Program-made: the position numbers and the translations under genes
The notes under the pieces: model-generated
What the model was told of the DNA's origin: nothing
Seen by the model: only the letters and a program-made list of their open reading frames with translations
Databases searched by the model: none
Shown: positions 1-53,570 of the stretch, in pieces
Numbering within the stretch: the stretch's first letter is position 1
How the letters are laid out: every line of letters starts with the position of its first letter
NCBI GenBank assembly: GCA_017540505.1
Contig: JAFYAW010000001.1
Coordinates: forward strand, 1-53,570
Source of the DNA: Bacteroidales bacterium
GTDB lineage: Bacteria > Bacteroidota > Bacteroidia > Bacteroidales > WCHB1-69
Direction: 5' to 3'
Length of the DNA: 53,570 nucleotides

Positions 1-137
1 CGGGCGTTCGGCCCGGGACTTGAGCAATAAGTCCTGTAGGAACGGGTTGGATACGGGTTGTTCGCCGTGTCAAATGAGGACAGGGCGAGAATGACGGCGG
101 CCAGCACCGCGATTATGGCAAGCAGATATTGTTTCAT
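1..137 (-). CDS. partial secreted protein, N-terminal signal peptide only
   Basis: Only the first 45 codons are present; the gene runs off the left edge with no stop codon. The visible N-terminus (MKQYLLAIIAVLAAV...) has a short basic start, a hydrophobic core of about 18 residues and then a polar, Pro/Ser/Tyr-rich segment, so it is a Sec signal peptide or an N-terminal anchor. It starts 47 bases after the end of the T9SS-exported protein upstream of it on the same strand, so the two are probably co-transcribed. The function of the mature protein cannot be judged. Confidence 0.6.
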   Translation of the reverse strand, partial: MKQYLLAIIAVLAAVILALSSFDTANNPYPTRSYRTYCSSPGPNA

Positions 138-184
138 GTCCGTTTGTTTTTGGTTGTTGTTTGTTTTTTAAGTTGAAAACACCG

Positions 185-1663
185 CTAATTGACGACCATT
201 TTGAGGATCTTGTGCTCGGAGGGCGAGGTGATGTCTATAAGATAGTGTCCGGCGGCCGGTACGGAGTTCCCGAAACGGTAGGCGCTTTGTCCCTTGCCGC
301 TCATGGTGAGCAGGAGCCGCCCGTCGGAATCGTGAACCGTGACAACCACGTCCTGCGCTTCGGGATATGTTATCTCCACGGTGAAGTTCCCGTGGTTGGG
401 GTTTGGTGATAACCTGTAACGGGGTGTGGCGGACGGGGAGTTGCCCGTATCCCCATCACCGTTCACCGCCAACGCCTTCGGCGTGCCCGTGGTGTCCGGC
501 ATCGCCACGGCGAAGCAGAAGAAATCGCGGCCGTTTCGGTCGGTGTCCCAATGCACATTGCCATATACGTAGTGCCCCAGCGTGTCCGTGCCAATGGCCT
601 GCACCTGTTCGGTCTCCCCCGCAGGGAAATCCCCCGTGCCGCTGCGGTCAATCAGCAGGACCGGCACGATGCCGTCCCGCACCGACGATGTGTCCAAAAG
701 GACAAATGTGCTGTAAATGTGCGCGTTGCCCGTCGCCTGCACCATGCCGCGTCCGACGGCCTCGCAGGTCGTCCCGTCCTGCATGTATATCGTGGCGACA
801 GCCTGCACACCGTCCCCGCATCCGAACATGAGGAAGTCCCCGTCGGCGACAACTGCGGGGTTGTCCTCGTTGGTCTTTGCCAAGCGGTCGAGGCCTATAA
901 CCATCATCCCGTCGGCGAAATATGTCTGTTTCTGGTACAGTCCCACAGAATCGTCCCTGCCCACGCCCGCGATGGAGGCGCAGTAGCCGGGATAATGTGT
1001 GTGATCCCATATCACGTTCCGCCGGCTGTCCAGGTAGTCGGTCTGCGAGAGGGTGATGCCGTACTTGACGGCCAAGTAGCTGATCCACTGGATGACGGCG
1101 GTGTCGCCGATACGGCGGTCGAAACACAGGGCCTCGGCAATCCTGCCGTTGAGCGTCAGGGAGTCCGCCCCGCAGAGCGTGAGCGCGGGGGCGCAGACCT
1201 CGGGCGAGCGCCACGACTGCGCCAGGTAGTTGACGACGGGCTTCAGGCGGTTGGCCGTGTCGTAGGTGATCTGCCCGTTGTCGTTGAGGATGCGCCGCGT
1301 GGTCTGCCCGATGCGCCTGGCGGTGTCCAGCCGTATCTGCCACAGGGCGTTCTCATTGGCGGTGTCGCGGGTCTCATAGACCACGATCACGTCCGACTGC
1401 CGGGAGGTGTTGATGCCCAACGGCAGAGTGAAGGTCTCCGCACCGTTCACCTCAAGGCATTTGTTGAAGTTCATACGGGAGAAAGCGGCGGGCATGGAAC
1501 CCGACGAGGGCGTGGCGTCCAGCCCGTTGCCGGACACATCGTGCCACGATGGCGCATTTAACACTGCGCTGTCGGCGCGCAGCCATACGATGGGGTGCGG
1601 GACCTGCGCCCCGATGATAAATGTTGACAGCAGGAAGATGCAAAGGAGGATTGTTTTTTTCAT
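185..1663 (-). CDS. T9SS-exported protein with LamG-like (DUF8202-type) domain
   Basis: A 492-residue secreted protein. Residues 1-19 are a Sec signal peptide (MKKTILLCIFLLSTFIIGA). The mature start, PHPIVWLRADSAV, and the segment ending WISYLAVKYGITL near residue 200 are typical of the concanavalin/LamG-like DUF8202 domain found in Bacteroidota surface proteins. The last ~75 residues, beginning YRLSPNPNHGNFTVE and ending HKILKMVVN, are a T9SS type A C-terminal sorting domain, so the product should cross the outer membrane by type IX secretion and be attached to or released from the cell surface. A TAnnTTTG promoter element lies 27 bases before the start codon, after the recombinase stop codon, so it is transcribed on its own or with the partial gene behind it. 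The ligand is unknown. The region is visibly GC-rich compared with the rest of the window. Confidence 0.8.
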   Translation of the reverse strand: MKKTILLCIFLLSTFIIGAQVPHPIVWLRADSAVLNAPSWHDVSGNGLDATPSSGSMPAAFSRMNFNKCLEVNGAETFTLPLGINTSRQSDVIVVYETRDTANENALWQIRLDTARRIGQTTRRILNDNGQITYDTANRLKPVVNYLAQSWRSPEVCAPALTLCGADSLTLNGRIAEALCFDRRIGDTAVIQWISYLAVKYGITLSQTDYLDSRRNVIWDHTHYPGYCASIAGVGRDDSVGLYQKQTYFADGMMVIGLDRLAKTNEDNPAVVADGDFLMFGCGDGVQAVATIYMQDGTTCEAVGRGMVQATGNAHIYSTFVLLDTSSVRDGIVPVLLIDRSGTGDFPAGETEQVQAIGTDTLGHYVYGNVHWDTDRNGRDFFCFAVAMPDTTGTPKALAVNGDGDTGNSPSATPRYRLSPNPNHGNFTVEITYPEAQDVVVTVHDSDGRLLLTMSGKGQSAYRFGNSVPAAGHYLIDITSPSEHKILKMVVN

Positions 1664-1689
1664 GGTTCGGATTATTTTAAATGTTGCGG

Positions 1690-1697
1690 CAAATATA
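1690..1697 (-). promoter_or_regulatory. Bacteroidota -7 promoter element for the T9SS-exported protein
   Basis: Read on the minus strand the sequence is TATATTTG, matching the Bacteroidota sigma-ABfr -7 consensus TAnnTTTG. It lies 27 bases before the ATG of the LamG-like protein, between that gene and the stop codon of the recombinase. I see no convincing -33 element. Confidence 0.5.
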
Positions 1698-1732
1698 GAA
1701 AATTTTCAGATATGTACGGCCATGATTTTTTC

Positions 1733-2857
1733 TTAAAAACGCACCCTGTTGGCCGCCAGTATCCGTCTCGCATCCGACACGTGCGTGTAGCGCTCCGTCA
1801 TGGACAGGGAGTGGTGCCCGGCGAGGTCCTTCACGAACTTCGACGGCATCCCCGCCTCCAGCATCTCGGTGATGCCCGTGTCCTTGAGCGAGTAGAAGTG
1901 GTAGCTGTCCGGCATGGACAGGCTCTCCCGCATCCGCTGCCATACGGCGAACAGGTTCTTCGTGGTGTAGGCCCGGCTTCCCGGCTTGAAGTCCGTGGAG
2001 AAGATGTATGTGCCGGAGGGCAGTCCCCGTCTCTGCAGCTTCCGGAAATACCTCATCACGTCGTGGCCGAGCGCGACGGTCCGCTCCCTGTGGTTCTTCG
2101 ACACCTCCGGCGGGATGCGCAGCAGGCCGCTCTCGAAGTCAATGTCGCCCGCCCGCAGCATGAGCATCTCCTTGGGGCGGACCAGGTACCTGAAGCACAG
2201 GCGTATCATGGCCACATATCCGGCCATCCTTCTCTTGTGGAAATAATTGAGAATGCGCCTGCGGTCCTGTCTGGGAATGGTGGTCCTGTGTTTGGCCTCC
2301 CGCCGTTTCCCCCTGAAGCCCGCGAACGGGTTGTGCGAAGCGTAGCCGTCGCGGACGAACGACAGGAACATGCCTTTCAGGTACTGGAGCATGCTGTTGA
2401 AGGCGTAGGCGCTGCGCCCGTGCCCGCCGTACTCGTCGAGGATGCCCGCGGCGTGGGCGCTGGTGAAACGCCCGCAGAGCCAGTCGGCGATGCCGGCCTT
2501 TTCGCACCATTGGGTGAAGAACGACAGCTTGGAGCGGTAGCTGCGCACGGAATCCTTGCGGAGGCCCTTCTCCTTCTGCCGTACATATTCGGCGGCCGCC
2601 TCCACGATGGTGACGTTTCTCCGGGTGCCGGGATCCTCGCCGGTGAGCGAGTTCCAGCCGTTGCACAGCTTGCGGTTCACCTCCGCGCAGAGCAGGGCGG
2701 CGTATCTTGAGCGCGCCCTGCGGTCCTTGATGCGGTTACAGCGGATGCGCATGCGCTTGAGCCTGTTGCTGGTCGGGTCCAGGACGTAGTAGCAGACGTA
2801 AACTTCCTTGTTGCGCATCACCTGCGCGGGCCTGTAGTCGATGAATGGTGTTGCCAT
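1733..2857 (-). CDS. tyrosine recombinase / phage-type integrase
   Basis: A 374-residue site-specific recombinase. The start MATPFIDYRP is preferred over an upstream in-frame codon at 2932 because the extra 25 residues resemble no integrase N-terminus. Residues about 80-175 form the SAM-like core-binding domain; 190-374 are the catalytic domain. Visible catalytic positions are Arg227 (VRPKE), Lys254 (SKNHRE), His348 (AGHH) and the nucleophile Tyr357 (MTERYTH). The box II motif, normally HxLRHT, reads YSLKDT (322-327), so the usual His and Arg are Tyr and Lys; a Lys at this Arg position is seen in other Bacteroidota integrases, so the protein may still be active. Immediately upstream is a cluster of inverted and direct repeats that could be its binding sites. 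It is transcribed divergently from an Rhs-tip cassette, suggesting a small integrated element or recombination hotspot. Confidence 0.9.
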   Translation of the reverse strand: MATPFIDYRPAQVMRNKEVYVCYYVLDPTSNRLKRMRIRCNRIKDRRARSRYAALLCAEVNRKLCNGWNSLTGEDPGTRRNVTIVEAAAEYVRQKEKGLRKDSVRSYRSKLSFFTQWCEKAGIADWLCGRFTSAHAAGILDEYGGHGRSAYAFNSMLQYLKGMFLSFVRDGYASHNPFAGFRGKRREAKHRTTIPRQDRRRILNYFHKRRMAGYVAMIRLCFRYLVRPKEMLMLRAGDIDFESGLLRIPPEVSKNHRERTVALGHDVMRYFRKLQRRGLPSGTYIFSTDFKPGSRAYTTKNLFAVWQRMRESLSMPDSYHFYSLKDTGITEMLEAGMPSKFVKDLAGHHSLSMTERYTHVSDARRILAANRVRF

Positions 2858-2920
2858 AAGGGAAAAGTGTTTGAAAGATAATTTTATTGTATATATTGTA
2901 TTGATGTAGCAAAGACCTGC

Positions 2921-3030
2921 ATGACTGCGCATTTCCCCGCCGTGGCGCAGTTATGGCGCAGTCATAGCGGCGGGAATCCCGCATGGACAGGCGAGTTCTG
3001 GGGAATGTCCATGTAAAACGGTGGCGCAAA
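2921..3030. repeat. cluster of inverted and direct repeats upstream of the recombinase
   Basis: About 110 bases hold several short repeats. ATGACTGCGC (2921-2930) is inverted as GCGCAGTCAT (2956-2965). CCCGCCG (2936-2942) is inverted as CGGCGGG (2968-2974). CATGGACA (2982-2989) is inverted as TGTCCATG (3006-3013). The heptamer TGGCGCA recurs directly at 2943, 2954 and 3022. This density of spaced repeats beside an integrase gene resembles a recombinase or excisionase binding region, or an attachment site. That role is inferred; no tRNA end or second att copy was found in the window. Confidence 0.55.
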
Positions 3031-3063
3031 TATGGCCATTTTTTCCCATATCGGAAAAAACAT

Positions 3064-3071
3064 TATCTTTG
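3064..3071 (+). promoter_or_regulatory. -7 promoter element for the Rhs-tip cassette
   Basis: TATCTTTG followed by CCC matches the Bacteroidota TAnnTTTG element and lies 18 bases before the ATG of the Rhs-tip gene. It implies that the toxin fragment is transcribed as an independent unit and is not the broken 3' end of a neighbouring full-length Rhs gene. Confidence 0.5.
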
Positions 3072-3089
3072 CCCACCGAATAATCCGAT

Positions 3090-3902
3090 ATGAATCAGCG
3101 CATTACATATACCTGTTCCTCGTCTTCCCGCACCCTTGCGGAGATGTTCACCTTCTCCGCGAAAGAAAAGGACGCAGAAACAGGCTTTTCTTACTTTGGT
3201 TCAAGATATTACAGCAGCGATTTGTCCATCTGGCTCAGCGTTGATCCACAGGCTTCAAAATATCCTTCTTTGAGCCCGTATACTTACTGTGCGAATAACC
3301 CCATCAAACTGGTGGATCCGAATGGGGAAAAAATAATTCCTTTAAAGGCTTTTGTAAATTCAGCTTATAATAAAGTTTTTCAAAGTTTATCTCAGACGAA
3401 CACATACCAACAGCTTCTTTCAAAGTATCAGGACAACACTCATGATTTCGTACTTGATTATAGCACAAAATACACATATAAAGCAGGGAGCAACTATATG
3501 TCGTATAAGATAAAAGATGGTAAGATTACATATACGAAAGCTAACTCGATATATTATCGGCCTGAAGGAATAGAACAAAGTGAAATAGCTATGGTTCAAA
3601 CGTTGCTTCACGAAGCGATTCATGCCGCAGATGGATTAACTCAACGTAAAACCCCGTACCATGATGGTTTTGATCAGGCTTCAGTGTTGGCTGGTCTTAT
3701 GGAGTATAATTCCACTTTCAATTTGGAGTATTCAAATGAAGATTTAGAGATTTTGTCATGGAGTGGATTGCAGGAATCCGTGGAGTATTGTGATTTTATA
3801 GAACACAGGGCAGAAAAAAACAATCGTACCTTTGACGAAGAGGATAGTTATGTTAAATCAAGAATTACAATTATAACGGTGGGAGGAGATTTAGATGAAT
3901 AA
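3090..3902 (+). CDS. orphan Rhs core tip fused to a putative metallopeptidase toxin domain
   Basis: A 270-residue protein. Residues about 19-79 are the end of an Rhs repeat-associated core: the FTFSAKEKDAETG and YFGSRYY segments, WLSVDP, then CANNPIKLVDPNG. In polymorphic toxins this segment precedes the variable toxin domain. Residues 80-270 are unlike the core and contain HEAIH at 174-178, the HExxH zinc-protease signature; a third zinc ligand could be His191 or a later acidic residue. No signal peptide is visible and the ~1000-residue Rhs shell is absent, so this is a displaced tip cassette. Its last bases overlap the next gene by 8 bases (ATGAATAA), as is usual for toxin/immunity pairs. 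Base composition is clearly AT-richer than the recombinase next door, which suggests lateral transfer. The toxic target is unknown and activity is unproven. Confidence 0.75.
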   Translation: MNQRITYTCSSSSRTLAEMFTFSAKEKDAETGFSYFGSRYYSSDLSIWLSVDPQASKYPSLSPYTYCANNPIKLVDPNGEKIIPLKAFVNSAYNKVFQSLSQTNTYQQLLSKYQDNTHDFVLDYSTKYTYKAGSNYMSYKIKDGKITYTKANSIYYRPEGIEQSEIAMVQTLLHEAIHAADGLTQRKTPYHDGFDQASVLAGLMEYNSTFNLEYSNEDLEILSWSGLQESVEYCDFIEHRAEKNNRTFDEEDSYVKSRITIITVGGDLDE

Positions 3903-4485
3903 AATAAAGAGAATAAGGTCAGTTTTATTATTTGTTTATTTGTTTACGTGTTCCGCAGCCTCAAATGCTCAACACTCATTGTATTATGAGTTTGAATGCG
4001 ATTATATAGATAATACATACATTTTCCCCATTCACAAGCATGGGGACTCTGTATTAATAGTGTCTGATTTATTCGAGGGGGAATTGGCCATTAAGGATGC
4101 TGTTGTTTTTAGATTTCAGGATAGTTGTGTGTTTCTAACTATTGATGGACAAGAGGGGCTTTTCTTTGGCAATTCGCAAAAAGGAAGTTGGATCACAAAA
4201 GGAAATGAATACGAGCGCTTTACCATTAGATGGGATAGTTTGTGTTGTTCCGACAATAATGATCCAATATACAAATTTGTGTTCACACCTTATTACAACG
4301 AAGAGAATCCGTATATAACAGATGATGGGACAATGATATTTCATGAGTATAATGATATGACATCCTATTATTGGACTAATTCGGATGGCTTGATCGCCAT
4401 CGAGGGAGATTGGCTTTTTGTAAGGAAGGATCAAGAAGCCCTCAAGCAATGCTTGTTAATGGCCAAACGATGTTCACAACGATAA
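3895..4485 (+). CDS. candidate immunity protein of the Rhs-tip toxin, secreted
   Basis: A 196-residue protein with a Sec signal peptide (MNKIKRIRSVLLFVYLF...SNAQ, cleavage likely near residue 25) and a mature part rich in Asp, Tyr and Phe that I do not recognise. The assignment as immunity protein is inferred from position only: the ATG overlaps the last codons of the Rhs-tip toxin gene and shares its AT-rich composition. Periplasmic localisation would fit protection against a toxin delivered to the periplasm or acting on envelope proteins. It could instead be an unrelated cargo gene. The 126 bases between it and the next gene show no clear feature. Confidence 0.55.
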   Translation: MNKIKRIRSVLLFVYLFTCSAASNAQHSLYYEFECDYIDNTYIFPIHKHGDSVLIVSDLFEGELAIKDAVVFRFQDSCVFLTIDGQEGLFFGNSQKGSWITKGNEYERFTIRWDSLCCSDNNDPIYKFVFTPYYNEENPYITDDGTMIFHEYNDMTSYYWTNSDGLIAIEGDWLFVRKDQEALKQCLLMAKRCSQR

Positions 4486-4611
4486 TTTTGTAATTTCGCG
4501 GCGGAATGGATGAATACACCCGAACATATTGCCCTCCAATCCCGCAGACACACACCAAACGCCCGCACACCTACGGCGTGCGATAACGTTGTGATATGTC
4601 GTAGGGCGATG

Positions 4612-5715
4612 CTATTTTACCCGTAAACGCTGGCCTTCGGTAATCCTGTCCGCGTTCGGGAGATTGTTTATTTTCAGCAGATTATCTACCGTTGTGTGGA
4701 ACTTGACAGAAATGCGATACAGGTTGTCGCCTTTTTGCACTGTGTAATATTCTGCCACGGAAGATTCCGTTTTGGCCGTTGGCTGTTGGCCGTTAGCTGT
4801 TGGCTTAGAGAGAGATTCCGAATTGGCTGTTGACTGGGTTTCTGAATTGGCCGTTGGCTGTTGGCCGTTAGCTATTGGCTTGGAGTGAGATTCCGAATTT
4901 GTCGTTGGTTGGGATTTGGGAGTTGGGGTTTGGATGGGTTTTTCTGTTACGGGCGAGGGTGCTTGCGTGGCGGACGTTTTTTCCACCTCTGTCGCCGGAC
5001 GGAAATCTTCCGGAGTCAGCACGAGGGTGTTTTTATTCAAGGTCTCATTCTCAAAATCAATCAGCAAATTAGGGTCGAAGAACTCGTTCATGAAACGGGT
5101 TTCGAAGTGTAGGATATAATCCTTCGTATTGCCACTATTGCCCGCCTGGCCGATCACATCGCCCGCATGCAGCATCTGGCCGGGCTTCACGCAGAGTTTG
5201 TCAAGATGGGCATAGAGGGTTTCCAGCCCGTTATAATGGCGCACCACAACCATCCAGCCGTAATCCCCGTAATATCGGGCCATGCGTACCACGCCGTCGA
5301 AGCAGTTGCGCACCAGCGTCTGGTGGACCACCTTGAGATCCACACCCGGATGGAACCCCTGTTTTCCGTTCTGTCCGTACCGTTGCGATACCTCGTCATA
5401 CGAGCACGGGAACGCGAACGGGTTGTTGGCTGCCTGCACCAGAATCAGCATGATCCGGTCATTCGAAAACGGAATTTCTAACGAACGGCTGCGCAGATGG
5501 GCCACATCCCAATACCGGTCATACAAGTCATACGCCGGAATCTGATACACTTCGGAAATCTCCGGATAGGGGGCAATCTGGAACTGGCCCTGCTCCGGCG
5601 GATTGGCAGTGGTGTCCTGCAACGCCTGCATCTGGCTGAACTCCGTCACATCCAATCCCTGGGCTAACAGCAGGGAGGACAAACAGCAGCACAAAAGAGT
5701 TAGAAACGTTCTCAT
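4612..5715 (-). CDS. M23 (LytM-like) peptidase domain with C-terminal LysM
   Basis: A 367-residue exported protein: signal peptide 1-19, an N-terminal region, an M23 domain about 100-215, a low-complexity linker about 240-320 and a LysM peptidoglycan-binding domain 323-366 (YYTVQKGDNLYRIS). M23 enzymes cut peptide bridges in peptidoglycan. Zinc ligands His122 and Asp126 (HPGVD) and His203 (LHFE) are present, as is His170 (YAHLD), but the first His of the family's HxH motif is Ile201. The protein may therefore be a weak enzyme or an amidase-activating EnvC/NlpD-like factor. The linker contains a 25-codon tandem duplication whose DNA resembles a dispersed intergenic repeat near 44.96 kb. Three bases separate it from the upstream heptose adenylyltransferase gene, so it belongs to that operon. 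Confidence 0.85.
   Translation of the reverse strand: MRTFLTLLCCCLSSLLLAQGLDVTEFSQMQALQDTTANPPEQGQFQIAPYPEISEVYQIPAYDLYDRYWDVAHLRSRSLEIPFSNDRIMLILVQAANNPFAFPCSYDEVSQRYGQNGKQGFHPGVDLKVVHQTLVRNCFDGVVRMARYYGDYGWMVVVRHYNGLETLYAHLDKLCVKPGQMLHAGDVIGQAGNSGNTKDYILHFETRFMNEFFDPNLLIDFENETLNKNTLVLTPEDFRPATEVEKTSATQAPSPVTEKPIQTPTPKSQPTTNSESHSKPIANGQQPTANSETQSTANSESLSKPTANGQQPTAKTESSVAEYYTVQKGDNLYRISVKFHTTVDNLLKINNLPNADRITEGQRLRVK
4772..4880. repeat. tandem 75-base repeat inside the M23/LysM linker
   Basis: A 34-base segment starting TTGGCCGTTGGCTGTTGGCC occurs at 4772-4805 and again at 4847-4880 with one mismatch, giving a 75-base (25-codon) period. On the coding strand both copies encode ANGQQPTA-type linker sequence. 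The motif is very similar to intergenic DNA at 44961-45001, which suggests that a dispersed repeat entered the gene. Confidence 0.7.
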
Positions 5716-5718
5716 CGC

Positions 5719-6204
5719 TTATTGGTTATCGTGTTCAAGAATCGAAGTTGTGGAATATCCGGGCACCAGCGGGATGGTGAGCACCTGTCCGCCGCGCTGA
5801 CGGACAAAATCGCCTCCGGCAATCTGTTCTATCGCATAATCGCCACCCTTCACCAAGATATCCGGTTTCACCTGGGTAATAAGATTATACGGTGTATCTT
5901 CTTCAAAGAAAACCACATAATCCACCATCTCTAACGCGGCGAGCACCTGGGCGCGGGCCTGTTGGTCGTTCACAGGACGGGACGGGCCTTTCAGCCGTTT
6001 CACCGACGCATCTGTGTTGAGGCCCACCACTAACAAATCGCCCAACTGACGGGCCTTGGCCAAATAGGTGATATGTCCCACATGGAGCACGTCGAAGCAT
6101 CCGTTGGTGAACACCAGCGTTCCCGCATGAAGCTCTTTCTCATTATCCAAGAAAAAAGAGGGCGGAACGATTTTGGAGGCAATATGACTTATAAAATCCT
6201 TCAT
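5719..6204 (-). CDS. rfaE2: D-glycero-beta-D-manno-heptose 1-phosphate adenylyltransferase (RfaE2/HldE C-terminal type)
   Basis: A 161-residue nucleotidyltransferase. It transfers AMP to heptose 1-phosphate to give ADP-heptose for lipopolysaccharide core synthesis. The family signature [13 protein letters not shown] (32-44) contains the HxGH nucleotide-binding motif at 41-44, and the C-terminal YSTTSILE is also typical. The length matches the stand-alone adenylyltransferase, not the bifunctional HldE of E. coli, so the kinase half must be encoded elsewhere. Its start overlaps the stop of the upstream flippase-like gene by 4 bases (translational coupling), and the M23/LysM gene follows after 3 bases, linking heptose supply with envelope functions. 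Confidence 0.92.
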
Positions 6205-7298
6205 TTGGAAGAAGATGGGTTTTCGTCAGTAGGTATCGGATTCACTGAATCCTTCTTTTTATAAAACGAGGCAGCCACTAAGGAGATCAAGCCGAAGCCG
6301 ATGGAAACGGCCGTTTGCAGAATCCAACCAATCCAACCTCCGGCAAGTCCCTGAGTATAAGACACGCCATAGAGCACTAAGATGCCGGCCGTGATCAGCG
6401 GATAAGAGCCTAATCCTCCTTGGGAGATCATAAAGGCGATAGTGCCGAAAATCAGCACGGAGAAAGCGGCGCCGGGACCCGCATGGCTCAGGAAAGGTAG
6501 GGCGAGAATGCAGCTGTACGTGCCGAGAAAATAGGCAATCCACATGATGAACGTCCACAATACATAGCGTCCTGGATGCGGCAGGTCTTTAATCGAAATC
6601 ACGCCTTGCCAGATGCCGACCAAGAAACTCCTCACTTTCATCATCCAAGCGATATGGCTCCACCACTTGCGCGTGAGACGGAAGAGGAAATAGAGTACGA
6701 CAATAAATGCTATCAGTATGAAAATAAAATAGTTGCTGAGTATGGAAAGACCTTTCTGCTCCATCCACATCCGGACGGTCATCTGGGTATCTTGATCCAC
6801 CACCACCTCGGAAAGCATACTGGTGTTCATCGCCACCGCCACCACCAGCAGCACAAACCAGCAGATGATATCCACGGCTCGTTCGGTGACCACCGTGCCG
6901 AGGGACTTCTGGAAGGGCACGTTCTCAAAGCGCTGAAGAAACGAGCAGCGCAAAATCTCACCCAGTCGGGGCAGTGCGAGGTTGGCCATATAGCAGACCA
7001 TGACGGAATAGAACGACATGGAATAACGGATTTTATAGCCGAGTGGCTCTAACAGCAGCCTGCCGCGCACGGCGCGTGCGAAATCAGCGAACAAGGCCAG
7101 CAAAGCCGCCATCACTAACAGGAACCAGCTGAACGGATTGTTGATCATCGACATGGAATCGAAGATCATCCGTATATCCTCCTTGTCTAACGAACGCAGC
7201 GATAGCCAGATGAAAAAGATGCCTAATCCGACAAAAATCACAAACTGGATTATTGTCTTCAGCGCATTTTTCCTTGGTTTAACCTCACTATTATTCAT
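6201..7298 (-). CDS. flippase-like membrane protein (LPG_synthase_TM / UPF0104 family)
   Basis: A 365-residue integral membrane protein with about eight transmembrane segments, starting with a short basic N-terminus. The segments [17 protein letters not shown], the R-rich [15 protein letters not shown] and [17 protein letters not shown] match the lysylphosphatidylglycerol synthase transmembrane family, which includes YbhN-like proteins and phospholipid flippases. The cytoplasmic lysyl-transferase domain of MprF is absent, so it is not a complete MprF; a role in lipid or polyprenyl-linked substrate flipping is inferred. It is the first gene of a minus-strand operon with the heptose adenylyltransferase (4-base overlap) and the M23/LysM gene. 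A promoter element lies just upstream, back to back with the promoter of the divergent GldA-like gene. Confidence 0.85.
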
Positions 7299-7316
7299 CT
7301 ATGAGTTTTAAGCGGG

Positions 7317-7324
7317 CAAAGATA
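7317..7324 (-). promoter_or_regulatory. -7 promoter element for the flippase-like operon
   Basis: On the minus strand this is TATCTTTG followed by CCCGC, matching TAnnTTTG, 18 bases before the ATG. The surrounding 20 bases (GCGGGCAAAGATACAAAAAA on the plus strand) recur exactly upstream of hutH. The -33 region expected for this promoter falls on the -7 element of the divergent gene. Confidence 0.6.
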
Positions 7325-7336
7325 CAAAAAAAGCCG

Positions 7337-7344
7337 TATCTTTG
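7337..7344 (+). promoter_or_regulatory. -7 promoter element for the GldA-to-AnmK run
   Basis: TATCTTTG followed by CCGCC, 23 bases before the ATG of the GldA-like gene. It is 12 bases from the opposed -7 element of the divergent operon, so the two promoters overlap. Confidence 0.6.
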
Positions 7345-7367
7345 CCGCCTATTTAAACAGCGGTAAT

Positions 7368-8117
7368 ATGTCTATTATTGTCAACCATATCACCAAAGTC
7401 TTTGGCAAGCAATATGCGCTGAACGACATCAGTTTTGAAGCCAAGAAGGGTGAAATCGTCGGTTTCCTCGGGCCAAACGGCGCCGGAAAGACCACTATGA
7501 TGAAAATCATCACCTGTCTGATCCCACCCACCGAGGGCAGCGTTTCTGTGTGCGGCCTCGACATCTGGAACGACTCACTGGCCCTGCGCAAGAAAATCGG
7601 CTACCTTTCGGAGGCCAATCCCCTATATTATGACATGTACGTCCGGGAGTTTCTGGAATTCATCGCCGGCATCCACCATCTGGACAAAGTTCCCCAGCGT
7701 GTGGACCATATCATCGAGCAGACGGGCCTTACCGTCGAGCAACACAAGAAGATAGGAGCTTTGTCGCGGGGGTATAAACAGCGTGTGGGCATCGCACAGG
7801 CGCTCATCCACGAGCCGGAAGTGCTGATTTTGGACGAACCGACCACCGGTCTGGACCCCAACCAGCTCATCGAGATACGCGCTCTGATCCGTTCCTACGG
7901 AAAAGGCCGGACCGTACTGCTCTCCACGCACATCATGCAGGAGGTGCAGGCCATGTGCGACCATGTCATCATCATCAACAAAGGAAAACTCGTTGCGGAC
8001 GCGTCCGTTTCCGAACTTCCCAATATGGCTGAGAAATTGGGACTTACCCATGCTTCCGAACTGAACGCCCTTGGCATGGAAGAGCTCTTCCACGCCCTCA
8101 CCCACAAAACCGAATAA
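7368..8117 (+). CDS. gldA: ABC transporter ATP-binding protein, GldA-like
   Basis: A 249-residue ABC ATPase. Walker A is GPNGAGKTT (35-43), the signature region is LSRGYKQRVG in place of canonical LSGGQ, Walker B is VLILDEPTTGLDP, and the H-loop is STHIMQEV. The NPLYYDMYVREFLEFIAGIH segment, the signature variant and DPNQLIEIR closely resemble GldA, the ATPase of the Bacteroidota gliding-motility transporter GldAFG. No GldF/GldG permease gene is adjacent, so the membrane partner must lie elsewhere or this is a GldA paralogue used by another exporter. It is the first gene of a tightly spaced plus-strand run to anmK. Many non-gliding Bacteroidales carry such homologues, so motility should not be concluded. 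Confidence 0.85.
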   Translation: MSIIVNHITKVFGKQYALNDISFEAKKGEIVGFLGPNGAGKTTMMKIITCLIPPTEGSVSVCGLDIWNDSLALRKKIGYLSEANPLYYDMYVREFLEFIAGIHHLDKVPQRVDHIIEQTGLTVEQHKKIGALSRGYKQRVGIAQALIHEPEVLILDEPTTGLDPNQLIEIRALIRSYGKGRTVLLSTHIMQEVQAMCDHVIIINKGKLVADASVSELPNMAEKLGLTHASELNALGMEELFHALTHKTE

Positions 8118-8118
8118 C

Positions 8119-9399
8119 ATGCCACGCCTCACCCGTCCCCTGATCAGAACCCAGAACCAATACAGGGAGATCTCTTTTGAAGAGGCCTTCCAGCGAGTGG
8201 CGGAACAGGGGAGAAATGGGCGGGAAAATGCAACTTTAGTGCTCACCTCCGGCGACTACTCCAACGAAGAGCTGTATCTGCTCCAGAGGCTGGCGCGGGC
8301 AGGTCTCCGCACTAACGCCATCGGTTCCTTCGATTACTATGACCGGGGAACGGCGTTCTTCCATGACAAAAACGACATCCTGCCTTACGCCGAGCTGTTC
8401 GGCTCTGACCTGCTGCTCTGCCTTTTGGATGAGAAGGCTGAAAACCATTCCATGCGGGCCGTCCGCAGTGTGATCGATTCTTGCACCCAAGCCGAAATCT
8501 ATCGTTTCAACCAGCCGGACACCCTGAACATACGCCATCATGCGATGTTCTTCCGCTGTCTCAACTATTACCTTATCCGTCACAATCTGGCCAAAGGTAT
8601 CTATGTGGACGGGCTCGGAAAACATTATGACGAATACAAAACCGCCATCCTGCAAGAGGTTTTCAACGCGCTTCTGGGCTATAACGCCCTCACGGAGGAA
8701 GATGTACGGAGCTTCGTTGGAAAACTGCTTCATGCCGAGGCACCCGCCTTCATCGTTTGGGAACGCTGGATGGACGCACGCGCCATCATTGAGCTGGAGA
8801 ACCTCTGCATGCTGTTGGACATTCAGGCGAAGCCATCGTCCGGATTCCTCAGCATCAAAGCCGACCTCAACTCGCAAGGGCTTTACGACATGGGCATTTT
8901 CCCCGACTTGTGCGTCAGTGGGGAACCTTTTGATACAGAATCCGTTAATTTAATGCAGGAGCTTTATGGCCAGCCGGTTTGCACTACGCCCATCGATATC
9001 AGTGCCACCCTGCGGGCCAGCGGGTTTGAAACCATCCTGCTGATGAACGCCACCGGCGTGACCATTCCCGACGACATTCTGCAGCATCTCCCTGACGCCC
9101 GTTTCACCATTCTGCAAACCGCCAACTGGGATGCGGAACACGATTACCAGGCGGATCTTATCCTGCCGGCATCCCTGCCGGAAGAGACTTTCGGCACCTA
9201 CACGGATTCCGCCAGAACGCCCCATCAGAGCAAGGCGGCCCAGCCCTGCCCGATAGAATACGATACTCTACACCAGTTGTCCGCCATCGGGCAGCGGTGT
9301 GGACTCTCCCTCATGGAGGACCCCACGGAAATCTTTATGGAATACATCTCCTTCATGAAAGGCGGATGCCACAGCCAACGCCGGCATTTTTTCAGATAA
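8119..9399 (+). CDS. orphan molybdopterin-oxidoreductase-like protein
   Basis: A 426-residue protein beginning MPRLTRPLIR one base after the GldA-like stop codon; this start is preferred to an upstream in-frame codon inside gldA. The start RLTRPLIR...YREISFEEAF and the LTSGDYSNEELYLLQRLARAGLRTN segment match the region of formate dehydrogenase/NuoG-type molybdopterin oxidoreductases that follows their N-terminal Fe-S domain. The Fe-S cysteine cluster is missing, I see no obvious Cys/Sec molybdenum ligand, and the C-terminal molydopterin-dinucleotide-binding domain is absent. LPASLPEETFGTYTDSART near the end resembles the family's pre-C-terminal motif. No electron-transfer or cofactor genes are nearby. 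It may be a degenerate, non-catalytic scaffold or a subunit of a split complex like NuoG remnants. Identification of the fold is reasonably secure; the role is unknown. Confidence 0.7.
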   Translation: MPRLTRPLIRTQNQYREISFEEAFQRVAEQGRNGRENATLVLTSGDYSNEELYLLQRLARAGLRTNAIGSFDYYDRGTAFFHDKNDILPYAELFGSDLLLCLLDEKAENHSMRAVRSVIDSCTQAEIYRFNQPDTLNIRHHAMFFRCLNYYLIRHNLAKGIYVDGLGKHYDEYKTAILQEVFNALLGYNALTEEDVRSFVGKLLHAEAPAFIVWERWMDARAIIELENLCMLLDIQAKPSSGFLSIKADLNSQGLYDMGIFPDLCVSGEPFDTESVNLMQELYGQPVCTTPIDISATLRASGFETILLMNATGVTIPDDILQHLPDARFTILQTANWDAEHDYQADLILPASLPEETFGTYTDSARTPHQSKAAQPCPIEYDTLHQLSAIGQRCGLSLMEDPTEIFMEYISFMKGGCHSQRRHFFR

Positions 9400-9417
9400 T
9401 TTTTAAAAGACAATAAT

Positions 9418-11250
9418 ATGAGCGAAACAAACAATTTACCCACCCGCAAACCTGCATTCCAGGAAAAACCCGAAACTCCGTCCAGAAAATTCTGGCGTGT
9501 GGTATGGGGCTCCATGCTGGGTTTCCTTTTTGCCAGCATAATCACCTCCCTACTTTATACCATCATGTTTTTTGGCATGATAGGGATGGTGGCTGCCGGA
9601 GCAAAAAGCGGCTCCGGCACAGAAGTCGTAAAAGAGAACAGCGTCTTGAAGCTGGACCTCTCGCAAAGTATCCAGGAGCGTGCCATCAGCACGCCTTTTG
9701 CGAAGTTCAACAACTACAGCGACAATTTGGGATTGGACGACATTCTGGCCTCCATCAAGAATGCGGCATCCGATTCCAAAATCAAAGGTATTTACCTCTG
9801 CTCCTCTTCAGCGGCGGCATCCCCGGCCTCATTGAAGGAGATTCATGATGCGCTCATGGCTTTCCGGAAATCGGGCAAGTTTATCTATGCCTATAGCGAC
9901 AGTTATGCCCAGAACGGCTATTATATAGCCTCCACTGCCGACAAAATCCTGCTCAACCCCACCGGCAGTCTGGATTTCAGAGGCTATGCCTTCCAGATCA
10001 TGTTCTACAAAAACCTCATTGACAAGTTGGATGTGGATGTGCAGGTCATCCGCCATGGTAAATTCAAAAGTGCCATCGAGCCTTATATCATGGATAAGAT
10101 GAGTGAAGCCAATCGCGAACAGATGGATCTGTTAGCCAATACCTTATGGAAATGTGTCACGAAAGATATTTCCGCCTCGCGCCATATCAGCGTGGACACG
10201 CTTAATTACATTGCCGACAATCTGATTGCGTACGATGCCCAAAACGCATTGGCATCCAAGATGGTGGACAAGCTCTGTTACGTGGCTGATGCGGAAAAGA
10301 TGATCAAGTCGAAGCTCAACTTGGGCGAGGATGATGACATCAATTTCGTGAGCCTTGGAAAATACCGCAAATCCTTCGATCCTTCCACCAAATCAAAGCA
10401 GAAGATAGCCGTTGTATATGCCGTGGGTGAGATTCACGACGGCAAAGGTTCGGAGATGAAGGGCATCTATTCCGAGAGCTTCATCAAGGAGTTCCGGAAA
10501 GCCTACAAGGACGATGACGTGAAAGCCATCGTGTTGCGTATCAATTCGCCGGGTGGCAGTGCTATTGCCTCCGAGAACATCTGGCAAGAGATTGAGAAGG
10601 CCAAGGATGCTGGCAAGAAGGTGGTGACCTCCATGGGCGATTATGCCGCCTCCGGAGGTTACTACATCGCGTGCAACTCCGACTACATCATCGCGCAGCC
10701 CAACACTCTGACCGGTTCCATTGGCGTGTTCGGCATGATTCCCTCCTTCCAGAATTTTCTGAAAAACAAGGTTGGCATCACCATCGACAAGGTGGCCACC
10801 AACCCGCACGCCGACTTCGGCAACGGATACCGTCCGTTGGACGAGGCGGAAATCGCCATGTTCCAAAACTCTGTGGAGCAGATTTACGCCCTGTTCACCC
10901 AGCGGGTGGCCAGCGGTCGTAAGATGTCGGTGGCCGCGGTGGACAGCATCGGCCAAGGTCGTGTGTGGGCCGGCCAGGATGCCATCGGCATAGGCCTCGT
11001 GGACAAGATCGGCTCCATCGATGACGCCGTTAAGAAAGCTGCCGAACTGGCGAAGGTTTCCGACTATGCCATCGTCTATTATCCCAAGCAAAGCGACTGG
11101 TTTTCCATGCTGTTCCGCGATGACGACGACATGGATGCCGCCATTCGCGCCAAACTCGGAAAATTTTATTTTATGTTTGACGGCGTTGACCAGATTCTTT
11201 CGCAAGAAGGCATTCAGGCCCGTATGCCCATGAACATTGTAATCCAATAA
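9418..11250 (+). CDS. sppA: signal peptide peptidase SppA, 67K type
   Basis: A 610-residue membrane-anchored serine protease that degrades cleaved signal peptides. One transmembrane segment lies at about 34-62; two ClpP-like repeats follow, as in E. coli SppA. The catalytic dyad is visible: Lys217 in HGKFKSAIEPY (first repeat) and Ser412 in GDYAASGGYYIA (second repeat). INSPGGSA (375-382) is the oxyanion-strand motif. The length is normal for the long form. It follows the molybdopterin-like gene by 18 bases and precedes the 5-alpha-reductase-like gene by 12 bases, so it is in the same transcription unit. The N-terminal 30 residues are a cytoplasmic polar tail, longer than in the E. coli protein. 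Confidence 0.95.
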   Translation: MSETNNLPTRKPAFQEKPETPSRKFWRVVWGSMLGFLFASIITSLLYTIMFFGMIGMVAAGAKSGSGTEVVKENSVLKLDLSQSIQERAISTPFAKFNNYSDNLGLDDILASIKNAASDSKIKGIYLCSSSAAASPASLKEIHDALMAFRKSGKFIYAYSDSYAQNGYYIASTADKILLNPTGSLDFRGYAFQIMFYKNLIDKLDVDVQVIRHGKFKSAIEPYIMDKMSEANREQMDLLANTLWKCVTKDISASRHISVDTLNYIADNLIAYDAQNALASKMVDKLCYVADAEKMIKSKLNLGEDDDINFVSLGKYRKSFDPSTKSKQKIAVVYAVGEIHDGKGSEMKGIYSESFIKEFRKAYKDDDVKAIVLRINSPGGSAIASENIWQEIEKAKDAGKKVVTSMGDYAASGGYYIACNSDYIIAQPNTLTGSIGVFGMIPSFQNFLKNKVGITIDKVATNPHADFGNGYRPLDEAEIAMFQNSVEQIYALFTQRVASGRKMSVAAVDSIGQGRVWAGQDAIGIGLVDKIGSIDDAVKKAAELAKVSDYAIVYYPKQSDWFSMLFRDDDDMDAAIRAKLGKFYFMFDGVDQILSQEGIQARMPMNIVIQ

Positions 11251-11262
11251 CATTTTACCCTT

Positions 11263-12072
11263 ATGAGTCCTGAAACATTCACCTCCGCATTTTACATTTA
11301 CCTCTATGTGATGATCGGCCTGGCCGCAGTGGTATTTGTATCCTTGTACTTCGTCAACGCCAGCTACGGGGCCTTCACCAACAACAAGTGGGGAAAGACC
11401 ATCAACAACAAGTTAGCCTGGTTTCTGATGGAGTTCCCTATCTTTCTGGCCATGCTTATTATCTGGCTGGCCTCACCCCACCGTTTCGAAACGGTGCCGA
11501 TGGTGTTTCTGCTGATCTTTGAAATCCACTATTTCCAACGGTCGCTGATTTTCCCGTGGCTGATGAAAGGGAAGAAGAGCCAGATGTCGCTGGCCATCAT
11601 GTTCACTGGCATCGCCTTCAACATCCTGAACGCCGTGATGCAGGGCTACTGGATTTTCTTTGAAGCTTTCCGCTGCAACTACACGGTTTTCGGGTTGACT
11701 TACTCGGATGTGGCCTGGCTGAAATCGCCGCATTTCATCATCGGCCTCTGCATCTTCATCATGGGTTTTGTGGTCAACCTCCGTTCCGACTACATCATCC
11801 GGCACCTCCGCAAGAGCGATGACGACAACAAGCATTACCTCCCGTCCGGCTTCCTGTTCAACTATGTGACCAGCGCCAACTATTTGGGCGAGCTGATGGA
11901 ATGGCTCGGATTCGCCATCCTCACCTGGTCGCTGTCGGGACTGGTGTTCTTCATCTGGACGTTCGCCAACCTGGTTCCCCGTGCCAACTCCCTTTACAAG
12001 CGTTATCAGCAGGAGTTTCCCGAGGAGATGAAAGAACGTCATCTCAAACGGGTTTTCCCCTTCATCTATTAA
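11263..12072 (+). CDS. steroid 5-alpha-reductase-like membrane oxidoreductase
   Basis: A 269-residue polytopic membrane protein with about six or seven hydrophobic segments. The C-terminal third matches the 3-oxo-5-alpha-steroid 4-dehydrogenase (SRD5A) family: NYVTSANYLGELMEWLGFA, then FANLVPRANSLYKRYQQEF and the terminal VFPFIY. These correspond to the NYxGExxEWxGF motif and NADPH-binding end of the eukaryotic enzymes. The family reduces a conjugated double bond in steroid or polyprenoid substrates with NADPH. In gut Bacteroidota related proteins have been linked to steroid and bile-acid reduction, but the physiological substrate here is not shown by the sequence. It sits between sppA (12 bases) and murF (49 bases) with no steroid genes nearby, so a housekeeping lipid or polyprenol role is equally possible. 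Confidence 0.85.
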   Translation: MSPETFTSAFYIYLYVMIGLAAVVFVSLYFVNASYGAFTNNKWGKTINNKLAWFLMEFPIFLAMLIIWLASPHRFETVPMVFLLIFEIHYFQRSLIFPWLMKGKKSQMSLAIMFTGIAFNILNAVMQGYWIFFEAFRCNYTVFGLTYSDVAWLKSPHFIIGLCIFIMGFVVNLRSDYIIRHLRKSDDDNKHYLPSGFLFNYVTSANYLGELMEWLGFAILTWSLSGLVFFIWTFANLVPRANSLYKRYQQEFPEEMKERHLKRVFPFIY

Positions 12073-12121
12073 TCCCATTATCTGTTGTTGAATAATCCCG
12101 TTTATCTTTTCTATCATAAAA

Positions 12122-13372
12122 ATGGAAAAACTGTATGCTAAATATCTGGAGTATCCCAGCATCTGCACCGACACGCGCAGGATTGAGCCCGGATGTCTGT
12201 TCGTCTGCCTCAAAGGGGAGCGTTTCGACGGCAACCAGTTTGCGCTAAATGCGTTGGAACAGGGGGCTGCGTATGTTATCACCGAGAATGCGGAACTTCG
12301 TGCAAACGAACGCTGTATCGTGGTGGACGACGCACTGAAAACGCTTCAGGCCTTGGCCTCCTACCATCGGCAGCAGCTGGCCATCCCCATCATCGGGGTG
12401 ACGGGCACCAACGGCAAAACCACCACCAAAGAGCTGATGGCTGCCGTGTTGTCCAAAAAATTCCAAACAGCATACACCAAAGGGAACCTCAACAACCATA
12501 TCGGCGTGCCCCTCACCCTGCTCTCCATCCGCCCGACGGATGAGATTGCCATTGTGGAGATGGGTGCCAACCATCCCGGGGAAATTGCGTTCCTGTGCAA
12601 CATCGCACAACCCACTTACGGCCTTATCACCAACATCGGTAAAGCCCATATCGAGGGCTTCGGCTCTGTGGAGGAGATTGTACGAACGAAAACGGCCTTG
12701 TACCGCTCGGTTATCAGCCGTGCGGGAACTCTGTTTGTCAATAACAATGATACGGTTCTCCGCCAGCAACTGGATTACGACAAGGTACAGTATTACGCCG
12801 AAGGCGGAGAGGCCAATATCCTTTCCATGTCGCCGTATCTGCGCATACGCGTTGCCGGCCAGGAGGTGGACACGCATCTGACGGGCAGCTACAATATTTA
12901 CAATATGTTGGCAGCGGCTTGTGTGGGGCATTATTTTGGTGTGCCGGACGAGCTGATCGCCGAAGCCATCGCTGATTACACCCCCTCCAATCACCGCTCG
13001 CAGGTGAACACCATCGGCAGCAATGTCATCATTTCCGACTATTACAATGCCAATCCAACCAGTATGGAAGCTGCCGTGCGTAACCTGTCGAAGCTGCAGC
13101 ATCCTAAGAAGTTAGCCATCCTTGGCGATATGCTTGAGTTGGGCGCATGCAGCCGCGAGGAGCATAGCCGCATGATAGGCTTATGTCAGGAACTTGGCCT
13201 TGAAGCCTGGTTTGTGGGCGCTGAATTCGGCCAACTGCATCCGCAGTACACCTTCGCTAACGTGGAGTCCCTGAACGACTATCTGCGCCAGCATCCGCTG
13301 CACGACACGATGGTGCTGGTGAAAGGCTCCAACGGCATCCACCTTGACCGTCTTGAAGCGCTTTTGTCATGA
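12122..13372 (+). CDS. murF: UDP-N-acetylmuramoyl-tripeptide--D-alanyl-D-alanine ligase (MurF)
   Basis: A 416-residue Mur ligase that adds D-Ala-D-Ala to the UDP-MurNAc-tripeptide in the cytoplasm, ending the soluble stage of peptidoglycan precursor synthesis. The N-terminal substrate domain contains SICTDTRRIEPGCLFVCLKGERFDG; the ATP P-loop is GVTGTNGKTTT at 92-102; the central domain has NLNNHIGVPLTLL and EMGANHPGEI; the C-terminal domain has DYYNANPTSM and LGDMLELG. The gene is outside any division/cell-wall (dcw) cluster. Its last bases overlap anmK by ATGA, coupling a synthesis enzyme with a recycling enzyme. Confidence 0.96.
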   Translation: MEKLYAKYLEYPSICTDTRRIEPGCLFVCLKGERFDGNQFALNALEQGAAYVITENAELRANERCIVVDDALKTLQALASYHRQQLAIPIIGVTGTNGKTTTKELMAAVLSKKFQTAYTKGNLNNHIGVPLTLLSIRPTDEIAIVEMGANHPGEIAFLCNIAQPTYGLITNIGKAHIEGFGSVEEIVRTKTALYRSVISRAGTLFVNNNDTVLRQQLDYDKVQYYAEGGEANILSMSPYLRIRVAGQEVDTHLTGSYNIYNMLAAACVGHYFGVPDELIAEAIADYTPSNHRSQVNTIGSNVIISDYYNANPTSMEAAVRNLSKLQHPKKLAILGDMLELGACSREEHSRMIGLCQELGLEAWFVGAEFGQLHPQYTFANVESLNDYLRQHPLHDTMVLVKGSNGIHLDRLEALLS

Positions 13373-14451
13373 ATCCAACCGTTTGGAACGGAATCGGAGT
13401 GATGTCGGGCACATCCTTGGATGGCATGGATGTGGCCTGGTGTCGGTTTGAGCATATCGAGGGCAGATGGGCATATCGTATCATTGACGCGACCACATTC
13501 CCCTATCCGCCAGAATTCCGACAACGTTTGGCGGATGCCACTCGGCTTTCCGCCCTTGAGTATGCGCAACTGAATGTGGATTTGGGCGTTCTCTTTGCCC
13601 GACGACTGAACCAATGGATTGGGCAGCGTCCGAAGCCTGATTTTATCGCCTCGCACGGGCATACGGTCTTCCACCAGCCCCAACATGGCTTGACCACACA
13701 GATCGGCAGCGGGGCCGTGATTGCCGCCCAGACAAGCATCCGTACCGTATGCGATTTCCGCACCACGGATGTGGCCCTCGGCGGACAGGGAGCGCCCTTA
13801 GTGCCCATCGGCGACGAGCTGCTGTTCGGCACGTACGACGCCTGCCTGAATCTGGGAGGTTTTTCCAATATATCCTATCGTTGTGATGGTCAGCGTGTTG
13901 CCTTTGATGTCTCGCCCTGCAATATGACTTTGAACCTTATTGCCAACCGTCAGGGGTTAGAGTACGACCCTGACGGAAAAATAGCGCAATCCGGGCAATT
14001 GATCCCACATCTGTTAGAGCAACTCAACCAATTGGAATACTACCGGCTTTCTCCGCCCAAATCTTTGGGCAAGGAGTGGTTCGATGGGACATTCTTCCCT
14101 TTGTTGAAGCCGTTCCTAGGGCAGTATTCCCTTCCCGATTGTCTGAGGACTGTTGTGGAGCACATTGCGTTGCAGATTGCGGCGGTGGTACCCGCGTTGG
14201 CCGGCCAGATGCTGGTCACGGGTGGCGGCGCACACAACCGCTTTCTCATCGGACGACTTTCCGAAAAATCCCCTCTACAGGTGATAATCCCCGACCCTCT
14301 TACCATTGATTATAAGGAAGCGCTTGTTTTCGCCTTCTTAGGTTTATTGCGCCTGCAGGAAACCAGCAATTGCCTGAAGAGTGTAACTGGTGCAATATCT
14401 GATAATTGCGGTGGGGCTGTTTATCTTCCTGCCAGTACTTTTCAGAAATAA
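13369..14451 (+). CDS. anmK: anhydro-N-acetylmuramic acid kinase (AnmK)
   Basis: A 360-residue sugar kinase that hydrolyses and phosphorylates 1,6-anhydro-MurNAc to MurNAc-6-phosphate during murein recycling. Signatures: GVMSGTSLDGMDVAWCRF near the start (phosphate-binding loop), ASHGHTVFHQP, the DFRTTDVALGGQGAPLVP catalytic region, LNLGGFSNISY and TGGGAHN. The start codon overlaps murF by 4 bases, so the two are translationally coupled. MurQ, the usual next enzyme in recycling, is not in the window. It is the last gene of the plus-strand run starting at the GldA-like gene; a separate promoter for the TonB-family gene follows. Confidence 0.95.
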   Translation: MNPTVWNGIGVMSGTSLDGMDVAWCRFEHIEGRWAYRIIDATTFPYPPEFRQRLADATRLSALEYAQLNVDLGVLFARRLNQWIGQRPKPDFIASHGHTVFHQPQHGLTTQIGSGAVIAAQTSIRTVCDFRTTDVALGGQGAPLVPIGDELLFGTYDACLNLGGFSNISYRCDGQRVAFDVSPCNMTLNLIANRQGLEYDPDGKIAQSGQLIPHLLEQLNQLEYYRLSPPKSLGKEWFDGTFFPLLKPFLGQYSLPDCLRTVVEHIALQIAAVVPALAGQMLVTGGGAHNRFLIGRLSEKSPLQVIIPDPLTIDYKEALVFAFLGLLRLQETSNCLKSVTGAISDNCGGAVYLPASTFQK

Positions 14452-14494
14452 AAGTTTTTTCAGAAAAAATGTCGGATGATAATAATAAAAATGT

Positions 14495-14502
14495 TACTTT
14501 TG
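14495..14502 (+). promoter_or_regulatory. -7 promoter element for the TonB-family gene
   Basis: TACTTTTG followed by CCG matches TAnnTTTG and lies 45 bases before the TonB-family ATG. It separates this gene from the anmK operon. Confidence 0.5.
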
Positions 14503-14547
14503 CCGTTCACTAATATAGATGTATCACATTAGAAAAAATATACCGTT

Positions 14548-15237
14548 ATGCTTACAAAGAAAACTGACAAAGGAAATCTGGAGAATAAGAGAGGTCTCTT
14601 CATTCTCTTCGGGCTTGTGATTGTTTTGGGCCTGGTATATGCCGGTTTCGAACTGTTTGCCAGCGAAGACAAAGCACCCGCATTTACAATGGCTGATGAC
14701 GACTTCATCGAGGTGAAGGACGAGGATGTCATTGCCACTGACCAAACCCCGCCGCCGCCACAAGAGCAACCCGCGCAGCAACAGGAAGTGGTGCTGAACA
14801 TTGTGGAGGACAACATCAAGGTCAACACCGATCTGGATTTCAGCCAAGACTTCATCGAAGATGAGGTTATTGAAGAGGTGGACAACTCGGATGTGGAAGT
14901 CATTGAGGACGAATCCGAATCGGCTCCTCCTGTTTACTTCACGGAAGAGATGCCTGAATTCCCTGGTGGTCCTGAAGCATTGAACTCTTTCCTCACCAAG
15001 GAAATCCAATACCCTGAGGTGGCCCGTAACAACGGCATTATGGGTACGGTGCTGGTTGAGTTCGTGGTCGAAAAGGACGGTCGTGTCAGTAACGCCAAGG
15101 TGAAAGTGCCGTTGTTCCCGGATTGCGACAAAGAGGCTGTCCGTGGTGTGATGGCCATGCCGAAATGGAAACCTGGCAAGAACATGGGCAGGCCCGTACG
15201 TTGCTTCTATCAGGTTCCTGTCACCTTCAGAATGTAA
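14548..15237 (+). CDS. TonB-family energy-transducing protein
   Basis: A 229-residue protein with a cytoplasmic N-terminus, one transmembrane helix at about 17-36 (GLFILFGLVIVLGLVYAGF), a Pro- and acid-rich periplasmic linker (PPPPQEQP, then many Glu/Asp) and a C-terminal TonB domain from about residue 135 (MPEFPGGPEALNSFLTKEIQYP) through the end. TonB proteins carry energy from ExbB/ExbD to outer-membrane TonB-dependent receptors; the receptor operon 12 kb away is a possible client. The PGGPEALNSFL form is the Bacteroidota variant. ExbB/ExbD are not in the window. A terminator hairpin follows 20 bases after the stop codon. Confidence 0.92.
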   Translation: MLTKKTDKGNLENKRGLFILFGLVIVLGLVYAGFELFASEDKAPAFTMADDDFIEVKDEDVIATDQTPPPPQEQPAQQQEVVLNIVEDNIKVNTDLDFSQDFIEDEVIEEVDNSDVEVIEDESESAPPVYFTEEMPEFPGGPEALNSFLTKEIQYPEVARNNGIMGTVLVEFVVEKDGRVSNAKVKVPLFPDCDKEAVRGVMAMPKWKPGKNMGRPVRCFYQVPVTFRM

Positions 15238-15257
15238 GCGTAATTATCTTATAAACC

Positions 15258-15299
15258 AAAAGGCTGAATCTCCCATCGGAAATTCAGCCTTTTTATTTA
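15258..15299. terminator. intrinsic terminator between convergent tonB-family gene and dxs
   Basis: The stem AGGCTGAAT (15261-15269) pairs with ATTCAGCCT (15282-15290), extended by A/T pairs, and is followed by TTTTATTTAT. It ends the plus-strand TonB-family transcript and, being flanked by A and T tracts, may also act on the convergent dxs transcript. Confidence 0.8.
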
Positions 15300-15311
15300 T
15301 GCCCTAATTCA

Positions 15312-17207
15312 CTAACGCCACAAACCTTCAATTGTTTGCTTGATGTTGTCCACATCCAGCCCTACTTCGTGGTAGAGATGCGGGATGTCGCCGTGGGAGA
15401 TGAAACGGTCGGGAATGGCGATATGATGCAGATTGTTGTCTAACTGGTGGCTTTCTAGGAATTCCGCTACCGCCGAGAACAGTCCGCCTTTTTCAGTACC
15501 GTCTTCCACGGTAATCCAGGTCTTGTGCGTGTCGGCTAACGAGAGCAGCAGGGTTTCATCTATCGGTTTGAGGAAACGCATGTCCACATGGGTCGGATGG
15601 ATGTTCTTTTCCTTCAGTTGGTCAAGTGCTTGGGCCACATTATTGCCGATGGGGCCGATGGTGATCATGGCGATTTGTTCTCCCTGTCGCAGCAGTTGTC
15701 CTTTCCCGATGGGGATGTCACCCGGCTCGTTGTGCCAGTCGGGGAGCACGCCCCGTCCGCGCGGGTAACGGATGACAAACGGCAGACCGCCCAGTTTCGC
15801 GTTGTGGTAGGCCGTCACCATCAGGTTGCGGAGTTCATGCTCATTTAAGGGTGATGAGATTATAAGGTCGGGGACAGCCCGCAGGTAGGCCAGATCAAAG
15901 ACACCCTGATGGGTGGCACCGTCTTCGCCCACCAATCCGGCTCTGTCCAAACAGAAAATCACCGGTAGTTTTTGCAAGGCCACATCGTGAATGACCTGAT
16001 CGTAACTGCGTTGGAAGAACGAAGAGTAAATGTTGCAGAAGGGGATAAGGCCTTCGGCAGCCAGTCCGGCGGAGAATGTCACGGCGTGCTGCTCGGCAAT
16101 GCCCACATCGAAAACCCGGTTGGGGAACACGTCGTTCATGATGGTCAGGGAACAGCCCGTACCCATTGCCGGCGTGATACCCACCACCTTCTCATCCTGT
16201 TGTGCCAATTCCAGGATCGTATGTCCGAACACATCTTGGAATTTGGGCGGGAGATTCTGATCCTGCGGTTGTTGGATGATCTGTCCGGTCGTCGGGTCGA
16301 ATTTGCCGGGTGCGTGATAGGCCGTCTGGTTCTGCTCCGCCATATCCAGTCCCTTTCCTTTCACGGTCAGCACATGGAAAAGCTTCAATCCCGGGAGGGC
16401 TTTCAACGCCTGCAGGGTTTTCACCAAATGGATGACATCGTGCCCGTCGGCGGGACCGAAATAGCGGTATCCCAGGCTTTGGAACCAGTTGCTGCCGCCG
16501 AGCAGATAGCCTTTTATGCCATTGCCCATCCCACTGAAGAAGCGGGTGATGCGGTTGGATTGTTTGCTCTTGAAAGTGAAGATGTTCCAAATACGGTTTT
16601 TGAAACGGTTGTATTGTGGCGAAGCGGTGATAGAGAGCAGATAGCGGCTCATGGCTCCGGTGCTCTGGTCGATGGAAATCTTGTTGTCATTGAGGATGAC
16701 CATCATGTTCACATCGCGGAAGGCGGCCTGGTTCATGGCCTCAAACGCCATACCGCCTGTCATAGCTCCGTCGCCGATGACGGCGATATGGTTGCGCTCC
16801 ATGTTCCCCTCCATTTTGGCGGCCATCGCCATGCCCAAGGCGGCGGAGATGGACGTGGAGGAGTGTCCGGTGCCGAAAGCGTCGTATTCGCTCTCCTCGC
16901 GGCGCGGGAAACCGCTGATGCCCTGATAGCAACGGTTGGTGTGGAAAAGAGTTTTACGCCCCGTCAGAATCTTATGGCAATAAGCCTGATGGCCCACATC
17001 CCAGACCAGCTTGTCGTTGGGAGTGTCAAATACATAGTGCAAGGCCACGGTCAGCTCCACCACACCCAAGCTTGACCCTAAATGGCCGGGGTGCTTGGCT
17101 GTCTGTTCGATGATGAAGGAACGCAGCTCGTCGCAAAGCTGAGGTAGTGCGGACACTGGCAGCTTGCGGAGGTCTTCGGGAGTGTTGATCTGGTCGAGGT
17201 AAGCCAT
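15312..17207 (-). CDS. dxs: 1-deoxy-D-xylulose-5-phosphate synthase (Dxs)
   Basis: A 631-residue thiamine-diphosphate enzyme that condenses pyruvate with glyceraldehyde 3-phosphate, the first step of the MEP isoprenoid pathway. Signatures: GHLGSSLGVVELTVALHYVF near the N-terminus, the ThDP motif GDGAMTGGMAFEAMN...LNDN, the transketolase-like pyrimidine domain with DVGIAEQHAVTFSAG, and DRAGLVGEDGATHQG. Length is full. The ATG shares one base with the stop codon of the upstream glycosyltransferase gene. It is the last gene of a six-gene minus-strand run that begins with greA and also contains the N-terminal transketolase subunit, another ThDP enzyme. Confidence 0.96.
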   Translation of the reverse strand: MAYLDQINTPEDLRKLPVSALPQLCDELRSFIIEQTAKHPGHLGSSLGVVELTVALHYVFDTPNDKLVWDVGHQAYCHKILTGRKTLFHTNRCYQGISGFPRREESEYDAFGTGHSSTSISAALGMAMAAKMEGNMERNHIAVIGDGAMTGGMAFEAMNQAAFRDVNMMVILNDNKISIDQSTGAMSRYLLSITASPQYNRFKNRIWNIFTFKSKQSNRITRFFSGMGNGIKGYLLGGSNWFQSLGYRYFGPADGHDVIHLVKTLQALKALPGLKLFHVLTVKGKGLDMAEQNQTAYHAPGKFDPTTGQIIQQPQDQNLPPKFQDVFGHTILELAQQDEKVVGITPAMGTGCSLTIMNDVFPNRVFDVGIAEQHAVTFSAGLAAEGLIPFCNIYSSFFQRSYDQVIHDVALQKLPVIFCLDRAGLVGEDGATHQGVFDLAYLRAVPDLIISSPLNEHELRNLMVTAYHNAKLGGLPFVIRYPRGRGVLPDWHNEPGDIPIGKGQLLRQGEQIAMITIGPIGNNVAQALDQLKEKNIHPTHVDMRFLKPIDETLLLSLADTHKTWITVEDGTEKGGLFSAVAEFLESHQLDNNLHHIAIPDRFISHGDIPHLYHEVGLDVDNIKQTIEGLWR

Positions 17208-18415
17208 TATTTTGCAGTGACGTTATGGTAAAAATCCAGGATTTGGTCCGTAATGAGGTCGTTATTGTGGTTCATGGCGATGAAGTTGCGCGCGTTTTCC
17301 CCGATGATGGTGCAAAGGTCAGGCGTAGTGATACACTTGTTGATGATGTTGAGGAACTCTTCCGGTGTGTTGGCGATGAAGAGGTGCTTGCCGTCTTCGA
17401 TGTCCATCCCTTCCGCACCGACGGAGGTTGTGATGACGACACGTCCGAGGGCCATTGCCTCCACAATCTTGATGCGGATGCCACTGCCGGAGAGAAGAGG
17501 TACGATCATCAGGTCGTGCGACAGGATGAACTCGTTGGCATCGGGTACTTCTCCTGCAATGACGACGTTCTCGTCGTGACGCTGGTATAGGCGGTCAGGG
17601 ATACTGTGTCCGGCTAGCGTGAAGGTGAGGGTAGGGTGTACGCGGTGAATCTCCGGCCACACCTCATCCAGAAACCACTCCACGCCCTCAATGTTGGGAG
17701 ACCAGTTCATACTGCCGATATGGAACAGGGAGGGTTCGTCAGAGGGAATATAATCCTCTTCGTTTTCGTATTTCTCCATGTCCAACCCAAAAGTGATGAC
17801 TGTACCCGGCACGTCCGGGGCTGTCTGCTCAAAGAAGCGGTGGTCGGGTTCCGAGATGGTCATATAGCCGTCCACCTGTTGCAGGATATTGTTTTCCACC
17901 CGTTCCAGTTGGCGGGCATTGGTCTTGTATATCAGCTTGCGTAACGGCCACGATTCGTTGTCGGCGAGACGTTGCCAGATCTGGTGCTCAATATTGTGCA
18001 GCCGCAGAATGATTTTTGCTTGGGAGTGTTTACGGATAGTTTCAATATAAGGGGTAACATAGATGGATTCCAGATGGATAATGTCGAATGTTTCATGTTC
18101 CAATATCCATGTCAGCTTGGAAGCCATTGATTTGGAGTAAAAACGGTTGATTTGGTAGGGCTGTCGGTGCAGGAAAGCACGGAGGGCATCGCGGAAACGG
18201 GGGGTCGTGTCAATGAAAACCGACTCGAAGCACGTCTTTTGGAGGTACTCTTTGGGCATGGCGTCCAGCTTCACGGGGTGCTTGGGGGTTTCAATCGCCA
18301 CCACCTTGACCTCCTGTCCGTTGTTGAGAAGGCCGTCCGTGATGTTGTGAATGGCGATGCATCCGCCATCTATCAAGGGTAAAGGAGGTTTATGACACAG
18401 TTGGAGAATTTTCAT
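17207..18415 (-). CDS. GT4-like glycosyltransferase
   Basis: A 402-residue GT-B fold glycosyltransferase of the group 1/GT4 type. The N-terminal acceptor domain starts MKILQLCHKPPLPLIDGGCIAI, with the glycine-rich loop typical of the fold. The C-terminal donor domain has LFHIGSMNWSPNIEGVEWFLDE and SGSGIRIKIVEAMALGRVVITT, the region of the family's E-x7-E motif. It would transfer a sugar from a nucleotide donor to a cytoplasmic acceptor, probably lipid- or glycan-linked. It overlaps the upstream LptF/G gene by 26 bases and dxs by one base, so it is embedded in an operon of lipopolysaccharide transport and isoprenoid supply; that context suggests envelope polysaccharide work. Substrates cannot be read from the sequence. 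Confidence 0.88.
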   Translation of the reverse strand: MKILQLCHKPPLPLIDGGCIAIHNITDGLLNNGQEVKVVAIETPKHPVKLDAMPKEYLQKTCFESVFIDTTPRFRDALRAFLHRQPYQINRFYSKSMASKLTWILEHETFDIIHLESIYVTPYIETIRKHSQAKIILRLHNIEHQIWQRLADNESWPLRKLIYKTNARQLERVENNILQQVDGYMTISEPDHRFFEQTAPDVPGTVITFGLDMEKYENEEDYIPSDEPSLFHIGSMNWSPNIEGVEWFLDEVWPEIHRVHPTLTFTLAGHSIPDRLYQRHDENVVIAGEVPDANEFILSHDLMIVPLLSGSGIRIKIVEAMALGRVVITTSVGAEGMDIEDGKHLFIANTPEEFLNIINKCITTPDLCTIIGENARNFIAMNHNNDLITDQILDFYHNVTAK

Positions 18416-19859
18416 GACGTTTTATAAAGGATGATTTAAATTTTTTCAGTTTTTCCACCATTTTGGAATAGGTCTCCGGCGAGAATATGGCCGAATCCGT
18501 GGTGGCATGATAGGTCAGGAAAACGCAGATAGGGATGAGTACGAAGGAGGAGAGCCACATGCCGAACCAAACGGGCATGGCACTGGTTTTGGCGATTTTC
18601 TCCCCCATGATGGAAATGGCGAAGTAAAGGGTGAAGAAGACGACGGTGATGACCAGCGGGATGCCGATGCCGCCCTTACGGATGATGGACCCTAATGGCG
18701 CCCCAATGAAGAAGAAGAGCAGGCATGCCACTGACATAGTGAATTTCCTGAGGTATTCGATCTGGAAGCCCCATAGGTATGACGTGCGGAATGCCATATC
18801 CTGATAGGCGAATTTGACGTTGAACACGTATGAATGGGACTGATTCTCCGCGTTGCGGAACATGCGTTCGCGGACGGTGGGTGTGAGGGTTGTCAAATCC
18901 AGAGCCTGCTGACGTGACATGGTGTCGAAACAGCTGTCTTCCTTCACCAGCCAGTTGAAAAAATAGAGACTGCTGAAGAAGACCTTGGAGGCTCCGTGGG
19001 CCAGTCCGGTAATATCCTTCTTCAAGGTGTCGATTTTGTGGTTGAGCTGTTTGGTGGTCATAGCGGTGGAGTGGCCCTGATAGAGACTTTCATCCACCTC
19101 GCCCATTTCAAAGCTGGACATGTCGAAACGCTTGTATTGTTTGGAGAAGGTGGCGCGTGTGAGTGGATAGTGTTGCTGGCCATCCTTTTGGATGCCGGAT
19201 TTGGAGCTTTCGTCCCAAAAAGAACCGTCGTATAGGGTGAACAGCAGATAGTGCTTGTCCGGCGTGACTGTCATCACGCCCTCTTTGGCGTAGGTGACGG
19301 TGGTGTTGCCTTGATGGCTGGAGTGGTCATAAATCAGTACATCTTTGATTTTCTCCCCATCCGGCATCTTCTTGCCCACGCGGATGGAGTAGTTGTCCAA
19401 TCCGGTGTAAAAAACACCCTCTTCGATGTTCAAGGCCGGTTTCTGTTCTTGAATGTCGAACAGCATCATCCTGAGTTTCACGCTGGCTTTGGGTATGGCT
19501 ACATTGGAAAACAGGAAAGCGATCACGGAAATGACAACGGCCAATATGGCCAACGGTCTCATCATCCTGCTGATGGGAATTCCGGCAGATTTCAAGGCCA
19601 CAATCTCATAGCGTTCCCCCATGTTGCCGAAGGTCATCAGGGAGGCCAGCAGCACCGCCAGAGGGAAAGCCATGGAGGTGAGGGTGATGGACGCATAGAA
19701 AAGGAGTTTGAGCAAAATACTGATTTCCAATCCCTTGCCGACAAGTTCATCAACCCATTTCCATAAAAACTGCATCAGTAGCACAAAAAGGGCCACGAAG
19801 AATGTGAGGGCAAAAGGCCCGAGAAAGTTTTTTATGAGATATCGGTTGATGATTTTCAC
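18390..19859 (-). CDS. LptF/LptG-family lipopolysaccharide export permease
   Basis: A 489-residue inner-membrane protein of the YjgP/YjgQ family. Three transmembrane segments occur in the first ~120 residues (starting MKIINRYLIKNFLGPFALTF, the family's hallmark N-terminus), followed by a periplasmic beta-jellyroll region of about 250 residues and three more membrane segments near the C-terminus, ending with a cytoplasmic tail. With LptB it extracts LPS from the inner membrane. GERYEIVALKSAGIPISRMM is the conserved coupling-helix region. Whether it is LptF or LptG cannot be decided; Bacteroidota often have one long and one short homologue. Twenty bases separate it from the upstream transketolase gene and it overlaps the glycosyltransferase gene by 26 bases. 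Confidence 0.9.
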   Translation of the reverse strand: MKIINRYLIKNFLGPFALTFFVALFVLLMQFLWKWVDELVGKGLEISILLKLLFYASITLTSMAFPLAVLLASLMTFGNMGERYEIVALKSAGIPISRMMRPLAILAVVISVIAFLFSNVAIPKASVKLRMMLFDIQEQKPALNIEEGVFYTGLDNYSIRVGKKMPDGEKIKDVLIYDHSSHQGNTTVTYAKEGVMTVTPDKHYLLFTLYDGSFWDESSKSGIQKDGQQHYPLTRATFSKQYKRFDMSSFEMGEVDESLYQGHSTAMTTKQLNHKIDTLKKDITGLAHGASKVFFSSLYFFNWLVKEDSCFDTMSRQQALDLTTLTPTVRERMFRNAENQSHSYVFNVKFAYQDMAFRTSYLWGFQIEYLRKFTMSVACLLFFFIGAPLGSIIRKGGIGIPLVITVVFFTLYFAISIMGEKIAKTSAMPVWFGMWLSSFVLIPICVFLTYHATTDSAIFSPETYSKMVEKLKKFKSSFIKRHENSPTVS

Positions 19860-19879
19860 GCTACAGCGGATAAGGACTG

Positions 19880-20722
19880 TTAGTAATCACCGAGGGTTTC
19901 CGGCAGCTGGGCCAGTGCGGCGGCAGCCTGTTCGTCATTGGGTGCCGAGCCGTGCCATTTGTGTGTTCCCATCATGAAGTCCACACCTTTGCCCATTTCC
20001 GTCTTCATAATGATGGCAACGGGTTTCTGGTTGCGGGCCAAGGTCTTCGCTAATGTGAGCGTTTGCACGCATTTTTTCATGTCATTGCCGTCCATCTCCA
20101 GCACCATCCAGTTGAAGGCCTCGAATTTGGAGCGGAGCTTGCCGAGGTTGCACACATGATCCGTCGGACCGTCAATCTGCTTGCCGTTGTAGTCCACGGT
20201 CACGATGAGGTTGTCCACATGTTTGGCTCCGGCAAACATCAGCGCCTCCCAAATCTGGCCTTCCTGCAATTCGCCGTCGCCCGTCAGGGCATAGATCAGA
20301 TGCGGGTCCTGGTTGGCTTTCTTCGCCAAGGCGGCCCCGATGGCCACCGAGACACCTTGTCCCAATGAGCCGGATGCGATGCGGATGCCGGGTAGTCCCT
20401 CCACCGGGGTGGGGTGTCCTTGCAGACGCGTGTGCAGTTTGCGGAATGTCGCCAGTTCGGAGACGGGGAAATAGCCTCTGCGGGCCATCACACTATACAA
20501 CACCGGCGAAATATGTCCGTTGGATAAAAAGAACATGTCCTCACCAGTACCTTCTTTGGTGAACTTTTCAGGATCAATCTCCATAATCTGGAAAAAGAGC
20601 GCCGTCAGGAAATCGGCGCATCCGAGTGAACCGCCGGGGTGTCCCGACTTGGCACCGTGAACCATGCGGATGATGTCTCTCCGTACTTGAGCAGCTATGT
20701 CCTGCAATCCTTTTGTATCCAT
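19880..20722 (-). CDS. transketolase, N-terminal subunit
   Basis: A 280-residue ThDP-binding half transketolase. Signatures: HGAKSGHPGGSLGCADFLTALFF, FFLSNGHISPVLYS, the ThDP motif GDGELQEGQIWEA...VDYNGKQIDG and KTEMGKGVDFMMGTHKWHG at the end. It acts in the non-oxidative pentose phosphate pathway as a heterodimer with a C-terminal (pyrimidine-binding) subunit. That partner is normally the next gene, but here the next gene is LptF/G after 20 bases and no C-terminal subunit occurs in the window. The sequence ends at the normal end of an N-terminal subunit, so it is not a broken full-length gene. It lies 20 bases after the HIT gene. Confidence 0.93.
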   Translation of the reverse strand: MDTKGLQDIAAQVRRDIIRMVHGAKSGHPGGSLGCADFLTALFFQIMEIDPEKFTKEGTGEDMFFLSNGHISPVLYSVMARRGYFPVSELATFRKLHTRLQGHPTPVEGLPGIRIASGSLGQGVSVAIGAALAKKANQDPHLIYALTGDGELQEGQIWEALMFAGAKHVDNLIVTVDYNGKQIDGPTDHVCNLGKLRSKFEAFNWMVLEMDGNDMKKCVQTLTLAKTLARNQKPVAIIMKTEMGKGVDFMMGTHKWHGSAPNDEQAAAALAQLPETLGDY

Positions 20723-20742
20723 ATTAAAATTAATTTTTCGGT

Positions 20743-21144
20743 TTATAATTTGATTTTTTTGGCGATATCAGCAGCAATCTGCTGGAATTCCTCCGGGCTT
20801 AGCTGGACCCGTTCGGCCTTGAAATTGAGGTCGCCAACCCCGTTGATGGGCACCAGATGGATGTGGTTGTGCGGCACGTCAATGCCGATGACAGCCACGC
20901 CGATGCGGTTGCACGGGATGGCTTCCCGGATACCGACGGCCACCTTTTTGGCAAAGACCATCATCTCTCCTAACAGGTCATCCGGCAGGTCGAAGATGTA
21001 GTCGTTTTGCAGCTTGGTGATGACCAAGGTGTGTCCCTTGGCTATTGGGGAAATGTCCAAAAAGGCGAAGAATTTGTCGTTTTCAGCTATCTTATAGCAG
21101 GGAATTTCGCCTTTGACGATTTTGGTGAAAATGGTATCTTCCAT
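20743..21144 (-). CDS. HIT-family (HINT-like) nucleotide hydrolase
   Basis: A 133-residue histidine-triad protein. The catalytic motif HNHIHLVP (H-x-H-x-H) lies at about residues 91-98, and the N-terminus EDTIFTKIVKGEIPCYKIAE is typical of the HINT branch, which hydrolyses nucleoside phosphoramidates and AMP-lysyl conjugates. The C-terminal part is a little longer than in E. coli HinT. The gene follows greA by 17 bases and precedes the transketolase gene by 20 bases. The greA-HIT pair is a common Bacteroidota arrangement. Confidence 0.94.
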   Translation of the reverse strand: MEDTIFTKIVKGEIPCYKIAENDKFFAFLDISPIAKGHTLVITKLQNDYIFDLPDDLLGEMMVFAKKVAVGIREAIPCNRIGVAVIGIDVPHNHIHLVPINGVGDLNFKAERVQLSPEEFQQIAADIAKKIKL

Positions 21145-21161
21145 AATGGCGTTATTTAGGA

Positions 21162-21635
21162 TTAGCGTGAAACATCCAGAATCTCAAAGTCCATGCTGCC
21201 AGCGGGAGCCTGCACCGTCACGGTGTCGCCTTTGGAATTGCCGATCAGGGCTTTGGCCAGCGGGCTTGATACGGAAATCTTACCAGCCTTGAGGTCGGAT
21301 TCGGATTCCGGGACGATGGTATAGGTCATCGTGGCGTTGTTCTTGACATTGCGAACCTTCACGATGGAGTAGATGAGCACTTTGGAAATGTCGATTTTGG
21401 ATTCGTCCAGAATGCGGGCTTTGGCGATGAGGTTGCGCAGGTTGGCGATCTTGAGTTCCAGCAGTCCCTGGGCTTCTTTGGCGGCATCATATTCGGCGTT
21501 TTCCGAGAGGTCGCCCTTGTCGCGGGCCTCGGCTATGGCCTGTGAGATTTTCGGCCGTTCCACAGCTTCCAGTTCGTTGAGTTCGCGCTTCAGTGCGTCC
21601 AAGCCTTCTTGAGTGTAATACTTTACGTCTTCCAT
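21162..21635 (-). CDS. greA: transcription elongation factor GreA
   Basis: A 157-residue protein with the normal GreA length and layout: an N-terminal coiled coil (YYTQEGLDALKRELNELEAVERPKISQAIAEARDKGDLSENAEYDAAKEAQG) whose tip carries the acidic residues DLSENAEYD that enter the RNA polymerase secondary channel, and a C-terminal FKBP-like domain ending SSPLAKALIGNSKGDTV. It rescues backtracked RNA polymerase. It is the first gene of the run greA-HIT-tkt-lptF/G-GT-dxs, and a strong terminator lies upstream that ends the preceding PorV/PorQ operon. Confidence 0.96.
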   Translation of the reverse strand: MEDVKYYTQEGLDALKRELNELEAVERPKISQAIAEARDKGDLSENAEYDAAKEAQGLLELKIANLRNLIAKARILDESKIDISKVLIYSIVKVRNVKNNATMTYTIVPESESDLKAGKISVSSPLAKALIGNSKGDTVTVQAPAGSMDFEILDVSR

Positions 21636-21657
21636 TTTTTCTTCTTCTTGTTAAAAT

Positions 21658-21696
21658 ATAAAATAGAAGAGACCGTAATAGTCTCTTCTATTTTCG
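21658..21696 (-). terminator. strong intrinsic terminator after the PorV/PorQ operon
   Basis: A perfect 14-base stem, AAAATAGAAGAGAC (21660-21673) with GTCTCTTCTATTTT (21681-21694) around a 7-base loop, lies between the end of the PorV/PorQ-like gene and greA. On the minus strand it is followed by a T-rich stretch. It should insulate greA from the surface operon. Confidence 0.85.
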
Positions 21697-21718
21697 GGTT
21701 ATAAAAGGATTTAAAATT

Positions 21719-22900
21719 CTATAAGCTGACTTTGATACCCATGACGTGATTGCCTCTCCACTTGTTGGTGAATCTGTAGGCATAGTCAATGTAGATACGG
21801 GCACCGGTGTTGCCTTTCTTCAAGGGGATAACGGCCGTGGCACCAACGGAAGGACCGGCAAAGAACGAATCGTTGTTGAACAGAATCGTATTGAGCTCAT
21901 TGCCTTCCTCGTCGGTCTCCGTGCGTTTCGTGACATTCTCCAGGGCGTATCCGGCGCGAATCATGAAATAGTTCATGAAGCCGTATTCAAGACCCAGGGC
22001 GAAGATGTCGCGTGAGTAGGAGTTGGCGGTGAAGGTACCAGCCAGTGTGATGCGGTGTGCGGCGTCATCGCGGGTGAGGCCTTCCTCTTCCAGTTCGGCT
22101 TTGGACATGTTGGCATATTCGCCGCCGAAGAACAGGAAGTCATAGGAAATACCGATTGCCAGCAGGGAGGGCATCTCGTATTCGGCGGAGCGGACGGCCA
22201 GCGTCTGTTCAACCGTTGTGTTGTTGATGCGGCCTCTGTAGGACAAACCGTCACCCTTGTAGGACATGGGCAGACCGATGTTCTTCAAGGTCACGCCGAT
22301 CTTGAAGTTCTCAAATTTACCGGCAATGTACTGCACACCAGCGTCAAGGGCGAAGCCCGTGGCGTGCAAGTCAGCAATGCGCTCGTTCACAATCTTCAGG
22401 GAGACACCGCCCTTGATGAAGTTGTTGAACGATTTGGCATAATGGATGCCGATAACGGAGAGGGAGGGGGAGAAGGTTCCCAGACCGCCTTCCGGCTGGT
22501 TGACCGTGGTGATTTGGATATTACCGAAGCCCATAGCTGAGAAGGAGAGGGCGAGCGTACCAAAATCACGGGTCTTGCCAAGATGCTGGGCGAAGGCCAG
22601 GGCGTTGATGTTGATGCCGCAGTTTGAACCCACCAGATATTGGGTGCGGTTGAAGGCGAAATCCGTCTTTTTCACGTACGTCAAACCGGCCACGTTGGAA
22701 TAGACAGACTCCAGTCCGCGGATTTCGGCCACGCCGGCATTTGCCATACCGTTGGTGCGTGCCCAGGGGTCTATCAACAGGTGCGATGCACCAGCCTGAC
22801 CGGAACGGTCTCTGTTACCTGCCAGCACGTTGTAAGACGTACCGACAGATAAAAGAGCAATCAATGTGCAAATTATTAATGACTTATATGTATTTTTCAT
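21719..22900 (-). CDS. PorV/PorQ-family outer membrane protein
   Basis: A 393-residue protein with signal peptide (1-27) and the start SGQAGASHLLIDPWARTNGMANAGVAEIRGLESVYSNVAGL, the hallmark of PorV/PorQ (FadL-like) barrels: one protein per window line, in which the ARTNGMANAG segment forms the N-terminal hatch. The remainder is about fourteen amphipathic beta strands ending MGIKVSL. PorV carries T9SS cargo from the SprA/Sov translocon to the attachment complex. Here the gene follows a 1605-residue secreted protein by 28 bases and a TonB-dependent receptor gene before that, so it may be a dedicated shuttle for that protein and not the general PorV; this is inference. A strong terminator follows. 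Confidence 0.85.
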   Translation of the reverse strand: MKNTYKSLIICTLIALLSVGTSYNVLAGNRDRSGQAGASHLLIDPWARTNGMANAGVAEIRGLESVYSNVAGLTYVKKTDFAFNRTQYLVGSNCGININALAFAQHLGKTRDFGTLALSFSAMGFGNIQITTVNQPEGGLGTFSPSLSVIGIHYAKSFNNFIKGGVSLKIVNERIADLHATGFALDAGVQYIAGKFENFKIGVTLKNIGLPMSYKGDGLSYRGRINNTTVEQTLAVRSAEYEMPSLLAIGISYDFLFFGGEYANMSKAELEEEGLTRDDAAHRITLAGTFTANSYSRDIFALGLEYGFMNYFMIRAGYALENVTKRTETDEEGNELNTILFNNDSFFAGPSVGATAVIPLKKGNTGARIYIDYAYRFTNKWRGNHVMGIKVSL

Positions 22901-22928
22901 ATTCTTGGATTTTTACAGATTAATAATT

Positions 22929-25900
22929 TTAGAAACCATTCAAGTCTGTTGGGCGCATTGCGCAGAAGAACCGCAGCGTGCGTTCGCCGAAGCCGTCAGC
23001 TTTCACATGGATGATGTAAACACCACCGGAAATCGGAATGTTGGCGTGGTTCTTCAAATCCCATTGTACGTAAGAATCCGTATTACCCTTCGTGATGGTC
23101 CGGATAAGCGTTCCGTTGACCGTGTAGATGGAAATGGTACACTTCTCAGGAAGGTTCACGATGCGGACGTAGTTCTGCAGAGCGGTCTGCTCATACTGGG
23201 AGAATCCGTAGTACGGGTTCGGAACGATGTTGATATCATCGAGTACCTCTTGAACCTGTTCTGTTGACTCCGATTTGACAGGAGCGAGGTTCTTGGTTGT
23301 GAACGTGTACATCGGATAACCGTCGTTCTGGTCTGCGTACGGCGCTGTGCTTGCGTCGTCATACCAGCGGGAGGAGTATCTCAAATAAGGACGTGACACG
23401 CGGATCTTGATGGTGGCGTCGCAGGAGAGCCAGTTGTCTTCCAATCCAAGGTAAGGCATGGGGATGCTGGTGTACATCACATTGTTGAACAGCTGCATCT
23501 TCATCTGCATACGGGCAGGGTCGGCCATGTTCTTCTTTCCAACGAAAGATTTGAACTTTTCACCCAGCCATTTGCCGCCATCATACGCACCACAATCGTA
23601 CCATGCAAAATATCCGCCGTCGGAGCTGGGGATGTATCCACCATGACGTTGTCCGTTACGTGTGATGTTTCTGTCAGAGTCGTTGAAATTACGTTTTTCT
23701 CTTTTAACCAGTTCGTCGTAAACCAAACTGCACGTGTTGCCGGAGCTTCCACAGATATAGACATAGTGACGACCGCCGTTCTGCGGCTCACCATATTGCA
23801 GTGCATATTGACCGTAGTTGTCACGAATCATATTGAATGTGCTTTGATTCATACCCTGAGGATTGCCTTCCTCATCAAGAATGAATTCTTGGGTAGAGGC
23901 ATCACGATACCATGCGTACACATTTGTCGGATTGAAGAGCATGTCACTACCGTTGTTGTAAGGATCTTGGGAGTTTTCAGCGAACATGATGTTCAGACGC
24001 TCGCCAGTCTCCACGTTGATGGCATAGCCCGGGAACCAGCCGTAGCCGGTGGCACCGATGTAGTTCGGGTCGTTCGGGTTGTTGCTGGCCACGTCATCGT
24101 TGCCCGTGTACGGATTACCATCCTTGTCCACGGACGGACAGTTCTTGGGTTCGTGACGATAGTTGACGTAAGTCTGTCCATTGAATTCCTGTTTTACTTT
24201 ATAGGATTCCGTCTCGTGGCTGGCTCCGGCCTCCAAGACCAGTGCGCGGGTCCACAAGCTCTTATCCGGTGTGAGCACAATGTCAACAGAGTACAGGTTG
24301 GTCATGGTCTGGTTGTAACCAGGGTTCCACATGGATCCTGAGAGTGCGCGGAAATCAAAATACATGGGTGCCGGACCCTCATCACCTTCAGAAAGGAATG
24401 CCACGTTGTCGGGAATGATGTACTTGGCCTGCGGACCGCCGTCATACGGGGATGACAGCACGTAGGGTGACCATAATCCGTTGAGGATGCCTTCAAACTG
24501 TTGGTTGGGATCCTTGAATCCACGAGTGGTCTCGTTATCGTTCAGGGTTCCGGGTTTCAAGATACAGCACATATCCTCTGTACGCCATTGATAGTACTTG
24601 TTCTCAGCACCCTCCTGGCCTGCGTAATCCTCGCCGATACCCCAGTCGTACCATTTTCCGGACTCTTGGCTACCGGAATGAATCCAGTTGGCAGGATAAT
24701 CACCTTCTATGTCGCGAACACCTGACAACCAAGGCAGACCGTCGCCATAGTCAATGGTGGCACCCAGGAAGTCCACTTGTCCGTACATGGTAAGGGATTT
24801 GTAATTGTATCCCAGATTGTCAGCCACATATTCATCAAGATTCTTCTGATAAATCTTGAAGTTGTCGTTGATGATGGAGATGGAAATACCGAGGTCGAGG
24901 AACAACTCTTCGTTAGTCATGCTAATAGGCATGGCGGCCGTACTAACACGGTCGATTCCCAGCTCTTCCAATTCGGAATCAGGAACTTCGTCGCTGATAA
25001 CCAATTGCCATTCGGTCTCGTCGTTCACATCGTCGTCCACATCGTTGGGCATCAGACGGATGGTGTAGTCATAGGGCTTCACCTGAAGCGGATCCACCAC
25101 CTTGATGTTCAACGGACCGTAGTTGTTCTTGTATTGAATATTGTTGAATGTGTTGAGCTCGAGAATCTTCTGGCGAGATTCATCTGTCATGTCCAAGAAG
25201 AAGCCACCATTGCCCTGTCCTTCGATACGGGTGATCATGGGTTGGTCGCCATAGACACTGTTTTGGATGATACCGGAAGATTTGTGCGGAATACCCGTGT
25301 AAGCACGAATGTTACGACGACCGGCCAGATACGGGGTCTGCTGTCCGTCCAAATAATCGGGATCAAGTTTGAACTCTTTGTATTGGTTGTAACCGTAGGC
25401 GATAACCATGAAGTAGTACTCTTTATGGTTTACCAGAGCTTTATTGGTACCAGTAGCGAATTTGTCTTCCTTCACTGTGAATGAGTGGAAGATGCCTTCG
25501 TTGGCTCCATTGACCATTTCAGTGGCAACGGATGTTCCGATAGCCTCGTTGTAAACCCAGTTCACAATTTGACTGGCTTTGTTCTTGATGTCGCATTGGG
25601 CAATCAGAATAGCCTTGTTGGGATCGTTCAGGTCGGTGGCGCTGACGGATGCATTCGCCAACTGATAAACCTGATATCCTTCAAAATAGTAGCGGCGTTG
25701 TTCTGTGGTCAACGTGTCTTCTACTGTGACTGCTTCAATGTCTGATGTGATCACCGTGTCGGGATTACCGTCGGCGTCATACACATACAGAGTGTCGTAA
25801 GTCTTAACAAACGTTGAGGTGGATAATGTTTTGGAGATTTGCGGGTCAAGCTCGTAGTAGGTCTCGTGGTAGTTGTTGCTGTTCTTGTCTTCGTTGGAGA

Positions 25901-27746
25901 TGTAGAGTACCAGCTCGTTCTCAAGTTCGCGGATGGTCAGATCCGGAGCGTCCGGACCGTCCAAGGTCTTGAAGCAGTTTTCGAACAGGGTCTGACATTT
26001 GTCATCGGCCAGTTTCAGCAGTTCCACAGAGGCTTGTGCACCGCCTTGGGAGGCACGTGCCCATGGAATACCTACGGTGATGTAGTTCACGGAACCCGGT
26101 CTCAAGGTGAAGGGGCCTGCAGACTGCATGAAACGACGGTCTGCCGGAGCGTTGCCCACATTGGCTTCCGTCCAGCCGCCAGGTCCGTAAGAGGTGGCAT
26201 GCGGGTCTTCACCTTTCGTACCCCAGTTACAGACATCCGTCAAAGCAGGGAACATGAAGTCGCAATCCGGACCGTTACCGCCTACCGTATAGTGGGCGTT
26301 GCCGCCGTAGCGCATTTTGGTGTTATCTTTCCAGATACCCTGCAGCATGTTGTAGTATTCGAATGCCACATCCGGGTCACCCACCACGGAGTTGTCGTTG
26401 TTGTGATACACGAATCTTCTCATACCGAAACGCTCGTTGTCAATGATCTGGTCTCCGAAGTTCACACCGTTGATGGCCATTTGGTCCAAGGGGGACACGT
26501 AAACGTTGGGATCTATGAATTTTGCACAATATCCGGCAACGGATGCACTGTCAGGATTGAATTTCGGGTTGTCTCGGTTGTCAGGGTCCATGTAGGGGCC
26601 TTGGAAGAAGTCCACACCTACCGCAGGGGGCTGGTCACCGTAAGCCTTGGTTTGGCCGTTACCGTCCACGTTGGAACCGTTGTAGCAGTAACCCAGACCA
26701 CGGGCCACATCGCAACCCACATAGTCGTCTTTCTCATAACCCAAGTCAGGGTCAACCCATTGGGAGAAGAAGGTGTTGGTCAAGGTGTAGGAGGAACGGT
26801 TGATGATCTCGTAGGAGTAGAACGTCATGTTGTTCAGGTCATCGTTGGTGGAGAAGCCGAAGCACTGGCCACGGATTTCCAGACCGATGGGGCTACCTTG
26901 GGATTCGGTGTGTGCACCACCGTTGTCGTTGAAGATCCAGAACAGGGTCTCGTCGCCCTTCAACACATGGTCAGCGTAGATCATACCGTTGGAGTTGTGC
27001 CAGTCGTACTGGTAGTCTCCAGAGCTGGAACCACCATAATTTCTATACTCAGTCCACAAATCCTCAGGGGTTCTCGGCAGCTGATGGGCAGCAGCCAAGG
27101 CGATGTTGTCCTCCGTCCAGGGACAGAGGTCGTTGTTGATATCGTAGTAGGGGTAGTCACCGGCTTCAGGGTCGTACACACCGTTCTCGTTCACATCTTT
27201 GAACGGGGCCAGATAGTAGGAATAGCCTTCATCGCCGTGGGCGGGCCAATTCAAGATGCTGGCGGGGGTCACATAACCGCTGGTGTTATAGCCGGAGATG
27301 TGATTGTCCACTTCCGCACGGGTGATTTTGAAGAGTTTGTCGAATTTGATACACTCGGTCTGGGTCGTACCGGCACCGGCGATCTTCAAAGGACCAGTCC
27401 AATAGTCGTCACCACGTTGTCTGAAACGGACGGCAGCCAGTTTCAACTGGCCGTTGGCGTCCTGACCACCAATCCACAAGGCGGCGGAGAACATGGATGT
27501 TTTGCCGGAACCCTTAGGCACTTCGTATTCGGCTACTTCCTTGAACCACATCGTACCACCGGTTTCAATGTACGCACGTACGTTGTTCACCGAAAGCTCG
27601 TTGGAGTTACTTGCCGGAAGACAGGTGGCTGATTCCGCTTTTGGAGAGTGTCTATGTACTCCTTTGACTTTTTCGGCTTGCACGGTACCGAAGACCATGC
27701 AGACCAGCAGGAGTGTCAAGCAGAAAATTTTGTTATTGTTTTTCAT
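22929..27746 (-). CDS. giant secreted surface protein (1605 aa) with T9SS-like C-terminal domain
   Basis: A 1605-residue exported protein: signal peptide 1-24 (MKNNNKIFCLTLLLVCMVFG...), a long Asn/Asp/Tyr/Gly-rich body of unknown fold beginning with AYIETGGTMWFKEVAEYEVPKG, and a C-terminal FlgD-Ig/T9SS-like domain from about 1500 (INIVPNPYYGFSQYEQ to SGGVYIIHVKADGFGER). Sequences of this size and ending are found in Bacteroidota next to TonB-dependent receptors and PorV/PorQ barrels, exactly the arrangement here (28-base gaps on both sides). The likely location is the cell surface, delivered by T9SS. The final ten residues (CAMRPTDLNGF end) go slightly beyond the usual sorting-domain end. No enzyme motif was recognised; a surface binding partner of the receptor is the simplest guess. 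Composition is like that of the neighbours. Confidence 0.8.
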   Translation of the reverse strand: MKNNNKIFCLTLLLVCMVFGTVQAEKVKGVHRHSPKAESATCLPASNSNELSVNNVRAYIETGGTMWFKEVAEYEVPKGSGKTSMFSAALWIGGQDANGQLKLAAVRFRQRGDDYWTGPLKIAGAGTTQTECIKFDKLFKITRAEVDNHISGYNTSGYVTPASILNWPAHGDEGYSYYLAPFKDVNENGVYDPEAGDYPYYDINNDLCPWTEDNIALAAAHQLPRTPEDLWTEYRNYGGSSSGDYQYDWHNSNGMIYADHVLKGDETLFWIFNDNGGAHTESQGSPIGLEIRGQCFGFSTNDDLNNMTFYSYEIINRSSYTLTNTFFSQWVDPDLGYEKDDYVGCDVARGLGYCYNGSNVDGNGQTKAYGDQPPAVGVDFFQGPYMDPDNRDNPKFNPDSASVAGYCAKFIDPNVYVSPLDQMAINGVNFGDQIIDNERFGMRRFVYHNNDNSVVGDPDVAFEYYNMLQGIWKDNTKMRYGGNAHYTVGGNGPDCDFMFPALTDVCNWGTKGEDPHATSYGPGGWTEANVGNAPADRRFMQSAGPFTLRPGSVNYITVGIPWARASQGGAQASVELLKLADDKCQTLFENCFKTLDGPDAPDLTIRELENELVLYISNEDKNSNNYHETYYELDPQISKTLSTSTFVKTYDTLYVYDADGNPDTVITSDIEAVTVEDTLTTEQRRYYFEGYQVYQLANASVSATDLNDPNKAILIAQCDIKNKASQIVNWVYNEAIGTSVATEMVNGANEGIFHSFTVKEDKFATGTNKALVNHKEYYFMVIAYGYNQYKEFKLDPDYLDGQQTPYLAGRRNIRAYTGIPHKSSGIIQNSVYGDQPMITRIEGQGNGGFFLDMTDESRQKILELNTFNNIQYKNNYGPLNIKVVDPLQVKPYDYTIRLMPNDVDDDVNDETEWQLVISDEVPDSELEELGIDRVSTAAMPISMTNEELFLDLGISISIINDNFKIYQKNLDEYVADNLGYNYKSLTMYGQVDFLGATIDYGDGLPWLSGVRDIEGDYPANWIHSGSQESGKWYDWGIGEDYAGQEGAENKYYQWRTEDMCCILKPGTLNDNETTRGFKDPNQQFEGILNGLWSPYVLSSPYDGGPQAKYIIPDNVAFLSEGDEGPAPMYFDFRALSGSMWNPGYNQTMTNLYSVDIVLTPDKSLWTRALVLEAGASHETESYKVKQEFNGQTYVNYRHEPKNCPSVDKDGNPYTGNDDVASNNPNDPNYIGATGYGWFPGYAINVETGERLNIMFAENSQDPYNNGSDMLFNPTNVYAWYRDASTQEFILDEEGNPQGMNQSTFNMIRDNYGQYALQYGEPQNGGRHYVYICGSSGNTCSLVYDELVKREKRNFNDSDRNITRNGQRHGGYIPSSDGGYFAWYDCGAYDGGKWLGEKFKSFVGKKNMADPARMQMKMQLFNNVMYTSIPMPYLGLEDNWLSCDATIKIRVSRPYLRYSSRWYDDASTAPYADQNDGYPMYTFTTKNLAPVKSESTEQVQEVLDDINIVPNPYYGFSQYEQTALQNYVRIVNLPEKCTISIYTVNGTLIRTITKGNTDSYVQWDLKNHANIPISGGVYIIHVKADGFGERTLRFFCAMRPTDLNGF

Positions 27747-27774
27747 ATATACCTATTTTTTTTATTTCAAACTG

Positions 27775-30700
27775 TTAAAAACCGAATTGTAAGCCTAAGC
27801 TGGCACGGATAGGACGGCTGTAGTTGTAGGGATCCTGAACGGTCATCGTGTAGTAGTTGATGTAGGAAGGAACATAGATCTGGGAGTTGATCACTTGCTG
27901 ATACTCTGCAGAGGAGAGGAAGCCATCATCATCCGGGTTGCCGGTGTAGTCATAAACGTAGAGAATGTTCTTGAAATTGAAGAGGTTCTGGATGTCAACA
28001 TAGACAGTCAGGTAGCCCGGCTTTGCGGATTTCGCATTGCCGTCCTTGTCCTTGGCGTTCTTGTTCAGATTGAAGACGAAGGTCTTGTCGATACGCAAGT
28101 CGCACTGGAACTGCCATGGGGTGTTGGAACCGTTGATGGAACCGGACACCTGGCGGGAACCGATACCCGTGATGGAATACGGGGTGGCAGAACGTGTGTA
28201 GGGAGTACCGGAAGCGGCAGATAACAACAGGGAGAATCCCGTGTTGGCCAGCCATTGGATGGTCTTTGTGGTCGGCTTGCCGTCCACCACGACCTGCTTC
28301 TCGGTCTTAGGTCCGTTGTATTCGGTTCCGTTCTCGAAACGATAGTCCAAATTGATACCGATTCTGTGTCTCTGGTCAAAGGAGAGGAGGGCAAGAGTTC
28401 TCAAGTTCGGCTGTCCTTCGGAAAGGATGGAGAGCTGGTCGGTTGTGCTGGAACCCGTACCCTTGGCGTATTGCAACGTGTAGTTGGCGGAAAGGGTGAG
28501 GTTCTTGGTCCGGTTCATCTTATAGGCGAAGGTGAAACCTTGCACAGTACCGAAGTCAATGTTCTGATAGGAATAATAGGTGTTCGGATATGCGCCGGAG
28601 AAACGGTAAGCCTGAATCTGGTTACGTTTTTCGGAATAGTAGGCGCTGATGCTGATGGAGGATTTGTTGCCGATCTTCTGACGGAAACCGATTTCGTAGT
28701 CGATACTCTGCTGCGGTTTCATGTTCGGGTTGTTGACGATGTTTCCGGCGGAATTACGCTTGGAGATGAACAGATAGTCAACCGGGGAGATCTGCAGGTT
28801 GGTAGGACGGGAGGTGATGATGTTGTAGTGTGCGTAGAACAGGGAGTTGTCAGAAACAGGAAAGGAGAAGGAAATACGCGGCATGACAGACCACTGCGCT
28901 TTGTATTTCTCGAAAGCAGAGGATTCGACCTTGGTGTTTTTGTTCTTGTCAATCTCATTCTTGAGGAGCGGACCGTTCACGTAGAGGGAGAGCTCGGATT
29001 CGGGGTCAACAACCTCCTGACCGGCGGCGTTGTACCAGGTGTCACCGTTACGGTAACCCACGATGGAGGAGGAGTTGAACTCGGTACCGGCAATGCCTTC
29101 CTCACTCATGTAGTTGTCAATGCCCGTATAATAGACCACCCAGTTGTCTTCGGCGTTGCCTGCGAATTTGATCTTGCTGTTGAGGTTGCGGATGTCTCTA
29201 ACCGTATAAGCTTCGCGGAACAGATAGGGGTCTTTCAGCACTTCCTGGTTGGCATCGAAGCGGTCAACACGCAAACCGATGTTGAACAACAGGGAGTTGA
29301 TGGAGAATTTATCCTGCAGGTAGAAGGCCATGTAGATAGGTTCGTAAGCACCGATGTTGTAGGTGCGCTGTCCGTTCTTGTCCACAGCGTCAAAGAAGTC
29401 CATGATGGAGGTCTTCTTGTTGTTCTTTTTACCTGTGTAGTCATAACCATAGTAGCTGACCATGGAGGAGGAACCGGAGGATGTTCCGGTGAGCAACTCC
29501 TCTGCAGAGAACATGTTGACGTTGAAGGCCGTAGGATCCAGGTCGTCAATGTCAATCCAGTCGGAACCGTTGGGATCCAAACCGAGGGAAGTACGCAGGT
29601 TGCGGTCAAAGACCGTCTGGTCGGTGAGCACGTTCAAGCGGTCATATTCCACATAGATAATATCTCTTTCCATATCAGGATCATAACGGACATCGAAGAT
29701 GGGGTGCTCCTTGTCCAACTCGGTGATATGCTTGTTTGTTTCGGTTCTCATCAACTGCCACAGAGAGAAGGAAGCGATGCCATATCCGCGGTAGGTCAGT
29801 TTTTCAAAGTCATAACCGAATTTGAGTTCGTGGTTCTTCAGGTTCATGGAGATGCTGGCCTTCACACCGAACTGTTCGGTCTGGCTCTTGCTATAACTGC
29901 TGGAAACCGCACCGGGACTGCTGTACATGCCATAGATGCCGTCGGCGCCGTCACCGTTACGGAGTGCGCCAAACTGCTGGTAGAGGTTCAGGTCGATGGG
30001 GTATCCCTCACCAAGATAGGTGTAGAGATCTTCCAAGGAGTAATTCTCAAGGAAGTTCAGCGTGTAGCGGGCGAGAAGAGGATTACAGTTGAATTCCGGG
30101 TTGATGCGGAAGGTCACGAGTGAGTCGTACCAGCCTTCAAACTCTCTGGCACCTTGCACCGTGATGGGGTTACCTTCATCGGAAACCTGCAGTTCATCCT
30201 TGTATTCGGAATAGCCTTTCACCCGTTGGGTGCTGAATTTGCCGATATAGCCGTATTCGAACAGTCTGTCCTTATGCTGGGTGGCGTATGAGTTGGAGTT
30301 GAAGAGCGTGTAGTTGACGTTGATGTCATACATGATGTTCTTCAATGTGGCCTTACCAGTGGTGTCGGTGAACACACGGTGGTTCAAACGGGCATTCACA
30401 CGCAAGGTGTTGTTGATGGTGGTCGGCGTTTCGACTTTGAACAGGGCTAATGAGCGGCTCCATGATTTTCCCTTGATGTACTCGTAGGATCCACCGAGGG
30501 AGAGACGCATGTTGTGTCTCTTGCCGAGGGTGAAGTCGAATTTCAGCTGGCCAAGGTAGTCCCAAGTGCCGGAGTTTTTCTTCACGCGCTCCTTATGGAA
30601 CGATTCGCTGGTGAGGTAACAGGCCTCCTGATACCAGGCACCGAAACTGGTCGGGTTATAACGGAGAGGATTCATGCTGATATCCTCAATCACATCGTCG

Positions 30701-31569
30701 TTGGCCACCCAATAGCCACCTCTCAGCGGACGGCTGTCTTGGTCGTAGGAGATTTCACCACTGAAGAGGAAACCGATACGGGTGGGGTCGTTTTTCTTCT
30801 TGCCCTTCAACAGCGGACCGGAGATGGATACAGCACCGAGGAAGTTGTTGTATCCGTCGATGGATCCTCTTAACTCCACAGATCCGTGGAAGTCCTTCGG
30901 AGCGGACTTGGTGGTGATGACCGTGAAGGAGGTACCGTCACCATACTCGGCGGGGATACCACCCTGAATCAGCTGGGCCTCCTCGATGGATGCCATGGAG
31001 ACGCTACCGTTACCACGCACACGCACACCGTCGATGATGGTCTGCTGACCGTCGGAACGGTTACCACGCACAGATGACATGGCACCATCCACACTTGACA
31101 CGCCCTCCAGGTTGGCTAAGGCACTGGTCACGGAACGGCCAGGGGTGGTACGCACATTGTCACCGCTGATACGGCTCGTGGAACTGGTGTTATCCGGGTC
31201 AAACACAGGCGGCTCGTATCGGATGATGACCTCCTGCACGTCGTTCGTACAGTCAATGGTGAAGTCAATGAACATCACCTGGTTGGAACCCACTTTGATA
31301 CCCGTCTTGGTCTGCGACTTCTTACAAGTCATCTGAGCGTCGGCAGTCAGGTCGTAGGTGCCGACTTCCACACCGAACATAGAGTATTCACCTTTGTCAT
31401 CCGCCATGCCCATGTTCACAACCTTGTCGCCAATCTTCAGGTAAACCCTGGTGTATCCCAACGGCTCTCCCGCCTGGTCTAACACCTTACCCTTGATTTG
31501 GGACTGTGAAAATGCCATGCTTGTGAAAAGGATGATCACTCCGAGAGTAGAGAGTAATTTTTTAATCAT
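27775..31569 (-). CDS. TonB-dependent outer membrane receptor with carboxypeptidase-regulatory-like domain
   Basis: A 1264-residue receptor: signal peptide (MIKKLLSTLGVIILFTSMAFS), a carboxypeptidase-regulatory-like domain about 22-105 (QIKGKVLDQAGEPLGYTRVYL), a plug domain about 115-240 (SVTSALANLEGVSSVDGAM...IIDGVRVRG...IPAEYGDG) and a long beta barrel ending in Phe (SLGLQFGF), the outer-membrane insertion signal. An in-frame ATG two codons upstream is an equally possible start. It is the first gene of an operon with the 1605-residue secreted protein and the PorV/PorQ-like protein. The receptor does not have the SusC signature pairing with a SusD gene, so it is not a standard polysaccharide utilisation locus. 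Its substrate is unknown; metal chelates, peptides or export of cargo are all open. Confidence 0.93.
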   Translation of the reverse strand: MIKKLLSTLGVIILFTSMAFSQSQIKGKVLDQAGEPLGYTRVYLKIGDKVVNMGMADDKGEYSMFGVEVGTYDLTADAQMTCKKSQTKTGIKVGSNQVMFIDFTIDCTNDVQEVIIRYEPPVFDPDNTSSTSRISGDNVRTTPGRSVTSALANLEGVSSVDGAMSSVRGNRSDGQQTIIDGVRVRGNGSVSMASIEEAQLIQGGIPAEYGDGTSFTVITTKSAPKDFHGSVELRGSIDGYNNFLGAVSISGPLLKGKKKNDPTRIGFLFSGEISYDQDSRPLRGGYWVANDDVIEDISMNPLRYNPTSFGAWYQEACYLTSESFHKERVKKNSGTWDYLGQLKFDFTLGKRHNMRLSLGGSYEYIKGKSWSRSLALFKVETPTTINNTLRVNARLNHRVFTDTTGKATLKNIMYDINVNYTLFNSNSYATQHKDRLFEYGYIGKFSTQRVKGYSEYKDELQVSDEGNPITVQGAREFEGWYDSLVTFRINPEFNCNPLLARYTLNFLENYSLEDLYTYLGEGYPIDLNLYQQFGALRNGDGADGIYGMYSSPGAVSSSYSKSQTEQFGVKASISMNLKNHELKFGYDFEKLTYRGYGIASFSLWQLMRTETNKHITELDKEHPIFDVRYDPDMERDIIYVEYDRLNVLTDQTVFDRNLRTSLGLDPNGSDWIDIDDLDPTAFNVNMFSAEELLTGTSSGSSSMVSYYGYDYTGKKNNKKTSIMDFFDAVDKNGQRTYNIGAYEPIYMAFYLQDKFSINSLLFNIGLRVDRFDANQEVLKDPYLFREAYTVRDIRNLNSKIKFAGNAEDNWVVYYTGIDNYMSEEGIAGTEFNSSSIVGYRNGDTWYNAAGQEVVDPESELSLYVNGPLLKNEIDKNKNTKVESSAFEKYKAQWSVMPRISFSFPVSDNSLFYAHYNIITSRPTNLQISPVDYLFISKRNSAGNIVNNPNMKPQQSIDYEIGFRQKIGNKSSISISAYYSEKRNQIQAYRFSGAYPNTYYSYQNIDFGTVQGFTFAYKMNRTKNLTLSANYTLQYAKGTGSSTTDQLSILSEGQPNLRTLALLSFDQRHRIGINLDYRFENGTEYNGPKTEKQVVVDGKPTTKTIQWLANTGFSLLLSAASGTPYTRSATPYSITGIGSRQVSGSINGSNTPWQFQCDLRIDKTFVFNLNKNAKDKDGNAKSAKPGYLTVYVDIQNLFNFKNILYVYDYTGNPDDDGFLSSAEYQQVINSQIYVPSYINYYTMTVQDPYNYSRPIRASLGLQFGF

Positions 31570-31633
31570 AGCCATTAATTTATATTAAACATTATTCTAT
31601 TTTACCGAATATAATTTTTGGGGTGCTAAAATA

Positions 31634-31672
31634 AAAAAAAAAACGATAGCTTGGACACTATTGTTTTTTTTT
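31634..31672 (-). terminator. intrinsic terminator after the small membrane protein gene
   Basis: AAAAAAACGATAG (31637-31649) pairs with CTATTGTTTTTTT (31658-31670) with one G-T pair. Read on the minus strand the hairpin is followed by a run of about a dozen T. It lies 30 bases past the stop codon of the small membrane protein and upstream of the TonB receptor gene. Confidence 0.75.
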
Positions 31673-31699
31673 GATAGAAAGTCGTTTTAAGTCAAGTTT

Positions 31700-32074
31700 T
31701 TAGTACTTCCTTTTGAGAATTTCTGCGTAAATGACCCCTTTGTAGATTTCATCGCCGTCCATCGTTAGCTCGGGAACGTTTTCTGCTTTATTATCAGATG
31801 GTTGCGGTTGTTTTTCTGCCTCCAAATCGGATGGTTTTTCTGTGGAATCATCCAAATCCGTAAGCGTTTCGTATGTGAAGTATTCGGTTTGATTTCGCAA
31901 ATTCGGCGCGCTTTTTTGCATTTCGGGTGTTTCGTAAAACGCCTCCTCACCATCCTCTTCTTCCAAAATAGGAATAGCCTTGGCAGGGGCGTTTTTTTCT
32001 CCCTTGACCAATTTGATAATGGTGGGTGCCAATCCGAGCAGTAGCAAGACCAGGATACTTAAGAAATCTTCCAT
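31700..32074 (-). CDS. small single-pass membrane protein, function unknown
   Basis: A 124-residue protein with one transmembrane helix at the N-terminus (about 4-22, FLSILVLLLLGLAPTIIKLV) and an acidic, low-complexity cytoplasmic or periplasmic tail with many Glu, Asp, Pro and Gln. The end, DEIYKGVIYAEILKRKY, looks like a short conserved helix. I do not recognise the family. It lies 84 bases after yihY, across two dispersed hairpin repeats, and is followed by a strong terminator, so it probably closes the hutH-to-yihY transcription unit. Confidence 0.7.
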   Translation of the reverse strand: MEDFLSILVLLLLGLAPTIIKLVKGEKNAPAKAIPILEEEDGEEAFYETPEMQKSAPNLRNQTEYFTYETLTDLDDSTEKPSDLEAEKQPQPSDNKAENVPELTMDGDEIYKGVIYAEILKRKY

Positions 32075-32132
32075 ATTTATATTTATTGTATATTATATAA
32101 TATTGTATAATCGTAATTATTTGTTTTTCTTT

Positions 32133-32188
32133 GAGACGCAATAAAATGTGTCTCGTTCTCATATTTGAGACGCAATACATTGCGTCTC
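32133..32188. repeat. two GAGACGCAAT hairpin repeats at the 3' end of yihY
   Basis: The second hairpin is exact: GAGACGCAAT (32167-32176), two bases, ATTGCGTCTC (32179-32188). The first, 32133-32154, is a decayed copy (GAGACGCA with TGTGTCTC, one G-T pair). The exact copy lies inside the yihY coding region and encodes its last residues (ETQCIAS). Palindromes of this type occur as dispersed elements in many bacterial genomes. Confidence 0.8.
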
Positions 32189-33172
32189 TACATTCTCGTC
32201 TGGTGCTGTCCGCGAAACACATTTTGTGGTCTCCTTGGCTTTGGCGATACTGACATTCAAATCGTAGCAAATGAGGAAGATAAGGGAACTCCAGTTGATC
32301 CACAACAGAATGGCGAACAACGCTCCCAACGAGCCGTAAATGAGGTTGTAATTCGAGAAATTGGAGAAGTAGATGTTCAGTATTCCGAGAAGGAGGACCA
32401 AAAGGATGGTACAGAGCGAAGATCCTGCCGAAAAGAAACGGTAGTTCTCCTTGTTTACAGGTGCAAGATAGTATAATATGCTGACCATGAAATAGATGGT
32501 GGCATATATCAATAGCCATTTCACACCATGTACCAGATAATAATAGCCGCTCCGCAAATCAATCAGATAGGTGTTGATGTGGTTCATAATCATGGAGGCT
32601 ATGATGAACAACATGGCCACCAAAAGGATTATGAAGAAGACTATGACCATGATAACCAAACTTAACCCCAATTGTTTGAAGAAGTTACGCTGTGTGTCGT
32701 TGAAGTAGGATGTGTTCATGGCAGCCAGCAGGCCGTTGGTGCAGACGAGGGTGAAGTAGATGCCAATGAAGAACATGAGTGTGGATAACCCCTCCTGCGG
32801 CTGTGTCACCACGTAGGTGATCATATCCTCCACTGCTGACCATGCATATACCGGCACGATGCTCTGCAGCATTGAGAGGATGGTGTTCTGCATGTTCGTG
32901 CTCGTGTAGGCTATCAAGGTGAAGAAGGCGATAATCATGGGGATCAGCGCGACGAAAATGCGGTATGTCAGGGCGGCGGCCCGCTGGAAGATGACCCCCT
33001 TTCCCATGGATTGGAAGAAATAGCCCATCACATCGTACAGGGGAATATGCTGAAACCCAGGCAGCGTAAGCGTTTTGGATTTCCGGATAATCTTCCCGAG
33101 TACCGGAATCTGTTCCAAGTCTTCGCTCCAGGCGGCAAATTTCTCTCGTATGCGGTTTATGTTCAAAAACAT
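32159..33172 (-). CDS. YihY/BrkB-family membrane protein
   Basis: A 337-residue inner-membrane protein of the YihY/virulence factor BrkB family, with six transmembrane helices. Diagnostic regions are GVIFQRAAALTYRIFVALIPMIIAFF (family ALTYRxxxALIP form), LLAAMNTSYFNDTQRNFFKQ, and YGSLGALFAILLWINWSSLIFLICYDLN near the end. The family's biochemical role is not settled; in E. coli the protein is not RNase BN as once annotated. The C-terminal ~9 residues (ETQCIASQI) are encoded by a dispersed palindromic repeat, so the original C-terminus has probably been replaced. It follows the DUF748 gene by 3 bases. Confidence 0.92.
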   Translation of the reverse strand: MFLNINRIREKFAAWSEDLEQIPVLGKIIRKSKTLTLPGFQHIPLYDVMGYFFQSMGKGVIFQRAAALTYRIFVALIPMIIAFFTLIAYTSTNMQNTILSMLQSIVPVYAWSAVEDMITYVVTQPQEGLSTLMFFIGIYFTLVCTNGLLAAMNTSYFNDTQRNFFKQLGLSLVIMVIVFFIILLVAMLFIIASMIMNHINTYLIDLRSGYYYLVHGVKWLLIYATIYFMVSILYYLAPVNKENYRFFSAGSSLCTILLVLLLGILNIYFSNFSNYNLIYGSLGALFAILLWINWSSLIFLICYDLNVSIAKAKETTKCVSRTAPDENVETQCIASQI

Positions 33173-33175
33173 GGG

Positions 33176-35173
33176 TTATTCGTTCATTTTCAACTCAAAC
33201 GACACGTTGACGTTAGAGGCGTTCTCAACGGATTTTACTGGAAGAAGTTCCACTTGTTTGGCGGGGATTCCCTTGCCTGTCAGATAATTGCGGATTGCCT
33301 CGGCGGCACGTTTTGCGGTGCCCTCTTCGCCGGGTGCGGCCTCGGCGGCCAGCACAAGTGTCATCAGTTCCTTCTCCTTGAGCACTTCCGCCATCTCATT
33401 CAATTGATAGGTGTTCTCGTTCGACAGACTCGGGGTACCGCCAGCGGGGAATGACATCTTCTGGAACGTCTTGTCACCGCCCACGGCTTTGGCAATCATG
33501 TCCACCGGCGAGGCGGCAATCTTAACAAGCAGATTGGTGAAGGTTTTCCAGATGATCTTACGGAAGGAGAATTCCGGAGAGGAGATGTCCCCCTTGACGG
33601 GCAGCTCCATGTTGACGTGCCCCTTGCGGTCGGTGATGATGTACATGGCCGCTTTCATGGGTATCTTGGCAGCGGTCGGTTTCAGTCCTTTGACTTTGTC
33701 GCCGAACGTGGGCTTGTAGATATCCAGGGCATTCTGGCTGTCCAACCAGTTGTCCTTGATGGAGACATCGCTGGTGAAGGAGAGGATGCCCTTTTCGGCG
33801 GGGTAGGCCAGATAGTGCAGGGCGTAGGGCGAGAAGTCGTGGATGTCAAGGTTGGAGATGGAGACGATGATGTCGGCGTTTTTGAGATTCAGAGCGTCAA
33901 GGCTGGCTTCGCAGTCCAGCTTTCCGGAAGAGCCAAGATTGGCCGTGACTTTGATGGGCGAGGTTTTCCCGTTAGTCAGGTTCTCTGCCGTGAGCTGGAA
34001 GTCCGTGACCGGGAAAATCTGCTCTTCCGGCGTGGCGGCGTGGTCGGCGTATGTGAACGAACCGTTGGTGATGGCTATTTTCTTGACATTATAGCGTATC
34101 TCCGTCGGGGTGGAGGTCGTGTCCTTATTCTTGTCCGCGCGGGCATGCTTCCCGGAATCCGCCTTCGACAATGTGTCGGTCAGTCTGTCGCCCTTCATCC
34201 GGCTGAAGGTGTTCCCGTCGGCGTAGATGTCGAAAAGAAAGACAGGGTCTTTCAACTCTATGGATTTGATGTTGAAAACCTTCTGCCCGAGGTCCGCCTT
34301 CTCAATGTTCATATCGAAGGATTTGAACGAGGCCAATGGAGACTGGTCCGCCTGATGCGCCTCCACGTCGCGAAGTGCCATAGTTCCGGAAAAGACCATC
34401 TTCTCAATCTCCTTAACGGAGCCTTTCAGGGAGGCATCGCCTTCCAGCATACCCTTCATCACACCCATCTTGGAAAGGAGGTTCAGATAGGGCCGGCCCA
34501 TGTCCAGGGAAAGCTTGTGCATCAGCACATGGGCGTCAAAGTCGCCCTGCTTGATGTTGTAGTCGCCTTGGATGGCGAAGTCGCCGCCCTGCCGGAACGC
34601 GGTGGTCATATCAAGATGGGAGGGTCCGCCACTCAGATCCAATTTTGGCACGTGGATATTCACGTCCTTGGTGTCGAAGAGGCTGCCCGCGCGCACGTCC
34701 TGGTACTTGACGGCGGCATCCCGCACGCGGATGTTACGGATGTCCACCGACCATTTGGAAGGCCCTTTCTTGGGTTTGGGTTTCCGGTCTTTGGTGTAAA
34801 AATCGATAATGTCGCTGAAATTGAAGCGGATACCATTCTGGATAACCTGGGCGTTCAGCTGGTCCAGACGGATGTGGTTGATGCGCACAGTCTTACCCAA
34901 CAATCTGGGTAATGAGAGCTGCACGTTGAGTTTGTGGAAGGACATGAAGTCGTCCTTGGCATTCTCCTCCTTGGCGTTCAGCCCCACAATGGTGACGGTG
35001 CCGGTGAGGAGGTTGATGCGGACGTGATCGAGCGTGACCACGCGGTGGCATAGCTCAACGCTGTGCTTTTCAGCGTAATACTTGACAATGGGACCTGCCA
35101 ATATGCTGATCAGCAACAGCAGTCCGACGATGCAGCCGACAATAATCAGGAAGATCTTCAGTCCCTTTTTCAT
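33176..35173 (-). CDS. AsmA-like DUF748 protein
   Basis: A 665-residue protein anchored by one N-terminal transmembrane helix (about 5-27, IFLIIVGCIVGLLLLISILAG) with a long periplasmic beta-rich body. VTLDHVRINLLTGTVTIVGLNAKE, VRINHIRLDQLNAQV and the DNWLDSQNALDIYKPTFGDKVKG segment are typical of DUF748 in the AsmA/TamB group, whose members form grooves thought to carry phospholipids between membranes. The C-terminal part (VLKEKELMTLVLAAEAAPG) resembles the OmpA-like helix that some family members carry. It follows nadC by 2 bases and precedes yihY by 3 bases, so the three are one transcript. Confidence 0.85.
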   Translation of the reverse strand: MKKGLKIFLIIVGCIVGLLLLISILAGPIVKYYAEKHSVELCHRVVTLDHVRINLLTGTVTIVGLNAKEENAKDDFMSFHKLNVQLSLPRLLGKTVRINHIRLDQLNAQVIQNGIRFNFSDIIDFYTKDRKPKPKKGPSKWSVDIRNIRVRDAAVKYQDVRAGSLFDTKDVNIHVPKLDLSGGPSHLDMTTAFRQGGDFAIQGDYNIKQGDFDAHVLMHKLSLDMGRPYLNLLSKMGVMKGMLEGDASLKGSVKEIEKMVFSGTMALRDVEAHQADQSPLASFKSFDMNIEKADLGQKVFNIKSIELKDPVFLFDIYADGNTFSRMKGDRLTDTLSKADSGKHARADKNKDTTSTPTEIRYNVKKIAITNGSFTYADHAATPEEQIFPVTDFQLTAENLTNGKTSPIKVTANLGSSGKLDCEASLDALNLKNADIIVSISNLDIHDFSPYALHYLAYPAEKGILSFTSDVSIKDNWLDSQNALDIYKPTFGDKVKGLKPTAAKIPMKAAMYIITDRKGHVNMELPVKGDISSPEFSFRKIIWKTFTNLLVKIAASPVDMIAKAVGGDKTFQKMSFPAGGTPSLSNENTYQLNEMAEVLKEKELMTLVLAAEAAPGEEGTAKRAAEAIRNYLTGKGIPAKQVELLPVKSVENASNVNVSFELKMNE

Positions 35174-35175
35174 AA

Positions 35176-36027
35176 TTAAAGGATTATGGTCTTGAGACTC
35201 ATATCGAGGCTGGCGATATGGTGTGTGAAGGCGCCTACGGAGATGAAGTCCACGCCAGTGACGGCGTAGTCGTGCAGGGTCTCCTTGACGATGCCGCCGG
35301 AAGCCTCCGTCTCGAAGCGATGGTTGACAAGTGCCACGCCCTCACGGATCTGGTCGGGCGAGAAGTTGTCGAACATGATGCGCTGCACGCCGCCGTGGGC
35401 GATGACGCGCCGCACATCGTCCAGACTGCGGGTCTCAATCTCAATGTTGAGGTGCAATCCGTGTTCCTTCTGGTAGGCATTGGCCGCATCAATGGCCTTC
35501 TCAATGCCGCCGGCGAAGTCGATGTGGTTATCTTTGAGCATCATCATGTCAAACAAGCCGAAGCGGTGGTTCTGCGCGCCCCCCACTGTAACGGCGTATT
35601 TTTCGAAGATGCGCATGTTGGGGGTGGTCTTGCGCGTATCGAGCAGCGTCACGGAGGTGTCTTTCACCATCTCCACATACTCATGGGTGGTGGTGGCGAT
35701 GCCGCTCATGCGCTGCATGAAGTTGAGCAGCGTGCGCTCGGCGGTGAGCATGCTTCGGGCTGGACCCTGCAGCTGGAAGACGATGTCGCCCTTGCGGATG
35801 GCGTCGCCGTCCTGCATGAACTGCTCCATCTGGATGGTGTCATCCACCTGGCGCAGCACCTCGCGGGCCACGTCCACCCCGCAGAGGATGCCGTCCTGCT
35901 TGACCAACAGTTTCATCTTGCCGGGGGCGTCGGCGGGAATACAGGAAAGGGAGGAATGGTCGCCGTCGCCAATATCCTCTTTCAACGTCAACTGAATCAG
36001 TTTACGGATGTCGTCGGTTATCTTCAT
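35176..36027 (-). CDS. nadC: nicotinate-nucleotide diphosphorylase (carboxylating)
   Basis: A 283-residue quinolinate phosphoribosyltransferase, which makes nicotinate mononucleotide from quinolinate and PRPP in de novo NAD synthesis. Signatures: the N-terminal EDIGDGDHSS, ERTLLNFMQRMSGIAT, LLDTRKTTPNMRIFEKYAVTVGGAQNHRFGLFDMMMLKDNHI and IMFDNFSP. The length is normal. nadA and nadB, its usual pathway partners, are not in the window. It overlaps the upstream lipoprotein gene by 4 bases and is followed 2 bases later by the DUF748 gene. Confidence 0.95.
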   Translation of the reverse strand: MKITDDIRKLIQLTLKEDIGDGDHSSLSCIPADAPGKMKLLVKQDGILCGVDVAREVLRQVDDTIQMEQFMQDGDAIRKGDIVFQLQGPARSMLTAERTLLNFMQRMSGIATTTHEYVEMVKDTSVTLLDTRKTTPNMRIFEKYAVTVGGAQNHRFGLFDMMMLKDNHIDFAGGIEKAIDAANAYQKEHGLHLNIEIETRSLDDVRRVIAHGGVQRIMFDNFSPDQIREGVALVNHRFETEASGGIVKETLHDYAVTGVDFISVGAFTHHIASLDMSLKTIIL

Positions 36028-36515
36028 TTTTTTACAATAATTTCAGGGGTTTCTACAATGTTGCTGGTATGCAAATCCCTGTCCACCAGCTGACATGACA
36101 GCTTTATGGTGTCGTAGGGCGAATAGTAGTTGTTGATGAAGGTGGTGATGGTGATGTTCCCCTCAATGGATTCGGGCAGGTCGTGGCTCAGGTAGGGCAG
36201 GCGGGCGTGCAGCGGGGTGGGAAGCTCCACCTGCACCCACTCGCCGTGCTGTTTTTCGTAAAAATTGATAAAGAGGTTGTAATAGTAAGTCGAATCTTTG
36301 GAGAATACGCCGGAGGTATCGCCTGATTCCAGCCCGATGTCGCCGTCACCGTCGTGGAAATAGAGCGTGAGGTCGGCCTGATCGTCCACGCCCGTCCCGT
36401 TGTCAATCTTCTCGATCCCGACAAATTCAATGTACGGGACTTCAGAGAAGGGAGTGGGACGCTTGCAGGCGACGCACAGCAGGACGCATAGCAGGATGAG
36501 CAGGCCTCTCTTCAT
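36024..36515 (-). CDS. lipoprotein with DGDGDIGL motif
   Basis: A 163-residue lipoprotein with a type II signal peptide and lipobox Cys17 (LLCVAC). The motif TLYFHDGDGDIGLESGD (about 50-66) is common in Bacteroidota outer-membrane-associated lipoproteins and may bind calcium, though that is not proved. The rest is predicted beta-rich and matches nothing I can name. It overlaps nadC by 4 bases and follows hutH by 35 bases. The position in an NAD/histidine gene run gives no clue to function. Confidence 0.75.
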   Translation of the reverse strand: MKRGLLILLCVLLCVACKRPTPFSEVPYIEFVGIEKIDNGTGVDDQADLTLYFHDGDGDIGLESGDTSGVFSKDSTYYYNLFINFYEKQHGEWVQVELPTPLHARLPYLSHDLPESIEGNITITTFINNYYSPYDTIKLSCQLVDRDLHTSNIVETPEIIVKK

Positions 36516-36550
36516 GTTCTTCGATTTTTTGGCGATTTTTCCAGAAGCGG

Positions 36551-38047
36551 TTAGTCCATCAGGACGTGTACGCCGTTGACGAAATCGATCGATTTCTGGA
36601 TAAGTTCGTGCATGTAGGTGTCATTCTCCACAAACGGCACGAATTCGCGGTAGGCGGCCACAAACTCCTCGATGAACGGGGAGGATTTGAGCGGGCGGCG
36701 GAATTCGAGTGCCTGGGCGGCGTTGAACAGCTCGATGCCGAGGATCTTCTCCACATTGTTGACCACGAGGTAGCACTTCGTGGCAGCATTGGCTCCCATG
36801 CTCACATGGTCCTCCTGCCCTTGCGACGACTCGATGGAGTCGGTGGAGCAGGGCATTGTGAAGGCCTTGTTCTGGTTCACGATGGAGGCGGCGGCGTATT
36901 GCGGGATCATGAAGCCGGAGTTGAGGCCCGGATTCTTGACCAGGAAGGAGGGCAGTCCGCGCTTGCCGGCAATCAGTTGGTAGATACGGCGTTCGGAGAT
37001 GTTGCCCAGCTCCGCCATGGCGATGGAGAGGAAGTCAAGTACCAGGGCTAACGGCTGGCCGTGGAAGTTGCCGGCCGACACCACGATGTCCTCATCCGGG
37101 AACACCGTCGGGTTGTCGGTGACGGAGTTGATTTCTGTTTCCACCACATCCTGAACATGTTGGATCGAGTCCTTGGAGGCGCCATGCACCTGCGGGACGC
37201 AACGGAAGGAGTAGGGGTCTTGCACATGCTCCTTATGCTGTTGGATGATCTCGGAACCATCTAACAGCTGCAGGATATGGGAGGCGGTGACGATCTGGCC
37301 AGCGTGCGGACGCACGAAATGGACGTTGAGGTTGAAGGGTTCGATGCGGCCGTCGAAGGCGTCTAACGATACGGCGGCGATGATGTCGGCCAGCCAGGAG
37401 AGCTTCTTGGCCTTGATGAGCAGCCACACCGCATACGAGCTCATGAACTGCGTTCCGTTCAGCAGGGCCAGACCCTCCTTGGATTGCAGCGTGATGGGCT
37501 CCCAGCCGAACTTCTCATTGATGACGGAGGCGGGATATTTCTTTCCTCTATAGTAAACTTCGCCCATGCCGATGAGCGGCAGGCTCAGATGGGCCAGCGG
37601 GGCCAGGTCGCCGGAAGCTCCGAGCGAGCCCTGCTGATAGACAACGGGATATACGCCTTTGTTGTAGAAATCCACTAACCGTTGGATGGTGGCCAGCTGC
37701 ACGCCGGAATGTCCGTAGGAGAGCGACTGGATCTTCATCAGCAACATCAGCTGCACAATCTCTTGGGGCACCTCGTTGCCCACGCCGCAGGCGTGCGAGA
37801 TCACCAGGTTGCGCTGCAGGGTGGAGAGGTCCTCCTTGGAGATGCTGCGGTTGCAAAGCGAGCCGAAACCGGTCGTCACTCCGTAGATGGGCTCCTTCTC
37901 CGTGTCGGTTTTCTTGTCCAAATAGGCACGGCATTTCTGCACGGCGTCAATGGCCTCTTGCGATAGTTCGATTTTCTGTTTGCGGTTGATGATTTTCTCA
38001 ACCTTCTCAATGCTCAGGAATTTGGAGGAAATCTTGTGTCTCGTCAT
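36551..38047 (-). CDS. hutH: histidine ammonia-lyase (HutH)
   Basis: A 498-residue aromatic amino acid lyase. The Ala-Ser-Gly triad that forms the MIO electrophile is at 144-146 (GSLGASGDLAP), and the catalytic Tyr55 is in IYGVTTGFG. The selectivity region reads ISHACG (83-88); the Ser-His form points to histidine, not tyrosine or phenylalanine, so urocanate and ammonia are the expected products. The length is normal. hutU, hutI and ftcD/hutG are absent from the window, so the histidine degradation pathway is split or incomplete. It heads a minus-strand run through a lipoprotein and nadC, and has a -7 element 53 bases upstream. Confidence 0.94.
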   Translation of the reverse strand: MTRHKISSKFLSIEKVEKIINRKQKIELSQEAIDAVQKCRAYLDKKTDTEKEPIYGVTTGFGSLCNRSISKEDLSTLQRNLVISHACGVGNEVPQEIVQLMLLMKIQSLSYGHSGVQLATIQRLVDFYNKGVYPVVYQQGSLGASGDLAPLAHLSLPLIGMGEVYYRGKKYPASVINEKFGWEPITLQSKEGLALLNGTQFMSSYAVWLLIKAKKLSWLADIIAAVSLDAFDGRIEPFNLNVHFVRPHAGQIVTASHILQLLDGSEIIQQHKEHVQDPYSFRCVPQVHGASKDSIQHVQDVVETEINSVTDNPTVFPDEDIVVSAGNFHGQPLALVLDFLSIAMAELGNISERRIYQLIAGKRGLPSFLVKNPGLNSGFMIPQYAAASIVNQNKAFTMPCSTDSIESSQGQEDHVSMGANAATKCYLVVNNVEKILGIELFNAAQALEFRRPLKSSPFIEEFVAAYREFVPFVENDTYMHELIQKSIDFVNGVHVLMD

Positions 38048-38099
38048 AGTGATATGTTTATTATAATAATTACAAATTAATACACGTTAATAAAGCGGG

Positions 38100-38107
38100 C
38101 AAAGATA
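38100..38107 (-). promoter_or_regulatory. -7 promoter element for hutH
   Basis: On the minus strand TATCTTTG followed by CCCGC. The 20-base context GCGGGCAAAGATACAAAAAA on the plus strand is identical to that upstream of the flippase-like operon at 7.3 kb. It lies 53 bases before the hutH ATG. Confidence 0.6.
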
Positions 38108-38200
38108 CAAAAAAGTTGGAAGAGGAGGTGAATAGTGTCGAAAACAGATTTGTTATTTTTTTTGCCCTTTTTGTGTTTTTTGCATCCTATTAAAGAGGTT

Positions 38201-39241
38201 ATGACAGACACACAGGATTTTTGGACAAAGAAATACCGGCAGAACATCGGGAAGATGATCGGCTTGTGCCATCGGTATGTGATGGATCCCGCCTTGGCGG
38301 AGGATTTGGCGCATGAGGCGTTTCTGTTGGCTATCGAAAAGTCCGGATCCTTCAAGGGGATTGGCAGCTTTGACCGGTGGATGATGCGCATCACAACGAA
38401 TACGGTGTTGCAGCATCTGCGGAAAAAACAGTATCTCGTTCCAATGGATGATCTTTCCACCGCTGATTTGGAGGCTGCACCTGTGGATGAGGAGGAATTG
38501 GAACGGTACGATTTCACCCAGTCGGAGATTCTGGATGCTATAGCAGCCCTGCCCGTCGTGCAGCGTACCGTGTTCAACCTGTTTGTCTTTGAAAAATACA
38601 GCCATCGGGAAATTGCGGAAACGCTTTCCATGGCCGAGCGGACCTCCAAACGCCATCTCGCCCTGGCGCGCCAGCAGCTGCAACGTCTGCTGACCTGCAA
38701 AAAACACAAACAAATAAAGCTTATGATTCCTTTTTTCCTCATTTTCAAACGCGGTCATGCCGTGGATGATATCTGCCGTAGAACCCTTCGGGATTATGCG
38801 GTGGAACCTGCCGTGCCCTATGAAATGGAGTCTGTTCCATGGGGTTCTGTTCCCAAGATTCCCGTATTGTTGGCGGCCAAGGGCCTCTTCCTGGCGTTGG
38901 CAGTTGGTACCGTCATCTGCCTTATGGCGGGCTACGCCTTCACACGCCTCTTGCCGCACGCTGCCGGTTTGTCGCCCGCTGGCCCGTCCGCACCCGCAGC
39001 AGCTGCCGCCTGCGCACCGGCCGACACAGCCACATTTGGCGACGGCACAACCGAACCCAATGATATCCTAATGCGGAAGAACTCCGACCGTCCGTCTGGT
39101 GGGAAATTCCACTCCGTTGCATCTGTCCCCGACACCGCCGAGATTACAGAACCCCAATATGTCTATATTCGTGACACAGTGTATAAAACCGTGGTGAAAA
39201 CGGTCCATGACACGGTGTATGTTCCTATTTCAATGCCATAA
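38201..39241 (+). CDS. ECF-type sigma factor fused to a transmembrane segment and periplasmic DTVY tail
   Basis: A 346-residue protein in one uninterrupted frame. Residues about 10-75 match sigma-70 region 2 (FWTKKYRQNIGKMIGLCHRYVMDPALAEDLAHEAFLLA) and 110-165 match region 4 (LPVVQRTVFNLFVFEKYSHREIAETL). A hydrophobic segment at about 221-245 should cross the inner membrane, leaving a periplasmic tail 246-346 that is Pro/Ala-rich and ends with two DTVY motifs (325-328, 337-340). The start MTDTQDF is preferred to upstream in-frame codons. Usually sigma and its membrane anti-sigma factor are separate proteins; here both roles may be in one chain, so activation could need release by proteolysis. 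The next gene encodes a barrel with the same DTVY motif at its mature N-terminus. Target genes are unknown. Confidence 0.85.
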   Translation: MTDTQDFWTKKYRQNIGKMIGLCHRYVMDPALAEDLAHEAFLLAIEKSGSFKGIGSFDRWMMRITTNTVLQHLRKKQYLVPMDDLSTADLEAAPVDEEELERYDFTQSEILDAIAALPVVQRTVFNLFVFEKYSHREIAETLSMAERTSKRHLALARQQLQRLLTCKKHKQIKLMIPFFLIFKRGHAVDDICRRTLRDYAVEPAVPYEMESVPWGSVPKIPVLLAAKGLFLALAVGTVICLMAGYAFTRLLPHAAGLSPAGPSAPAAAAACAPADTATFGDGTTEPNDILMRKNSDRPSGGKFHSVASVPDTAEITEPQYVYIRDTVYKTVVKTVHDTVYVPISMP

Positions 39242-39248
39242 TTTTTTA

Positions 39249-39256
39249 TAACTTTG
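39249..39256 (+). promoter_or_regulatory. -7 promoter element for the DTVY outer-membrane barrel
   Basis: TAACTTTG followed by CCAG matches TAnnTTTG and lies 48 bases before the ATG. It would let the barrel be expressed independently of the sigma-fusion gene ending just upstream. Confidence 0.45.
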
Positions 39257-39304
39257 CCAGTTGAATCTACAATTTTAACTTTGAAACTTTCATACTAAAA
39301 TCCA

Positions 39305-40858
39305 ATGCATAAAACCTCTTTATTCCTTTTATCGATTCTAATGTGTATGCAGTTGCATGGGCAGGCGCGCGACACGATCTACGTCGTGGAGGAGAAAATC
39401 GTCTATGACACTGTTTACATGCACGATACGATTTATTATCCGATGGTGGCGGAGCCGGATACGCCTGTTGCTCCCATCCGGACATCCGCCTTCGTGCCTG
39501 AGATTTTCAAAGGGTTCCATCTCGGATATGTTTTCCAGTACCAGCTGATGAGTCCGGCTGCCCTCATAAACTCTGACGGCGACAAAAGCTTTATAAAATC
39601 CCGACCGGGCAGCGGGTATGTTGGCGGGCTGGAGTTTTCCTATCATTTCGCGAAATATTTCGGCGTTTCAGCAGGGCTCGATTTCGGTTCCCACTATGCC
39701 AGTAACATCCATTATGAGGATGCGATTTATATAGGTGAAATTGCCCATTTCCGTCAATCCACGTTCGGCTTTTCCTTTCCCTTGAAATTTGAATTCCACA
39801 TGCCGTTTGATTCGCGGTTCTGGCTTGTGGCCGATATTGGAGTCCGGTTCAGCACACCCTATCCCAAACACAACAGCGAGATTTTCTTTGGGGCAGGTGC
39901 TCTGTTCGATCCGTCGTTTTCTTATCCAATAAGTACAGAATTTTATTCTGAAATAAAAAACGAACACCGCATCAACACGAGCTTCCTGATGGATTTGGGT
40001 TTCTATTACCGGCTGAAAAACAACGGCCTGCTACGCTTCACTCTTGGGGCCAATCTCTCCCCAGCAATGTTTTGGCATGGTCAGTACACATTTTCTACAC
40101 AAAATGCTGTCATAGAAAAAGGTACAATCTCCTTGAGAAACCAGTTCATATATCCGCAGATTGCATACATCCATACGTTCCAAAAGCATAAGGAGAAGAA
40201 TTTCCATAAAGTACCCTGGTACGATGAAGTGTCGCCGGGCTGGTCTGACGAGAAAACGTTCCACCGTCATGAGTTCCAGTTCAACGTCGGCATCCCGAAC
40301 CTACAGTCCGAATACAGCTCGTTGGTGATGTTTACCATTTTTTCTGATTGGTTTCCAAAACTATACAAAAAATATTTAATACGTCAGGAAGAATACAATC
40401 CCTATAATTGGACCTTGACCAGCGACACGTACCGCAAGGTCCGTTACACGCCGGTGATTTCCCTAAGTTATCATTACCGCGCCTACAAGTGGCTTTGGGT
40501 GGGCCTCACCGCTGACTTTTCTGAATTTTATGCCTATTACTACGACCGGCTGACGGACAAACGGGTGAAAGGACAATCCGAACACAACACCTTTTTTGAT
40601 TTGATGGCTGATCTGCGTTTCTCCTATCTCAACCGGAAACATGTGACGTTGTATTCTGAATTGTCAGGAGGCTTGCTGATAGGCAATTTCACCTCAAAAC
40701 AGGTGCAGCCAGTCGCAACAAACTATACTGCGTTTGCGGGGGCTGTCCACATCACGATGCTGGGTGTCAAGGCGGGTGCGAAAGGCTGGTTCGGCAATGT
40801 GGAGTTGGGCGCGGGCTTCAAGGGCCTCATTTCCGCCGGTTTTGGTTATGAGTTTTAG
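39305..40858 (+). CDS. outer-membrane beta-barrel protein with N-terminal DTVY motifs
   Basis: A 517-residue protein: signal peptide 1-20 (LSILMCMQLHG-QA), a short periplasmic segment with DTIY and DTVY motifs three times within residues 22-45, then about 450 residues of alternating amphipathic strands (LGYVFQYQL, GGLEFSYHFAKYFGVSAGLDFGSHY and so on) ending in GYEF with a C-terminal aromatic residue, the usual barrel signal. I do not recognise a named family. It is downstream of the sigma/TM fusion whose periplasmic tail carries the same motif, and upstream of a lipoprotein gene, so the three may form one regulatory or structural unit. The motif also occurs elsewhere in Bacteroidota secreted proteins, so the resemblance alone is weak evidence. 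Confidence 0.78.
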   Translation: MHKTSLFLLSILMCMQLHGQARDTIYVVEEKIVYDTVYMHDTIYYPMVAEPDTPVAPIRTSAFVPEIFKGFHLGYVFQYQLMSPAALINSDGDKSFIKSRPGSGYVGGLEFSYHFAKYFGVSAGLDFGSHYASNIHYEDAIYIGEIAHFRQSTFGFSFPLKFEFHMPFDSRFWLVADIGVRFSTPYPKHNSEIFFGAGALFDPSFSYPISTEFYSEIKNEHRINTSFLMDLGFYYRLKNNGLLRFTLGANLSPAMFWHGQYTFSTQNAVIEKGTISLRNQFIYPQIAYIHTFQKHKEKNFHKVPWYDEVSPGWSDEKTFHRHEFQFNVGIPNLQSEYSSLVMFTIFSDWFPKLYKKYLIRQEEYNPYNWTLTSDTYRKVRYTPVISLSYHYRAYKWLWVGLTADFSEFYAYYYDRLTDKRVKGQSEHNTFFDLMADLRFSYLNRKHVTLYSELSGGLLIGNFTSKQVQPVATNYTAFAGAVHITMLGVKAGAKGWFGNVELGAGFKGLISAGFGYEF

Positions 40859-40889
40859 TTTCTTGTTTCAAATTATAAATAGTATAAAT

Positions 40890-41780
40890 ATGAAAAAACA
40901 TATCAGACAGTGGGTTAGAGGGTTGACTTACTTGATGCTGACATTGGCCATGACGGCCTGCTCCCTCGGGATTGGCGAGAAGGGCAAGACGCAAACAGGC
41001 GAGCTCATGTACAACGGATGGATCGGTAGTATGCGCGATATGATGGGTACAACGATAGAAACCGCACTCCGTATGAATGCGGCGCTGGCGGCATCCGGTA
41101 CCGAACAGGCCGATCTTTTGAAGTCTCTGTTCTACAGTTATTCGATGGAATTGGATACTATCGGCGAACGGCATTGGCGGATTACCGACACCCACTGGCA
41201 GCATAGCTATCTGGAGGTGGAAATGCTACAGGGCCAGTCGCTGAATGAGCCAGGCGCCTGCATGAAGATGACCTGCGTGCCGGTCCCCGATCAATATAAC
41301 CCGAGGGTTGAAAAAATGGACGGGTCCATCGTGTATATCACATGTATGGATTCGCACACGTGGACCCTTGTCAGCGATGCACTGGACTCGTCCGATTGCC
41401 GCATGGACCTGACTCTGACCAATGAGAGCGGTTTCTGGCCACCCACATTGCAGAGTGTTTCGCTGTCATTGTCCGGACAGGGCATGTTCGGTTTCCGATC
41501 AAACGTCACCCGTAACGGAGTCCGTTTACATAAGAGAACGCTTTTACAATATCGTATTTTAGAGCCTTTTGCAATTAAACTGTCCTATTTTGAAGAGTCT
41601 CCGGAAACGCAATATTTACAGAGTCATGCCGGATTTTTCACATACATTCCTTTCTTCCAAGCCGGAAAACTTGAAATGCAAGTCACGAACGACCAGGGAA
41701 CCAATGGGGCAATAGCAACCCTTCTTGACGACGGGCATGTGGAAATCACCTATCGGGGTGTCACTCAAATCTGGCCGTGA
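40890..41780 (+). CDS. lipoprotein of unknown function
   Basis: A 296-residue lipoprotein. The start MKKHIRQWVRG is chosen because a good type II signal peptide follows, with lipobox Cys24 (LAMTAC); the longer upstream reading overlaps the barrel gene in another frame. The mature protein is a mixture of polar and beta-prone segments with no motif I recognise. It follows the DTVY barrel by 31 bases, so it is probably made with it. It converges with ferritin on the opposite strand, 29 bases away. Confidence 0.75.
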   Translation: MKKHIRQWVRGLTYLMLTLAMTACSLGIGEKGKTQTGELMYNGWIGSMRDMMGTTIETALRMNAALAASGTEQADLLKSLFYSYSMELDTIGERHWRITDTHWQHSYLEVEMLQGQSLNEPGACMKMTCVPVPDQYNPRVEKMDGSIVYITCMDSHTWTLVSDALDSSDCRMDLTLTNESGFWPPTLQSVSLSLSGQGMFGFRSNVTRNGVRLHKRTLLQYRILEPFAIKLSYFEESPETQYLQSHAGFFTYIPFFQAGKLEMQVTNDQGTNGAIATLLDDGHVEITYRGVTQIWP

Positions 41781-41809
41781 ACAATTAATATGGCGATTGG
41801 TGAATAGTG

Positions 41810-42331
41810 CTACTCCTCGGCGGCGAGGGGCGACGGCGTGCTATACACTCTGGCAGCCAGTTCTTTGTCCAGCATGTAAAGGCCGTAGCCGTTGCCGTTG
41901 ATCATCTTGAGGCTGTCAATCAGCGTGCGGGCATTCTCCTCCTCTTCCACCTGCTCATCGATGAACCATTTCAGCATGCTTTGGGTGGCATAGTCTTTCT
42001 CCTTGGTGGCCAGGGCGTACAGGTCGTTGATGAGGCTGGTGACCACCTGCTCGTGCTTGAGGGTCTCCTCAAACATGTCAAGGGCGTCTTTCCAATCCGT
42101 AGGCACCGCGTCAATGGGCTTCAGCACTACGCGTCCTCCGCGGGAAATCACATATTTGTAGAAGATTTGGGCGTGATCCTGCTCCTCTTTGAACTGGATC
42201 TCGAACCAGTTGGCCATGCCGCCGTAACCGAGGTCGTGGCACTTGGTAGCCATGGAGAGATAGAGGTAAGCCGACCACATTTCGGCGTTGATTTGGGCGT
42301 TGATAGCTGCTTCGATTTTTTTATTTAACAT
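41810..42331 (-). CDS. ftnA: ferritin
   Basis: A 173-residue non-haem ferritin that oxidises and stores iron. The ferroxidase residues are all present: Glu17 (NAEMWSAY), Glu50 and His53 (EEQDHA), Glu94 (KHEQVV), Gln127 and Glu130. The length matches bacterial FtnA, without the haem-binding Met of bacterioferritin. The C-terminal ~20 residues, MLDKELAARVYSTPSPLAAEE, extend a little beyond the compact fold. It has no neighbour of clear iron function; the PAP2 phosphatase gene is upstream on the same strand, 56 bases away, and the DTVY cluster lipoprotein converges from the other side. Confidence 0.95.
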   Translation of the reverse strand: MLNKKIEAAINAQINAEMWSAYLYLSMATKCHDLGYGGMANWFEIQFKEEQDHAQIFYKYVISRGGRVVLKPIDAVPTDWKDALDMFEETLKHEQVVTSLINDLYALATKEKDYATQSMLKWFIDEQVEEEENARTLIDSLKMINGNGYGLYMLDKELAARVYSTPSPLAAEE

Positions 42332-42387
42332 AGCATCAGTAAATTAAGGGTTTTGAAAATTTTAATATTAAAGTGATATAAACGTTG

Positions 42388-42969
42388 TTATCGGTATAAA
42401 GTTACATTTTGCCTTTTTTTATCCAGATATTGGTACAGTGTGAAAGCCGACAGCGACACGATGATGCCCACGCACCAGCCGGCGAGGATGTCGGTAGGGT
42501 AGTGGACCCCGAGATAGACACGGGTGTAGCAGAACAGCAGCACAAATCCGGTCAGGAAGAGAGCCAGCGGCCATTTGCGGGACAGGAACGGGCGCAGGAA
42601 TAGGTAGAGAAGGATGGAGATGGTAGAGCTGTTGGCCGCGTGCGAGGAGGGGAAGCCGTAGGGGCCGCCGCGATAAAATGTGCCGTTGGGCCGTTCGTGC
42701 AGGTGCAGGGTTAGCTCCGGATTGTGCGAAGGCCTGGGACGATGCACCAGCGGCTTGAGCATACCGGAGGAGATAAGGTCGGAGGTGCCCACCGTCAGTG
42801 CAATGAATAGGATCACGCGCCACGCACGCCGCTGATAGCAGAGGAAAACCAACCCAAGCAGCAATGCGAGTGCCGGCAGCCACGGCCATGCGTGCGTCAT
42901 GGCCCACATGAACCGGTCCAGCCACGGTGTGTTGGCTCCGTTGACCAGCGTTATGAGCTGATAATCCAT
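42388..42969 (-). CDS. PAP2-family membrane phosphatase
   Basis: A 193-residue membrane phosphatase of the undecaprenyl-pyrophosphate/phosphatidate type with five or six hydrophobic segments. The three PAP2 motifs are visible: KPLVHRPRP (72-80), PSSH (107-110) and the RVYLGVHYPTD segment with Arg150 and His156. The start MDYQLITL is chosen because it gives the usual PAP2 N-terminus; in-frame ATGs at 43002 and 43011 are possible, but the one at 43032 lies upstream of the apparent promoter element. UPP recycling or lipid A dephosphorylation are the likely roles. Its promoter overlaps that of mutA. Confidence 0.88.
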   Translation of the reverse strand: MDYQLITLVNGANTPWLDRFMWAMTHAWPWLPALALLLGLVFLCYQRRAWRVILFIALTVGTSDLISSGMLKPLVHRPRPSHNPELTLHLHERPNGTFYRGGPYGFPSSHAANSSTISILLYLFLRPFLSRKWPLALFLTGFVLLFCYTRVYLGVHYPTDILAGWCVGIIVSLSAFTLYQYLDKKRQNVTLYR

Positions 42970-43020
42970 TGAATACAGACTATATGTAAGAAATGAACCC
43001 ATGGGCTGCATTTTGGTCGG

Positions 43021-43028
43021 CAAAGATA
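43021..43028 (-). promoter_or_regulatory. -7 promoter element for the PAP2 gene
   Basis: On the minus strand TATCTTTG followed by CCG, matching TAnnTTTG. It excludes the start codon candidate at 43032. It is 13 bases from the mutA -7 element facing the other way. Confidence 0.55.
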
Positions 43029-43041
43029 ACAAACTATTTTT

Positions 43042-43049
43042 TATCTTTG
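43042..43049 (+). promoter_or_regulatory. -7 promoter element for mutA
   Basis: TATCTTTG followed by CAGCC, 22 bases before the mutA ATG, facing away from the PAP2 promoter element at 43021-43028. Confidence 0.55.
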
Positions 43050-43071
43050 CAGCCGAATTAAATTATTGTTT

Positions 43072-44919
43072 ATGGCTGACGAAAAACTGTTTACCGAATT
43101 TCCTCCTATCTCCACAGAAGAATGGGAGGCTACCATACAAAAAGATTTGAAAGGCGCTGATTACGAGCGCAAATTGGTATGGCGTACCGATGAAGGATTC
43201 AATGTGCGTCCTTATTATCGTGCTGAAAATCTGGAAGATCTGGATTATCTCAACACGCTGCCCGATGAGTTTCCCTACACGCGCGGCACGAAAGCCGACA
43301 ACAATAAGTGGGACATCGTGCAGGAGGTGGAGGAGGCGGATCCGGCCAAGGCCAACGCTATTGCGGCGGACGCACTGAAGCGCGGTGCCACCTGCGTTGC
43401 GTTCAATGCCGCCAAAATCGACAGCGACGCCGCGCTGGAAGCCCTGCTCAACGGCATCGACCTCAACACTGTCGGTGTGCAGTTCAACCACGTGAAGAGC
43501 TACCTCGACCTGATGAAACGCTTCGTCAGCTATGTGGAGGCGCACAACTTCGACAAGGAGAAAGTGCAGGGCAGCATCAACTTCGACCCGCTGACCTATC
43601 GTTTGAAACACAACAGGTTCTGGAAATCCGCTGAAGAGGATATGATGCAGGCCGTGGAGCTTTTGGAACTGAACGGTTGCATGAAGAACTTCAAGGTTAT
43701 CAACGTGAATGGCATCGTGTTGCACAACGCCGGTTCCACGATTGTGCAGGAACTTGGTTACACGTTAGCTTTGGCTAATGAGTATCTGTCGTTCTGCACG
43801 GAACATGGCATGAAGGTGGAGAAGGCCGCCTCGCGTATGCAGCTGACCATGTCGGTGGGTTCCAACTATTTTATGGAAATCGCCAAGCTGCGTGCGGTGC
43901 GTCTCTTGTGGTCCACCATCGTGGAGCAGTACCATCCGCAATGTTCCTGTGCCTATAAGATCCACATCAACACGGTGGCATCCACTTGGAATAAAACCCT
44001 TTACGATCCGTACGTCAACATGTTGCGAAGCACTACGGAGGGCATGTCCGCCGTCATTGGCGGCTCCGATTCCGTCTCGTTGCAGCCATTCGACGTGGCC
44101 TATAAGGAATCCGATGAGTTCTCCCGCCGCATTGCCCGCAATGTGCAAATCATTTTGAAGGAGGAAGCCTTCATGGACCGCGTGGTGGATCCCGCCGCCG
44201 GCTCCTATTATGTTGAGAATCTGACCAATTCGATTGCTGAGCAAGCTTGGAAACTCTTCCGTGAGGTGGAGGCCGGCGGCGGTGCGCTGAAGCTCATTGA
44301 GGACGGCACCCTGCAGGCGGAAATCGAGAAGAGCTGCCAGAAGCGTGACATGGACATCGCCACCCGCCGTTATATTCTCTTAGGTACCAACCAATATCCT
44401 AACATTAATGAGAAGATGGCTGACAAGATTGAGCGTGTGGTGAAGGATGAGAATGAAGGACTTAAGACTTACCGTGGCGCGATTGCCTTTGAGGAGATCC
44501 GTCTCGCCACGGAGAAATACGCTGTCACCAACCACCGTCCGAAGGTATATCTGCTGAAGTTGGGCAATCTGGCCATGCGTCAGGCGCGTGCTGGTTTCAT
44601 CACCAATTTCTTCGGCTGTGCCGGTTATGAGATTGTGGAGCCTTCCGGCTTCGCCACCGTGGAAGAGGGTGTGAAGGCTGCCGGCGAGGCCAATCCCGAC
44701 CTCATCGTGGTGTGCAGCTCCGACGAGGAGTACGCCACCCTCGGTGTGGAGGCTGCCAAGCAGTGCAAGGCGCAATACCCGAACACGCCGTTCCTCGTGG
44801 CCGGCAATCCCACCGAGTGCCTCGACGCCCTCAAGGAAGCCGGTACTGATGACTTCATCCACGTGAAGGTCAACATCTTGGAATCCTTACGGAAATACAA
44901 CCAGATGCTGTTGAAATAA
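43072..44919 (+). CDS. mutA: methylmalonyl-CoA mutase small subunit
   Basis: A 615-residue subunit of B12-dependent methylmalonyl-CoA mutase, which interconverts succinyl-CoA and methylmalonyl-CoA on the route to propionate. The ATG (MADEKLF) is used; the TTG two codons earlier is unlikely. An N-terminal TIM-barrel part (TEEWEATIQKDLKGADYERKLVW, NTVASTWNKTLYDPYVNMLRSTTEGMSAVIGGSDS) is followed from about 500 by a B12-binding-like domain in which the cobalt-ligating DxHxxG motif is replaced (GNLAMRQARAGF). This is the normal state of the non-catalytic MutA subunit. The catalytic subunit gene mutB, usually directly downstream, is absent; instead a terminator-like repeat and a BtuF-like gene follow. 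Confidence 0.95.
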   Translation: MADEKLFTEFPPISTEEWEATIQKDLKGADYERKLVWRTDEGFNVRPYYRAENLEDLDYLNTLPDEFPYTRGTKADNNKWDIVQEVEEADPAKANAIAADALKRGATCVAFNAAKIDSDAALEALLNGIDLNTVGVQFNHVKSYLDLMKRFVSYVEAHNFDKEKVQGSINFDPLTYRLKHNRFWKSAEEDMMQAVELLELNGCMKNFKVINVNGIVLHNAGSTIVQELGYTLALANEYLSFCTEHGMKVEKAASRMQLTMSVGSNYFMEIAKLRAVRLLWSTIVEQYHPQCSCAYKIHINTVASTWNKTLYDPYVNMLRSTTEGMSAVIGGSDSVSLQPFDVAYKESDEFSRRIARNVQIILKEEAFMDRVVDPAAGSYYVENLTNSIAEQAWKLFREVEAGGGALKLIEDGTLQAEIEKSCQKRDMDIATRRYILLGTNQYPNINEKMADKIERVVKDENEGLKTYRGAIAFEEIRLATEKYAVTNHRPKVYLLKLGNLAMRQARAGFITNFFGCAGYEIVEPSGFATVEEGVKAAGEANPDLIVVCSSDEEYATLGVEAAKQCKAQYPNTPFLVAGNPTECLDALKEAGTDDFIHVKVNILESLRKYNQMLLK

Positions 44920-44958
44920 ATAGCTTTTGGCTGTTAGAATATAGTAAAAAACAGAGTT

Positions 44959-45006
44959 AAGGCCTTTGGCTTTTGGCTGTTAGCCATTAGCCATTGGCCT
45001 TTTTTC
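44959..45006 (+). repeat. dispersed repeat forming a terminator-like hairpin after mutA
   Basis: AAGGCCTTTGGC (44959-44970) can pair with GCCATTGGCCTT (44990-45001 region) with two mismatches, enclosing GGCTGTTAGCCATTA, and TTTTT follows. This can act as the mutA terminator. The inner sequence (TTGGCTGTTAGCCATTAGCC) is closely similar to the repeat that encodes the linker of the M23/LysM protein at 4.8 kb. Another fragment of it, TTTTGGCTGTTAG, lies at 44925-44938. Confidence 0.6.
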
Positions 45007-45022
45007 GGTTCGGAAAATGTGT

Positions 45023-45030
45023 TATTTTTG
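45023..45030 (+). promoter_or_regulatory. -7 promoter element for the BtuF-like gene
   Basis: TATTTTTG followed by CCGCC, 26 bases before the ATG. It shows that the binding-protein gene is not simply read through from mutA. Confidence 0.5.
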
Positions 45031-45056
45031 CCGCCTGTTTTGAAATCCGCTTGTTT

Positions 45057-45956
45057 ATGAGGAAAACCATCCGTCTTTTCGCCTTTTTGCTGTTGTGCTT
45101 TTCACTGTTTTTCAGTGCTTGCCATAATCCCAAAACCGTCCAAAAGCAGGGGGCGTTTTTCACGTGGGAGGATTCCTACCAGCGTCCTGTGCAGTTGGAC
45201 ACGGCTCCGCAGCGCATCGTCTCTATCTCGCCCGCCATTACCGAGGTGATGTTCCTCGTGGGCGCACAGGAGAAGCTGGTCGGCGTGTCCGACTTCTGCG
45301 AATATCCGCCTGAAACCCAAAGGATTACCAAAATCGGCGGAATGCACAACATCAACTTCGAGGTGTTGCTCTCGCTGCATCCCGATGTGGTGCTCATCGG
45401 TTCCATGATTTCCCAAAAGGATGTGGATGCCATTGAAAAGATGGGCATCCCCGTAATCTGTATTGTGGAGGAGTCGTCCATGGAGGGCATGGCGGAGATG
45501 ATGGAGGTTATCGGGCGCATCACGCAGTGCGAGCGGAAGGCGGACGAGGAGGCGGCCCGCTGGCGGACGGAAATCGCAGATATGAAAGCCCATGCGCCCG
45601 CGCCCAAGGACCGCAAAAGCGTCTATTACGTGGTGGGCTTCGGCGATGCCGGCGACTTCACCGCCCCCAAAGGCACCCATATCCACGAAATCATCGAGCT
45701 CGCCGGCTGCGAGAATGCGGGCGGCTCGGTGTCCAACTGGAACGTTAGCCGCGAGTTCCTGTTCCAGAAAGATCCCGACATCATCCTTATCCGCAAAGAG
45801 GATATGGATGCGTTCTGCTCAAGCAATCCCTATAACAAGCTGAAGGCGGTCCGGGAAAAACATGTGTACCCGATCGAAAGCGGCTGGATTGACGTGGTTT
45901 CCCCGCGCAACATTAAGGCGGTGGAATTCCTGCGGGAGAAGGCTTCCGCCCTCTAA
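45057..45956 (+). CDS. BtuF/FhuD-like periplasmic binding lipoprotein
   Basis: A 299-residue lipoprotein (lipobox Cys22, FFSAC) of the helical-backbone metal receptor superfamily. PQRIVSISPAITEVMFLVGAQEKLVGVSDFCEYPPE, INFEVLLSLHPDVVLI and EIIELAGCENAGG are family landmarks. Members deliver cobalamin, haem or ferric siderophores to ABC importers. No permease or ATPase gene is adjacent. The gene lies directly after mutA, whose enzyme needs B12, so cobalamin is a reasonable but unproved ligand. The start is chosen at the ATG giving a lipoprotein signal; a longer upstream reading begins before the promoter element. It converges with the T9SS-domain anti-sigma gene, 2 bases away. Confidence 0.88.
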   Translation: MRKTIRLFAFLLLCFSLFFSACHNPKTVQKQGAFFTWEDSYQRPVQLDTAPQRIVSISPAITEVMFLVGAQEKLVGVSDFCEYPPETQRITKIGGMHNINFEVLLSLHPDVVLIGSMISQKDVDAIEKMGIPVICIVEESSMEGMAEMMEVIGRITQCERKADEEAARWRTEIADMKAHAPAPKDRKSVYYVVGFGDAGDFTAPKGTHIHEIIELAGCENAGGSVSNWNVSREFLFQKDPDIILIRKEDMDAFCSSNPYNKLKAVREKHVYPIESGWIDVVSPRNIKAVEFLREKASAL

Positions 45957-45958
45957 CT

Positions 45959-46885
45959 CTATTTCCGAAGGATCGTTACGGTACCCGTCAGCGTTTGGCT
46001 GATGTTACGGTTGGAGAAAATGAAACGGTAACGGTATGTGCCGTCGGGACAGTTGTCGCCGGCCCAATCGTTCTCGTAACGACTGCTTTGGAACACGATG
46101 TTGCCGGCCTGGTTGCGCATCTCAAGTTGGCGTTTCTCGCAGTTTTCGATACCCTTGATGACAAACCGGTCGTTGATGCCGTCGCCGTTGGGTGTGAATA
46201 CATTGGGGATTTCCACCTTGGTCGGCGGGGTCCAGTCGATGGCATCTTCCGAAAGATTTTGCAACACGGGGTCGTCTTGCATGTTCTGGGAGAGGACAGA
46301 AGGCTGGTTTAATGAAACTTGCCCTAAGGTTGTATTCGTGGAGAGCGAAGGCTTTGCCGCTTGGGGGGCGAGGACGGGTTGTGCGGTGATGGTCGTGGGA
46401 GTCGGATGGGATGGTGCTGGCGTGGTTGTGGATGGAGCGTCAGGGGTGCTTACAGGTTCGGCATCCGCAGCCGAAGTCGGCATGTTGGTTTGGACATCTG
46501 TTTTCTCTTTATTGACAACGGGTTCCGTGTTTCCTATGTTGGAGGTGGAGGGAATGGCATTATTCTCTTCAGATGTGTCGGCGACCGTCATTGTGGTGGA
46601 TGGGGTGTTGTCTGTTTGGGCCGTTTCAGCAGAGTTCGGACGCAGCACGACGAAGGTGACCACGCCGCCCACAATGAGGGCACCCGTTATGGTGGCGGCG
46701 ATCTTCGCGCCCACGGAGTGCAGAAGGGCCGCACCCTTGCCCGCAGACGTGCCCGCCGCCGATGACGACGACGTGTCGGCAGATGCCTGCGCCGCAGCCG
46801 CATCCAGCCGCTGGCTGAGCTTGTCCCAGCAGCCGGCCGACGGCTCGACCTCGTAAGCGGATAATATGTCCTTGATGTTCTTCAT
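45959..46885 (-). CDS. putative anti-sigma factor with periplasmic T9SS type B sorting domain
   Basis: A 308-residue protein without an N-terminal signal peptide. Residues 1-59 are cytoplasmic in the likely topology and begin KNIKDILSAYEVEPSAGCWDKLSQRLD, like short Bacteroidota anti-sigma regions. One transmembrane helix is at about 60-81. A Ser/Thr/Pro-rich periplasmic linker of about 140 residues leads to a complete gliding-motility/T9SS type B C-terminal domain (224-308: KVEIPNVFTPNGDGINDRF ... GTYRYRFIF ... GTVTILRK). The gene starts one base after the ECF sigma gene, the classical position of an anti-sigma factor. A cleavage-targeted sorting domain on a membrane-tethered protein is unusual: it cannot be released like normal T9SS cargo unless it is first cut. 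It may sense T9SS activity. The regulatory function is inferred from context. Confidence 0.75.
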   Translation of the reverse strand: MKNIKDILSAYEVEPSAGCWDKLSQRLDAAAAQASADTSSSSAAGTSAGKGAALLHSVGAKIAATITGALIVGGVVTFVVLRPNSAETAQTDNTPSTTMTVADTSEENNAIPSTSNIGNTEPVVNKEKTDVQTNMPTSAADAEPVSTPDAPSTTTPAPSHPTPTTITAQPVLAPQAAKPSLSTNTTLGQVSLNQPSVLSQNMQDDPVLQNLSEDAIDWTPPTKVEIPNVFTPNGDGINDRFVIKGIENCEKRQLEMRNQAGNIVFQSSRYENDWAGDNCPDGTYRYRFIFSNRNISQTLTGTVTILRK

Positions 46886-46886
46886 T

Positions 46887-47447
46887 CTACCTTAACTGTT
46901 CTTGTTCGTTGATTTTGTTGAGTAACCATGCCCTCGCCCGCTGGAAATAAACCCGGATGGTGTTTTCATTGCGCCCCAGCTCTTCGGCTATCTCCTTGAA
47001 ACTGTATTCTTCCATGATGCGCAGGTTGAAAATGATCCTCCAGTCTTCCGGCATCTCCTGCACGAGGGCAAGCACCTGCTGCGCCTCCAACTTTGTCAGA
47101 ATGTCGCTCCCCGTGGAGGTGGATGCCTGTATGTTTTGGGCTTCGGTGATCTCGTCGTGCAAGAGGAATTTCTTGTGCGCTCGGAAGGTGTTGATGGCGG
47201 TTTTGACCATGATTCCTCGTATCCAGACGGGCAAAGAACTCTCGTGACGAAAAGAGGACAGACTGCTGAAGACGCTTGCAAACCCTTCAATCATAATGTC
47301 TTCCGCTTCCTCCTTGGTGGGAGCGTACCGGCAGCACACCCCTAACATGGCGGGAGCAAAAAGTTCATACAATCGATATTGGGCCTTTCGGTCTTGTTGC
47401 AGACAACCGTCAATCAGCTTCTCTATGTCCTGTATGTGTTTCGCCAC
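46887..47447 (-). CDS. ECF RNA polymerase sigma factor
   Basis: A 186-residue ECF sigma factor: region 2 at about 20-90 (LYELFAPAMLGVCCRYAPTKEEAEDIMIEGFASVFSSLSSF) and region 4 at about 125-175 (MPEDWRIIFNLRIMEEYSFKEIAEELGRNENTIRVYFQRAR). The length is normal and both domains are intact. Its stop codon is one base before the start of the T9SS-domain protein, so they are co-transcribed and probably form a sigma/anti-sigma pair. I could not identify an autoregulatory -10/-35 pair upstream, nor its targets. The regions match sigma factors used for envelope responses in Bacteroidota, including the SigP type that controls T9SS genes in Porphyromonas gingivalis; orthology is not shown. Confidence 0.92.
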   Translation of the reverse strand: MAKHIQDIEKLIDGCLQQDRKAQYRLYELFAPAMLGVCCRYAPTKEEAEDIMIEGFASVFSSLSSFRHESSLPVWIRGIMVKTAINTFRAHKKFLLHDEITEAQNIQASTSTGSDILTKLEAQQVLALVQEMPEDWRIIFNLRIMEEYSFKEIAEELGRNENTIRVYFQRARAWLLNKINEQEQLR

Positions 47448-47493
47448 AATGGTATGTCGTAGGAAAAGGCTAGAATGTTACAGGAGACCGGTT

Positions 47494-48474
47494 TTATTTG
47501 AGGGATTTCACGATGCTCTCCACTTCACGGAGATAATCCCGCTTCTCCTCCTGTGGGGCATAGACGAACCCGTCGATGGTGATGCAGGAGTCCTGATCGG
47601 GGGTCAGCATGGTGAAGCTGTAGAAGGGCCCGCCCATCTTGTCGCGCACGGATGCCCACAGACCTCGCAGTTCGATGCCGTCGTGATAGTGGATTTTGTA
47701 TTCCTGTGACAGCGGAAGTCCTTCCAAGTCGGCCACGATGGGGTAGGCCCCTTGCACGGCTCCTTGGATGTACGCCTTGGTGATGCGGTTACGCTCTTCC
47801 ACCACTTTTTTGGCAGTGAGCGGATAGGCTTCGGACTTGTATATCATGATGAAACGGTCGTTCTTGGGGGTACGGTACAGCAACCAGAGGAAGTCGGGCT
47901 CTTCCCGTCCCACAATATAACTTTCCGGAATCGTCAGGGAAATGCCGAATTTTTGCTTTATCTTCTTCTCCAAAGTGGGATTGTTGAGGTTGCGGTGTGC
48001 GTTCTGCAGTCGCGCGATGTCGTTATCGTACATGGCTTGGATGATCTCATCCTTATGCTGCAGGAACAGGGCCAGACAGGTGTCTTGGTTGTTGCCACGA
48101 ATCACCACCTGGATTTGCGGACTGCTGTAAGGATTCTCCTTCAGCTCGTATTGGTTGCCCCCATAGTTCGGGTTATAGTCGAACTGGACGATGTTGCGGT
48201 GCCGCATGAAGGAGGCAAGCAGATCCTTGTTGCTGCATTGGAGCACGTCGAACATCGGCTGGATTTGGTTGATGGCAGGCTGCGGCTGCTGGATGACGTC
48301 GTAGATGCACTGGATGGCCGCCGGAGTCCAATAGGCGGTGTCGATAGCCAAAATCATCTCCCCGGCTTTCCCATTGGAGAAATTGTTGGACTTGAATGCC
48401 GGCGTGGAACTCTTCTTGCAGGCCCCGAACACCAGCGCAACTGCCACTAAAAGAATGTAAACGATGTTTTTCAT
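47494..48474 (-). CDS. DUF4837-family lipoprotein
   Basis: A 326-residue lipoprotein, MKNIVYILLVAVALVFGAC with lipobox Cys19. The mature protein contains two similar halves and the segments MILAIDTAYWTPAAIQCIYDVIQQPQPAINQIQPMFDVLQCSN and WASVRDKMGGPFYSFTMLTPDQDSCITIDGFVYAPQEEKRDYLRE, which are characteristic of DUF4837, a family restricted to Bacteroidota. The function is unknown. The ATG is chosen because the reading continues upstream into a sequence without sense that overlaps dprA on the other strand. It lies 46 bases downstream of the ECF sigma start region, on the same strand; its own -7 element overlaps the dprA promoter. Confidence 0.88.
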   Translation of the reverse strand: MKNIVYILLVAVALVFGACKKSSTPAFKSNNFSNGKAGEMILAIDTAYWTPAAIQCIYDVIQQPQPAINQIQPMFDVLQCSNKDLLASFMRHRNIVQFDYNPNYGGNQYELKENPYSSPQIQVVIRGNNQDTCLALFLQHKDEIIQAMYDNDIARLQNAHRNLNNPTLEKKIKQKFGISLTIPESYIVGREEPDFLWLLYRTPKNDRFIMIYKSEAYPLTAKKVVEERNRITKAYIQGAVQGAYPIVADLEGLPLSQEYKIHYHDGIELRGLWASVRDKMGGPFYSFTMLTPDQDSCITIDGFVYAPQEEKRDYLREVESIVKSLK

Positions 48475-48516
48475 AATATTGTGTAAAAAATTATATACGA
48501 TATTCTGAATATCAAA

Positions 48517-48524
48517 CAAATTTA
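48517..48524 (-). promoter_or_regulatory. -7 promoter element for the DUF4837 lipoprotein
   Basis: On the minus strand TAAATTTG matches TAnnTTTG, 42 bases before the ATG. Only 4 bases separate it from the opposed dprA element. Confidence 0.45.
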
Positions 48525-48528
48525 TTTG

Positions 48529-48536
48529 TATCTTTG
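48529..48536 (+). promoter_or_regulatory. -7 promoter element for dprA
   Basis: TATCTTTG followed by CGG, 61 bases before the preferred dprA ATG and 16 before an in-frame GTG. It faces away from the DUF4837 element beside it. Confidence 0.5.
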
Positions 48537-48597
48537 CGGACTTTAATATAACGTGAAAAAATGCGGAATCGTATTTAGGACAAACAAAAAAATTACA

Positions 48598-49698
48598 ATG
48601 TATTCGGAAGAGTTTTATCGGTTGGCGTTGCGGCATTTGGAAGGGTATGGGAGTGCCACCTTGCGGCAGATGTTGCGGTTGGCGGGTTCGGCCTGCCAAT
48701 TGTTCACCCAGCCCGAAACATGGCGGTCGAAGATGAGTGCACGGGCCCGCAAGCTGCCCCCGCCGACGGTCACAACCGACATGGCCCGCAGGGTGGAGAC
48801 GGAATTGCGGCAGATGGAGAAATACCATATACGGTTGTGCTCGTGCCTGGATGCCGACTATCCCTACCGGTTGAAGAACTGTCAGGATGCGCCGCTCTCG
48901 TTCTTCTACAAGGGGGAGCCCATCTTTAACCGTACCCGCATGTTGGCGGTGGTGGGCACGCGCGACGTGTCCGACTACGGGCGCGATGCCACCCGCAAGA
49001 TATTGTCCGAATTGCGTGGCTCGGATGTGGTTACGGTGAGTGGCCTGGCCTATGGGGTGGACACGGAGGCGCATCATAATTCGTTGGAAAACGACCTGCC
49101 CACCATTGCCGTGTTAGGAAATGGGCTGGGGCGCATATACCCGCCCGGGAACACGTCCTTGGCCCGCCAGATTGTGGAGCGGGGCGGGACAGTGGTCAGC
49201 GAGTACGATTTCCAGGCCATCCCCGACCGTGTGAACTTCCCGCGCCGCAACCGTATCATCGCCGGGATGGCCGATGCGGTGCTTGTCATGGAAACAGCAG
49301 CCAAGGGAGGCAGTATGATTACCGCCTACATTGCCCATTCCTACAATCGCGACATCTTTGCCGTGCCCGGTTCCATCTTCGACGGTCGGCATGACGGCTG
49401 CCATGAGTTAGTGAGGAAAAACATGGCGGCCCTAGTCACGTCGGGACAGCAGTTGTTGGAGATGATGAATTGGGATGCCCGTCCCGCCCGCCCGGTGCAG
49501 ACCTCGTTGTTCCTCAATCTTTCTGCCGAGGAGCAGACGGTGGTGGATGCGTTACGTGGTGGAGAGGTGCCGTTGGATGTGCTTTCCGAGCAGATGTCCG
49601 GCTGTTCACCGTCAAAAATAGCGGGAATTCTGTTGGGCTTGGAATTGAAGGGGGTGATTACGTGCAAGCCCGGCAAGATGTATGCCTTAAACAATTAG
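48598..49698 (+). CDS. dprA: DNA processing protein DprA
   Basis: A 366-residue DprA/Smf protein that binds incoming single-stranded DNA and loads RecA during transformation; it is widely conserved also in species not known to be competent. An N-terminal helical part (LALRHLEGYGSATLRQMLRLAG) is followed by the Rossmann-like core: LAVVGTRDVSDYGRDATRKI, VSGLAYGVDTEAHHNSLE, AVLGNGLGRIYPPGN, SEYDFQAIPDRVNFPRRNRIIAGM and ETAAKGGSMITA. A C-terminal winged-helix domain (EEQTVVDALRGGEVPLDVLSEQMSG) is present. The start is the ATG giving MYSEEFYRLALRH; a GTG 15 codons earlier cannot be excluded. It ends in a 4-base convergent overlap with the NAGPA-like gene. Confidence 0.95.
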   Translation: MYSEEFYRLALRHLEGYGSATLRQMLRLAGSACQLFTQPETWRSKMSARARKLPPPTVTTDMARRVETELRQMEKYHIRLCSCLDADYPYRLKNCQDAPLSFFYKGEPIFNRTRMLAVVGTRDVSDYGRDATRKILSELRGSDVVTVSGLAYGVDTEAHHNSLENDLPTIAVLGNGLGRIYPPGNTSLARQIVERGGTVVSEYDFQAIPDRVNFPRRNRIIAGMADAVLVMETAAKGGSMITAYIAHSYNRDIFAVPGSIFDGRHDGCHELVRKNMAALVTSGQQLLEMMNWDARPARPVQTSLFLNLSAEEQTVVDALRGGEVPLDVLSEQMSGCSPSKIAGILLGLELKGVITCKPGKMYALNN

Positions 49699-50552
49699 CG
49701 GACAATGATGATGTTGGAGACGGCCCGTTCGCCCGCATGGTCGAAACGTCCGTTGTCGGAGGGGTAGTTGACGATTCCGCCGTGGGCGTTGCCCTTGACA
49801 TACAGGGTGGTGGAACCGCCGCCGTCCAGGTTGAGAGCATCGCGGCAGCCCATCCAGCGCAGGGTGCGGATGAGCTCGTCCAGGGACATGCCTTCCGATT
49901 CTCGAGTGCGCCCATCAACCACCAGCAGCAGCACGGTGCCGTCAGGGCGTATGCCGATGGCAGTGCGGTTGTGCCGTTTGCTCACAAAGGAGAGGTCGTT
50001 GCGCATGGACTGGTCCTGACCATTCCAAATCAGCAGGGGTCCGGCGGTCATGATGTCGCGGTAGGGGAGCTCCCGTTCCCAAAGGCGGGCACTGTCAGTA
50101 TGCAGGATGTGTGGCTTGCCGTCTGTAAGAACCAGTGTGCCGTATTGGTAGTATTTGCGGTTTACGGTGTCTTTCCCCGGTTCGTTGATGCCCCGTTCCA
50201 CGCTGTCGATGCGGAGATAGCAGATGGGGTTGTGCCGGTCCATGTCGAAGAAGGAACCGTTGACGGCCGCGATGGCGTCGTGGCGTTCCGCTAAGGTTGA
50301 GGTTCGCGTACGAACGCTGTCGCAGGCGAATCCTAACCGGTGCGGACTGTCGCCGGGAATCTCCAATATGGCTATAAACTGGTTGCTCTGGAAGTATTCT
50401 TTGTGTTGGAAATGTAAGGTCTTTAATACTATACCGTTAAGGGTGTCGTGAGTCCAAGGTGCCTGCACTAATGTAAGCGAGTCGCGTTGGGCATAACCGG
50501 TGGTGATGCTCAAAAACAGAAGGCATAGGAGAAGGTGCAGGGGTCTCATCAT
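49695..50552 (-). CDS. phosphodiester glycosidase (NAGPA-like) exported protein
   Basis: A 285-residue exported protein with signal peptide (MMRPLHLLLCLLFLSITTGYA) and a NAGPA/DUF2233 domain: AAVNGSFFDM, YRDIMTAGPLLIWNG, HNRTAIGIRPDGTVLLLVVDGRT and CRDALNLDGGGSTTLYVKG. In animals the domain removes GlcNAc from the phosphodiester mannose-6-phosphate signal; in bacteria it cleaves sugar-phosphodiester links, possibly in teichoic or capsular polymers. The catalytic region is intact. Start choice between two adjacent ATGs is arbitrary; a third, 9 bases upstream, would leave almost no leader after the promoter element. Confidence 0.87.
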   Translation of the reverse strand: MMRPLHLLLCLLFLSITTGYAQRDSLTLVQAPWTHDTLNGIVLKTLHFQHKEYFQSNQFIAILEIPGDSPHRLGFACDSVRTRTSTLAERHDAIAAVNGSFFDMDRHNPICYLRIDSVERGINEPGKDTVNRKYYQYGTLVLTDGKPHILHTDSARLWERELPYRDIMTAGPLLIWNGQDQSMRNDLSFVSKRHNRTAIGIRPDGTVLLLVVDGRTRESEGMSLDELIRTLRWMGCRDALNLDGGGSTTLYVKGNAHGGIVNYPSDNGRFDHAGERAVSNIIIVR

Positions 50553-50577
50553 ACAGAGCAATAGATGTATTTATTTG

Positions 50578-50585
50578 CAAAAGTA
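50578..50585 (-). promoter_or_regulatory. -7 promoter element for the NAGPA-like gene
   Basis: On the minus strand TACTTTTG matches TAnnTTTG, 25 bases before the chosen ATG. The remaining intergenic stretch to the FISUMP promoter shows only a small CCCGATTTCGGG palindrome near 50658. Confidence 0.5.
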
Positions 50586-50691
50586 CGTTTTTTTCGATAA
50601 CTTATTACAGATGATGGTTTTTATTTTGGATAACGGATGCAAAAGATTTCAACATTCCCGATTTCGGGAGGCGGCCCCGTGGATAAAAGTG

Positions 50692-50699
50692 TATCTTTG
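50692..50699 (+). promoter_or_regulatory. -7 promoter element for the FISUMP-domain gene
   Basis: TATCTTTG followed by CCGC, 14 bases before the ATG at 50714, an unusually short leader that agrees with the leader lengths of several genes in this window. Confidence 0.5.
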
Positions 50700-50713
50700 C
50701 CGCTCTTTTGAAT

Positions 50714-51418
50714 ATGGGAAGACATACCGTTTTATTATTGCTCTTATTGTTTGGTTATCAAATGATTACTGCGCAACCTGCGGAATTGCCGGAGGCGTGC
50801 GGAATGACCATCAGTGACCATCAGGGCAACGTATATCAGACGGTGAGAATCGGAACCCAGTGCTGGATGGCGGAGAATATGCGCTGCACAACCTCCCCCA
50901 CGGGAAAATCCTGGGCCCAGAATCCTATCTATTCGTTCACGGAGCCGATGTTCGCCTCCTATTATGCGGTGCCGAAAGACAACCGCTACGGCCTGCTGTA
51001 CAACTGGTCCTCGGCTATGGATCTGGGTGTGAACGAGTGTTTTGCCCATACATCGTCCATCCATCACCGTGGGATTTGTCCGCGAGGATGGCATCTGCCC
51101 TCCAGCCACGAGTGGAATGTGCTGCTCAAACATCTGGGCGGCACCCGGGAAGCAGGGGCCGTGATGAAGGGTGGAGCGCGAATGTGGAGAGCACCGTTGG
51201 TGATAAAATCGGACAATAACGGTTTTTCGGCATTGCCAGCCGGCCTTTATACCGAAAACAGAATGCAGGATGTGGGCGCATCGGCATTCTTCTGGAGCTC
51301 GTCGGCATACGATGAACTCCATGCCTGGCAGTGTGGCGTGTTCAACCACAACAGCGACAGCTACAACTGCATGGAATACAAATGCTACGGATGCTCCGTC
51401 CGCTGCGTCAAAGATTAG
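50714..51418 (+). CDS. exported FISUMP-domain protein
   Basis: A 234-residue exported protein with signal peptide (MGRHTVLLLLLLFGYQMITAQ) and one Fibrobacter succinogenes major paralogous (FISUMP) domain: GNVYQTVRIGTQCWMAENMRCT, YGLLYNWSSAMD, HRGICPRGWHLPSSHEWNVLLKHLGG, GFSALPAGLYTEN, FFWSSSAYD and CSVRCVKD at the end. The family is abundant in Bacteroidota and Fibrobacterota surface proteins; its ligand is unknown, and several Cys suggest disulfides. There is no T9SS sorting domain or lipobox, so it is periplasmic or released. It converges with the SulP gene 7 bases away. Confidence 0.9.
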   Translation: MGRHTVLLLLLLFGYQMITAQPAELPEACGMTISDHQGNVYQTVRIGTQCWMAENMRCTTSPTGKSWAQNPIYSFTEPMFASYYAVPKDNRYGLLYNWSSAMDLGVNECFAHTSSIHHRGICPRGWHLPSSHEWNVLLKHLGGTREAGAVMKGGARMWRAPLVIKSDNNGFSALPAGLYTENRMQDVGASAFFWSSSAYDELHAWQCGVFNHNSDSYNCMEYKCYGCSVRCVKD

Positions 51419-51425
51419 CCTCTTT

Positions 51426-53126
51426 TTATTGGTGATTTAATTCGGACAGGAAATCCGTACACTCCTCAAAGGTCTTGAAGGTGTGGTCTTCGGGCACCAG
51501 CTCCGGAATCACTTTCATTTTGGTCAGCATGTACATCGGCTGGGGCTGGATGATGGTCATCAGCACCATGGCACCGCGTGCTTGGATTTCCTTGATGGCG
51601 GTTTCCATCGCATAAAGTCCCGACTGATCCATAAAGCTGACAAGCCGCATACGGATGATGACAATCTTGGCATCTGCGGGCACGTCATCCATGACGGACT
51701 GGAACTTGGTGATAGTGCCGAAGAAGATCGGGCCGTTCAGACGTTGGATGTAGATCCGGTGGCGCATGTCGTCGGGAATGCCGCCCTCGTCGCTCCAGGG
51801 GCTCTCCTTGTCGAAGTTGGTCAGCTCGCTGGAACTGTAGCCGCCTTCCACCAGGTCGCTGGCCCGTTTCATGAAGAGCACGCATGCGATCACCATGCCA
51901 ATGCCGACAGCGGTGAGCAGATCGACAAAAACGGTGAGCAGGAAGACGATGATGAGCACGACGGCATCTGCCCTGGGTATCTTGAGCAGGTCTTTGAATC
52001 CCTTGAAGTCGATGATGCCCCAGCCTACGGTGATCAGGATGCCCGCCAGCACGGAGAGGGGCACGTAGCGTACCAGACCGCCCAGTCCGAGGAGGATGGC
52101 GAAGAGGATCAGCGAGTGCGTCATGCCGCTGAGTCGGGTGCGGCCCCCGCTCTTCACGTTGACCACGGTGCGCATGGTGGCACCCGCGCCGGCGATGCCG
52201 CAGAACAGACCGCTGATCATATTGCCGATGCCCTGGCCCACCAGCTCCTGGTTGCTGTTGTGGTGCGTCTTGGTGATGTTGTCGGCCACTACGGAGGTGA
52301 GCAGCGTGTCAATGCTGCCCAAACCGGCCAGGGTGAGACCCGGGATGATGGAGGCTTTCAGAATCACACCCCAGTCAAGGCCTGTCAGCGAAATGCCACT
52401 TTTTGCGAAGATGGGCATGGGGAATCCCGACGGTATGGAGCCGATGAGGAGTTTCTCATCCATATTGCAGAAAAGCGATACGACGGTCATGACTATCAAG
52501 GCCACGAGGGTGGCGGGTATCTTTTTCGTAATCAGGGGGAAAAGGGTGATAATGGCAATGGTGCCCAGTCCGAGAAGCAGAGAGGTGACAGAAACACCGC
52601 TGGCCACGCGCTGGGGCAGCTGGGTGATCATATCCACCACTAAGACAGGGGATTTCAACCCCACTAACGGATAGAGCTGCTGTAGGATGATGATGACCCC
52701 GATGCCGCTCATGAAGCCCGAGAGGACCGGATACGGTATGTATCGCACATATTTGCCGATCTTCAGGATGCCGAACAGAATCTGGAAAAGGCCGCAGAAG
52801 AGGCCGGCCAGTGACATGCTGATGAGGACGGCGCTCATGGAGTGCTGCGAGGCCCACACCCCGCTGATCAGTGCCGCCGTGATGACGGTCATGGGGCCCG
52901 TAGGTCCGCTGATTTGCGAATGTGTGCCCCCGAACAGAGAGGCGAAGAAGCCGAGAAACGCCGCCCCGATAAGACCGGCCAAGGCTCCCATAGAGCTGGC
53001 GGAGGGGTCGTCAATGCCGCCGAAGGCCTGAATGCCGAAAGCCAAGGCCAAAGGCAGGGCCACCACACCGGCTGTGATGCCGCCGAAAATGTCGCCTTTG
53101 AGATTCTGTTTGGATATAATTGCCAT
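51426..53126 (-). CDS. SulP-family inorganic anion transporter
   Basis: A 566-residue membrane transporter of the SLC26/SulP family. About twelve to fourteen transmembrane segments cover residues 1-410 (GDIFGGITAGVVALPLALAFGIQAFGG, then FGGTHSQISGPTGPMTV with the substrate-site region) and a cytoplasmic STAS domain covers about 440-560 (RLNGPIFFGTITKFQSVMDDV, MRLVSFMDQSGLYAMETAIKEIQARG). Family members carry sulfate, bicarbonate or other anions; the bacterial branch to which this resembles is often annotated as bicarbonate or sulfate permease, and the substrate cannot be decided here. It follows a CobW-family gene by 21 bases on the same strand. Confidence 0.93.
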   Translation of the reverse strand: MAIISKQNLKGDIFGGITAGVVALPLALAFGIQAFGGIDDPSASSMGALAGLIGAAFLGFFASLFGGTHSQISGPTGPMTVITAALISGVWASQHSMSAVLISMSLAGLFCGLFQILFGILKIGKYVRYIPYPVLSGFMSGIGVIIILQQLYPLVGLKSPVLVVDMITQLPQRVASGVSVTSLLLGLGTIAIITLFPLITKKIPATLVALIVMTVVSLFCNMDEKLLIGSIPSGFPMPIFAKSGISLTGLDWGVILKASIIPGLTLAGLGSIDTLLTSVVADNITKTHHNSNQELVGQGIGNMISGLFCGIAGAGATMRTVVNVKSGGRTRLSGMTHSLILFAILLGLGGLVRYVPLSVLAGILITVGWGIIDFKGFKDLLKIPRADAVVLIIVFLLTVFVDLLTAVGIGMVIACVLFMKRASDLVEGGYSSSELTNFDKESPWSDEGGIPDDMRHRIYIQRLNGPIFFGTITKFQSVMDDVPADAKIVIIRMRLVSFMDQSGLYAMETAIKEIQARGAMVLMTIIQPQPMYMLTKMKVIPELVPEDHTFKTFEECTDFLSELNHQ

Positions 53127-53147
53127 ACGTGTTTGTTTTTTTGATGA

Positions 53148-53570
53148 TTATTCGGTTAAACAGGCGTCCAACGCTTCCGTTATCGCCTCTTTGTCCATCT
53201 TCTGCCCGATGAAGACAATCTTCTGCATCCGGTCGCCATAGCGCTCGTCCCAATCGCGGCGCAGCCCCGGCTCCTTCTCCATCATTTCAATGAGCTCGTT
53301 AGTGGGCATGGTGGCGAACCATAAGCCCACGTCGCGGAGGGTCAGCTGTTTGCCGGCCTGCTCGAAAAGATAACAGGCATCCGGTTCGCTTTTGAAGTAG
53401 CAGATGCCCTTGGCGCGGATGACGGATTTGGGCAGCCTCGATACAAACTCGTCAAACTTGCCGAGCACGAGCGGCTGCCGCCGGTAATATACAAAGGTGC
53501 TGATGCCGTACTCCTCCGCCTCACCCTCGTCATGGTTGTGATGATGATGGTGGTGATGATGATAATGCTC
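53148..53570 (-). CDS. CobW-family metal-chaperone GTPase, C-terminal part
   Basis: Only the last 140 residues are present; the gene continues beyond the right edge. The visible start is a His-rich metal-binding stretch (EHY followed by eight His, then NHDEGE), after which comes the CobW C-terminal domain: STFVYYRRQPLVLGKFDEF, VIRAKGICYFKSEP, LWFATMP and DERYGDRMQKIVFIGQKMD. This is the COG0523 (YciC/ZigA/CobW) family, GTPases that deliver zinc or cobalt to target enzymes. The GTPase domain itself is outside the window. It precedes the SulP gene by 21 bases, so both may be made under the same conditions, for example metal limitation. Confidence 0.9.
   Translation of the reverse strand, partial: EHYHHHHHHHHNHDEGEAEEYGISTFVYYRRQPLVLGKFDEFVSRLPKSVIRAKGICYFKSEPDACYLFEQAGKQLTLRDVGLWFATMPTNELIEMMEKEPGLRRDWDERYGDRMQKIVFIGQKMDKEAITEALDACLTE

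Follow-up and report, generated by a model that had tools for sequence, protein, structure and literature searches.

Dma1, an anti-sigma factor, was reportedly presented in a 2024 PNAS paper. In the available part of its description, Dma2 has an anti-sigma domain followed by a helix and, at the far end of a long disordered tether, a barrel as its C-terminal part; it acts on a neighbouring ECF21 sigma factor (PMC13088901). A second point of comparison is PorA of Porphyromonas gingivalis, a CTD-bearing protein that feeds, via PorXY-SigP, an ECF sigma factor controlling T9SS genes, a route for which a T9SS feedback is proposed in the accessible part of the source (PMC7712824). Regarding type B sorting domains, the accessible portions of two studies indicate that they bind PorP/SprF-like outer-membrane barrels, that their secretion depends on these barrels and on SprA, that five motifs are needed for secretion, and that a domain and its cognate shuttle are presumably produced at near-stoichiometric levels (PMC9143113, PMC12618676). 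The gene pair described here bears on how the state of the T9SS is sensed in Bacteroidota and on which signal is received by Dma-type anti-sigmas. No recognisable description of an anti-sigma factor with a T9SS sorting domain was found in the literature searched, most subscription papers lying outside that search.

The window, by which we mean the whole stretch of DNA analysed here (53,570 nucleotides of contig JAFYAW010000001.1, assembly GCA_017540505.1, from a Bacteroidales bacterium), belongs to a genome of 2.5 Mb in 51 contigs that is 91% complete. On its minus strand, an ECF sigma gene is followed after one base by the gene of a membrane anti-sigma candidate (Table 1). The sigma factor matches TIGR02937 with 83.7 bits as well as Pfam Sigma70_r2 and Sigma70_r4_2 above their cut-offs, that is, the sigma2 and sigma4 domains within ~180-200 aa by which ECF (group 4) members are recognised. 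In the candidate, residues 224-303 score 67.2 bits against PF13585 (CHU_C; cut-off 27). The match to TIGR04131, the family of T9SS type B sorting domains, reaches 38.6 bits against a cut-off of 35, and 41.6 bits when the whole genome is searched. These matches confirm the initial annotation, which had described a sigma gene and a closely spaced gene whose product ends in a type B domain; the succession of short head, one helix, Ser/Thr/Pro linker and sorting domain that it proposed was likewise recovered. No N-terminal signal peptide is visible by eye in the window protein, whose only strong hydrophobic stretch follows residues 1-57. The hydropathy peak of the close relatives L009-L011 covers residues 61-81, and in all 51 distinct relatives the strongest hydrophobic stretch starts only between residues 42 and 75, at odds with a cleavable N-terminal Sec signal peptide. 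With an apparent signal anchor in place of a cleavable signal peptide, the anti-sigma candidate should remain in the cell. An AlphaFold model (seven sequences) displays a helical head and C-terminal beta strands, with a pLDDT of 22-31 over most of the tether and a mean of 39.6, a value at which the model is no evidence of fold. The DUF4837 gene is a probable operon partner of the sigma gene and a conserved neighbour: of the 50 distinct pairs that have 300 or more bases to spare, 23 have a DUF4837 gene 1-54 bases upstream of the sigma gene. A promoter alignment upstream of DUF4837 gave no defensible signal.

Table 1. Coordinates of the features discussed in the text; positions refer to the window unless a locus or contig is named.
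Feature	Location	Strand	Remarks
Membrane anti-sigma candidate with C-terminal T9SS type B sorting domain	45959..46885	-	308 aa, stop included
Cytoplasmic head, residues 1-57	46715..46885	-	Trp20, PSxxxW-like motif; hydrophilic
Single membrane helix, about residues 58-83	46637..46714	-	hydropathy; boundaries by eye
Thr/Pro/Ser-rich tether, about residues 84-223	46217..46636	-	low complexity
CHU_C / T9SS type B sorting domain, residues 224-308	45962..46216	-	Pfam and NCBIfam matches
ECF sigma factor gene	46887..47447	-	186 aa, GTG start, stop included
DUF4837 lipoprotein-like gene	47494..48462	-	PF16125 230 bits; 46 bases upstream of sigma gene
ECF sigma factor with C-terminal extension	38135-39241	+	368 aa; sigma domains 34-182, helix about 239-257
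Gene after the sigma fusion	39305-40858		probably secreted protein, no Pfam match
Similar sigma fusion	L075 1458-2528		
Similar sigma fusion	L073 1103-2545		
Second sigma/CHU_C anti-sigma pair and neighbours	L025 1647-6511		own genome, C18
sprA	G000:C5:70643-77662		own genome, outside window; TIGR04189 match
Other-class sigma and CHU_C protein	L330 164-2278	-	G086:C3, contig minus strand; full stretch of L126
Anti-sigma-like protein beside clade sigma	L245 1356-2141	-	
Anti-sigma-like protein beside clade sigma	L249 699-1451	+	

From its sequence, we take the window protein for an anti-sigma of the Dma kind in which a T9SS type B domain serves as the outer-membrane module. It shares with Dma a head, one helix, a long disordered tether, an outer-membrane C-terminal module and a gene beside that of an ECF sigma, a likeness drawn through the barrel-type proteins found here and the published description, the Dma sequences themselves lying outside the comparison. 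The two differ in the module, which is a beta-barrel in the same chain in Dma and a type B sorting domain in the window protein. That the design is a variant of the known Dma class with the barrel replaced had been missed in the initial annotation, to which a second pair in the same genome was not known. The type B cargo proteins SprB and PG1035 carry a C-terminal domain of the same family with conserved residues, whereas the window protein, set against the accessible accounts of them, has a signal anchor after a 57-residue head, linkage to a sigma gene and no adhesin repeats (PMC9143113, PMC12618676). PorA resembles it in feeding an ECF sigma from a CTD-bearing protein, but is a signal-peptide-bearing surface protein that works through a two-component system, is not an anti-sigma factor and, in the available part of the source, is reported solely from Porphyromonas (PMC7712824).

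The own genome contains 11 matches to TIGR04131 and 10 to the window sigma, itself included. Two of the 11 sorting domains, those of the window and of contig C18, are encoded directly downstream of an ECF sigma gene, for a chance expectation of ~0.05 such pairs (Poisson P ~0.001, with the gene number estimated from genome size). In the C18 pair the genes overlap by 4 bases, and the second protein is again made of head, helix, linker and CHU_C. A contig scan for homologues yielded eight loci, two of which match the sorting domain alone and six of which are full-length (L009-L014, from MAGs titled Bacteroidales bacterium), all six with the sigma gene directly upstream. A profile built on nine proteins of the anti-sigma/CHU_C kind (A1) matched 104 of 104 genomes searched in the own family, a figure that is uninformative alone because any CHU_C would match; the rows listed correspond, by eye, to open frames of 250-400 aa in all but about a dozen cases. 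A sigma gene lies directly upstream in 30 of 30 family loci fetched; the window locus is one of them, and several of L009-L014 and L031 recur there as copies. The order kept in these loci, together with the second own-genome pair, rules out coincidental neighbours. The spacing between both genes ranges from -23 to +56 bases in 62 rows, 51 of them distinct (starts chosen by script).

The distribution of the pair was followed beyond the family. An order-wide search covered 393 genomes with at most six scored candidates each, and among the matches listed 46 loci were inspected; 23 were pairs (21 distinct), found in seven further families, by family codes, besides the own one, and no sigma gene of the window-sigma clade was seen at the other 23. 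A less biased sample took every third genome of G002-G098, that is, 33 genomes, one per family, and employed a sigma profile representing both types of anti-sigma partner (A5). Rows of at least 128 bits numbered 78 and were absent from four of the 33 genomes; 77 loci were fetched, the partial row G047:C666 being dropped. According to in-house profiles, the protein downstream is of the CHU kind in 10, a barrel in 28 (at least five of which are loci among the 17 that built the barrel profile), something else in 38 and missing at a contig end in one. The class of other proteins comprises barrels missed by the profile (L252 and L279 are above a Pfam cut-off), truncated ends and a distinct short set of ~160-200 aa. 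The Pfam cut-off is exceeded by all of the 10 CHU proteins but L256 (21.9 against 27). All searches taken together, pairs of the window-sigma clade occur in 16 family codes, or 17 including the sub-threshold L256. Outside the order, no upstream sigma gene was found among the 29 best loci of a search of the phylum (the own one left out; at most five scored candidates per genome, cargo listed first).

Several further observations concern the sigmas found in these searches and their neighbours. A second sigma subgroup with ~130-180 bits to A5 (L243, L244, L271-L273, L276-L278, L282, L283, L285-L289 and L291) precedes proteins of ~130-200 aa, most of which open with an NRxxFDxxEP-like sequence and have a single helix. 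At L245 and L249, clade sigmas have anti-sigma-like neighbours of 251-262 aa; their small C-terminal domain, named by neither Pfam nor NCBIfam, is perhaps a third outer module. A type A sorting domain, suspected on them by eye, was not confirmed by either database. At L137, L139 and L140 it is the end of the upstream gene that resembles, by eye, a T9SS type A sorting domain.

The relationship to barrel-type anti-sigmas was examined with the 17 top-scoring sigmas (L187-L197 and L200-L205, at least 163 bits) from 14 genomes chosen for having no A1 match. All 17 are followed by a protein of 351-463 aa with a similar head, one helix from about residue 41-63 and a C-terminal outer-membrane barrel; other genes follow at the 13 lower-scoring loci. 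Pfam OMP_b-brl families matched in each of the 10 proteins scanned, above a cut-off in eight, and the tethers of 10 measured barrel types span 110-155 residues. In hhalign comparisons, the heads of the CHU type and of the barrel type align with a probability of 98.4% on 60 residues and 97.4% on 42, compared with 62% and 9.7% for CHU heads against eight control anti-sigma-like heads; barrel heads against the controls reach 86.8% on 60 residues, helix included, and 15.7% on 42, and 50 column shuffles give at most 3.7%. Judging from these alignments, the heads of both types are homologous. The head Trp is missing in two of the 17 barrel types (L196 and L205), and that of L190 sits near the helix. 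No OMP family matched at E 0.001 among the 29 members of profile A3, which gathers diverse CHU-type proteins. The partner sigmas cluster with those of the barrel-type anti-sigmas: in a tree of 80 sigmas, where L009 (96% identical) represents the window sigma, both types stand together, with the three other ECFs L026, L030 and L213 in their midst, and a 99/98 branch separates them from nine further ECFs. The CHU label changes twice in this tree, one change coming from L137 on a long branch; a sorting-domain tree made to date the recruitment gave no resolution (7 label changes, 95 columns). The same head thus precedes CHU_C or a barrel, so one anti-sigma head appears to serve either of two outer-membrane modules. 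This natural swap on one head suggests that the task of the C-terminal module is to meet the outer membrane.

The head also bears on whether the window protein might simply be T9SS cargo like any other, namely an adhesin whose N-terminus is unusual and whose place beside a sigma gene is due to chance. Its C-terminal domain is indeed that of cargo, most CHU_C proteins examined are cargo-like, and a sigma gene is absent from the fetched stretch of 39 of the 40 best TIGR04131 loci listed in the order, so that CHU_C proteins in general are not anti-sigmas. Such a cargo would, however, have to account for the sigma gene kept upstream throughout the fetched family loci and in many other families, and for a Trp-bearing head with an internal helix common to all 51 distinct relatives. 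The conservation of this head and its homology to the heads of Dma-like barrel anti-sigmas lead us to reject the cargo reading, which we hold to be very improbable. The same head homology, together with the invariant Trp of 29 members, supports the pairing of sigma and anti-sigma suggested in the initial annotation.

Conservation was assessed along the protein. Met1, Trp20 and five residues of the sorting domain are invariant in 29 diverse aligned members, the 29 of profile A3 all matching PF13585. A Trp lies within the first 45 residues in 51 of 51 distinct proteins besides that of the window, and the head Trp is present in nine of the 10 further sampled CHU proteins, L254 lacking it. The tether measures 131-219 residues (mean 158) in 48 relatives, the domain motif not being found in the remaining three of 51; its sequence barely aligns, yet its length is never below 131 in those 48. 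Comparison of the window with L009, L010 and L011 gave, respectively, dN/dS values of 0.07, 0.05 and 0.10 for the sigma factor; 0.45, 0.11 and 0.30 for the head; 1.33, 0.45 and 0.50 for the helix (26 codons); 0.46, 0.48 and 0.36 for the linker; and 0.137, 0.125 and 0.132 for residues 206-308, which contain the sorting domain. The sorting domain is under purifying selection. Synonymous divergence of L010 and L011 from the window protein amounts to 0.68-0.71 in the linker, 0.33-0.45 in the sorting domain and 0.19-0.22 in the head, as if linkers were exchanged by recombination.

A maintained domain could still have changed its job, becoming a repurposed beta-sandwich that has given up its contact with the T9SS and senses some other periplasmic input (a ligand, peptidoglycan or envelope stress). 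Among five sampled CHU proteins scored with NCBIfam, L254 alone passes the TIGR04131 cut-off and L260 misses it by 0.1 bit, scores which imply that some domains may have drifted from their secretion function; PKD domains precede CHU_C in eight of the 10 sampled proteins; and the specificity of type B shuttles lies partly outside the conserved motifs, according to the accessible part of one study (PMC12618676). The window domain itself, however, scores above both cut-offs. Nine large CHU_C proteins of its own genome were considered and six of them compared; with their sorting domains it shares 29-36% identity and the conserved residues. The domain of the C18 pair is 33-46% identical to the same six, and neither domain is degenerate. 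Since the pair genomes tested also carry sprA throughout, as detailed below, we regard a complete loss of T9SS interaction as unlikely.

The association with the T9SS was examined through sprA. The initial annotation had placed the T9SS genes outside the window, which holds, and sprA was found elsewhere in the genome (Table 1). No match to a PorP/SprF-like gene was obtained in the ~0.41 Mb of the 2.5-Mb genome scanned by motif. A search for TIGR04189 (SprA) covered 28 of the genomes with pairs and was positive in every one, among them G000, G001, G039, G079, G094 and, with a sub-threshold sorting domain, G056. No sigma/CHU_C pair was seen in 11 sprA-negative genomes (G008, G059, G088, G091, G092, G208, G215, G227, G266, G358 and G390): eight have no A1 match, G358 and G390 are not among the matches listed, and G092 (74% complete) has CHU_C matches with no adjoining sigma gene. 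The restriction of the pair to T9SS-positive species, which had been named as the test that could refute the initial proposal, therefore withstood this comparison, although the co-occurrence is weak evidence alone because CHU_C is almost absent without a T9SS. The head of profile A3 alone finds barrel-type anti-sigmas beside sigma genes in the sprA-negative G059, G266 and G358. Barrel types also occur in sprA-positive genomes (G021, G074, G210, G211, G207, G294, G380 and G426), a circumstance overlooked in the initial annotation; which module is used is therefore not a matter of sprA only.

Related arrangements were noticed in the window and at other loci. The sigma factor that appears fused to a C-terminal extension (Table 1) gives the impression of a single chain combining a sigma with its own anti-sigma; similar fusions occur at L075 and L073, and L030 has an unfused sigma, a lipoprotein, a helix protein and a barrel-like gene. 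In L025, two genes come after the C18 pair, one M16 peptidase-like (PF05193, 106 bits) and the other for a 687-aa protein with a sub-threshold CHU_C. Of the 51 distinct pairs, seven, belonging to three family codes, adjoin an M16-peptidase relative, whereas the 17 barrel-type and the 10 further CHU loci searched showed none. At L330, the full stretch of L126, which counts among the 23 order-wide loci without a sigma gene of the window-sigma clade, the sigma belongs to a different ECF class (182 aa; A5 gives 76 bits). The gene 36 bases downstream of it encodes 509 aa with a PEGYF-type head (class by eye), a helix near residue 71 and a C-terminal CHU_C, which seems to be a second anti-sigma class with the same sorting domain. 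L134 resembles the L126 locus and ends at a contig edge, and L331 (G289) resembles L330 and is cut at a contig end.

Taken on the Dma plan, the pair would act as a trans-envelope sigma/anti-sigma switch in which the type B domain docks at the outer membrane and lost docking frees the sigma factor, a reading that we favour as reasonably probable. We infer its steps, from sigma binding and docking to signal direction, proteolysis and regulon, as follows. The cytoplasmic head would hold the ECF sigma, with the one helix in the inner membrane, the long disordered tether crossing the periplasm and the C-terminal module reporting from the outer membrane. As the known partners of type B domains are PorP/SprF-like outer-membrane barrels and the SprA translocon, the barrel for the window protein would be supplied in trans. 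Most likely, the domain would dock while shuttle or translocon sites are free, and docking could be lost when there is no free shuttle, when the T9SS is broken or when the outer membrane is disturbed. The exposed tether would then undergo periplasmic and afterwards intramembrane proteolysis, freeing the sigma factor. As type B shuttles are presumably scarce, the tethered domain would compete with clients for them, as a load sensor needs. An alternative of opposite sign would have docking pull on the anti-sigma and thereby release the sigma factor.

A tether of at least 131 residues can span the periplasm, and this length would also allow a different topology: the T9SS would thread the domain to the cell surface, so that the anti-sigma passes through the inner membrane and, by way of translocon or shuttle, through the outer one, sensing outside contact or ligands. 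Type B domains are normally surface-exposed on PorP/SprF-like barrels, in the available part of the source (PMC9143113), which favours this topology. Yet SprA could be blocked by a chain that stays anchored in the inner membrane, no sign of surface exposure emerged here, and no receptor domain is present beyond PKD in some relatives; we consider threading to the surface rather improbable. Under the preferred reading, docking at the outer membrane, it is plausible that the anti-sigma candidate senses secretion status. A broader proposal, which we advance only tentatively and hold to be somewhat doubtful, is that of a widespread T9SS secretion-status sensor whose type B bait reads the occupancy of translocon or shuttles and frees an ECF sigma if export is saturated or broken; it would have arisen by exchange between Dma barrel and secretion signal, in either direction, with at least one other anti-sigma class apparently carrying the same bait.

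Since the known type B ligands can be deleted one by one, the sensor idea is open to a clean test. If it is true, a secretion signal would be serving as the bait of a sensor and not as an export tag. Many rumen and related Bacteroidales, which could thereby monitor their secretion apparatus or their outer membrane, seem to control a sigma factor by means of a membrane-tethered brake that ends in a T9SS export label.
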